In this document: piece by piece, positions 1 through 31,543 of the stretch
Numbering within the stretch: the first letter of the stretch is position 1
Layout of the letters: each line of letters opens with the position of its first letter
Virus record (IMG/VR): IMGVR_UViG_3300018023_000024
Location: 1 to 31,543 of that record
DNA: 31,543 nt
DNA from: a virus
Reading direction: 5' to 3' (one strand)
The notes under the pieces: generated by a model
Databases searched by the model: none
What the model saw: the letters and a program-made list of their open reading frames with translations, nothing else
Told to the model about the DNA's origin: nothing
Translations under genes and position numbers: made by a program

Positions 1-2
1 AT

Positions 3-536
3 GGTAGGTTGCTATCTCTGGATGGAGAATGGCAGCACACCAACTCTGACCTGTCTATTGGTCTTGGATTCAGCCCGGAAATCCTCATCGGTGAAGGACT
101 CTATTCCGGCAACAAAGTCCAGTGGTCTCGCACAGTGTACGTGGTTAATCGGGACGGAGACTTTGGACTAATTGAGTGCCCTTAATGTCACCAGTTCCAG
201 AGTCTCTATTTCCAAAGGGAGACTAGGGATTTCGATTGCTGTATCTGCGGTCTCCGCTTTGATGTGTACTTGGAGGATGGGTTGGTAAAGATGCAAGACC
301 ATCGAGAAGGCAACATTCCCACCCCTGGTACGTGCGTGGAGGATAACACCGGCAGATGGCATATCGGCATAGCCAAGGATGCTCCATGGTGGTGGAAGCG
401 CAAAGACATCCACCGGGACTTTAACCCCAAAACGGGCAGGGATGGTCATGACCATTATCCCTATGCCACGTTACCACCCCGTCCGCAACAGCCCGGTCCG
501 GGAGAGTGCGAAATGGAGGCCCCCAATGTCAAATAG
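3..536 (+). pseudogene. Zinc-ribbon protein interrupted by an in-frame TAA (5' partial)
   Basis: One reading frame runs from the window edge to 536 with a single stop, TAA at 183-185. The part before it ends ...DFGLIECP; the part after it begins CHQFQSLYF and continues to DCCICG. Read through the stop, this gives CPxCH followed about 17 residues later by CCIC, a normal two-knuckle zinc ribbon with the stop sitting at the x of CPxC. The downstream part has no good start of its own: the first in-frame candidate is GTG at 264, without an SD and already past the zinc ligands. The tail is rich in Trp, His and Pro and ends at 536. I infer a nonsense mutation, a sequencing error or programmed readthrough; TAA is used as an ordinary stop by other genes here. 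The function is unknown. Confidence 0.6.
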
Positions 537-577
537 CCTTTAGTGATTGGGTTGGTTATTTTCATTAAAATGACTAT

Positions 578-607
578 CAGCCCCTATATCAGAAAGAGAG
601 GGGGTTG
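578..607 (+). promoter_or_regulatory. Hairpin covering the SD of the HNH gene at 611
   Basis: CAGCCCC (578-584) pairs with GGGGTTG (601-607), seven pairs with one G-U, around a 16-base loop that starts TATATC. The 3' arm contains the G-run used as SD for the ATG at 611. A transcript starting upstream would hide the SD; one starting inside the loop would not. Confidence 0.55.
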
Positions 608-610
608 ATT

Positions 611-1195
611 ATGCCTACAGGGGTTTATGAGAGAACAGCAGAACAAAAACAGCGGTTAGCCCAATATGCTAACTGTAGAAAAGGTAAAAAGTATATAAAT
701 TCTCGGTTAACCTGCAAATATGGTCATCCGTTAACCGAAGACAATTTAACGGGAGGAAAGAGAAGGCGGTGTAAGATATGTCGCCGAAATATTGTTGAAA
801 AGTGGAGGCTTGCTAATCCTGAAAAGGTTGCAGCTAAAACTCGTCGGTGGAGAAAAAATAACACAGAAAAAGACAAGCTTATACGCCGACGTTCCGTTTT
901 AAAAAGGCAATATAAGTTAACTCCAGAAAAAGTAAAGGAAATGTTTGAATTACAGGGAAGAAAATGTGCTAACTTAGGGTGTGGTTCTACTTCACCGGGG
1001 CGGAGGGGGTGGGATTGGTCAATAGACCATAATCACACTACTTTGAAAGTGAGAGGAATCCTCTGTAATGGATGCAATGCTGCTTTGGGGTTTTTACACG
1101 AGAACAAGGAAAGAATTTTAGGATTGGCTGAATACCTTAAGAAATATGAGGAGGAAAAATGTTTGGACATTCTAACTGGGCTATCTTCGGCATAG
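611..1195 (+). CDS. HNH homing endonuclease, recombination endonuclease VII type
   Basis: Free-standing DNA endonuclease of the phage endonuclease VII-like HNH class. The start MPTGVYERT is typical of phage HNH proteins. Two N-terminal knuckles (C..H and CKIC) precede a basic linker. The nuclease core near the C-terminus shows CANLGC, then IDHNH, then RGILCNGCNAALG, the DHxH...RGxLCxxCN signature, followed by a helical tail. ATG 611 follows a G-run SD (600-604) at good spacing; a TTG at 605 in the same frame is less likely. It lies between the interrupted zinc-ribbon gene and the gene at 1159, and its last 37 bases overlap that gene's start. It is AT-rich compared with neighbours, as expected of an invader. 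No DNA target can be inferred. Confidence 0.9.
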   Translation: MPTGVYERTAEQKQRLAQYANCRKGKKYINSRLTCKYGHPLTEDNLTGGKRRRCKICRRNIVEKWRLANPEKVAAKTRRWRKNNTEKDKLIRRRSVLKRQYKLTPEKVKEMFELQGRKCANLGCGSTSPGRRGWDWSIDHNHTTLKVRGILCNGCNAALGFLHENKERILGLAEYLKKYEEEKCLDILTGLSSA

Positions 1196-2364
1196 AATCA
1201 GATTCTACAGTTTTTCAAAACAACCTTAATGGTGGTAATATTCAGGAGTTTCTACAAGCTACGGTTTTGGCTGAAACTAAGGGAACCGAAACTGAAAGCA
1301 TAGGCATAAATCCCTTCTTTAGCCCCCGCCTTGATGAGGAAAAGGAAGTTCCCCCCGCCTTAGACTTCTCATTGAGTAATGGATGTTATGGGTTTTGGCT
1401 AATAGTAAACGGGGGTAAAGACCTTCAAGACCCGATGTCAAAAAAGGAGGCACTCTCTTACCGAAATATGGGAAGACCCTTTAAGTTCCTCGCTAAAAAG
1501 GAAAAGGAGGTTATTGAAGAACAGGTCAATTCTTCTATTGTTACTTCTCGACAACAATTTCCCGTACTCTTGGATTTCCCACATGGGCAGGCGTTTATTG
1601 AGAATACTTCCAAAGATGTTATCCTTGCTCTACGGAACATCCTTGAGGATTTAGGTGTAAAGACGTTCTCCCTCTGCTGGTCGTTCGGGGGGGCGGAATG
1701 GCCGTCTTTCTTTTTGAACAAAATCTACAACGGGACTCGCTATTCAGCGGAGATGAAATCCCGTGCGGACGAGCTTGCCAAATTCCGCCCGGATGAAGTA
1801 GAGAAGCTGGAAGACAAAGAGATGGAAAAGATTGTTTCCGCTTTCTTCGCTTTCACACCCTTGGAGAATGAGTTTGTCGCCTGCCTCGGATGCCCGTCAC
1901 AGGTGCGCATCCATAAGGTCAGCGACCCTGTGGGGGTAACAAGTCCTTCCGTGGCGTTCACTCTGATGGAGATGACCAATGACCCCGAGCTTGCCGGGGC
2001 GAATCTTACCCTCGTGCAGCCGGTTGCCAAGAAGGTCAAGGGTGGCGGGGAGAAGATTGTCAACAAGCCTATCTTGAGCGTAGATATCAACCCCAATGTC
2101 AACAACTTCGACGCCGGGGCGGCATTGCTCCGGGGGTTCGACATGCCAGAATTCAGGAAGCATGTCAAGCTCGCCATCAAGGCGCAGGGCGGGTTGCAAA
2201 TCAAGGATTTCTGGGCTATCTGGCTAACCGATATGCATGATGCCACGCTCACCATCGTTGACAGCATTATCAACGCCTTGGCATTAGACGGTGCGGGAAA
2301 TTATGGACTGGCGGTGATTGGCACCGAAGCGGATTCCAGCGAGGAGATTAAGGATGAGTCTTGA
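1159..2364 (+). CDS. Possible RdgC-like DNA-binding protein
   Basis: A 401-residue soluble protein. The start is firm: GAGGAGG lies just before ATG 1159, inside the end of the upstream HNH gene. The middle section (about 110-180) has a basic helix KKEKEVIEEQV, then VLLDFPHGQAFI, then DVILALRNILEDLG. This resembles by eye the central part of the recombination-associated protein RdgC (helix, hydrophobic strand, 'WID..NGL..V', 'ALLRK.LG'). The likeness is limited and the protein is about 100 residues longer than RdgC, so the call is tentative. The C-terminal part is acidic. It overlaps the next gene by 11 bases, indicating one transcription unit with the genes at 2354, 2759 and 3254, which would suit a DNA replication or recombination role. 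Confidence 0.35.
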   Translation: MFGHSNWAIFGIESDSTVFQNNLNGGNIQEFLQATVLAETKGTETESIGINPFFSPRLDEEKEVPPALDFSLSNGCYGFWLIVNGGKDLQDPMSKKEALSYRNMGRPFKFLAKKEKEVIEEQVNSSIVTSRQQFPVLLDFPHGQAFIENTSKDVILALRNILEDLGVKTFSLCWSFGGAEWPSFFLNKIYNGTRYSAEMKSRADELAKFRPDEVEKLEDKEMEKIVSAFFAFTPLENEFVACLGCPSQVRIHKVSDPVGVTSPSVAFTLMEMTNDPELAGANLTLVQPVAKKVKGGGEKIVNKPILSVDINPNVNNFDAGAALLRGFDMPEFRKHVKLAIKAQGGLQIKDFWAIWLTDMHDATLTIVDSIINALALDGAGNYGLAVIGTEADSSEEIKDES

Positions 2365-2731
2365 TTTCTATCTTGAGTACCCGATAAACCGGCTGCGGAA
2401 CTGCCCGGAGTGCGGGTCTACTCTCCCTGAGTTGGATGAAAGGGAGGTTGTGTATGATAGCAATATCACTCACAATCTTGGCAGGATGGCAGTGGAAGCG
2501 GGTATTTATAAGCACCTCTGGCGACCCGAGGAGATTGGTATCACCAAGGCAGAGGGGCTTATTGAGCCGCTCACTAAGGCGATAGCTGAGATGAAGGCTG
2601 GCCCTGCCCGGTTTGAGAAATTCAATGCTTCCAACGGATGGGGATTGTACGTTCACTTTGTTCCCTTCGTGGAGGAAATTCTCGCAGCGTGTAAGAAACA
2701 CCCGAAGGCTTGCCCTCGGGCGTCAAGATAA
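2354..2731 (+). CDS. Conserved phage protein of unknown function
   Basis: A 125-residue protein starting MSLDFYLEYP, at ATG 2354 behind GAGGAG. It has CPECG near residue 16, then YDSNITHNLGRMA, AGIYKHLWRPEEIG and a C-terminal ACKKHP...SR. This layout (short zinc knuckle, 'NITHNL', 'LWRPEEIG', 'NGWG') is one I recognise from small proteins of unknown function in many unrelated phages. No catalytic motif is evident. An upstream in-frame start at 2318 lies within the preceding gene and lacks a suitable SD, so 2354 is preferred. Confidence 0.7.
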   Translation: MSLDFYLEYPINRLRNCPECGSTLPELDEREVVYDSNITHNLGRMAVEAGIYKHLWRPEEIGITKAEGLIEPLTKAIAEMKAGPARFEKFNASNGWGLYVHFVPFVEEILAACKKHPKACPRASR

Positions 2732-2733
2732 CG

Positions 2734-2744
2734 CAGTATTATAC
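2734..2744 (+). promoter_or_regulatory. GTAT-T-ATAC promoter-like element before the Nudix gene
   Basis: CAGTATTATAC lies four bases before the SD AGGAGG of the gene at 2759. The core GTATTATAC is palindromic around one T. The same word occurs at 5151 and, with small changes, at 9551 and 14312, always between genes. Promoter versus operator cannot be decided from sequence. Confidence 0.4.
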
Positions 2745-2758
2745 AAAGGAGGCCAGTC

Positions 2759-3235
2759 ATGGCAGTCGAAAAAGACTTTGATGAGGGGGAGACATATATC
2801 TCCCTGCCACAGGCAGAGGTAGCTGTAATCGTCATGGATGAACACGGGTTGGTGCTTCTCGGCAAAGCCAAGGAAGGCATCGACAAAGACCGGATAACCG
2901 TTCCCATCGGTCAAATCATGTCCTTCGAGTCGTTCTTTGAAACGTCCCGTCGTCTTGCTATCGAGTGGTCCGGGGTGGACATTGACCCTCAGCACGCCCT
3001 GTTTGTGTGCGAGGAAATTCGACAGGACCAACAGGTCCATCGGCTGGTGGTGTTCGTGTTCGCCAAGCGCATGGGCAGGATTTCCGGTAACTCCGATGCT
3101 CTATGGGTTGATGTCCGGGACCTCGGTCAATATCAAGACGAGATGACTGACATCGCCGTGGAGGGATTCCAGAAGCTCAGCACCGTCCTGCAAAGGCAGG
3201 CGGCTCACGTTGCCTCTATTCCCAAACAAGCATAG
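2759..3235 (+). CDS. Nudix-fold protein with a degenerate Nudix box
   Basis: A 158-residue protein with a Nudix-like layout: strand VAVIVMDEHGLVLLGKA near residue 22, then the helix region starting at GQIMSFE, then VHRLVVFVFAKR, then ALWVDVRDL. The Nudix consensus GX5EX7REUXEEXGU is matched only partly: G and the first E are present, R is present, but REUxEE reads RLAIEW, so two of the three metal-binding glutamates of the helix are replaced by Leu and Trp. It may therefore bind a nucleotide or ADP-ribose derivative rather than hydrolyse it. ATG 2759 has an excellent SD (AGGAGG). It is followed after 18 bases by the clamp-loader gene, so the two are probably co-transcribed. Confidence 0.65.
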   Translation: MAVEKDFDEGETYISLPQAEVAVIVMDEHGLVLLGKAKEGIDKDRITVPIGQIMSFESFFETSRRLAIEWSGVDIDPQHALFVCEEIRQDQQVHRLVVFVFAKRMGRISGNSDALWVDVRDLGQYQDEMTDIAVEGFQKLSTVLQRQAAHVASIPKQA

Positions 3236-3253
3236 GAGAGGTAACGTAACGCT

Positions 3254-4360
3254 ATGAATCTAATCTCCTTTCGTCCCACGGCTTGGAGCGAAGTCGTGGG
3301 ACAAGACAGAGTCGTATCCTTACTCAAGAGTCTCCTGACTACGGGAAAGTTTCTTCCTCGTGGTTTCATCCTCAAAGGTCCATGGGGCCTTGGGAAAACC
3401 TCTGTGGCCTACCTTCTTTCCCGTGCGCTCATGTGCGCCGGGAGTGACCCACTGGGTTGTGGAACGTGCCCCTCCTGTCGCTTCATCGACCAAGAGACAA
3501 TTGAGCATGACGCCGACTTCTTTGAAACGGATGCTGCTGAACACCCCGGCGTGCAAGATGCCCGCAATTTAATGGACTGCATGGCGCAGCCGCCCATCAC
3601 TGGGAAGCGCCGGGTCGCTGTGATTGATGAAGCCCATCGGCTTTCTTCGGAAGCTTGGGATGTTTTCCTCAAGCCACTGGAGCGCCCCGACACTGACAGT
3701 ATCTTCATGTTCGTTACCACCGATGACAACCGCATCCCCAAGACCATCCAGTCCCGCTGTTTGCCGCTGACTTTCTATCGTGCCACAGACGACGTGATTA
3801 CCGGCCTGATGGCGAGCATAGCCTCCCGTAACGGCATTGACTATGAACTTGATGCTATCAAGGACATCGCCAAACACTCCAAAGGCATCATAAGGGAGGC
3901 GGTCCGTTGGCTGGGATTCGCCGCCGCACTGGGCAAGGTGAACAGGGAGAACGTTGACAAGGTTCTGGATAATCCCCTAGAAAGCGTATGCTACAGCATC
4001 CTGCTGGCTATAAGCCATGGGGACCAAGCCGCTGCCGTCAAGCTTGCCGACGATGGCGCACGGGTAGCGCTTCCAACCAAGGTCATTGAAACTACCTTTT
4101 CCCTTTATGCCAAGTCCCCATGGTCGGAGCCAGCCTCGGAGCTTGCTCGTATTGCTGAGACGCTCCCCAACATTAAGGAGACTTCCGCTATATTTCTCAA
4201 ATGGTTAGCGACCCCGTTCATTCCCGCTGATGCCCTCCCCCTTTTTGTGTACGAGCTTATGGCGGCGGCGAGAATCCTCAAATCAGTCAAGCCGCCGACC
4301 AATGCTCCAAGCAAGAATTTCTCTTCCAGCCAAGCCATCCTGAAAGGTGAAGTTTTGTAA
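3254..4360 (+). CDS. dnaX: DnaX-like clamp-loader AAA+ ATPase (DNA polymerase III gamma/tau type)
   Basis: Loads the sliding clamp during phage DNA replication, by family. Motifs in order: FRPTAWSEVVGQ (residues 6-17, the DnaX box), Walker A GPWGLGKT (42-49), four zinc cysteines C61, C69, C72 and C75 in the DnaX spacing, Walker B VAVIDEAH (121-128), sensor 1 VTTDD (154-158) and SRC (167-169) with the arginine finger. A helical lid and collar region follow. At 368 residues it matches a gamma-type core without a long tau tail. No delta or delta-prime gene is visible, so the phage may use host subunits or encode them elsewhere. The stop is TAA, an ordinary use of that codon in this genome. A GIY-YIG gene follows directly. 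Confidence 0.85.
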   Translation: MNLISFRPTAWSEVVGQDRVVSLLKSLLTTGKFLPRGFILKGPWGLGKTSVAYLLSRALMCAGSDPLGCGTCPSCRFIDQETIEHDADFFETDAAEHPGVQDARNLMDCMAQPPITGKRRVAVIDEAHRLSSEAWDVFLKPLERPDTDSIFMFVTTDDNRIPKTIQSRCLPLTFYRATDDVITGLMASIASRNGIDYELDAIKDIAKHSKGIIREAVRWLGFAAALGKVNRENVDKVLDNPLESVCYSILLAISHGDQAAAVKLADDGARVALPTKVIETTFSLYAKSPWSEPASELARIAETLPNIKETSAIFLKWLATPFIPADALPLFVYELMAAARILKSVKPPTNAPSKNFSSSQAILKGEVL

Positions 4361-4365
4361 AAAAC

Positions 4366-4395
4366 AACTTCCTAATCCTTAATCGGGAAGAAGTT
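4366..4395 (+). promoter_or_regulatory. Hairpin abutting the start codon of the GIY-YIG gene at 4396
   Basis: AACTTC (4366-4371) pairs with GAAGTT (4390-4395), directly next to ATG 4396. The 18-base loop contains CCTTAATC and the GGGAAG used as SD. A nested alternative pairs CTTCC with GGAAG. No clear TATA lies in the loop. Confidence 0.45.
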
Positions 4396-5145
4396 ATGTT
4401 CATTTATCTCATTGTTAACCACGAGACCGGTAAGTACTATGTCGGTCAGCATAAGGGGAACAATCTAAAGAAATATCTTCAGCAGAAGTTTCACCACGCC
4501 CAAAGAGGTATCTCAAACCAATCTCGCCTTTATCAGTCTATGCGAGCACACTCAGACCCCTCTTCTTGGTCCATACACGCCCTCCGGGCCGACATCACTG
4601 ACCGAGAAGAGCTTGACCAAACTGAACGGGATTTCATCAAGTTCCTGCGGTCGCAGGACCCTGAGTATGGGTACAATATATGCCGGGGTGGGGAGGGAAG
4701 AACCGGACCCCTTTCAGATGAAACTCGTAAGAAGATTGGAGAAGGTAATAAGGCTGCTTGGGCTAATCCAGAGACTAAACAGTCCCGCATTGACAGCATA
4801 CGGAAATGTATGTGTAACCGAGAGGTGTCTCAGGAAACAAGACAAAAATTGAGCAATGCATTAACGGGCAGAGAAGTTCCAATTGAGGAAAGAATCAAGA
4901 TGAGTAAAGTAGCGAAAGGAAGAAAGCAGGCTCCCGAATGCACTGCTAAAATATCCGCATCCAATCGTGGTAGAAAACGGTCGGAAGAATTCCGTGCTAA
5001 GTGCAGACAGAGGGTTGTGTCAGATGAGACTAGAGCCAAACTTAGTAAAATAGCGAGTGCGAGACGGCTTTCTCCCGAGATACGTGCCAAAATCAGTAAA
5101 AGCACACAGGGAAGACAACGGGATAAGCTAGGACGTTTGCGCTAA
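4396..5145 (+). CDS. GIY-YIG homing endonuclease with NUMOD3 repeats
   Basis: Free-standing site-specific endonuclease. The GIY-YIG domain occupies about residues 1-105: FIYLIVNHETGKYYVGQ (the GIY and YIG strands), IHALRAD with the catalytic Arg, ERDFIKFL with the metal-binding Glu, and GYNICRGGEG. The rest is a string of short NUMOD3-type DNA-binding motifs: LSDETRKKIG, VSQETRQKLS, SPEIRAKIS and related copies, each with a basic GR or GK turn. It is a close paralogue of the genes at 21892 and 30940 in the N-terminal 100 residues. It sits between the dnaX-like and nusG-like genes without breaking either and is AT-richer than both. Its start codon lies against a hairpin. Confidence 0.92.
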   Translation: MFIYLIVNHETGKYYVGQHKGNNLKKYLQQKFHHAQRGISNQSRLYQSMRAHSDPSSWSIHALRADITDREELDQTERDFIKFLRSQDPEYGYNICRGGEGRTGPLSDETRKKIGEGNKAAWANPETKQSRIDSIRKCMCNREVSQETRQKLSNALTGREVPIEERIKMSKVAKGRKQAPECTAKISASNRGRKRSEEFRAKCRQRVVSDETRAKLSKIASARRLSPEIRAKISKSTQGRQRDKLGRLR

Positions 5146-5150
5146 ACAAT

Positions 5151-5163
5151 CAGTATTATACTG
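5151..5163 (+). promoter_or_regulatory. Palindromic CAGTAT-T-ATACTG element before the nusG-like gene
   Basis: CAGTATTATACTG is a 13-base palindrome (arms of six around one T), two bases before the SD GGAGGA of the gene at 5173. It is the most complete copy of the element also seen at 2734 and 9551. It could be a phage promoter or a regulator-binding site. Confidence 0.45.
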
Positions 5164-5172
5164 TGGAGGACC

Positions 5173-6357
5173 ATGTTACTAACATATAGAGACTGCTCCA
5201 AGCTGAAAGGCAAGGAGTGGTGTATGCTGGAAGTTCGCAGCGAGAAGACCATCGAACCCACCCTACGCCGGATAGGCAAACAAATACCTCAGATTTTTCG
5301 AGAAGATGCTGTGGAATTGTTCATACCGGTAGGTCACCGGGACCTTGACGTTTTTGACCTCACGGCGGCGGCGTACCTCTTTGTCCGCAGTGATAGTTTC
5401 CAAGGGCTATTGCGGCTAAAGACCATCACGGGTGTGGTGTCTCTGGTCACTGAGGGAGATTCAAACCGGCCAAATAAGGTAATAAGAGTCTCCGACACGG
5501 AAGTTCAGAAGCTTATGTCCCCTGCCGAGAAGCAGTTCAGGGAACACTCCTCCGGGGTAGAGGTGGGGTCCTTTGTCCGGGTTCTTAACGGCGAGACCCG
5601 AGATTTCTGTGGGACGGTAACAGCTATTGGAGCCGGGCGGGCGGTCATTCGCATAACCTTGAAGACCAAGAGTATCATGCTGGAGACCCCTGTTCGGAAC
5701 CTCCTCAACCTCTCCTATGTTCCCAAAGACATACGAACTTACTACTATTGTCCCCTTGTTTCCACCCTCAAGGAAGATGACGAAAAGGAAGGAGAAAAGG
5801 CCCTCTCCGAACTTTATGCTGAGTTCGACGCCGAAGAGGCTGAGGCGCTCAAGGAAGCAACTACCGAAAAAGAGATTGGGGAAATCAAGGACTCCACTGT
5901 CCGCAGGAAGTTTGCCGCCGCCAGCCGGGCGAAGGATATCAAGGAGGCTTTAAGCCTCATCCGGGAAGACACCAAGCTGGGAGAGTCTCCCCTCGTTCCC
6001 ACCGCCAAGCGGAAAGACCAGCACGAGCCGCTCAAGAAGTCCCGGCAGAAGACGGTCACAGCCCTTGTGCGCAAACTCATTCTCGTGGATGGCATCCACG
6101 TTCCCTCCACCATCGCTGCCAAAATTGTGGAGGCCATCAAGAAAGGGGAAGTCAAATCCCCTAAGAACTACTTCATTATTTACACAATAGTGAAGGATAA
6201 CGTCATGAAGCACTGGGTGAAAAAGGAAAATCCAGCCTTCAAAAACTACCGGGAAGTGGTGAAGAAGTATGGAGATACCTATAAGTTTTCCGCTAAACAG
6301 ATGGCAAAGGTGGACCCCTCACTACCAATTCCTTTAGGTAGCAGCAAAGAGGAGTAG
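5173..6357 (+). CDS. NusG-like transcription factor with long C-terminal extension
   Basis: Probably acts on RNA polymerase as an elongation, anti-termination or host take-over factor. Residues 15-118 read like an NGN domain: EWCMLEVRSEKTIEPTLRRI, then VELFIPVGHRD, then AYLFVRSD, then TGVVSLVT. Residues 128-182 read like a KOW domain: VEVGSFVRVLNG, then CGTVTAIGAGRAVIRITL, then VRNLL. A further ~210 residues, highly charged and helical with a Lys-rich end, are not part of NusG or RfaH and look unique. An SD (GGAGGA) fixes ATG 5173. The gene follows a GIY-YIG insertion and carries its own palindromic element upstream, so it may be regulated separately from dnaX. Confidence in the NGN-KOW order is fair; the exact role is inferred. 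Confidence 0.6.
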   Translation: MLLTYRDCSKLKGKEWCMLEVRSEKTIEPTLRRIGKQIPQIFREDAVELFIPVGHRDLDVFDLTAAAYLFVRSDSFQGLLRLKTITGVVSLVTEGDSNRPNKVIRVSDTEVQKLMSPAEKQFREHSSGVEVGSFVRVLNGETRDFCGTVTAIGAGRAVIRITLKTKSIMLETPVRNLLNLSYVPKDIRTYYYCPLVSTLKEDDEKEGEKALSELYAEFDAEEAEALKEATTEKEIGEIKDSTVRRKFAAASRAKDIKEALSLIREDTKLGESPLVPTAKRKDQHEPLKKSRQKTVTALVRKLILVDGIHVPSTIAAKIVEAIKKGEVKSPKNYFIIYTIVKDNVMKHWVKKENPAFKNYREVVKKYGDTYKFSAKQMAKVDPSLPIPLGSSKEE

Positions 6358-6361
6358 AATC

Positions 6362-7267
6362 ATGAGTAATATCGCACCCACGGGAACCACGGGATATATG
6401 GGCAACACGGGATATACGGGTCCATTGTCGCCCCCGGCCCCGGTCGCCCCCACCGTAACTGTGCCGCAGGAAATTTTGAATAAGATGGTGAACCACCATA
6501 TCACGCTCAACTATGTCATCGTTCTCATCCTGTTTTTTGTTCTCACCTGTGGCGGCGTAGGAGCGTACTACGGCCTTAAAGGATATGACAAACTCATGCA
6601 GCGGGCGGAGGCTTCTGAGAAGCTCATGGTTCAGTATGAGCAGTCGTGGAAGCAGGCCGACAGCCAGTATCAGAAGGAGGCGACGGAACATGCCGCTGAC
6701 CGGGCGCAATGGGCCACACAGATTGCCGCCGCCAACGCCAAGGAAGCTGGCCTCATTCAGCAACTAAAAGACCTCAACACCAAGGTTGACCAGTCCATTA
6801 CCGCCGTTCTCCAGCCGGGCAAGTCGGCACAGGAAGTATTCGGGGACTTGAAGGATTCTTACAAGAACACCCCGCTGCCGCTCACACTTAACGTATCCGC
6901 CGACCCGGCGACGAAAGAACAGTTGCTCACCTTCCCCATCACCATCGTGCAGCAGTTTACCGCCACGAAACTGGACCGGGACCGGCTGGCAAGTAACGTG
7001 GACAACCTTAACCAACAGATAACAACCAAGAACCAGACCATTGACGGTCTGACCAAGACCAACGCCAGCCTGACTACGGATTTCAATGCTCTTCGGGCCG
7101 ATGATGACAAGCTTAAGCTCGCCAACGGGCAGTGCCAAGACACTGTGAAGAAGTACAAGGCAGTATCCGTCAAGACGAGATGGCAGAAAATTTGGGCGGG
7201 CACCAAAAAGGGTGCGGAGATTGCCGGGGCGCTATTAGCCGGTTATGAACTGGGGAAACACTTATGA
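6362..7267 (+). CDS. Membrane-anchored coiled-coil protein with Gly-Thr-rich N-terminus
   Basis: 301 residues. The first 25 contain collagen-like repeats (PTGTTGYMGNTGYTGP). One clear transmembrane helix follows at about 47-72 (YVIVLILFFVLTCGGVGAYYG). The remainder is mostly coiled coil (AEASEKLM...QYEQSWKQ..., then DRLASNVDNLNQQITTKN...), and a small hydrophobic, Ala/Gly-rich end GAEIAGALLAGYELGKHL closes the protein. N-terminal anchor plus periplasmic coiled coil resembles an inner-membrane spanin, but no partner lipoprotein is visible, so a virion or membrane-remodelling role is equally possible. The SD GAGGAG overlaps the previous stop, and its own stop overlaps the next start (ATGA), showing translational coupling. 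Confidence 0.55.
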   Translation: MSNIAPTGTTGYMGNTGYTGPLSPPAPVAPTVTVPQEILNKMVNHHITLNYVIVLILFFVLTCGGVGAYYGLKGYDKLMQRAEASEKLMVQYEQSWKQADSQYQKEATEHAADRAQWATQIAAANAKEAGLIQQLKDLNTKVDQSITAVLQPGKSAQEVFGDLKDSYKNTPLPLTLNVSADPATKEQLLTFPITIVQQFTATKLDRDRLASNVDNLNQQITTKNQTIDGLTKTNASLTTDFNALRADDDKLKLANGQCQDTVKKYKAVSVKTRWQKIWAGTKKGAEIAGALLAGYELGKHL

Positions 7268-7467
7268 AATTAGAGATTTACAGTACTATCAATCAGAAGA
7301 AGTTCATCGCCAGTGACCCGGAAGATGACCACGCACCACTCCTCTCATTGGAGTTCTACAACGATATGTCCAGCGGCATCCTCTACGAGGATAAGCTTGA
7401 AATCGCCAAGAAGGTGCTGACCGACGCCTCTGAACTGTGCTTCAAAGCACTCATGAAGGGAGTTTAA
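7264..7467 (+). CDS. Small protein of unknown function (67 residues)
   Basis: Not recognised. It starts with ATG 7264 in an ATGA overlap with the preceding stop, and GGGGAAA lies upstream. It is a compact, mixed-charge soluble protein beginning MKLEIYS and ending ALMKGV, with no signal or membrane segment. The next gene starts two bases after its stop, so it belongs to a three-gene coupled unit (6362-8029). Confidence 0.6.
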   Translation: MKLEIYSTINQKKFIASDPEDDHAPLLSLEFYNDMSSGILYEDKLEIAKKVLTDASELCFKALMKGV

Positions 7468-7468
7468 G

Positions 7469-8029
7469 ATGAAAGTAGAAAGCCTTAGTATTCATAGGAT
7501 TAGCGTAAAGCTATCATGTGGCTGCGGGGTCATTGCCGACTTCAAAGACAGGCTTTGCAAGGAGCCATTCGCTCCCTTACCCAACAAGGAGGGTGAGGAA
7601 GTGGTGGAAGCCAGCAAGGTCTATGACATCTGTAAGAAGCACGCCAAGGACCCGCAGCGCTCCATGTTGGAGTTTATGATGGCGGAGCGTCTGGAAGAGG
7701 CCGTTGCGGAGGCGCAGAAGGCTCCAGCAGCGCCTCAGAGGCTTGTTGCCGGTGTACCCATGGCTCCGACCGAGAACTTTGATGGTGAGGCCGTACAGAA
7801 GGTTGCCGCCCTCGCCGGGCCGAAGCGCCCGCCCATCGTTAAGACCATCAAGCGGAATCAGGAGCAGCTTGCCGCAGCCGGGGCGGCGGTAGACCGGGAG
7901 TTGGCTGGTGTGGCGGCAGAAGAATCCGGGGTAGCTTTTGCTGCGGATGGACCAGCACAATCTTTGGACCAGTTGTTGGATGATAGTGACCCGACCGAAA
8001 ACAAGAATTTGACGCAGGCCAAGGATTAG
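7469..8029 (+). CDS. Unknown protein with N-terminal Cys motif and Ala/Pro-rich disordered tail
   Basis: 186 residues. The first ~75 look folded, with CGCG near residue 17, C30 and a CKKH near residue 52 that could bind zinc. The rest is low-complexity Ala, Pro, Glu and Asp (for example AAAGAAVDRELAGVAAEE). Not recognised as a family. SD AGGGAG is upstream. It ends convergently against the leftward gene at 8026-8241, overlapping by four bases. Confidence 0.6.
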   Translation: MKVESLSIHRISVKLSCGCGVIADFKDRLCKEPFAPLPNKEGEEVVEASKVYDICKKHAKDPQRSMLEFMMAERLEEAVAEAQKAPAAPQRLVAGVPMAPTENFDGEAVQKVAALAGPKRPPIVKTIKRNQEQLAAAGAAVDRELAGVAAEESGVAFAADGPAQSLDQLLDDSDPTENKNLTQAKD

Positions 8030-8241
8030 GGCATGATGTTTTGCGCCCGCCCAATCCCCATGAGGTAGGACTTGCTGTAGGACCTTGCCAGCACTCGAAG
8101 CCGGTAGAAGTTATTCTTAAGGGGCAGTTGGCCTTCCCGGAAGATGAAATACCCTTCTCCGCCCACCAAATAACTGAGGCACATCCTTGGCCCCCGGCGC
8201 TCGATTGCTCCTCGTGTCATCTTACCGGTGTTTCCTGCCAT
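8026..8241 (-). CDS. Small basic protein of unknown function
   Basis: 71 residues, MAGNTGKMTRG..., with GGEGYFIFREGQLPLKNNF in the middle and a basic C-terminus. It starts five bases after the stop of the HNH gene 8247-8972, with AGGTAGG as SD, and is presumably co-transcribed with it and with 9030-9494. The good SD and tight spacing support it over the longer open frame on the opposite strand. No family recognised. Confidence 0.5.
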   Translation of the reverse strand: MAGNTGKMTRGAIERRGPRMCLSYLVGGEGYFIFREGQLPLKNNFYRLRVLARSYSKSYLMGIGRAQNIMP

Positions 8242-8246
8242 AATAC

Positions 8247-8972
8247 CTACCTTATAGAATCTTCTAAGTATTGTGCCGCTTTCCTAAGTAGTTCAGGTTT
8301 ATCTTTGAACATACCGAGACCGGGATTACATCTTGAGCATAAAATACCACGAAATTTTCCTGTGATGTGGTCGTGGTCCGCTGCCCGTGTCCGATGACCC
8401 ACTGCTTCCCCGCAGATAGCACAGAACCACCCATGAATTTCTATCCATTTGAAGACCTCTTTGGGGTCGAGTCCTAATTTTCTCCATTGCCGCCGCCATT
8501 GGGCTTTCTGTGCCTTGGCTGAGCGCACAGGGTCTTTCTTGCATCTTTCCAACGAGCGTTGTTTTATGTCCTTAGCTTTCTTCGGAAACTTGGAACGCCG
8601 TTCCTTTTGTTCGTCTGACTCGCACTTCTTGCAGCGGCTACGTCGTTTATGTCCGCCCCTGCCATCAGGTCTGAGACTATATGCCTCAATTGGGAAAGGA
8701 TTTCCACACCTGTTGCACCTTTTTTCTAATGGCTCTTTGCCCTTGCACACCGTGCATCTCAGTGCCCTCTTGTCCTTTGTAAGACCACAGGGGCAGAAGT
8801 CTCGTTTGTGGTTACAGTCCCGACACAAGGGTTTAGTTTTATATTTAGGTTTACCGCATACGCAAGTATCCCTGCGGTTTTTCAAGTGGCATTGCTGGCA
8901 TTCTACTGCGTAGCGGTTCTTAGGATTTCCGCAAGCGCATAGGTCTTGCCATGAATGGACGAGTCGTGCCAT
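8247..8972 (-). CDS. HNH homing endonuclease (endonuclease VII type) with tandem zinc knuckles
   Basis: 241 residues. The first ~100 hold repeated knuckles of about 25 residues: CACGNPKNRYAVECQQC, then CVCGKPKYKTKPLCRDC, then CPCGLTKDKRALRCTVC, then CNRCG...CKKC. These probably read DNA. A basic helical linker follows, then the nuclease core CAICGEAVG, ADHDHITGKFRGILCSRCN, LGMF and a helical tail. All endonuclease VII-type residues (DHDH, RGxLCxxCN) are present, so it may be active. SD GAAGGA precedes the start, with CTATAAG further up. It sits between two small leftward genes, an insertion that breaks neither. Confidence 0.9.
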   Translation of the reverse strand: MARLVHSWQDLCACGNPKNRYAVECQQCHLKNRRDTCVCGKPKYKTKPLCRDCNHKRDFCPCGLTKDKRALRCTVCKGKEPLEKRCNRCGNPFPIEAYSLRPDGRGGHKRRSRCKKCESDEQKERRSKFPKKAKDIKQRSLERCKKDPVRSAKAQKAQWRRQWRKLGLDPKEVFKWIEIHGWFCAICGEAVGHRTRAADHDHITGKFRGILCSRCNPGLGMFKDKPELLRKAAQYLEDSIR

Positions 8973-9029
8973 ATGTTTCCTTCACTTATAGTTTTGTTAG
9001 GCAAGTTTTGCGCATTAGAGACCGATTCC

Positions 9030-9494
9030 TTACATTTTTGCAGCACAAATAGGGCCAATGCCGGTTAAGCATGACTCCGGGGTCGTAAGTGTTCTCCCAC
9101 AAACTCCGCACCTTCCTTCGTGGTATATCTCCGTCATGGGAGGTTCTTGCTCGCAGGCAAGGTACTCTATTACCCAGCTTATTGCTATAACGCACGGGCT
9201 GTTGTAGTTAAACTTGGAACCCTTAGTGAGGTTGAAGGTGACCTCGGTTGGGCGGTCAAAAATCATGCCGACATAAGTGTAGTCGTTCTCGTTGTCGGGT
9301 CCGCTCAAGACACTGACGAAATATGCCGGAGGCATCCCTTCCTTCTTGGACAAAGGTTTGATTTTGTAGGTGAAATGGTTGCCGGTCTTTTGGCTTCTGA
9401 AAGTAACTGTGGGGATATATTCTTTTTCACCAACCTTCCCACTGAGCATGAACTTTAGGGCAGCCTCGGGGTCCGTAATCATTCCCTGCATCAT
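9030..9494 (-). CDS. DUF6011-type zinc-motif protein
   Basis: 154 residues. The C-terminus carries CGVCGRTLTTPESCLTGIGP followed by a final Cys (ICAAKM), the pattern I associate with the DUF6011 zinc motif common in phage and mobile-element proteins. The rest (YIPTVTFRSQ..., GNHFTYKI..., DYTYVGMIFD) looks like a beta-rich domain of unknown function that often precedes that motif. The chosen start at 9494 has a perfect GGAGGG SD; the same frame stays open 40 codons further upstream without an SD and would run into the gene at 9574. Confidence 0.65.
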   Translation of the reverse strand: MMQGMITDPEAALKFMLSGKVGEKEYIPTVTFRSQKTGNHFTYKIKPLSKKEGMPPAYFVSVLSGPDNENDYTYVGMIFDRPTEVTFNLTKGSKFNYNSPCVIAISWVIEYLACEQEPPMTEIYHEGRCGVCGRTLTTPESCLTGIGPICAAKM

Positions 9495-9510
9495 GTTTTC
9501 CCTCCACTTA

Positions 9511-9518
9511 CAGTATAC
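9511..9518 (-). promoter_or_regulatory. GTATAC element before the leftward gene 9494
   Basis: On the minus strand GGTATACTG lies a few bases before TGGAGGG, the SD of the gene starting at 9494. It is a compact version of the GTAT-N-ATAC element and faces a second copy (9551) in the 79-base gap between divergent genes. Confidence 0.3.
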
Positions 9519-9550
9519 CTCAATGTGACCGATTATTTCCGTTATTTTTT

Positions 9551-9563
9551 GGTATTTATACAG
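9551..9563 (+). promoter_or_regulatory. GTAT-TT-ATAC element before the gene at 9574
   Basis: GGTATTTATACAG is followed by TGGAGG (SD) and ATG 9574, the same order and spacing as at 2734 and 5151. Confidence 0.4.
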
Positions 9564-9573
9564 TGGAGGTTGT

Positions 9574-9954
9574 ATGAGCAAATTTGATAGCATTGCGGTT
9601 GGTCGGTACTTCAAGGCGGCTGGGGCGAGCTACAAGAAGACCGCTCCCGGCATCTACGTGAGCTTGGAATCCCCCGACATTGAGATTTACTGGGACCCCA
9701 TGTTTGATGCCAGAATCGAAGGAGTGGGTGCACCCTCGGACGGGAAACCGGTCAATACCGAGGACAAGTTCATCACCAATCCTCAGACCCGGCTGGTTAC
9801 CCCCAACCCCAATTACAAGTATCGGACCGCCGAGGCGGCTTTCGCCGAGCTTTGGGGTTCCGCTCTGTTCGACTGCGGCCCCGAGGATTACGAAATCATG
9901 GTGAAGAAGGCAATCGAAGCCGTCCGGTTCATGAAGGCCAAAGAACTGATGTAG
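9574..9954 (+). CDS. Unknown protein (126 residues)
   Basis: Not recognised. It begins MSKFDSIAVGRYFKAAG with SD GGAGG at 9565-9569. It has mixed charge with aromatic-rich strands (IEIYWDPMFDARIEG) and a C-terminal helix (YEIMVKKAIEAVRFMKAKEL). No membrane segment or known catalytic motif. It is the first gene of the second rightward run. Confidence 0.55.
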   Translation: MSKFDSIAVGRYFKAAGASYKKTAPGIYVSLESPDIEIYWDPMFDARIEGVGAPSDGKPVNTEDKFITNPQTRLVTPNPNYKYRTAEAAFAELWGSALFDCGPEDYEIMVKKAIEAVRFMKAKELM

Positions 9955-9993
9955 TCTCGATTTCTTTACAGAAAAATCCCAACAGGAGGAAGT

Positions 9994-10575
9994 GTGAGTA
10001 AATCATCCTTACAGCCCAAGCCCTTTGTATTGAAAAAGTCCACCGTCAAAAAGCAGTTCCTCAGTTCCCTGCAAAAGTACTGCAGACAACTCGAAGAAGA
10101 ACTCCAGAAGATTTACAACAACCCGGATGAAATCGTTGGCAAACTGGCGACCGCCTATCAGGGAGCACAAGGCTCCGCCAAGAGGCTATCCGCTCTTGCC
10201 GCCACACTCCTCAAGCACGCCGGGGGCAGGGTGGAACTCAGCAAGGTGGAACTTGAACAGTTCAAGGGCATGGCAATCAACATCAAGTGGGAACTGCCGG
10301 AAGGAATCACCGACGCTGAGAAAGCCGAGTCCTACGTTTTCTCCTACGATGCCATTACAGAGGCCGAACTCGCCAAGATGCAGGCTCAGCCCGCCCCACC
10401 GCCCGCCCCTGCGCCGGGAGCGCCTCCTAGCGGGCCTGCGGGGCCTTCTACGTTCACCGCCGATGAAAATCCGGCTGATGTCGTGCCTCAAGGTACCGCC
10501 TTCCCGGATGCTGTGACCGGTCCTACGGGTCCCGCTGTGGAGGAGTCCACCCCCTCCGCCGACGCAACTGCGTAG
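9994..10575 (+). CDS. Unknown protein with Pro/Ala-rich collagen-like tail
   Basis: 193 residues starting at GTG 9994 behind AGGAGGA. Residues 1-125 are basic and helical (STVKKQFLSSLQKYCRQLEE...), ending in a compact part KWELPEGITDAEKAESYVF. The tail is almost all Pro, Ala, Gly, Ser and Thr, with GAPPSGPAGPS and VTGPTGPAV, so probably disordered. GPTGPA-type repeats also mark the membrane protein at 6362. A virion or scaffolding role is possible but not shown. Confidence 0.55.
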   Translation: MSKSSLQPKPFVLKKSTVKKQFLSSLQKYCRQLEEELQKIYNNPDEIVGKLATAYQGAQGSAKRLSALAATLLKHAGGRVELSKVELEQFKGMAINIKWELPEGITDAEKAESYVFSYDAITEAELAKMQAQPAPPPAPAPGAPPSGPAGPSTFTADENPADVVPQGTAFPDAVTGPTGPAVEESTPSADATA

Positions 10576-10628
10576 GGAAGTTCGACTATCATCCTCATAG
10601 TGAAAGCAAAAATTTCGGGGAGGAAACA

Positions 10629-11789
10629 ATGAGTGAGGGGTGCAGGAAAAAAGTGGCAGTTGCCCTATGCTACAAGGACTTTGCCTTTTGGACAGGGTAC
10701 AGTTCGGTGGGTCTCGCCGTAGCAGCAAAGAAGACAGCGGAAGAACTTAACCAACATGGAATCAGGACTTACGTTATCGGCGTTAAAGATAACGTTGAGC
10801 TTCTCCAGTCCATTCTCTTTCACAATGGCAAGCGAGCGAAAGAAGGCAAGGGTCCATTGACCCACTGTGTCATCATGGCACCGTGGATTACGCCGCTGGA
10901 TTTGAAGGCACTGGTCAACTACTTCCCCGACATGGAGTTCACCGTAAAGTCGCATTGTAACGTGGCGGCTTTATATGGCGATTACCGGGGAATAGGAAAC
11001 TTCCGCCAGTACGCCGACTTGATGAACGACCTTCCCAACCTTTCGGTATCCGGGAACTCTCGTTCATTCACCCAGTGGTTCAGTGAAGCCTATGGGGTCA
11101 ATACCTTCCTGCTGCCTGACTTGTATTCCAGTCGGGGCCATCACGAGGGCAAGGTACGGTTCTCATCTCAACCTCTACGTCTTGGTGCATTCGGCGCACT
11201 CCGCCCGGAGAAGAACATCCCCTCGGCGGTTGCTGCCGGTCTTCTCATTCAGAACCGCTTGCAGGTGCCCGTCTCTTTCCATATCAATCAGGGAGGGGAG
11301 TCTGAGGGCAAGGCCATTGTTAACACGATTGAACAGATGTCTCAGGCTATCCCCGGATTTGATGTAGTCAAGCACAGGTGGATGCCGTGGGAAAAGTTCT
11401 CCGAACTCGTGAGAACCATGGACCTCCTGTTTCAGCCGTCATTCACCGAGTCGTTCAATATCGTGACGGCGGATGGTGTGGTCATGGGAGTTCCTACCGT
11501 GGTCTCTGACGCTGTGCGATGGGCACCCAAGCAGTGGAAGGCAAACCCCGATAGCCCGGAGAACATCGCCAACGTGGGCCTTCACCTTCTGGACGACCCA
11601 CGGGCGTGGCTTGATGGTAAGGAAGCTCTCAACGAGCACAACCACAAAGGTCTTCGTCTGTGGAAGAACTATCTCTACGATGAGGAACCAGAGGAGCCGG
11701 TCATCCCGGCTCCCGAGCCTGTCCCGGAAGTGGAAGAACCCGGTTGGGTAAGCCAGCTTATTCAGTTAGTCAAAGACCTCTGGTCATAA
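10629..11789 (+). CDS. Glycosyltransferase, GT-B fold (family 4-like)
   Basis: 386 residues. Two Rossmann halves are suggested: the N-terminal half VAVALCYKDF...GYSSVGLAVAAKKTAEEL with VTVxG-like strands, and the C-terminal half opening at LRLGAFGALRPEKNIPSAV, followed by KHRWMPWEKFSELV and then DLLFQPSFTESFN with GVPTVVSDA. The 'PSxxESFN...G.P.V.SD' block is the sugar-nucleotide end of GT4 enzymes, though the usual second Glu is replaced. The C-terminal ~35 residues are a Pro/Glu linker and a short amphipathic helix, perhaps for membrane or protein contact. SD GGGAGGAAA fixes the start. With the methyltransferase at 12399 it may modify a virion glycan or DNA base; the acceptor is unknown. 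Confidence 0.8.
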   Translation: MSEGCRKKVAVALCYKDFAFWTGYSSVGLAVAAKKTAEELNQHGIRTYVIGVKDNVELLQSILFHNGKRAKEGKGPLTHCVIMAPWITPLDLKALVNYFPDMEFTVKSHCNVAALYGDYRGIGNFRQYADLMNDLPNLSVSGNSRSFTQWFSEAYGVNTFLLPDLYSSRGHHEGKVRFSSQPLRLGAFGALRPEKNIPSAVAAGLLIQNRLQVPVSFHINQGGESEGKAIVNTIEQMSQAIPGFDVVKHRWMPWEKFSELVRTMDLLFQPSFTESFNIVTADGVVMGVPTVVSDAVRWAPKQWKANPDSPENIANVGLHLLDDPRAWLDGKEALNEHNHKGLRLWKNYLYDEEPEEPVIPAPEPVPEVEEPGWVSQLIQLVKDLWS

Positions 11790-11797
11790 TATGGATT

Positions 11798-11832
11798 ATC
11801 ATTTGCTTATTTGGGGATGTACATCAAATGAT
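11798..11832 (+). promoter_or_regulatory. Hairpin covering SD and start of the HNH gene at 11828
   Basis: ATCATTTG (11798-11805) pairs perfectly with CAAATGAT (11825-11832), eight pairs; the 19-base loop holds CTTATTT and GGGG, the likely SD. Both candidate ATGs (11828 and 11831) touch the 3' arm, so the folded RNA should hide them. Confidence 0.6.
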
Positions 11833-12415
11833 GTTCAAAGATTTGACGGGAATGCGTTTTGGTAGATTAACCATCCTTAAATTGTTTGGCAGGGATAAGT
11901 ACCAAAAAATAAAGTGGTTGGCTCGTTGTGATTGTGGTGTAGAAAAACCCACTTTAGGAAGACACCTGATTAGTGGTGCTGTAAAGAGTTGTGGGTGTCT
12001 TCAAAGAGAAAATGCAAGAAAGTGTAGATTAGGCAAAGCATCCGGGAATAAACTCCCTGCCGGTCAAAGTATGAGAAACCGGGTTCTCTCAATCTATAAA
12101 AACCAAGCAAAAAAACGTGGATACGAGTGGGCATTAAGCGATGCCCAATTCGATACTCTTGTTTGTCAGCCTTGTCATTACTGTGGTAGACCCCCTGTTG
12201 GATGTGCAAAAACTAAAGCTAACAATGGGGCTTTTATATACAACGGTCTGGACCGCATGAATAATGATTGCGGTTATACAGAGGGAAATACGGTGACTTG
12301 TTGCAAAATATGTAATCGTTGTAAAAGTAATATGTCTTATATGGAATTCATTGACTATTTGATTACAGCAAGCCATTATATAAAAAAGATGGGTTTACAT
12401 GAATCTAAAACTTAA
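11828..12415 (+). CDS. HNH homing endonuclease (LDR-type HNH with N-terminal zinc motif)
   Basis: 195 residues from ATG 11828. The N-terminal module DLTGMRFGRLTILKLFG...ARCDCG...SCGCL is a zinc-bearing DNA-binding unit common in phage HNH proteins. The nuclease part is CHYCGRPP...YNGLDRMNNDCGYTEGN, then CCKICNRCKS. The long AT-rich frame also extends upstream into the glycosyltransferase gene, but that part is not protein-like and lacks an SD, so 11828 is chosen. It is inserted between the glycosyltransferase and methyltransferase genes and overlaps the latter's start by 17 bases. Confidence 0.88.
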   Translation: MMFKDLTGMRFGRLTILKLFGRDKYQKIKWLARCDCGVEKPTLGRHLISGAVKSCGCLQRENARKCRLGKASGNKLPAGQSMRNRVLSIYKNQAKKRGYEWALSDAQFDTLVCQPCHYCGRPPVGCAKTKANNGAFIYNGLDRMNNDCGYTEGNTVTCCKICNRCKSNMSYMEFIDYLITASHYIKKMGLHESKT

Positions 12416-13061
12416 GGCCGAAATTGATGCAATTAAGTGGTGGCACAGGATTGACCTTGGCGACGGGGTCATCACCCCCGGCACCACCGACAGCGAGGAG
12501 AAGCTTCGTCGTTTGCATCTCCCCGAGGACTTAACCGGCAAGAGCGTACTGGATGTAGGTGCGTGGGATGGCTGGTGGAGCTTCTTGTGCGAGCGCCGGG
12601 GGGCCTCTGCGGTGACTGCCGTGGATACGTGGTGCTTTGACACCGGACGCCGGGGATTTGACCTCGCCACACGAGTGTTAAATTCCAAGGTGGTGGGGAT
12701 AAAACTTGATGTTCATGACTTGGACCCGGACCTTCTTGGGAAGTATGACTTCGTTCTTTGCCTCGGGGCGCTCCACCACTTTCAAAACCCCCTTCTTGCC
12801 CTCCAGAAGCTTCACTCTGTCTGCAAGGGAAAGCTCATCTTGGAAACCCATTTGGATTGGATTTTCAAGGAAGAACCCATATGCAGTTTCTATGATAAAA
12901 ACAAGCCTTACGGTGACCCCACATGCCTTTGGGGACCAAATCCCCCATGCGTTGAATCTTGGCTAAAGTTCGCTGGTTTCAATGATGCCCACATGGTCAG
13001 CATTAAATACAAACCCGCTAACTGGAGTGGTGACCGAGGCGTGTTTCACGCCTTAGCATAA
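12399..13061 (+). CDS. SAM-dependent methyltransferase, CmoB-like
   Basis: Class I methyltransferase of 220 residues. The opening WWHRIDLGDGVITPG and the motif I region SVLDVGAWDGWWSFLCERRG closely match the layout of CmoB-type enzymes ('W.H.IdLg.gv.TPG', 'VLDVGa.DG..SF.aerrGA'). Then come AVDTW (motif II), YDFVLCLGALHHFQNPLLAL (motif IV and after) and LILETH. Phage members of this group are often found beside glycosyltransferases, as here, so a sugar or glycan methylation role is more likely than tRNA modification; that is inference. The start lies within the HNH gene's last codons, with a weak SD (AAGATGGG). Confidence 0.8.
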   Translation: MNLKLKAEIDAIKWWHRIDLGDGVITPGTTDSEEKLRRLHLPEDLTGKSVLDVGAWDGWWSFLCERRGASAVTAVDTWCFDTGRRGFDLATRVLNSKVVGIKLDVHDLDPDLLGKYDFVLCLGALHHFQNPLLALQKLHSVCKGKLILETHLDWIFKEEPICSFYDKNKPYGDPTCLWGPNPPCVESWLKFAGFNDAHMVSIKYKPANWSGDRGVFHALA

Positions 13062-13092
13062 TCAAAACCACAACTATCACACCCTCTATTGT

Positions 13093-13108
13093 GGGGCTAT
13101 TATGCCCC
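13093..13108 (+). repeat. Small hairpin with TATTAT loop
   Basis: GGGGC-TATTAT-GCCCC lies in the 85-base gap between the methyltransferase gene and the next gene. The stem is five perfect GC-rich pairs. There is no T-run after it, so it is not a classical terminator. TATTAT matches the core of the nearby promoter-like elements. Confidence 0.35.
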
Positions 13109-13146
13109 TAGTGTAGTCAAATTCAGTGCAGTACAGTGGGGGATAT

Positions 13147-13764
13147 ATGTCCGCAAAAAGAAAGATTCGTAAGACCCGTGTGTCTCCCGAGGGAATTCAA
13201 ACGGAGACCGTCAAAGCCAAAACCACCAAACTCAGAGCCGAAATAGAAAGATTGGAGAAGGAGCTTACCGAAGCCGGTGCCGCCGATTTCTTTGATTATG
13301 GTGCCGACGTTCCCAAGCTCACCCCCAAGACGGCAGAGACCTTGGTTGCTTCCCTTTTTCATGAGGGGAAGGATGGGGAACCACTGGTGGAAACACCCCC
13401 ACCCCCGGAGAAGGTCAGCCGCCCCGTGCAGGCACTCGAAAACCTGATGGAAGCGGATGAAGAGAAGATGCATTGCGCCGTGGCAAATGCAGACGCCAAG
13501 GCAGAGGCCATCAAAACCGAGGTGGAGGTTTCGGAATTCAAACGATTCCCGCATCTAGCCGTTGATATTGTGCCTTCCCGTGTTTCCGGTTTGGACAAGA
13601 GTGCAAACCTCGGTTACTTCCGGTCATTGGAAGGCAGGGTGCTGACTATCCTTGACGCTTCTTCTTCCGACAGGACTCAAAGAGAGGCCCTTAAGACGTT
13701 GATACGGAAAGAGTTCAGGAGCACCATGACTTCGGTTGAGGTTGCTCTAACTCCACCAAGGTAG
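13147..13764 (+). CDS. Unknown charged protein
   Basis: 205 residues. The basic start MSAKRKIRKTR is followed by a coiled-coil stretch (AKTTKLRAEIERLEKELTEA), a linker with PPPPEKV, and a folded C-terminus (VSGLDKSANLGYFRSLEG, LIRKEFRSTMTSVEVAL). Not recognised. GTGGGGGA acts as SD for ATG 13147; an upstream in-frame alternative at 13126 has none. CAGTGCAGTACAG upstream may be a degenerate copy of the promoter-like element. Confidence 0.55.
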   Translation: MSAKRKIRKTRVSPEGIQTETVKAKTTKLRAEIERLEKELTEAGAADFFDYGADVPKLTPKTAETLVASLFHEGKDGEPLVETPPPPEKVSRPVQALENLMEADEEKMHCAVANADAKAEAIKTEVEVSEFKRFPHLAVDIVPSRVSGLDKSANLGYFRSLEGRVLTILDASSSDRTQREALKTLIRKEFRSTMTSVEVALTPPR

Positions 13765-13772
13765 CTATGAAA

Positions 13773-13786
13773 GCCTCTATTGAGGC
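13773..13786 (+). promoter_or_regulatory. Small hairpin over the SD of the gene at 13790
   Basis: GCCTC-TATT-GAGGC places the GAGG that serves as SD for ATG 13790 in its 3' arm. The stem is five perfect pairs. It may dampen translation of a non-endonuclease gene. Confidence 0.35.
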
Positions 13787-13789
13787 CCC

Positions 13790-14296
13790 ATGAATCCGTT
13801 GCTCCGCCCCAAGCAGGCGATGCCCTTGACTCCCGAAGCGCAGAAGCGCTTTAAGGTAACGGGGGACCGTGTCTTGGATGAGGTACAGGTGGGGGACTAC
13901 GAACTCTTTCTCACCGTAGACTCCCGCTTTGGATTTCATCAGATTGGTCTCCAGCGCCGGGGACAGGACTTCACCAGCGAAGAGCAGTTGGAACACATCG
14001 TCCCCAAGGTCTGGGGTAGCTTCGACCGCAAGGCGTTCAAGGAATCCATCACCCGCTGGCTCGCCCAATACCACATGCTGGTGGTTGCTTCCCATAGCGC
14101 CGTCAAGACCAAGATGTACGGGCTGGCTCTGCGGGCTATCGGGTTTAAGCTGACTCCGGTTCCTTCCACGGGCCTGTTCTCCTACATCGGCGACGGGAGG
14201 GAAGACCCTCGTAAGATAAAGATGCTTGAACAAATGGGGCAGTTCATGGAGCAAATGCAAAATCCCCTCGAAGAAGAGCCGGAAGAAGAGTACTAA
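13790..14296 (+). CDS. Unknown protein with N-terminal NPLLRP motif
   Basis: 168 residues starting MNPLLRPKQAM. The body contains YELFLTVDSRFGFHQIGLQR, IVPKVWGSFDRKAF and an acidic end EEEPEEEY. No family recognised. The NPLLRP start recurs as NPLLQP in the proteins at 22822 and 30183, suggesting a shared signal. The stop is followed by a 125-base gap holding a T4-type late promoter and then a GIY-YIG gene. Confidence 0.55.
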   Translation: MNPLLRPKQAMPLTPEAQKRFKVTGDRVLDEVQVGDYELFLTVDSRFGFHQIGLQRRGQDFTSEEQLEHIVPKVWGSFDRKAFKESITRWLAQYHMLVVASHSAVKTKMYGLALRAIGFKLTPVPSTGLFSYIGDGREDPRKIKMLEQMGQFMEQMQNPLEEEPEEEY

Positions 14297-14311
14297 ATTT
14301 CCCATAAAACT

Positions 14312-14325
14312 CAGTATTATAAATA
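14312..14325 (+). promoter_or_regulatory. Late-promoter-like TATAAATA overlapping CAGTATTATA
   Basis: CAGTATTATAAATA contains TATAAATA (14318-14325), identical to the T4 late promoter consensus, and also the CAGTATTATA word of this window. It lies 97 bases before the GIY-YIG start at 14422. Confidence 0.45.
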
Positions 14326-14370
14326 AGCCAAAACGTAATATTTTCTTTGCTTCATAGGTCCGATAATTAA

Positions 14371-14421
14371 ATGGGTGTTTATAAAAGAACCAATATGATT
14401 TCCCTATGTGGGGAGTTATGA
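14371..14421 (+). other. Possible leader peptide or remnant of a lost HNH gene
   Basis: A 16-codon frame, MGVYKRTNMISLCGEL, whose stop TGA directly touches the ATG at 14422. GVYKRT matches the start of the HNH protein at 611 (GVYERT), and the DNA around it is similar in both places. It may be a decayed endonuclease start, a coupled leader peptide, or chance. Confidence 0.3.
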
Positions 14422-15153
14422 ATGTTAAATAATTTTTATGTGTACGTATTTCTACGAAAGGATGGTACCCCTTATTATGTTGGTAAGGGCCATGGCAAAC
14501 GGGCGTTTAACGCCAGTCGGAGGTTTCACCCTCGTGATTTAACACGAATTCAAATAGTTAAAGATAATCTTGATGAACCAACTGCCTTTAATTTGGAAAA
14601 AAGCTTGGTGGCTAAATACGGTAGAAAAGATTTGGGTACCGGAATTCTCCATAATCACACAGATGGTGGAGAAGGCACCGCCGGATACACTCTAAATGAA
14701 AAACAAAGAAAAGTTCGGTCAATAATCTCTAAAAACCAGTCCGCCGTTACACGAGCTAAAATTTCGGCGACATTAAAAGGAAGGAAATTTTCAAAAAGTA
14801 CTTTAATTAAAATGAAAAGGTCTGCGGTTATTCGGTCAGCAAGTGAAATATATCGCACTATGATGTCTAAAGCCAAGAAAGCTAGCATGACCACTGAAGT
14901 TAAAAAGAAAATCAGTCTAGGACTTAAAGGAAAAACGAAATCAGAGACTCATCGAGAACATTTAAGAGAAGCGTGGAAGTTTCGGTTACGGGGTGAAAAA
15001 AGAAACGAGGAAAGTAAAAAACACAGTAAAGTCGCTCAACAAAATTATTGGAGTACGGTTACTCGGTTTCAATGTCCCCACTGCGGTAAAACCGTAGTAG
15101 AGAGGTTCTATTATAAATGGCACGGGGAAAATTGCAAGAAAAACGTAAGATAA
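14422..15153 (+). CDS. GIY-YIG homing endonuclease (divergent member)
   Basis: 243 residues. The N-terminal GIY-YIG domain has NFYVYVFLRKDGTPYYVGKG with conserved KGHGKRAF, then FNLEKSLVAKYG carrying the catalytic Glu, and ending LHNHTDGGEG. NUMOD3-like segments follow (VTRAKISATLKGRKFS, TEVKKKISLGLKGK, then ETHREHLREAW). The protein closes with a zinc knuckle CPHCG...H..NC. It differs from the other three GIY-YIG genes (KDGTPYYVGKG type). It is very AT-rich. SD GGGGAG at 14410-14415 is partly enclosed by a weak stem (TTCCC/GGGAG). Its last 37 bases overlap the next gene. Confidence 0.9.
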   Translation: MLNNFYVYVFLRKDGTPYYVGKGHGKRAFNASRRFHPRDLTRIQIVKDNLDEPTAFNLEKSLVAKYGRKDLGTGILHNHTDGGEGTAGYTLNEKQRKVRSIISKNQSAVTRAKISATLKGRKFSKSTLIKMKRSAVIRSASEIYRTMMSKAKKASMTTEVKKKISLGLKGKTKSETHREHLREAWKFRLRGEKRNEESKKHSKVAQQNYWSTVTRFQCPHCGKTVVERFYYKWHGENCKKNVR

Positions 15154-15704
15154 CAGATGGTTTTGGGGCTTGGTGGTTTCTCTACTACCATCCTAAACTT
15201 AACTGTCGGGTGAGAACCCCGGAGTCTCCTGTGGATGCCGCCCGGTCCAAGCGGAAGGGATTCATCGTTACCAAAGACAGGGGTGGTCAGCACTGGCGGG
15301 AATGGCGGCACGAGTTCCATCGTGCTATTGAGGAAAACCTTAGCATCTTCTACACGCTCGTGGACGACAAGGGTGAAGTCAACGATGACAGAACCAAGAA
15401 TGTCAACCCTGAGTGCTGGCTGGAACTGGGTCACTTGGAGTGGGGTTACATGTCGGAGTGGGATACCAGTACCGCCCTGATGCCCTTCCATGACGTGGAG
15501 CTTGACTGCGGCGGTCCCACTTTCGATGAAGCTCTTATCGAGCTTGCCAATTTGACGTTCAAACATTACGGAAACTATCGGCTCAAAAAGAACATGGTTC
15601 GAGAAGGGAAGTGCTCTCGCCCGTGCGCCGACTGCAAGTGGCTGAATGCCCTCAGCCGGAAGGTAATGAAGCGCATCAAGAAGGAAAAAGGGGATGCACA
15701 TTGA
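15117..15704 (+). CDS. Unknown protein
   Basis: 195 residues starting MARGKLQEKRK inside the end of the GIY-YIG gene; GAGAGG and TATTATAA lie just upstream. It contains WWFLYYHPKLN, HWREWRHEF, ENLSIFYTLVDD, CWLELGHLEWGY and a C-terminal cysteine pair CSRPCADCKW followed by a basic helix. No family recognised. The exact start is uncertain because the first bases also encode the endonuclease C-terminus, so the insertion may have replaced the original 5' end. Confidence 0.6.
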   Translation: MARGKLQEKRKITDGFGAWWFLYYHPKLNCRVRTPESPVDAARSKRKGFIVTKDRGGQHWREWRHEFHRAIEENLSIFYTLVDDKGEVNDDRTKNVNPECWLELGHLEWGYMSEWDTSTALMPFHDVELDCGGPTFDEALIELANLTFKHYGNYRLKKNMVREGKCSRPCADCKWLNALSRKVMKRIKKEKGDAH

Positions 15705-15795
15705 TTGGGGAGTTGTCGCATATTTCGCTTTTGGCGTAATCTCTATTGGTGGTATTCTTCTCTGGTTTTGCCACAATAAGAACTCATTGTCATAA
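15694..15795 (+). CDS. Small single-pass membrane protein (33 residues)
   Basis: ATG 15694 follows AAGGAAAAAGGGG and overlaps the end of the preceding gene by 11 bases. The product MHIDWG is followed by a clear membrane helix (VVAYFAFGVISIGGILLWF) and CHNKNSLS. The size and topology fit a phage inner-membrane micro-protein such as a lysis or superinfection regulator, but no specific role can be read. Confidence 0.55.
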   Translation: MHIDWGVVAYFAFGVISIGGILLWFCHNKNSLS

Positions 15796-15821
15796 AAACA
15801 ACAACTTTCGCTCCCCTTTAT

Positions 15822-16475
15822 ATGGATAAACTAACGGAGAGATTTCGTACCTGTATTTGTGGAAGAGAGTTTTCTTACCAAGTTGGTAGGGGTACAGACC
15901 GCAAATATTGCTCTGTTAAGTGTAGAACCGAGTATGAAAAGTCTACCTTAAAATCCAGAAGAAAAATTAAAAGAGCGTTAGTTTGTAATACACCAAATTG
16001 TGGTAAGCTGGTTGACCGCCCCACCTACGGTCTATGTGAGGCTTGTTATTATCAACAAAGAAGAACGGGCAGTGTGGTTAGACAAGGAGTTAAGTTTCGT
16101 GCCGTCAAGAAAGATGGGTATGTAAGACTAATCCTCCCTCAGCATCCTTTAGCGATTAGTGCGGGATACGTTTTAGAACACAGAAAAGTTTTATACGATA
16201 GGTATGGTCCCGGCGTTCACCCCTGTTTTTGGTGTGGAAATACTCTTGAATGGAAGGATATTGTGGGTGACCACTTAAATGAAATTAAAGAGGATAATAG
16301 TCCAGAAAATCTAGTTATTTCATGTAATAAGTGTAATCGTTTGAGGGGTGGTATGATTGGGTTTTTCAAATGCTTAAGACCGGAAGCCCTGCCCATTTTT
16401 TTGAAATGCATGGAAGGGTGGATAATTCCTTTTGTGAAAGAACCACCCGTCTTTCAAACCTTGCCGTTTTCATGA
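15822..16475 (+). CDS. HNH homing endonuclease with N-terminal zinc knuckles
   Basis: 217 residues. The N-terminus holds CICGREF...CSVKCR and a second unit CNTPNCG...GLCEACYY. The middle YVRLILPQHPL...YVLEHRKVLYD matches the substrate-binding part of a common phage HNH family. The core is PCFWCGNTLEW, then VGDHLNEIKEDNSPEN, then CNKCNRLRGGM, with His and both Asn in place. ATG 15822 has no recognisable SD; CTTTATATGG overlaps it, and a weak CTCC/GGAG stem brackets it. The 3' end overlaps the convergent HNH gene 16366-16821 by 110 bases. Confidence 0.88.
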   Translation: MDKLTERFRTCICGREFSYQVGRGTDRKYCSVKCRTEYEKSTLKSRRKIKRALVCNTPNCGKLVDRPTYGLCEACYYQQRRTGSVVRQGVKFRAVKKDGYVRLILPQHPLAISAGYVLEHRKVLYDRYGPGVHPCFWCGNTLEWKDIVGDHLNEIKEDNSPENLVISCNKCNRLRGGMIGFFKCLRPEALPIFLKCMEGWIIPFVKEPPVFQTLPFS

Positions 16476-16821
16476 GTTTGGTCTTAACTTTATGAGACTC
16501 TAAACACATTGTTCGTAAGTTCTCCATCACTGTCTGCCCACCGTCTTGCAACTCCACGATATGGTCAACTTCCAGCGAACCCGCCTCATGCTTATTGCGA
16601 TGACAGAGGACACAGCGGTACTTGTCCCGGCGCTTTACTTTGTTGCGGATGAATGACCAGTCGCAGAGGAGGAGGACTTCGATGGTGCATTGTTTGCTGC
16701 ACCATGAGGTCCGGCGACCGGTTAGAGCTTTGCCGCAGAAGCGGCAAAGGTTAAACCCTAATTCATCTTTACGTTTTGGAAAATCTTCCCAACTATGTGA
16801 CATTCCTCTTTCTTTAGCCAT
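16366..16821 (-). CDS. HNH endonuclease, leftward, partly degenerate
   Basis: 152 residues from ATG 16821. N-terminal knuckle CRFCGKALTGRRTSWCSKQC, then a helical segment, then the HNH core YRCVLCHRNKH, LEVDHIVELQDGG, ENLRTMCLESHKVKT. The catalytic DHI and the N are kept, but the last zinc pair reads CLES instead of the usual CxxC. No convincing SD precedes 16821; ATG 16803 (GAAAGAGGA directly before it) is an alternative. Its tail runs 110 bases antisense into the rightward HNH gene, which looks like a junction between two independently acquired endonucleases. It may be decaying. Confidence 0.7.
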   Translation of the reverse strand: MAKERGMSHSWEDFPKRKDELGFNLCRFCGKALTGRRTSWCSKQCTIEVLLLCDWSFIRNKVKRRDKYRCVLCHRNKHEAGSLEVDHIVELQDGGQTVMENLRTMCLESHKVKTKLMKTARFERRVVLSQKELSTLPCISKKWAGLPVLSI

Positions 16822-16840
16822 TTGATTAAGAAAATCAAAT
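16820..16840. repeat. Palindrome shared by two divergent HNH genes
   Basis: ATTTGATT-AAGAA-AATCAAAT: eight perfect pairs with a five-base loop. On the plus side it ends directly before ATG 16841; on the minus side its arm contains part of ATG 16821. One hairpin thus touches start codons in both directions. Confidence 0.55.
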
Positions 16841-17665
16841 ATGGAATATATTAGTAATGGGAGGAATATACAACGAATGCACAAATTTATAGATATGAGA
16901 AATAGACCAGAGTTATTGCCCCAAGATTGTATATGGATTGTTTTAAGTGATTCACCTCAAGGTGGAGGGAAGAGGGGTAAGCCGTATAAGTGGTATTGTC
17001 AGTGTTCTGGGTGTGGGGTTAAACGCTGGATTGTGGGGTTGAATTTACGTTCTGGTAGAACACTAGGTTGTAGACGATGCTGGGGTAAGCGGATGTCTCA
17101 AAGGCAGCTTATTGATATGAGGATTCAGCCGTTACCCCCAGAGTGTCCTTGGGAAATTTTGGATGAACCTCCTAAAACTATCCAACAGCAACGAGGTAAG
17201 GCATATCTTTGGCACGCACGATGCCGCATTCATGGAGTGAAGTCTTGGATTCGTATAAGGAAAGACAGGAACAGCGGTTGTTACCTTTGCGGGCGGCATC
17301 TTCAATCTTTAGGTCGTCAGAAACGGCCCCTTGAGTGGATGATAGCGCAAATTCGTAGAAGTAAAAAATGGGAGGGATTAACTTATGAGGAACTTGTTAC
17401 TATAACCGAATCTAAAACATGCCACTATTGTGATGAACCCCTAATTTGGAATGCTTTATCCCATAAGGGATGTGGGGCGAACAATAGGACAAACCTTGAT
17501 AGGAAAGACTCTTCAATTGGATATCGAAAAGATAACTTGGTTCCGTGCTGCCCTAAATGCAATTGCGGAAAATCAAACCGGTTTACATATGAACAGTGGG
17601 TAGAAATTGGACAACTCATAAAGGCAATGAGAGAACACCACCCCTATACATTTACTCCCGCTTAG
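16841..17665 (+). CDS. HNH homing endonuclease with duplicated zinc module
   Basis: Up to 274 residues; ATG 16877 behind GGGAGG (12-base spacing) is an alternative start. Two homologous N-terminal units of about 75 residues: 'LLPQDCIWIVLSDSP...CQCSGCGVKRWIV...CRRC' and 'PLPPECPWEILDEPP...ARCRIHGVKSWIR...CYLC'. The nuclease core follows: CHYCDEPLIWNALSHKG, then NLDRKDSSIGYRKDN, then CCPKCNCGKS. This is the LDR-type HNH also seen at 11828. The stop codon lies within the 5' arm of the large inverted repeat at 17657-17707. AT-rich. Confidence 0.85.
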   Translation: MEYISNGRNIQRMHKFIDMRNRPELLPQDCIWIVLSDSPQGGGKRGKPYKWYCQCSGCGVKRWIVGLNLRSGRTLGCRRCWGKRMSQRQLIDMRIQPLPPECPWEILDEPPKTIQQQRGKAYLWHARCRIHGVKSWIRIRKDRNSGCYLCGRHLQSLGRQKRPLEWMIAQIRRSKKWEGLTYEELVTITESKTCHYCDEPLIWNALSHKGCGANNRTNLDRKDSSIGYRKDNLVPCCPKCNCGKSNRFTYEQWVEIGQLIKAMREHHPYTFTPA

Positions 17666-17707
17666 GTGAAGAGGAGAACTGGTATTATCCCTCTTCACCT
17701 AAGCGGG
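17657..17707. repeat. 18-bp perfect inverted repeat between convergent genes
   Basis: The arms 17657-17674 and 17690-17707 (CCCGCTTAGGTGAAGAGG and its exact complement) flank a 15-base loop containing GGTATTAT. TACAT and ATGTA outside the arms extend it imperfectly. It sits where the rightward HNH gene and the leftward metallophosphoesterase gene meet. There is no T-run on either side, so it is not a standard intrinsic terminator; it may stop or stabilise both transcripts. Confidence 0.75.
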
Positions 17708-17766
17708 TATATGTAACCCATAACTAGATGGATGAATGTCCACTTGAGCCTTTTTGAAAAACATAA

Positions 17767-19038
17767 TTACATGGGCGGCGTCCAAGCGACCCAATCGAAC
17801 AGCTTGTGTTCCGGGTGAACAAGGAAGCTGACCTGCGATGGGCGGGCGTGCCGTCCACAGCCGTGGTCAAATTCCGATGTGCCGCTGAGACTTCCGTTGA
17901 TGAGAATGTTGCCGGATACAATACCGGGGACATGCCAGTGACCACAGGAGATATAGTCGAAGCCGAGCTTCGCCATGTCTTCCATTTCCTGCCGCCAAGC
18001 ATCCAGCATTGCCTGCATCCGCTTGATGGCTTCCCGGCCCCGCTCACGTTCGAGGCCATAGAAGGGAATGCCCATCCATGCCTTTACGGTGTCGCCGTGT
18101 TCGATGAGGAACTTCACACCCACCATATCGACCACATGCTTCATGCCCTCGGTAGTGACGATGTCAATGTTCTCGTGATTCTGGAGATAGGCATTGGCGA
18201 TTTCGTACACCACGTGGCTCATGGAGTTGCTGGACTTCTGCTTGGATTGCGGCTTCTGTAACAGCCGTCCGTGGTTGTCCGCCCCAATCTCCACAAGGGT
18301 TATCTTGTCGAAATGGGGAGCGAAAGTGGAGACGGTCTGTGCAAGCAGTTTGCCCGCTTGCGTTGCCTGTACGGGGAGGGGGAACTCATTCGTGCGGCGG
18401 AGTTCTTCGTGGATGTCGCCGGATACCCAGTCACCTTCTCCGAAGACATACAGGTTGGGGATGTTGAAGGTAGTTCGGTGTGTATCCACCCAGCCGAGGA
18501 ACTTCTGCGCAATGTACTTCATACGTTCCTGTGCTATATCCCAGTTGTAAATACCGAATCCCTCGGTCTCCTCGGGCTTGATGATTTCCCCAATATGCCA
18601 GTCGGAGAGTTTGATGCACGCAGCCATGTCGCTGCCCGCACCCATGGGTGATTCAAACTCCACGGGCGGTAACGGGTCCAAGCCAGTGATGGCGTCCACA
18701 ATGGCGTCGGTCATCTCTTGCCAGTAGCCCTGCTCCTCATGTGCTTTCCTGACTTCGTTTCTGAGACGGCTGTTGTCCCGGCGCAGATATACTTCCCTCG
18801 GCTCTTCCGGGGGTGGAGCAACTTTGGCGGCTTTGACGGCGGGTTGGGCAACCTTGCGGGCGTGCTTTATGTTGGCTGCATCAAGAAGGGCCTCGAAGGT
18901 GGGGAAATACGCAGCCCATCGGTCCTTAAGTGGGCTGTTGTTACGAAAGAAATCACGACTAACTGGCTGGCTTCCATTGTTGGATAGCCTCTGCGCCTCC
19001 AGAATAAAATCTTCCCTCGTAGGCTTCTCTGCACTCAT
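17767..19038 (-). CDS. Calcineurin-like metallophosphoesterase with N-terminal DNA-binding-like repeat
   Basis: 423 residues. The phosphoesterase motifs are complete: LSDWHIG (D146, H148), GEGDWVSGD (near 200), GADNHGR (N255, H256), IEHGD (H314) and GHWH (366-369), so a two-metal nuclease or phosphatase is likely. Before it lies a helical region (85-130) and an N-terminal unit (about 8-58) reading REDFILEAQRL...PVSRDFFRNN...YFPTFEALLDAANI, which resembles the short helical 'homing endonuclease-associated' DNA-binding repeats. That would target the enzyme to DNA. ATG 19038 has a perfect AGGAGG SD; the open frame further upstream is not needed. GTAGTATTAGAC on the minus strand at about 19160 may be its promoter. 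Confidence 0.8.
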   Translation of the reverse strand: MSAEKPTREDFILEAQRLSNNGSQPVSRDFFRNNSPLKDRWAAYFPTFEALLDAANIKHARKVAQPAVKAAKVAPPPEEPREVYLRRDNSRLRNEVRKAHEEQGYWQEMTDAIVDAITGLDPLPPVEFESPMGAGSDMAACIKLSDWHIGEIIKPEETEGFGIYNWDIAQERMKYIAQKFLGWVDTHRTTFNIPNLYVFGEGDWVSGDIHEELRRTNEFPLPVQATQAGKLLAQTVSTFAPHFDKITLVEIGADNHGRLLQKPQSKQKSSNSMSHVVYEIANAYLQNHENIDIVTTEGMKHVVDMVGVKFLIEHGDTVKAWMGIPFYGLERERGREAIKRMQAMLDAWRQEMEDMAKLGFDYISCGHWHVPGIVSGNILINGSLSGTSEFDHGCGRHARPSQVSFLVHPEHKLFDWVAWTPPM

Positions 19039-19185
19039 AATCCTCCTGTGGCGGTGTTTGTTGGCGTTATCACTACTGATGGGGGTGATAGTTGGCGTTT
19101 TGGGTACATTCCATGCACTCGCCGTTACATCCCCTTGATGGAGCATTCTCTGCGCATGATGTCTAATACTACAATTTCCCGATTC

Positions 19186-20310
19186 TTATTGTTCTTCTTT
19201 TTGATTTATAATACCACTAATTTGGTGGTCCCATCTAGTCTGGGGCCATCGTAAGCGTTTAGCCCTTGCCATAGAAGAACATTTTCTGCAAACGCTCCCC
19301 CGCTCCTCCATTTGTTTGCATAACCAAGCATATTTATAGTGCAAAGAAACACCACAAACCGGGCAGTGGCGTTCCGTTTTAGTATATAAGGGGGCACATC
19401 TATTCTTTGCCGCACAACTACCACACAGCCCGTTAGTCTTATCAGCTATTTTACAGTGGTACTTATTCTTATAGATTAGTCTTTTTTTACATTGGGGACA
19501 AAGGCGGGATTTTATGTTTGGCGATACCGGGCTACCATCTGGCGAATATCCGGTACGGGCATGAATCAAGTCCCCATTTTGGTACGCCGGGTCTGTCACT
19601 CTTACTCGTTTGTAGACACCATCTTTATCTATTGTTAGAACATATCCTTTGTTTACATGGGTGAGTTCCCCGGTTATCAGCCGTGGGTCATCACAGGTGG
19701 TATCAATCACAATCCCAGCCTTGTCCTTCGTTGTTATTCTGCCCTTTCGTACATGCACTAACTCCCCGGACAAATATCGAGGGTCATCTTTTCTTACTTT
19801 GAAGCGGTTTCCGAGAGAGTCTTTAACATTGACCGTGTATCTCGCAAAGTGCGTTAGGCTACCGTCTTTAAGGCGGGGGTCATTTGTTTCTACATGGTAT
19901 ATATCCCCATTTTTATCCTTTGCGGCAACCTTTCCTCTCATTGTTTTACCGCACTGGTCCTTAACCACACTAACCGCCCTTTCGTACTCTTGAAGATATT
20001 CGTCTTCTATTTTAATCTTTCCCATTTTGCTCATCATTTTCCATGCATAGGCGGTAGCTTGGCATTTGACGGCCCTGAATAAAAGGTAGTGAGCCTTGAA
20101 GTGGTCAAATGGGCTTATTTTAACTGAATTCCACGGATGACCGACTCTACTCTTGTATTCCGGGAACATAGATTTAGGGAGGATGTGGTGCCAGTTTCCT
20201 TTTTCTCTTTCTGGTAGTTTTGACTTTTGGATGTGGTCTAAGTATGCCCAAAAGGCGTCTCGGTCAACCATCGGATATCGTTCTATAAATATGTCTATGA
20301 GTTCCTTCAT
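19186..20310 (-). CDS. HNH endonuclease with four ~34-residue repeats and two zinc ribbons
   Basis: 374 residues. The N-terminal HNH domain shows WHHILPKSMFPEYKSR, SVKISPFDHFKAHYLLFRA, a family found in large phages. Residues ~115-260 hold four tandem repeats of the form 'G-x3-KDKxGxxxxVxxxDPRLxxGELTH' (AAKDKNGDIYHVETNDPRL, then NVKDSLGNRFKVRKDDPRY, then TTKDKAGIVIDTTCDDPRL, then TIDKDGVYKRVRVTDPAY). Two zinc ribbons end the protein (CPQC...CGSC and CPVC...CRKC). The repeats probably contact DNA in register. ATG 20310 has AGAGG eight bases upstream; a start at 20343 is possible. It lies between the metallophosphoesterase and the pyrophosphatase-like gene. Confidence 0.82.
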   Translation of the reverse strand: MKELIDIFIERYPMVDRDAFWAYLDHIQKSKLPEREKGNWHHILPKSMFPEYKSRVGHPWNSVKISPFDHFKAHYLLFRAVKCQATAYAWKMMSKMGKIKIEDEYLQEYERAVSVVKDQCGKTMRGKVAAKDKNGDIYHVETNDPRLKDGSLTHFARYTVNVKDSLGNRFKVRKDDPRYLSGELVHVRKGRITTKDKAGIVIDTTCDDPRLITGELTHVNKGYVLTIDKDGVYKRVRVTDPAYQNGDLIHARTGYSPDGSPVSPNIKSRLCPQCKKRLIYKNKYHCKIADKTNGLCGSCAAKNRCAPLYTKTERHCPVCGVSLHYKYAWLCKQMEERGSVCRKCSSMARAKRLRWPQTRWDHQISGIINQKEEQ

Positions 20311-20330
20311 TGGGAATCCTCTAATAAGGA
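20303..20330 (-). promoter_or_regulatory. Hairpin over the start of the leftward HNH gene
   Basis: On the minus strand TCCTTATT pairs with AATGAAGGA, eight pairs with one bulged base; the loop holds AGAGG (SD) and the 3' arm holds ATG 20310. GGGTATTAAA lies just upstream. Confidence 0.45.
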
Positions 20331-20370
20331 GTTCGGTAATCATTTAATACCCGTTTACCGCAAGTTGCTC

Positions 20371-21519
20371 ATGGAATCTGAAAAGAAATTAATTCAAGCC
20401 AAGCTTTCGCAGATGCATACTACCGAATTTCGGGGTATGCCCATTCTGATTGAGTGGCCAGCGGGGTTGGAGCGTGTCGGTACTGATGAAGACGGCAAGA
20501 CGTGGCGAAGGAAAATGCACTTCGATTATGGGCATTTTATCGGTGTAAATGGTAAAGATGATGAAGGATTGGACTGCTATATAGGCCCCTACCCTCACTC
20601 TGATAAAGTTTATATAGTAGAACAATTGAAGGCTAATGGGGAGACCCCGGATGAATTTAAAGTGATGCTGGGATTTGATACATTAGAACATGCTCAGCAG
20701 GCGTATCTTGTCCACTACCCTAAAGGATGGGAAGAAGAAAGGCTGGGGGACGTGTTTGAGACAGACCTTGGTTCTCTCCGCACTAAAGTGGAGGAGCATC
20801 AAGAAGGGGATGAGGACAGGAAAAAGACAGCAACACTTAAAAAGTTTGATACTGGGGAAGTTGCATTCGAGGAGCAAGGAGTTGAGATATACATTTTACC
20901 CTTAAACCCTAAGAAGTTACGTCGGGGTGAACCTCATGCTATGTGGACGGTACAGGTTTTGGATGAGGAGAATCGTTTTGCTATGACTTATCGGTCGAAC
21001 ATAATCGACCCCGAAGATATCATCAAGCGTCAGTTGAAGAATTATCTGCCTATACGGGGGACAGTGACAAGCTGGACCAAGGATGATGTTTGGCTCCGTG
21101 AATGGAAATCTACACACAAGGAGAATAAAATGGGTAGTTTGAACAAGACAGAGGGACTTTTGGAGAAAATAAAAGGGACAGAATATGACATGGCAGGGTC
21201 AAAGCTTTCAGGTTTCTGGCATGACGGCCCAGCGACCTGCATGGACTGCCGCCACAGGACACCCCACTCCAAGAATGCCGAGGGGGTAGAAGTAGACTCC
21301 TGTAAGCATCCCGTGGTCATGGTAGACCCGGAGCTACAAGAAAAAAAGCTCCCGGACGGCACCATTGAGGTGGACGCCGACGACTGGTGCCGGTTTGCCC
21401 AGAAGCCGGTAAAAAAGGAAGAAAAGTCCGAACCGGCCAAACCAGAAACCCCAGAAAAGCTTGAGAAAAAGCCAATGACCGGCTCCATCTACTTTAAGGT
21501 GCTGAACTCAATGAGATAA
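20371..21519 (+). CDS. Polyvalent-type protein with inorganic-pyrophosphatase-like domain
   Basis: 382 residues. The N-terminal ~150 match the pyrophosphatase-like (InPase) domain described in phage polyvalent proteins: ILIEWPAGLERVGTDEDGKT, then MHFDYGHFIGVNGKDDEG, LDCYIGPYPHSDKVYIVEQ, then DEFKVMLGFDTLEHAQQAYL. The conserved Asp residues (DYGxF, KDDEGLDCYIG) are present. After a linker (KKTATLKKFDTG) comes a beta-rich region and then CMDCRHRT...CKHP...WCRFA, a three- or four-Cys zinc site. The tail is Lys/Pro/Glu rich. ATG 20371 lacks a strong SD. It opens the effector-like block and is divergent from the HNH gene 20310. Confidence 0.65.
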   Translation: MESEKKLIQAKLSQMHTTEFRGMPILIEWPAGLERVGTDEDGKTWRRKMHFDYGHFIGVNGKDDEGLDCYIGPYPHSDKVYIVEQLKANGETPDEFKVMLGFDTLEHAQQAYLVHYPKGWEEERLGDVFETDLGSLRTKVEEHQEGDEDRKKTATLKKFDTGEVAFEEQGVEIYILPLNPKKLRRGEPHAMWTVQVLDEENRFAMTYRSNIIDPEDIIKRQLKNYLPIRGTVTSWTKDDVWLREWKSTHKENKMGSLNKTEGLLEKIKGTEYDMAGSKLSGFWHDGPATCMDCRHRTPHSKNAEGVEVDSCKHPVVMVDPELQEKKLPDGTIEVDADDWCRFAQKPVKKEEKSEPAKPETPEKLEKKPMTGSIYFKVLNSMR

Positions 21520-21582
21520 AGAAAACTTCCGGGCGCATGGTTGAAGGACCCCAAATCCGGTAATATTCATAGGTAGGTGACC

Positions 21583-21858
21583 ATGAAGCCGAAGGGAGTA
21601 ATAATCAAAGGTGTGCGATTCCGCCCCGGCGAGGTGGACTGGGAAGATGCTTATTCGGAAGGCAGAAAACCCCTCCCCGATTTTGAGAAGGTTAAGCTGG
21701 GCGGGGACTTTATCGGTTCCAAGATTACCGCAGTCGGTCTTATCGCCAAGATAGGACACTACTTAGTCATCATAACGGAGAAGAATGAGGAAGCGGACGA
21801 GTACGATTACACCGTCATTCCCCTTCACGCTAAGACCACTATTAGGTTTCACAGGTAA
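21583..21858 (+). CDS. Small unknown protein
   Basis: 91 residues from ATG 21583 (SD AGGTAGG; GTG 21577 is an alternative). Beta-rich and mixed charge (GVIIKGVRFRPGEVDWED, ITAVGLIAKIGHYLVIITEK), ending in HAKTTIRFHR. Not recognised. It is followed 33 bases later by a GIY-YIG gene. Confidence 0.5.
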   Translation: MKPKGVIIKGVRFRPGEVDWEDAYSEGRKPLPDFEKVKLGGDFIGSKITAVGLIAKIGHYLVIITEKNEEADEYDYTVIPLHAKTTIRFHR

Positions 21859-21859
21859 C

Positions 21860-21898
21860 TGAACTATGGGTTCCTTTATAGGGGGCTTATTATGTTCA
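21860..21898 (+). promoter_or_regulatory. Hairpin with TTTATA loop over the GIY-YIG start at 21892
   Basis: An inner stem pairs GGGTTCC (21868-21874) with GGGGGCTT (21881-21888) using G-U pairs and one bulge; the loop is TTTATA. An outer stem pairs TGAAC (21860-21864) with GTTCA (21894-21898), which includes part of the ATG. The G-run SD is buried in the stem. Confidence 0.5.
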
Positions 21899-22743
21899 TA
21901 TACCTTATCGCTAATCACATCACAGGAAAATACTACATCGGTCAGCATAAGGGTAGAGACCTCCGCAAATATCTTCACAAAAAATTTTGGGAAGCGGAAC
22001 ATGGTTTAGGCGGGTCCTCCCATCTTTACGCCGCTATAAGAAAATATGGAAGAAGTAGTTTCAGCATTCATGCTCTCCGTTCGGATATCCAAACAAAAGA
22101 AGAGTTAGACCAAGTCGAAAAGGATTTTATTATTTTTCTAAAAGCCCAAGACCCTGAATATGGTTACAACATCCGTCGAGGAGGAGAGGGATTTACCTCA
22201 GAAGAAGCAAAGGAAATTGCCAAAAATCGACTAGCCGACCCCACATTTATTACCAGATTAACTATGGCGTTGAAAGAAGCATGGAAAGACCCTGAAACTC
22301 AAGCCAAACATTCCGAGTCTATCAAAAAATTATGGCAAGATTCGGAGTTCCGTGACAAAGTTGTTAAAAAACTGAGGAGCCCAGAAGTAAGAGATAGAAA
22401 ATCTAAGGCTAATAGGAAAAGATTTTCTACTTATGAGGCTCGTACTAAACAAGCCAAAGCAGTAAATGCGGGGTGGTCTGATTTAGAGCTTCGCACCAGA
22501 CAATCTGAGTTAGTTAAGAAGCTATGGTCAGACCCCCAAACTCGATATAAAATGATGGAGGGGGTTAAGAAACGAGCAGCTACCATAAGTTTGAATGGTA
22601 AAAAAACTATGTCCAAGCCAGGACACCTGTCTTATATGACTAAAAAAGGGCATTGCCAACGCTGGAACATCAACCGTGGCAAACCTTGTACCTGCGGATA
22701 TCATCCTTTGCTTATGCTCAAGGTAAATGAGAGAACCACTTAA
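21892..22743 (+). CDS. GIY-YIG homing endonuclease with Trp-Asp-Pro repeats
   Basis: 283 residues. The GIY-YIG domain (1-105): FIYLIANHITGKYYIGQHKG, IHALRSD, EKDFIIFLKAQDPEYGYNI, GGEGF. The C-terminal half repeats a basic unit near 'W(K/S/Q)DPE.R.K.SE..KKLW' several times (KEAWKDPETQAKHSESIKK, KLWQDSEFRDKVVKK, NAGWSDLELRTRQSELVKK, KLWSDPQTRYKMMEG), probable DNA-contacting helices, then a short CxCGYH end. Closest in the window to 30940, then 4396. It sits between a small unknown gene and the giant multidomain gene. Confidence 0.92.
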   Translation: MFIYLIANHITGKYYIGQHKGRDLRKYLHKKFWEAEHGLGGSSHLYAAIRKYGRSSFSIHALRSDIQTKEELDQVEKDFIIFLKAQDPEYGYNIRRGGEGFTSEEAKEIAKNRLADPTFITRLTMALKEAWKDPETQAKHSESIKKLWQDSEFRDKVVKKLRSPEVRDRKSKANRKRFSTYEARTKQAKAVNAGWSDLELRTRQSELVKKLWSDPQTRYKMMEGVKKRAATISLNGKKTMSKPGHLSYMTKKGHCQRWNINRGKPCTCGYHPLLMLKVNERTT

Positions 22744-22821
22744 CCCTACTGAAAACAACCCGACTTCCTATTTCTCAATCAGGGGGAAACTTGTCCCCGG
22801 ACTTGAAAAACCAAGGGTTAT

Positions 22822-25800
22822 ATGAGTTCACTCAATCCATTGCTTCAACCGACAGCCGGGGCATCCGGGGAAGCGCCCCCCATGACAGTTCGTTTGGAAA
22901 TCCATGATTCCCACCGAGGAGAGCTTTCCGGCAGGGTAGAAGCTTGGCTGGAGGGTGGCGGGGTATGGGCGACCGGTCCAGACGGCAAGGAGACCCAACA
23001 GGGAACACGTATTGGCTACGTGGACTTTTCGGAGTACGATAACGAAATTTGGATAAAGTACGTTCATGTTCAGCCGGAATACCGTCGCCGTGGTGTGGCG
23101 ACCGCCATGTACGAGAAGCTCAAGGCAGAGTTTCCCGGTGAGCAAATTGTTAGCAGCGGCACCACGGGAGAGGGTGGGGAACTTAGGAAGTCTTTGAAGG
23201 AGCGGGGAGTCATTGCCGCCGATGAGGCTTTGGACTACGGAGAGGTCATCAATGTGCTTCACAGCCTCATGCCGGATGTGGACCCCAGCCTCCCGGAGCC
23301 ACAAATCAGGATTGCCGACTATACCCGCTCCAAGTGGCTAGGCCGGACCGAGTGGCGGCACGGGGAACCCAATACCACTATCGTCCTTCAAAAAGCCATT
23401 TGTCATGATGAGGAGACCCTCCGCCGTATCATTGCCCACGAGCTTGTACACCACGAACAGATGCTTAAGGTGTGGTCAACCTACCCCGGAGGAAAGGTCT
23501 TCGATAGGATAGTGAGAATCGAAGGTGGGCATGGTGGGGTCTTTAAGGAGATAGCCAACCGTTGGAACGCCAAACACGGCAAAGACTTCATCACAAATAA
23601 ATCTGATGAGAGTTACGAGAAACAGTTTACCGAGCGTCCCTTCTTTGTTTTAGTCTCTCGTACTAGCTGGGGTTCTCCCCGTTGGCAGGCGTCTATCCGC
23701 ATTTCTGGCAAACAGAAAATATGGATGAGCGGCAAGAACATGGAAGAGTACCGGCTGACTCAGACCACCGACCAAGATTTCGTTGATGCCCCTAATATTG
23801 GTTCTAGGCATTGGGAGTACCCCCACAAGGATAACCATGGTTTGATTCTCGCTGCCGAGGCATTGATGAAAATGCCAGACCTCCGTTTGCAATGGGATGA
23901 AAAGCCCCCGGCAAGTGTTGCCGAGGAGCGTGCCAAGAGGCAGGAGATTTATGAGAAAATGAGGGAGTGGTCTCGGTCCCGGCGACAGAAGAAAACCGAG
24001 AAGTGGTTTCAAGACCTCAAAGACAGGTCGGATGCTTACCAGCAAAGTAAGGCATCCGCTGTGAATACTCAGCCCACTCCCGAGGTCTTGGATGAGGCTC
24101 GTGCTCTGCGCACGGAGTTGCGCATGGGGGATACCACCGCCGTGAGGGGTCAGGGTAACTGCGGATTCATTGCTGACTCCGCTTCTAAAAAGTATGGTTG
24201 GGATGTTTATGCCGGGCTGTACTTGGAAGACAACGGCAAGCAAATCGACCATGTTTGGAACGTCTCGGAAGACGGAACCATCATAGACATCACCCATGAC
24301 CAGTTTGGACCACCCGATATCAACGTGGTCAAGCCCGGTCAGCCGGGGTACGATGACTACCACGCTTACTGCTGGCAGTATCTCCCAGAGGATGAAGCGA
24401 ACGCCTGTCCCATCTGTGGTAATGGAGTAGTGAACGAGGAGTCCCAGCCTGATGAAGATATGGAAGAACTGAAAAAGACTTCCTCTCAGAAGGTGGGGTT
24501 GGATGCTATCAGGAAACAGGCAAGGGTGAGTCAAAATCTCACTTGGCTAGTCAACTATCTCACCATGAGCAGGCGGGATATGGGTGAGGGATATTCACTA
24601 TCGGATGAGTATGTCAGGCGGTATGATGAGCTTAATGACCGCTATGGGATAACATGGAAAGACAGCTTTCGATATATGGAAACGGTAAGACAGAAACAGC
24701 CGATAAGCGTCAACCAAATTGAGAAGATTGACATAGTAGACAAGTCTATAAAAACAGCAGACTCCCACAAGCAGACGCCCCATAGGGAGAATGACTTCGA
24801 GAGCTTGAGTGAAGGCGAGGGGCTAGAGGGATACGCTAACCAACCGGAATGCGAGGGTGGTAATAAGGCGATTATTCCTATGAACGTTCTGGAGGAGCAG
24901 GCCAAGCTTACGATGACCGCCTCTCCTGTTGCTCACTTCCCGTCGTGGGATGAGTTCGTTAAGAAAGAAGGCGGGATTGAGAAGATTGTCAATGGGTTTG
25001 GCTCCAGTTGGGACCAGTGGGAACCCTATGACCGGGCGGAGACGGAAGCTTTCGATGCTCTGGAGCAGAAGGAGCAACAGGAATATCTGGAGCGTCGGGC
25101 CTATGAAGATTTGGAGAACCGGTACTATGATGTTCTTGGCGACCACTCCATGTGGTCCTTCCCATTGGATGTCTACCGGGTAGTTACCCTCAAAGACATC
25201 AGGGGATTAAAGCGCCGGGGTATCGGGGTTTTCTGGTCACGGGATGAAAATGCCGCCGAAGCACACTGGGGAAACTTTGGACCGGGGTATCAGAAATACA
25301 TCATTCATGCACAAGTGCAGGAGCAGGATGTTGACTGGGAGGCAACCGTCTGGGTGAACCTTGACCCCTCCCTTGGAGAAGAGGAAAAGGAGATACGCTT
25401 AAAGGAGGGAACACACCCGCAGATACTCGGTTGGAAGGGAACCAGTGAAAATTCATGGCATCAACCCCCGGCAGCTTGGAAGAATGTAACCGCTTCTTCC
25501 TCGTGGGTTATCCCCAAGGAAGCCGCCACGGTGGGGTATGTCTATCATGTGACCTATGCCAACCGACTTGAGGATATCATCTGGCAGGGGTTGGAACCCG
25601 GTCATCCCCCGGTCATCGGTGAGAATTACGGTTGGCACACTGAGGGGCGTATTTTCTTCTCTGACCCACGGGGCGTGGGGTTCTGGGTCAGTAGAGTGGA
25701 GGAGTGGGCTTACCACAACTCAGATAGCCCCGTTTCTGATGGCATGATTCCCGTAGTCTTGCGCATCAAGGAGTACAAACGTTACGGGTTTGAGGAAGAT

Positions 25801-26079
25801 GAATATGGAACGGGTGATGCTGGTGCCGAAGCCTTCTTTACCCAAAAGACCATCCCCGCCAGTCGGATAGAGATGTGGGATGGAAAGGTCTGGCGCAAAC
25901 TCAATGAGGATTTGCTTGAGGAACTTGGCCTTGTACGCTTTGGCATGAATGAACCTGACCCATCTTGGGACCTTAACGGAACATTGAGGGAAAAGCAGGA
26001 AGAGAAGGCAGAGAAAGAGGGGTACTTGGATGAGCAATTTGGTCCTTTAATGAATCCTAGGTTTTCTAATGAAAGTTAA
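22822..26079 (+). CDS. Multidomain polyvalent effector: GNAT, HExxH peptidase, thiol-protease-like, two ART-like domains
   Basis: 1085 residues, probably delivered with or assembled into the virion. In order: NPLLQP near the start (5-10); a GNAT acetyltransferase (about 22-125, with WIKYVHVQPEYRRRGVATAMY); a SprT-like zinc peptidase (160-258, HELVH at 206-210, GGHGG at 235-239); a thiol-protease or transglutaminase-like domain (about 420-520: GNCGFIADSASKKYGW with the Cys, DHVWNV with the His, IIDITHDQFG with the Asp); a CPICG knuckle (~530); an ART-like segment (~780-880: VYRVVTLKDIRG..., GVFWSRDENAAEAHWG); and a second ART or KptA-like domain (~905-1045: VYHVTYANRLEDIIWQGLEP, RIFFSDP). Domain calls are by eye. 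The start has AAGGG as SD. It follows a GIY-YIG gene and precedes an HNH gene. Confidence 0.6.
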   Translation: MSSLNPLLQPTAGASGEAPPMTVRLEIHDSHRGELSGRVEAWLEGGGVWATGPDGKETQQGTRIGYVDFSEYDNEIWIKYVHVQPEYRRRGVATAMYEKLKAEFPGEQIVSSGTTGEGGELRKSLKERGVIAADEALDYGEVINVLHSLMPDVDPSLPEPQIRIADYTRSKWLGRTEWRHGEPNTTIVLQKAICHDEETLRRIIAHELVHHEQMLKVWSTYPGGKVFDRIVRIEGGHGGVFKEIANRWNAKHGKDFITNKSDESYEKQFTERPFFVLVSRTSWGSPRWQASIRISGKQKIWMSGKNMEEYRLTQTTDQDFVDAPNIGSRHWEYPHKDNHGLILAAEALMKMPDLRLQWDEKPPASVAEERAKRQEIYEKMREWSRSRRQKKTEKWFQDLKDRSDAYQQSKASAVNTQPTPEVLDEARALRTELRMGDTTAVRGQGNCGFIADSASKKYGWDVYAGLYLEDNGKQIDHVWNVSEDGTIIDITHDQFGPPDINVVKPGQPGYDDYHAYCWQYLPEDEANACPICGNGVVNEESQPDEDMEELKKTSSQKVGLDAIRKQARVSQNLTWLVNYLTMSRRDMGEGYSLSDEYVRRYDELNDRYGITWKDSFRYMETVRQKQPISVNQIEKIDIVDKSIKTADSHKQTPHRENDFESLSEGEGLEGYANQPECEGGNKAIIPMNVLEEQAKLTMTASPVAHFPSWDEFVKKEGGIEKIVNGFGSSWDQWEPYDRAETEAFDALEQKEQQEYLERRAYEDLENRYYDVLGDHSMWSFPLDVYRVVTLKDIRGLKRRGIGVFWSRDENAAEAHWGNFGPGYQKYIIHAQVQEQDVDWEATVWVNLDPSLGEEEKEIRLKEGTHPQILGWKGTSENSWHQPPAAWKNVTASSSWVIPKEAATVGYVYHVTYANRLEDIIWQGLEPGHPPVIGENYGWHTEGRIFFSDPRGVGFWVSRVEEWAYHNSDSPVSDGMIPVVLRIKEYKRYGFEEDEYGTGDAGAEAFFTQKTIPASRIEMWDGKVWRKLNEDLLEELGLVRFGMNEPDPSWDLNGTLREKQEEKAEKEGYLDEQFGPLMNPRFSNES

Positions 26080-26087
26080 CTTTTCAA

Positions 26088-26113
26088 CCCATCTATAGGA
26101 GGATATGGATGGG
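26088..26113 (+). promoter_or_regulatory. Hairpin displaying the SD in its loop, HNH gene at 26109
   Basis: CCCATCTATA (26088-26097) pairs with TATGGATGGG (26104-26113), ten pairs with one T-G; the loop is GGAGGA, the SD itself. ATG 26109 lies in the 3' arm, and TCTATA in the 5' arm is promoter-like. Confidence 0.65.
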
Positions 26114-26723
26114 CAGAAAATACGAAAAGGGTAACATTCCTTGGAATAAGGGGTCAGAGCTTTCTAGTGACCACCGAAGAAAAATTAGTGAATCCCATAA
26201 GGGAATCAAGGTAATTCGGGGACACTCAAAGGAGGAAGAGGAGGTAAGGAAGGCAGCCAAAAACCAAGGAGAAAAATTCTATTCTTTCCCTCGTCCTTGT
26301 TCGGAGGGACACACGTCAAAACGGTTTGTAAGAAATACAGAATGTTACCAATGTCACATTGAACAGTCTCATGCACGACGGGCTATCCGAGCAAGAACAC
26401 AACGAGAATACAAAATGTATCATTCAGCTAAAGGACGAGCAAGAGAGGGAGGACTAGAGTTTGGAATCACCATGGAAGATATTAAGAAAGCGTGGCCAAA
26501 AGACAATAAGTGCCCAATTTTAGGAATTGAATTAGAGTCCAATAAAACTGGAATGGGGCCTCAACGTCAATCCCCATCACTTGATAGGATTGACCCTAAA
26601 GGAGGATATGTGGTTGGCAACATCGCTGTTATATCCTACAAAGCTAATTGCATAAAACAAAATGAAACTAATCCCGAAATTTTTGAATCAATGGCTAGGT
26701 GGTTACGTTTTAATAAAAAGTAG
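26109..26723 (+). CDS. HNH homing endonuclease with NUMOD3-like N-terminus
   Basis: 204 residues. The start MGRKYEKGNIPWNKG...LSSDHRRKISESHKG is a NUMOD3-type DNA-binding unit. A zinc knuckle CSEGHTSKRF...CYQCH follows, then the nuclease core KCPILGIELESN, SLDRIDPKGGYVVGNIAVIS and YKANCIK, the LDRIDP-GY-N type in which Arg normally replaces the first His. Inserted between the 1085-residue gene and the gene at 26735 without breaking either. AT-rich. Confidence 0.88.
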   Translation: MGRKYEKGNIPWNKGSELSSDHRRKISESHKGIKVIRGHSKEEEEVRKAAKNQGEKFYSFPRPCSEGHTSKRFVRNTECYQCHIEQSHARRAIRARTQREYKMYHSAKGRAREGGLEFGITMEDIKKAWPKDNKCPILGIELESNKTGMGPQRQSPSLDRIDPKGGYVVGNIAVISYKANCIKQNETNPEIFESMARWLRFNKK

Positions 26724-26734
26724 AGGAGGAAAGT

Positions 26735-28303
26735 TTGTCATTTGATATACAAGCTGATAAAAATCAAATAGGCTCTGTGTATCTTCTTCACTTCTTAGGA
26801 GGTGGGATTTTTCATGGGTCTCAAGCAAGGGTTCGCCATTATTGCGGATTTGCTTTAGACCCCGAGGCCCGCATTGCTTTACATATGAATGGGACTTCAC
26901 GGGCCAGACTTATGGAGGTTGCCCATCAGCGACATGTAGAATTTACCGTGGCTCGTATTTGGAGTGGAGTGACTCGTGAGTTCGAGCGCAAACTCAAGAA
27001 CAGTGGTGGTCTGTCCCGCCACTGCCCAATTTGTAAGGCGGAGGGTACCGACCGGGATTCTGTGCGTAAGAAACAGCAGGCTCCTGCGGTGCAGGAAGTA
27101 CGGGTAGTGGAGGAGAACGAAGTAAAGCATATCGAGCTTATCCCAAGACCCAAGACCGCTGCGCTCACAAGAGACAACGCCCGTTGGAATGGCAAGCCGT
27201 TTTCCTTGGGAGCGGTGTCCTTGCTGGATGGGCACATTGAAGAAGCCCACAACTATCAGGAGTGCAAGGCGGGTGGATGGCACCACAGCCACATATTCAG
27301 CCAGCCGATTCTGGAGAGGGAACAGAGTGAATACGACTGGACCAAAACCGACCCTCGTGCCCCCGAAGGTCCGCAAGGTGGTGGACCCGCCATCGGCTGG
27401 GGCGATACCCCATGGGGAGACTCCCATGGAAAGACCAGTGGAGATATCACCATATTCTGGGTAGAAGATGATGGGTCAATCGGTTGCAACTACCCACTTC
27501 CCGAAAATATCAAAGCGGCCATTAAGAAGCAGATTCAGGTCATCAGGTGGAGAAGGGCCGCTGAGGAGGATACACTTGCCAAGCTCGTATGGCAGTTCCG
27601 AGAGGAACAAGAGGATTGGTATGAGTGGTTAGAGGACAAATCCTGTTTCCGTGAACAGTGCCTCTGTTTGGCGGACCTGTTAGCGAAGTTTCTGCGGGAA
27701 CATGGTTTCCCTGATGCCCATCGGGCGGGTGGGTATTATGGAGAAGGACCGGAGAAGGGTGAGTATTTACAAGTAGGAAGGCATGGACTACATTGGTGGG
27801 TAGAGACGCAGGATAAAATCATCGACATCACCTGCGACCAATTCCACCCCGGAGAAGAAGATGATTGGCGAGTGGTAATCACCGACCTTAACGACCCGGA
27901 GTATCAACGAAAGGGCACCGGCTCGGCGTTGGTCCCCAAGACCGCTGAGGAGATTCCCGAGATTCTCTATCACGTGACTTTTAAGAGCCGGGTTCCTAAG
28001 ATACTTCAAGAGGGACTGGTTCCCCAAAAGGAGCCGAACTTCCCCTTTGAGGAGAACCGGGGTTTAGTATTTCTGACGGCGATTGAGGGAGTGGATTATT
28101 GGAAAAACCTTCTCGCCGAGTTTATACGGGGCAAGGATGATGAGTTGGTTACTCTTCGCATCAAGACTGAGGGGATGCGTTTGGCAAAGGACCCCTTGGG
28201 AATGGGAGAAACTGGTGTTCTTTCATATTCAACCCACCTTGTTCCCCCCAAGAATATCACAGTGCTACCAGAGCCAAGAAAGATTGCCTCCGTAGAACAA
28301 TAG
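26735..28303 (+). CDS. Polyvalent protein: GIY-YIG-like, thiol-protease-like and ART-like domains
   Basis: 522 residues from TTG 26735 behind GAGGAGG. Residues ~13-97 resemble a GIY-YIG/URI-type domain used in phage polyvalent proteins: GSVYLLHFLGGG, HYCGFALDPEARIALHMNG, RLMEVAHQRHVEFTVARIW, EFERKLKNSGGLSRHCPIC. A linker PRPKTAALTRDNARW precedes an unrecognised region. At ~300-375 there is a Cys/His/Asp set like the 22822 protein (CLCLADLLAKFL, HGLHWWVE, IIDITCDQFHPG). At ~408-510 is an ART-like end (ILYHVTFKSRVPKILQEGL, RGLVFLTA). The last two domains are paralogous to those of 22822 and end in RKIASVEQ. Catalysis is inferred from motifs only. Confidence 0.55.
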   Translation: MSFDIQADKNQIGSVYLLHFLGGGIFHGSQARVRHYCGFALDPEARIALHMNGTSRARLMEVAHQRHVEFTVARIWSGVTREFERKLKNSGGLSRHCPICKAEGTDRDSVRKKQQAPAVQEVRVVEENEVKHIELIPRPKTAALTRDNARWNGKPFSLGAVSLLDGHIEEAHNYQECKAGGWHHSHIFSQPILEREQSEYDWTKTDPRAPEGPQGGGPAIGWGDTPWGDSHGKTSGDITIFWVEDDGSIGCNYPLPENIKAAIKKQIQVIRWRRAAEEDTLAKLVWQFREEQEDWYEWLEDKSCFREQCLCLADLLAKFLREHGFPDAHRAGGYYGEGPEKGEYLQVGRHGLHWWVETQDKIIDITCDQFHPGEEDDWRVVITDLNDPEYQRKGTGSALVPKTAEEIPEILYHVTFKSRVPKILQEGLVPQKEPNFPFEENRGLVFLTAIEGVDYWKNLLAEFIRGKDDELVTLRIKTEGMRLAKDPLGMGETGVLSYSTHLVPPKNITVLPEPRKIASVEQ

Positions 28304-28315
28304 GAAGACAAGAAT

Positions 28316-29356
28316 GTGGTAGCCCATATAGGAAGCTACCGTATCGTTGTAGATGACCCCGGAGACGCTAAATATATTACGGCATGGACGGAGGACAACA
28401 AATGTGTTGGCAAACTATCTACCAAACGACAGAGCGACAGTGGACCCCTGAACGACTATCTCGGGATTGCACTGGTGGAAGTGAAACCACGGCATCGGGG
28501 ATACGGACTGGGCAAGGCGATGTACTTTGCCCTGATGCAGTTCATGAATCCGAAATGGAAGGGAATCAAGAGCTACCTCCCGGAGAGATACAATAAGAAG
28601 CGGGTTCCCAACATCTGGCGTAGACTGCAAGGCTACAAACTTCCCGGAGAAGAAGACTGGATGGTTGCCGACCGGGATAAGGTTGCCAAGATAGCGTCAG
28701 GTCAGGACTCCCCGGACTGGGAAGAGGATGAGGATTCTCTCCTCACCAAGAAAGCTTGGCAGGATGAGCGCTTCTCCTATTGGGGATTGCAGTTCGCCGT
28801 TGACAAAGCGGAGGGGATCATTGCCGCCAATCCCCGGCCTACGCAGAAGGCTCCCAAGGCATTTCTCAAAGCCTTTGTTGGCACCGTGGAAGATGACAAG
28901 GCTGAGGAAGAGGGTAGAATCAACCTCATGAATGTGGGCCTGAATAAGGAACACATGCAGACCGTTGATGCTGAGAAGCCCGGTATTGTTGCTCCCCTCA
29001 TTTTCAAGCCGGACAAGACTCACTCCGAACCGCAGAAACACTACATCCTCATTGACGGAAACCACCGGGCTAAGAAGCGCCTCCAAATGGGTCTGGACTT
29101 CATGGAAGTCTACCCCCTCACCCCCGAGGAAGCGTGGCAGTGCATGGCTCCGTACACCTTCCCCAACCTGTTGAAAATCTATGTTAACCCGACCAAAAAG
29201 GTGAGGAAGAAGGCGGAAGAGCAGCCCGCCAGACTCCTCTATGTTGACGACATGCGCCGACCCACCGCTCCTGATGTTGATTGGGTCAGGAATTATGAAG
29301 AGTTCTTCCAGTACATGACGACGCATCCCATGCCCGAGGCTATTAGTTTTGGATAA
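28316..29356 (+). CDS. GNAT/ParB-like protein with truncated receiver-like domain (5' half of a split gene)
   Basis: 346 residues starting at GTG 28316 (SD AGGAAGA). Residues 1-125 look like a GNAT acetyltransferase (VEVKPRHRGYGLGKAMY). Residues ~190-275 look ParB-like, with ILIDGNHRAKKRLQMG near 245. From ~305 LLYVDDMRRP...WVRNYEEFFQYM...EAISFG starts a cyclic-phosphate-type receiver (cREC) domain, which normally continues with an ISFDHDLG-like motif. Here it stops after ISFG at 29356, and the missing part reappears in frame-like order in the gene at 30183, beyond an HNH gene. So this is the first piece of a gene cut by a mobile endonuclease. Confidence 0.6.
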   Translation: MVAHIGSYRIVVDDPGDAKYITAWTEDNKCVGKLSTKRQSDSGPLNDYLGIALVEVKPRHRGYGLGKAMYFALMQFMNPKWKGIKSYLPERYNKKRVPNIWRRLQGYKLPGEEDWMVADRDKVAKIASGQDSPDWEEDEDSLLTKKAWQDERFSYWGLQFAVDKAEGIIAANPRPTQKAPKAFLKAFVGTVEDDKAEEEGRINLMNVGLNKEHMQTVDAEKPGIVAPLIFKPDKTHSEPQKHYILIDGNHRAKKRLQMGLDFMEVYPLTPEEAWQCMAPYTFPNLLKIYVNPTKKVRKKAEEQPARLLYVDDMRRPTAPDVDWVRNYEEFFQYMTTHPMPEAISFG

Positions 29357-29376
29357 TGGGGGTGATATCTTTTGAC

Positions 29377-29404
29377 TTCGTATCTATTATATAGAGGATG
29401 CGAA
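29377..29404 (+). promoter_or_regulatory. Hairpin with TATTATATA loop over the HNH start at 29404
   Basis: TTCGTATC (29377-29384) pairs with GATGCGAA (29397-29404), eight pairs with one T-G; the loop TATTATATAGAG contains a promoter-like TATA and most of the GAGG SD. The A of ATG 29404 ends the stem. Confidence 0.55.
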
Positions 29405-30186
29405 TGACTATTAGAGGCAATTGCACCGTTTGTGGGGGGAACTTCAAGCGTCGTTATGCTAAGAACTCCGTTCCTATTGTGAAGCTCTGTTCTAATAAGT
29501 GCAGAAGGGAGTGGCTACAAAAGGACAAGGTCAAAAAGGAGTGCATCGTTTGTAATAAGGTATTTTCCGTAAGCGCCTCAGTAGCTTATAGATATGTCAC
29601 CTGTAGTATTGAATGCAAGCGTAAACATAAGGAGGGGGATAAAAATGGAAACTGGCGAGGCGGTATAGCGGGAAATAGAAAGAAAGAGATTCGTTCCGGT
29701 AAGCTTCGTCGTTGGCGGAAAGCGGTCTTTGAAAGAGATGGACCCCACTGTGTCTTATGCGGGTCTAGTGATGGGTTAGAGGCTGACCGCATAAAGCCAT
29801 GGTCTCTCTATCCAGAGTTTAGATATGAAGTAAGTAATGGACGGATATTGTGCAAGATTTGTCATAACAAGCACACCAGAGAGTTAGCCGCCGAACGAAA
29901 GAGACTTGAGGCATTGGGGTATGTACGGATAACTTGTCCACGAGAGTACGAGATTTTGGTTTGTCCCAGATGTGGGGTATCTTTCCTTAACAAGAGTGGT
30001 CAGAGTATCTATTGCGGAAAAAGGTGTCAAAGAGCGGAAGGACAGAAACGGTTAAGGGTAGCTAAAGCTGCCCGTGGGGAATGTAAGTGTTGTAGCAATC
30101 CAGTTGCCCCTAATTACAGTCGTTGTATTAGATGTCTCGAAAAGCAAAGAGTGGAGATGGCTGAATACAGAAAGCCTGATGTATGA
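29404..30186 (+). CDS. HNH homing endonuclease that splits the receiver-like gene
   Basis: 260 residues from ATG 29404 (SD GAGG; ATG 29398 has no room for one). N-terminal knuckles CTVCGGNFKRR...CSNKCR and CIVCNKVF...CSIECK, then a nuclease core FERDGPHCVLCGSSDGLEAD, RIKPWSLYPEFRYEVSNG and ILCKICHNKHTREL. The family normally has DHIKPW; here it reads DRIKPW, so the catalytic His appears replaced by Arg (CGC for CAC). More zinc knuckles follow (CPRCGVSF...CGKRCQ, CKCCSNP...CIRCL). Its stop overlaps the start of the downstream gene piece as ATGA, so that piece is translationally coupled to the endonuclease. Confidence 0.85.
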   Translation: MTIRGNCTVCGGNFKRRYAKNSVPIVKLCSNKCRREWLQKDKVKKECIVCNKVFSVSASVAYRYVTCSIECKRKHKEGDKNGNWRGGIAGNRKKEIRSGKLRRWRKAVFERDGPHCVLCGSSDGLEADRIKPWSLYPEFRYEVSNGRILCKICHNKHTRELAAERKRLEALGYVRITCPREYEILVCPRCGVSFLNKSGQSIYCGKRCQRAEGQKRLRVAKAARGECKCCSNPVAPNYSRCIRCLEKQRVEMAEYRKPDV

Positions 30187-30896
30187 GAGATTTAACACAA
30201 CCAGAGGCAGGCGGTCTTGGACTAACCGCTGCTCGTTATGTTATTGATAACAATCTTTCCATAAAGCGGTGGTTTGTTCATTCACCCAATATAATGGAGA
30301 AAAAAGAGTTAGAAAGCCTCTTATTTAACTACTCTCCTGATGGCTACGACTCATCTTTGTACAAGACTCCCCACGTTAATGAAGAAGAGCAAGTCTACGG
30401 TGGGAAGATAAAGGGAGGCTTCCGGGTGAAGGCTGCCCGGCGCAGAGTAAATCCCCTTCTGCAACCGTCCGGTCCGTGGCCTGAACGCTCCGCCGATTGG
30501 TCTAGGCTTTCTCAAAATGGAGGTTGGATATCTCGGGACGGGCGACCTCTCCCCATGACTCACCCCTACGAACTCCACGGAGAGTGGGCGATGGCGGAAG
30601 ACCTGTGCGGCATGGATGATTCAGAGGTGGAGGAGCAGGGGGGAGAGGATTACCTCGGATATGCCGAGAACCTTGCCATGGAGAATGGGCACCTCCGGGT
30701 TGACCGGGATGCTGGTCAGTTTTCCATACAGGCACGAAATGTCACAAAGAGCCGCCGACTCATCACCGAGGCTCTGTTGATGATGCCATTCAAGGGAGAA
30801 GTGACCTTGGAGATGGGTCCACACGACCGCCCAAACTGGTCTAAAAGCCTCATTTCCACGCAGGATGCCGCAGATTGGCTAGAAAATATTCAATGA
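30183..30896 (+). CDS. 3' half of the split receiver-like gene plus NPLLQP-linked domain
   Basis: 237 residues. The first ~70 continue the receiver-like domain broken at 29356: DLTQPEAGGLGLTAARYVID, then SIKRWFVHSPNIMEKKELES, equivalent to the DL...G...A..V.....P..W.VHSaNp...nIe.LL end of cyclic-phosphate receiver domains. Residues 85-97 (RRRVNPLLQPSGP) introduce a second region ending in a compact domain (GHLRVDRDAGQF, SRRLITEALLMMPF, DAADWLENIQ) of unknown function. There is no strong SD; the start is the A of the ATGA overlap with the HNH stop. The original gene probably encoded both halves in one chain. Confidence 0.6.
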   Translation: MRDLTQPEAGGLGLTAARYVIDNNLSIKRWFVHSPNIMEKKELESLLFNYSPDGYDSSLYKTPHVNEEEQVYGGKIKGGFRVKAARRRVNPLLQPSGPWPERSADWSRLSQNGGWISRDGRPLPMTHPYELHGEWAMAEDLCGMDDSEVEEQGGEDYLGYAENLAMENGHLRVDRDAGQFSIQARNVTKSRRLITEALLMMPFKGEVTLEMGPHDRPNWSKSLISTQDAADWLENIQ

Positions 30897-30904
30897 CAGA
30901 ATAA

Positions 30905-30941
30905 ATGAACTTTCTGAAGCACTTATAGGGGGAAAGTTCAT
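30905..30941 (+). promoter_or_regulatory. 10-bp hairpin over the GIY-YIG start at 30940
   Basis: ATGAACTTTC (30905-30914) pairs perfectly with GAAAGTTCAT (30932-30941). The 17-base loop contains CTTATAGGGG: a TATA-like element and the SD. The AT of the start codon is in the stem. This is the strongest of the hairpins. Confidence 0.7.
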
Positions 30942-31543
30942 GTTTATCTATTTGATTGTAAATCATGAAACAGGAAAGTATTATGTCGGTCAACATACAG
31001 GTAATAATCTAAAGAAGTACCTTCAACAAAAATTTTCAGATGCCAGACACGGACGAGGGGGAAATTCTCGTCTTTATAATTCCATGCGTAAACACCCCTT
31101 TCCTCATCTTTGGTCCATCCACGCCCTCCGTTCCGATATCCAAGCTAAAGCCGAGCTTGATGAGACCGAGCGGGACTTCATCAAGTTCCTTCGTGCTCAA
31201 GACCCTGAGTATGGCTACAATCTTTGTCGTGGAGGGGAGGGGTTTACCGGACTGCATTCTTCTCAAACTTGTGCTAAAATGAGTGAAGGGGTTAAACGAG
31301 CTTGGGCTAACCCCGAAAAAAGAGCCAAGCAATCGGCAAATCTCAAAGCTGACTGGGCTAAACCTGAGTCTTTTTCTAATCGGGTTCAAGCGATTAGGGA
31401 TTCATGGGCGGACCCTTATTCTCGTTCTAATCGTATGAAGGCTTTTGAAAATCTTGATTTTCACAGTAAAATGAGCACGGTTAATAAGAAAACATGGTCT
31501 GACCCAGAGAGAAGGAAAAAACAAGCAGCACTTCAAAGAGAGC
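30940..31543 (+). CDS. GIY-YIG homing endonuclease (3' end beyond window)
   Basis: 201 residues visible, open at the window edge. The GIY-YIG domain: FIYLIVNHETGKYYVGQHTG, IHALRSD, ERDFIKFLRAQDPEYGYNL, GGEGF. The N-terminal 100 residues are nearly identical in layout and wording to the gene at 4396, but the C-terminal part uses W-(A/S)-(N/D)-P repeats (RAWANPEKRAKQS, ADWAKPESFSNR, DSWADPYSRSNR, KTWSDPERRKKQ) like the gene at 21892. It looks like one endonuclease family spreading within the genome, with DNA-binding parts diverging. Confidence 0.93.
   Translation, partial: MFIYLIVNHETGKYYVGQHTGNNLKKYLQQKFSDARHGRGGNSRLYNSMRKHPFPHLWSIHALRSDIQAKAELDETERDFIKFLRAQDPEYGYNLCRGGEGFTGLHSSQTCAKMSEGVKRAWANPEKRAKQSANLKADWAKPESFSNRVQAIRDSWADPYSRSNRMKAFENLDFHSKMSTVNKKTWSDPERRKKQAALQRE

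Follow-up and report, generated by a model that had tools for sequence, protein, structure and literature searches.

The window analysed here is the whole 31,543-nt stretch of the IMG/VR virus record IMGVR_UViG_3300018023_000024. Near its right end, two open reading frames (ORFs), the 5' and 3' pieces, flank an HNH endonuclease gene that we call HNH2 (Table 1). The 5' piece closes with ...MPEAISFG before its TAA stop, 41 bases separate it from HNH2, and none separate HNH2 from the 3' piece. The sequence-only reading of this DNA had described these three ORFs, the EAISFG and MRDL ends and the ATGA overlap just as we find them, and had proposed that the HNH gene cuts a receiver-type domain, the cyclic-phosphate-processing receiver domain (cREC), in two at its DHD motif. 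The same break is present in two other IMG/VR contigs (L003 and L004, further assemblies of the same phage), with 0 and 1 mismatch (at 24892), respectively, over 8228 compared bases, and because these assemblies are nearly identical over that length the break is no assembly fluke.

Table 1. Coordinates of the split gene, its insert and the neighbouring breaks in the window.
Feature	Positions	Strand	Description
First piece of neighbouring giant ORF	22822-26079	+	1085 aa; 2053 aa in G003, of which it matches residues 6-594 and 1432-1910
HNH1	26109-26723	+	endonuclease VII/HNH type; interrupts the counterpart of the 2053-aa G003 ORF
26735 ORF	26735-28303	+	522 aa, TTG start, SD AGGAGG; joins the tail of the 2053-aa ORF to a portion of the 1445-aa ORF
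TAG stop	28301-28303	+	Trp in L005/G003 (SVEQ*EDKN vs SVEQWEDKN); divides the 26735 ORF from the 28316 ORF
5' piece	28316-29356	+	346 aa, GTG start: GNAT, middle region, cREC to strand 3 (ISF), one more codon, TAA
Left junction of insert	29342-29397	+	ISF codons changed, 5'-piece stop, HNH2 leader; GC 0.32
HNH2	29398-30186	+	HNH endonuclease gene; 262 aa, TGA stop; N-terminal CxxC pairs (by eye), HNH core
Arg131 (CGC) of HNH2	29788-29790	+	at the presumed general-base His position of the HNH motif; reads ADRI (LEADRIKPW)
ATGA	30183-30186	+	start of 3' piece overlapping HNH2 stop
3' piece	30183-30896	+	237 aa, starts MRDL: cREC tail (VHS), native downstream region from 30342 on
cREC C-terminal tract	30187-30340	+	foreign-looking, AT-rich, candidate co-conversion tract; GC 0.396; GC3 0.32 over 30183-30341
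GIY-YIG homing-type endonuclease	30940-31543	+	between two giant ORFs, runs past window end; PF01541 21.4 bits, just below cut-off

Pfam recognised a GNAT domain in the 5' piece (PF00583, E 2.3e-5, above the Pfam cut-off) and the beginning of a cREC (cREC_REC, PF20274, positions 2-37 of 88, E 7e-4), whose 20.7 bits lie below the 27-bit cut-off; a cREC match was absent from the Pfam results for the 3' piece. Uninterrupted relatives join the two. A single 1445-aa ORF spans both pieces in the IMG/VR jumbo-phage contigs L005 and L006 (G003 and G004; 317 and 238 kb). By blastp against this ORF, run on G003, residues 1-127 and 144-345 of the 5' piece correspond to residues 704-830 and 987-1188 at 93% identity, residues 13-236 of the 3' piece align in order at 83.5%, and residues 103-522 of the 26735 ORF match the same frame at 92.6%. 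HNH2 does not occur at this locus in G003 or G004, where its sole match is a 45% fragment elsewhere. The cREC of G003 covers positions 2-86 of the 88 of PF20274 (E 3.1e-20). When each piece was searched by tblastn against 50,697 phage records at E 0.01, one record only was returned, Tunturiibacter phage Tunturi_5, in which the matches fall in order and 87 nt apart within the same 128-aa ORF (gp291), at modest E-values (1e-2 and 6e-3); gp292, an HNH gene 1 kb from the Tunturi_5 cREC, has no similarity to HNH2. A cREC HMM built from 65 unique uninterrupted sequences matches the 3' piece over positions 88-121 (E 2.4e-5, or 5.6e-5 without the two nearest relatives), support that is weak because an ORF of the window used as a decoy scores E 1.8e-4. 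Three lines, the Tunturi_5 tblastn, the G003 blastp and the HMM, tie the 3' piece to cREC. The interruption of a receiver-type domain by the HNH gene is borne out by the homologues in G003 and Tunturi_5, which span both products without a break; homologues existing as separate genes without an endonuclease did not turn up, and a receiver match was not lacking for the halves. With an uninterrupted homologue in a relative and a homing endonuclease gene (HEG) between the two window ORFs, the locus belongs with HEG-split genes.

By its predicted domains, the gene that received the insert is a giant multidomain ORF of the polyvalent type. At least two conflict-type domains occur in one polypeptide, namely GNAT, above cut-off in both the 22822 and 28316 ORFs, and a full cREC in the G003 ORF that corresponds to the 28316 region; SprT-like and KptA-like Pfam matches stayed below cut-off. 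In this it resembles the giant phage ORFs with GNAT and cREC, predicted to be host-conflict domains, of polyvalent proteins and jumbo-phage cREC proteins, as presented in the available text of PMC5512222 and PMC7824862; the term homing endonuclease is absent from those portions of text. The latter source predicts, in the part available, that cREC acts on cADPr or 2',3'-cyclic nucleotides (PMC7824862).

The insertion falls at the active site of this domain. The Asp-His codons of DHD are missing from both window pieces, while the DD after strand 1 is kept; GAYCAYGAY does not occur on either strand from 29300 to 30360, nor does D-x-D-L/I in any plus-strand frame from 29342 to 30360. We modelled the receiver fold on the intact form, the G003-type domain, for which AlphaFold returned a receiver (mean pLDDT 84.7, 35-row alignment) whose best VIA match among response-regulator receivers has Z 10.7 over 89 residues at 1.9 A and whose best Foldseek match is likewise a receiver (E 9.9e-4). 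In this model strand 3 comprises residues 40-43 (AISF) and D44 follows directly, at the end of strand 3, which we take to be the position of the phospho-acceptor Asp in receivers; the predicted structure of the 3' piece has a mean pLDDT of 41.6, too low to be informative. DHD is invariant in all 35 alignment rows, partly by construction since ISFDHDL was among the two patterns used to retrieve them. The 3' tract by itself retrieved 14 phage records (E up to 10), Tunturi_5 being the only one below 0.5, and the four that were read (Tunturi_5, Cellulophaga phi17:2_18, Aeromonas phiA047 and LR756502) are all cREC with DHD, the others being from Cellulophaga (six more), Gordonia (two) and Erwinia (two). 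The window pieces do not carry the complete set of conserved catalytic aspartates, DHD included, that characterises cREC_REC. Having lost the Asp and His codons of DHDL, the cREC domain of the window is most likely inactive. Against this reading of loss, MRDL may supply with its D the last residue of DHD, which would leave part of the site in place.

The sequence-only reading had drawn a parallel with the split nrdA of the Aeromonas phage Aeh1, whose pieces reassemble, and one may accordingly suppose that the two window pieces associate and that cREC still works. Both pieces are open, the 3' piece has an ATGA restart, the native parts are under strong purifying selection, and Aeh1 NrdA supplies the precedent in the accessible part of PMC2988022. 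That precedent shares with the window a phage gene split by a HEG (mobE in nrdA), but the Aeh1 NrdA pieces form an active enzyme (PMC2988022), whereas the window cREC has lost active-site codons and has a diverged tail, and HNH2 is without its catalytic His. Assembly of the pieces would not supply the catalytic Asp, since neither encodes the Asp-His pair; D44 sits at the end of strand 3, and the cREC segment of the 3' piece appears foreign relative to the 5' part. A working split enzyme is therefore very unlikely, and the parallel has lost ground.

Removal of the insert from RNA or protein by a self-splicing intron or an intein would leave the gene functionally whole. HEGs often lie within introns, and pieces of the ICP1 tape-measure gene are spliced, as described in the part of PMC10448857 available. 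At this locus, Rfam returned no match to a known ribozyme family on 29200-30450 at E up to 10, and among 168 open in-frame joins of the flanks (ends 29341-29398, starts 30100-30214) none restores D-x-DL. Given the empty Rfam result and these joins, neither an intron nor full reconstitution of the active site is likely, and an intein is excluded because TAA closes the 5' frame; splicing in either form strikes us as close to negligible. The earlier argument that a group I intron has no room holds, with 41 nt before HNH2 (about 45 had been given) and none after. Ribosomal bypass was considered for the GGA-TAA at the end of the 5' piece, GGA-UAG being the take-off site of the T4 gene 60 bypass, and was rejected: landing would need a skip of more than 800 nt, and a landing at the GGA in the HNH2 leader would meet a stop two codons on.

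HNH2 itself is recognised as PF01844 (E 7.2e-5, 23.3 bits against a cut-off of 21.4) and as phrog_1271 (E 1.9e-22). Its Arg131 occupies what we take to be the position of the catalytic general-base His of the HNH motif. Relatives were collected with a pattern allowing H or R, and of the best 80 of 522 two were the same phage, leaving 78. His stands at this position in 73 of 73 readable relatives (ADHI or AHHI; 5 of the 78 were unreadable), a count that comprises 65 DH and 6 HH by script and two mis-parsed rows read by eye (ADHI, AHHI) and that includes near-duplicates. HNH2 lacks this hallmark of an HNH homing endonuclease, and one transition, CAC to CGC, would turn the His codon into that of Arg131. 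On this residue, HNH2 is probably inactive and no longer mobile. As for its expression, the predicted fold base-pairs the HNH2 start codon, yet the energy is hardly below that of shuffles (z -0.41) and a translational hairpin before HNH2 was rejected. Stronger predicted hairpins occur at other HEG starts here (21892, z -4.1; 26109, z -3.9), and the mean z is -1.37 for 10 HEGs vs -0.58 for 22 other starts, given here as descriptive group means.

The insert did not enter cleanly. Ungapped identity to L005 is 0.84-0.96 per 25-bp step up to 29343, where the ISF codons read ATTAGTTTTG in the window vs ATCTCCTTTG in L005/G003, and it returns to 0.80-0.96 from 30342, falling to 0.24-0.80 in the six steps just left of that point. 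Between the identity anchors the window has 998 bp and the relative 229 bp. A GC of 0.396 or less was met in 0 of 5425 overlapping 154-bp windows of native giant-ORF coding sequence in the window and in 0 of 22,799 in G003. By composition and divergence, the 3' piece opens with ~52 codons (to 30340) of foreign appearance, so that the description of the two products as halves of one gene stands for their order and homologues and does not hold for this stretch. Because the tract is diverged and AT-rich, the cREC tail was probably imported together with the endonuclease gene. We infer from the junctions co-conversion around a repaired double-strand break, a process described for T4 endonucleases in the available part of PMC2988022, where homing sites are also said often to span functionally critical codons.

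Searches for a donor came back empty: in IMG/VR only the two other contigs of the same phage carry HNH2 and the tract, a tract alignment run against IMG/VR brought in no further contigs than the two of G003 type, an alignment search of the IMG/VR viral contigs with HNH2 gave no donor, and a cREC motif (regex) was found in 0 of 78 fetched flanks of HNH2 relatives. Homing and co-conversion are accordingly read from the pattern rather than seen. As to the loop between DHDL and TG in a donor, MRDL...GLGL fits a short one (~6 nt lost), and the nearest relatives have a long one (~30 codons lost).

Our preferred account, to which we give a probability of about three in four, is insertional fission, in which an HNH homing-type gene split a giant phage gene at the active-site codons of cREC. 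The gene would have inserted at the most conserved codons of the domain, and the block would have brought along the ISF codons as a short left arm and, probably from another phage, some 155 bp of a diverged, AT-rich cREC 3' end; repair of a double-strand break from an endonuclease-bearing donor would leave 998 bp in place of 229. Translation of the pieces would then probably be separate, with the 5' piece read to its TAA, HNH2 started from its own ribosome-binding site and the 3' piece reached through ATGA coupling. If the 3' piece is translated in this way, the region downstream of cREC would still be made, and a modular giant protein may lose one domain without damage to its other parts.

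The cREC tail could also have come in, along with a nearby HNH gene, through ordinary recombination with a diverged relative, the endonuclease being no driver of the exchange. The diverged tract is extended on just one side, no donor was found, and other recombination acts here, 5.4 kb of G003 being missing from the window at 27101-27107, at a 7-bp overlap. Yet two separate HNH genes occupy neighbouring giant ORFs and both border an over-diverged tract, and nuclease genes at exchange boundaries are described in the part of PMC10448857 available. We regard such a mosaic exchange as unlikely.

Insertional fission would not be confined to this gene. The giant host ORF, a second HNH fission, a nonsense break and the diverged tract are features that go beyond the sequence-only reading. 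HNH1 interrupts the neighbouring ORF, and the 2053-aa G003 counterpart resumes at residue 1915 in the ORF downstream of HNH1. In the tract just downstream (26777-27106) dS is 1.85, vs 0.42-0.97 in six native blocks, with a dN/dS of 0.07. The native blocks have dN/dS values of 0.026-0.063, so low that the giant proteins appear to matter to the phage, although most of the divergence may predate the breaks. These values and the open pieces would also fit continued function, the divergence again perhaps mostly predating the insertion.

The TAG at 28301 is followed by AGGAAG and then the GTG at 28316. Recoding of this TAG was considered and is not supported: TAG ends 11 of 33 listed window genes, this ORF included, and a tRNA search within the window returned none. 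From their start regions, each downstream piece has a possible candidate restart, anti-SD pairing being -12.0 kcal/mol at 26735 (AGGAGG and TTG), -4.2 at 28316 (AGGAAG and GTG) and -0.1 at 30183 (ATGA); because pairing is only -0.1 there, ATGA coupling is the likely route at 30183. One could go further and imagine that repeated K-x-A-A/S linkers are sites at which the giant proteins undergo processing anyway, so that fission is nearly free, and that the dead HNH2 frame is kept as a translational relay, the sole ribosome supply for the 3' piece (ATGA, no SD), an elaboration we consider quite unlikely.

HEG-split genes are a known kind, and the window event is an added case, filed apart from split functional enzymes. 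In the accessible part of PMC2988022, T4 mobA/gene 60 and Aeromonas phage 25 seg43 with gene 43A/43B share with it a HEG-associated fission into separate ORFs; their targets are a topoisomerase and a DNA polymerase, whereas the target in the window is a multidomain protein of the host-conflict type. The case adds such a gene to the targets split by homing endonucleases, with two fissions and a nonsense break within a single run of giant modular ORFs and with both the host domain and the endonuclease looking dead. Should the pieces still be produced, modular phage proteins withstand being split, and proteins that phages use against defences could be reshaped by selfish endonucleases.

cREC appears to have been entered elsewhere too. 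Among the cREC loci kept (80 of at least 453 relatives), one IMG/VR phage group (L099, L100 and L108) carries a NUMOD4-HNH_3-NUMOD1 endonuclease that lies inside cREC, in frame with it and ahead of the VHS strand. These loci differ from the window in endonuclease architecture and in site, form one open frame and keep DHD; because both the endonuclease and the site are different, cREC was entered at least twice. L099 and L100 are identical over 8258 bases, and L108 stands at about 98%.

Within the 31.5 kb of the window, we found at least 10 homing-type endonuclease genes (HNH, endonuclease VII or GIY-YIG), a lower bound given that the scan took 17 protein queries covering part of the ORFs. Eight of the 10, all except those at 605 and 15822, sit where the counterpart stretch of the related jumbo-phage contig G003 is shorter than 270 nt. 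Strong hairpins lie upstream, at the starts of the genes at 21892 (z -4.1) and 26109 (z -3.9), and recall the RBS-hiding hairpins of T4 endonucleases (PMC2988022).

Homing-type endonuclease genes in the window and cREC frames containing an endonuclease
Feature	Position	Frame
Endonuclease gene	window 605	
Endonuclease gene	window 4396	
Endonuclease gene	window 11744	
Endonuclease gene	window 14422	
Endonuclease gene	window 15822	
Endonuclease gene	window 16841	
Endonuclease gene	window 21892	
Endonuclease gene (HNH1)	window 26109	
Endonuclease gene (HNH2)	window 29398	
Endonuclease gene	window 30940	
cREC + in-frame NUMOD4-HNH_3-NUMOD1	L108:3947-5083	378 aa
cREC + in-frame NUMOD4-HNH_3-NUMOD1	L099/L100:3983-5086	367 aa

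At 27101-27107 the window is without 5.4 kb that G003 has; the junction overlap is 7 bp, and here the end part of one giant ORF is fused to a central part of a second one. In the five G003 ORFs longer than 1200 aa (9374 residues), the linker-like motif [KR]-x-A-[AS], picked post hoc from sequences already inspected, was observed 30 times versus 10.7 expected and a maximum of 21 across 1000 shuffles, and KTA occurred 16 times versus 2.4 expected. The [KR]-x-A-[AS] linkers could be polyprotein processing sites.

The cREC domain (PF20274), which HNH2 splits in the window, contains an in-frame NUMOD4-HNH_3-NUMOD1 endonuclease in L108, L099 and L100, contigs of one phage group. An HNH gene resembling HNH2 (27/61 residues) is flanked in Haloarcula tailed virus 2 (gp92-gp95) by two genes annotated as SprT family, possibly another HEG-split gene. 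Tunturi_5 gp291 (L001:2986-3372) is annotated as a nudix hydrolase, but by sequence it looks like an entire cREC domain.
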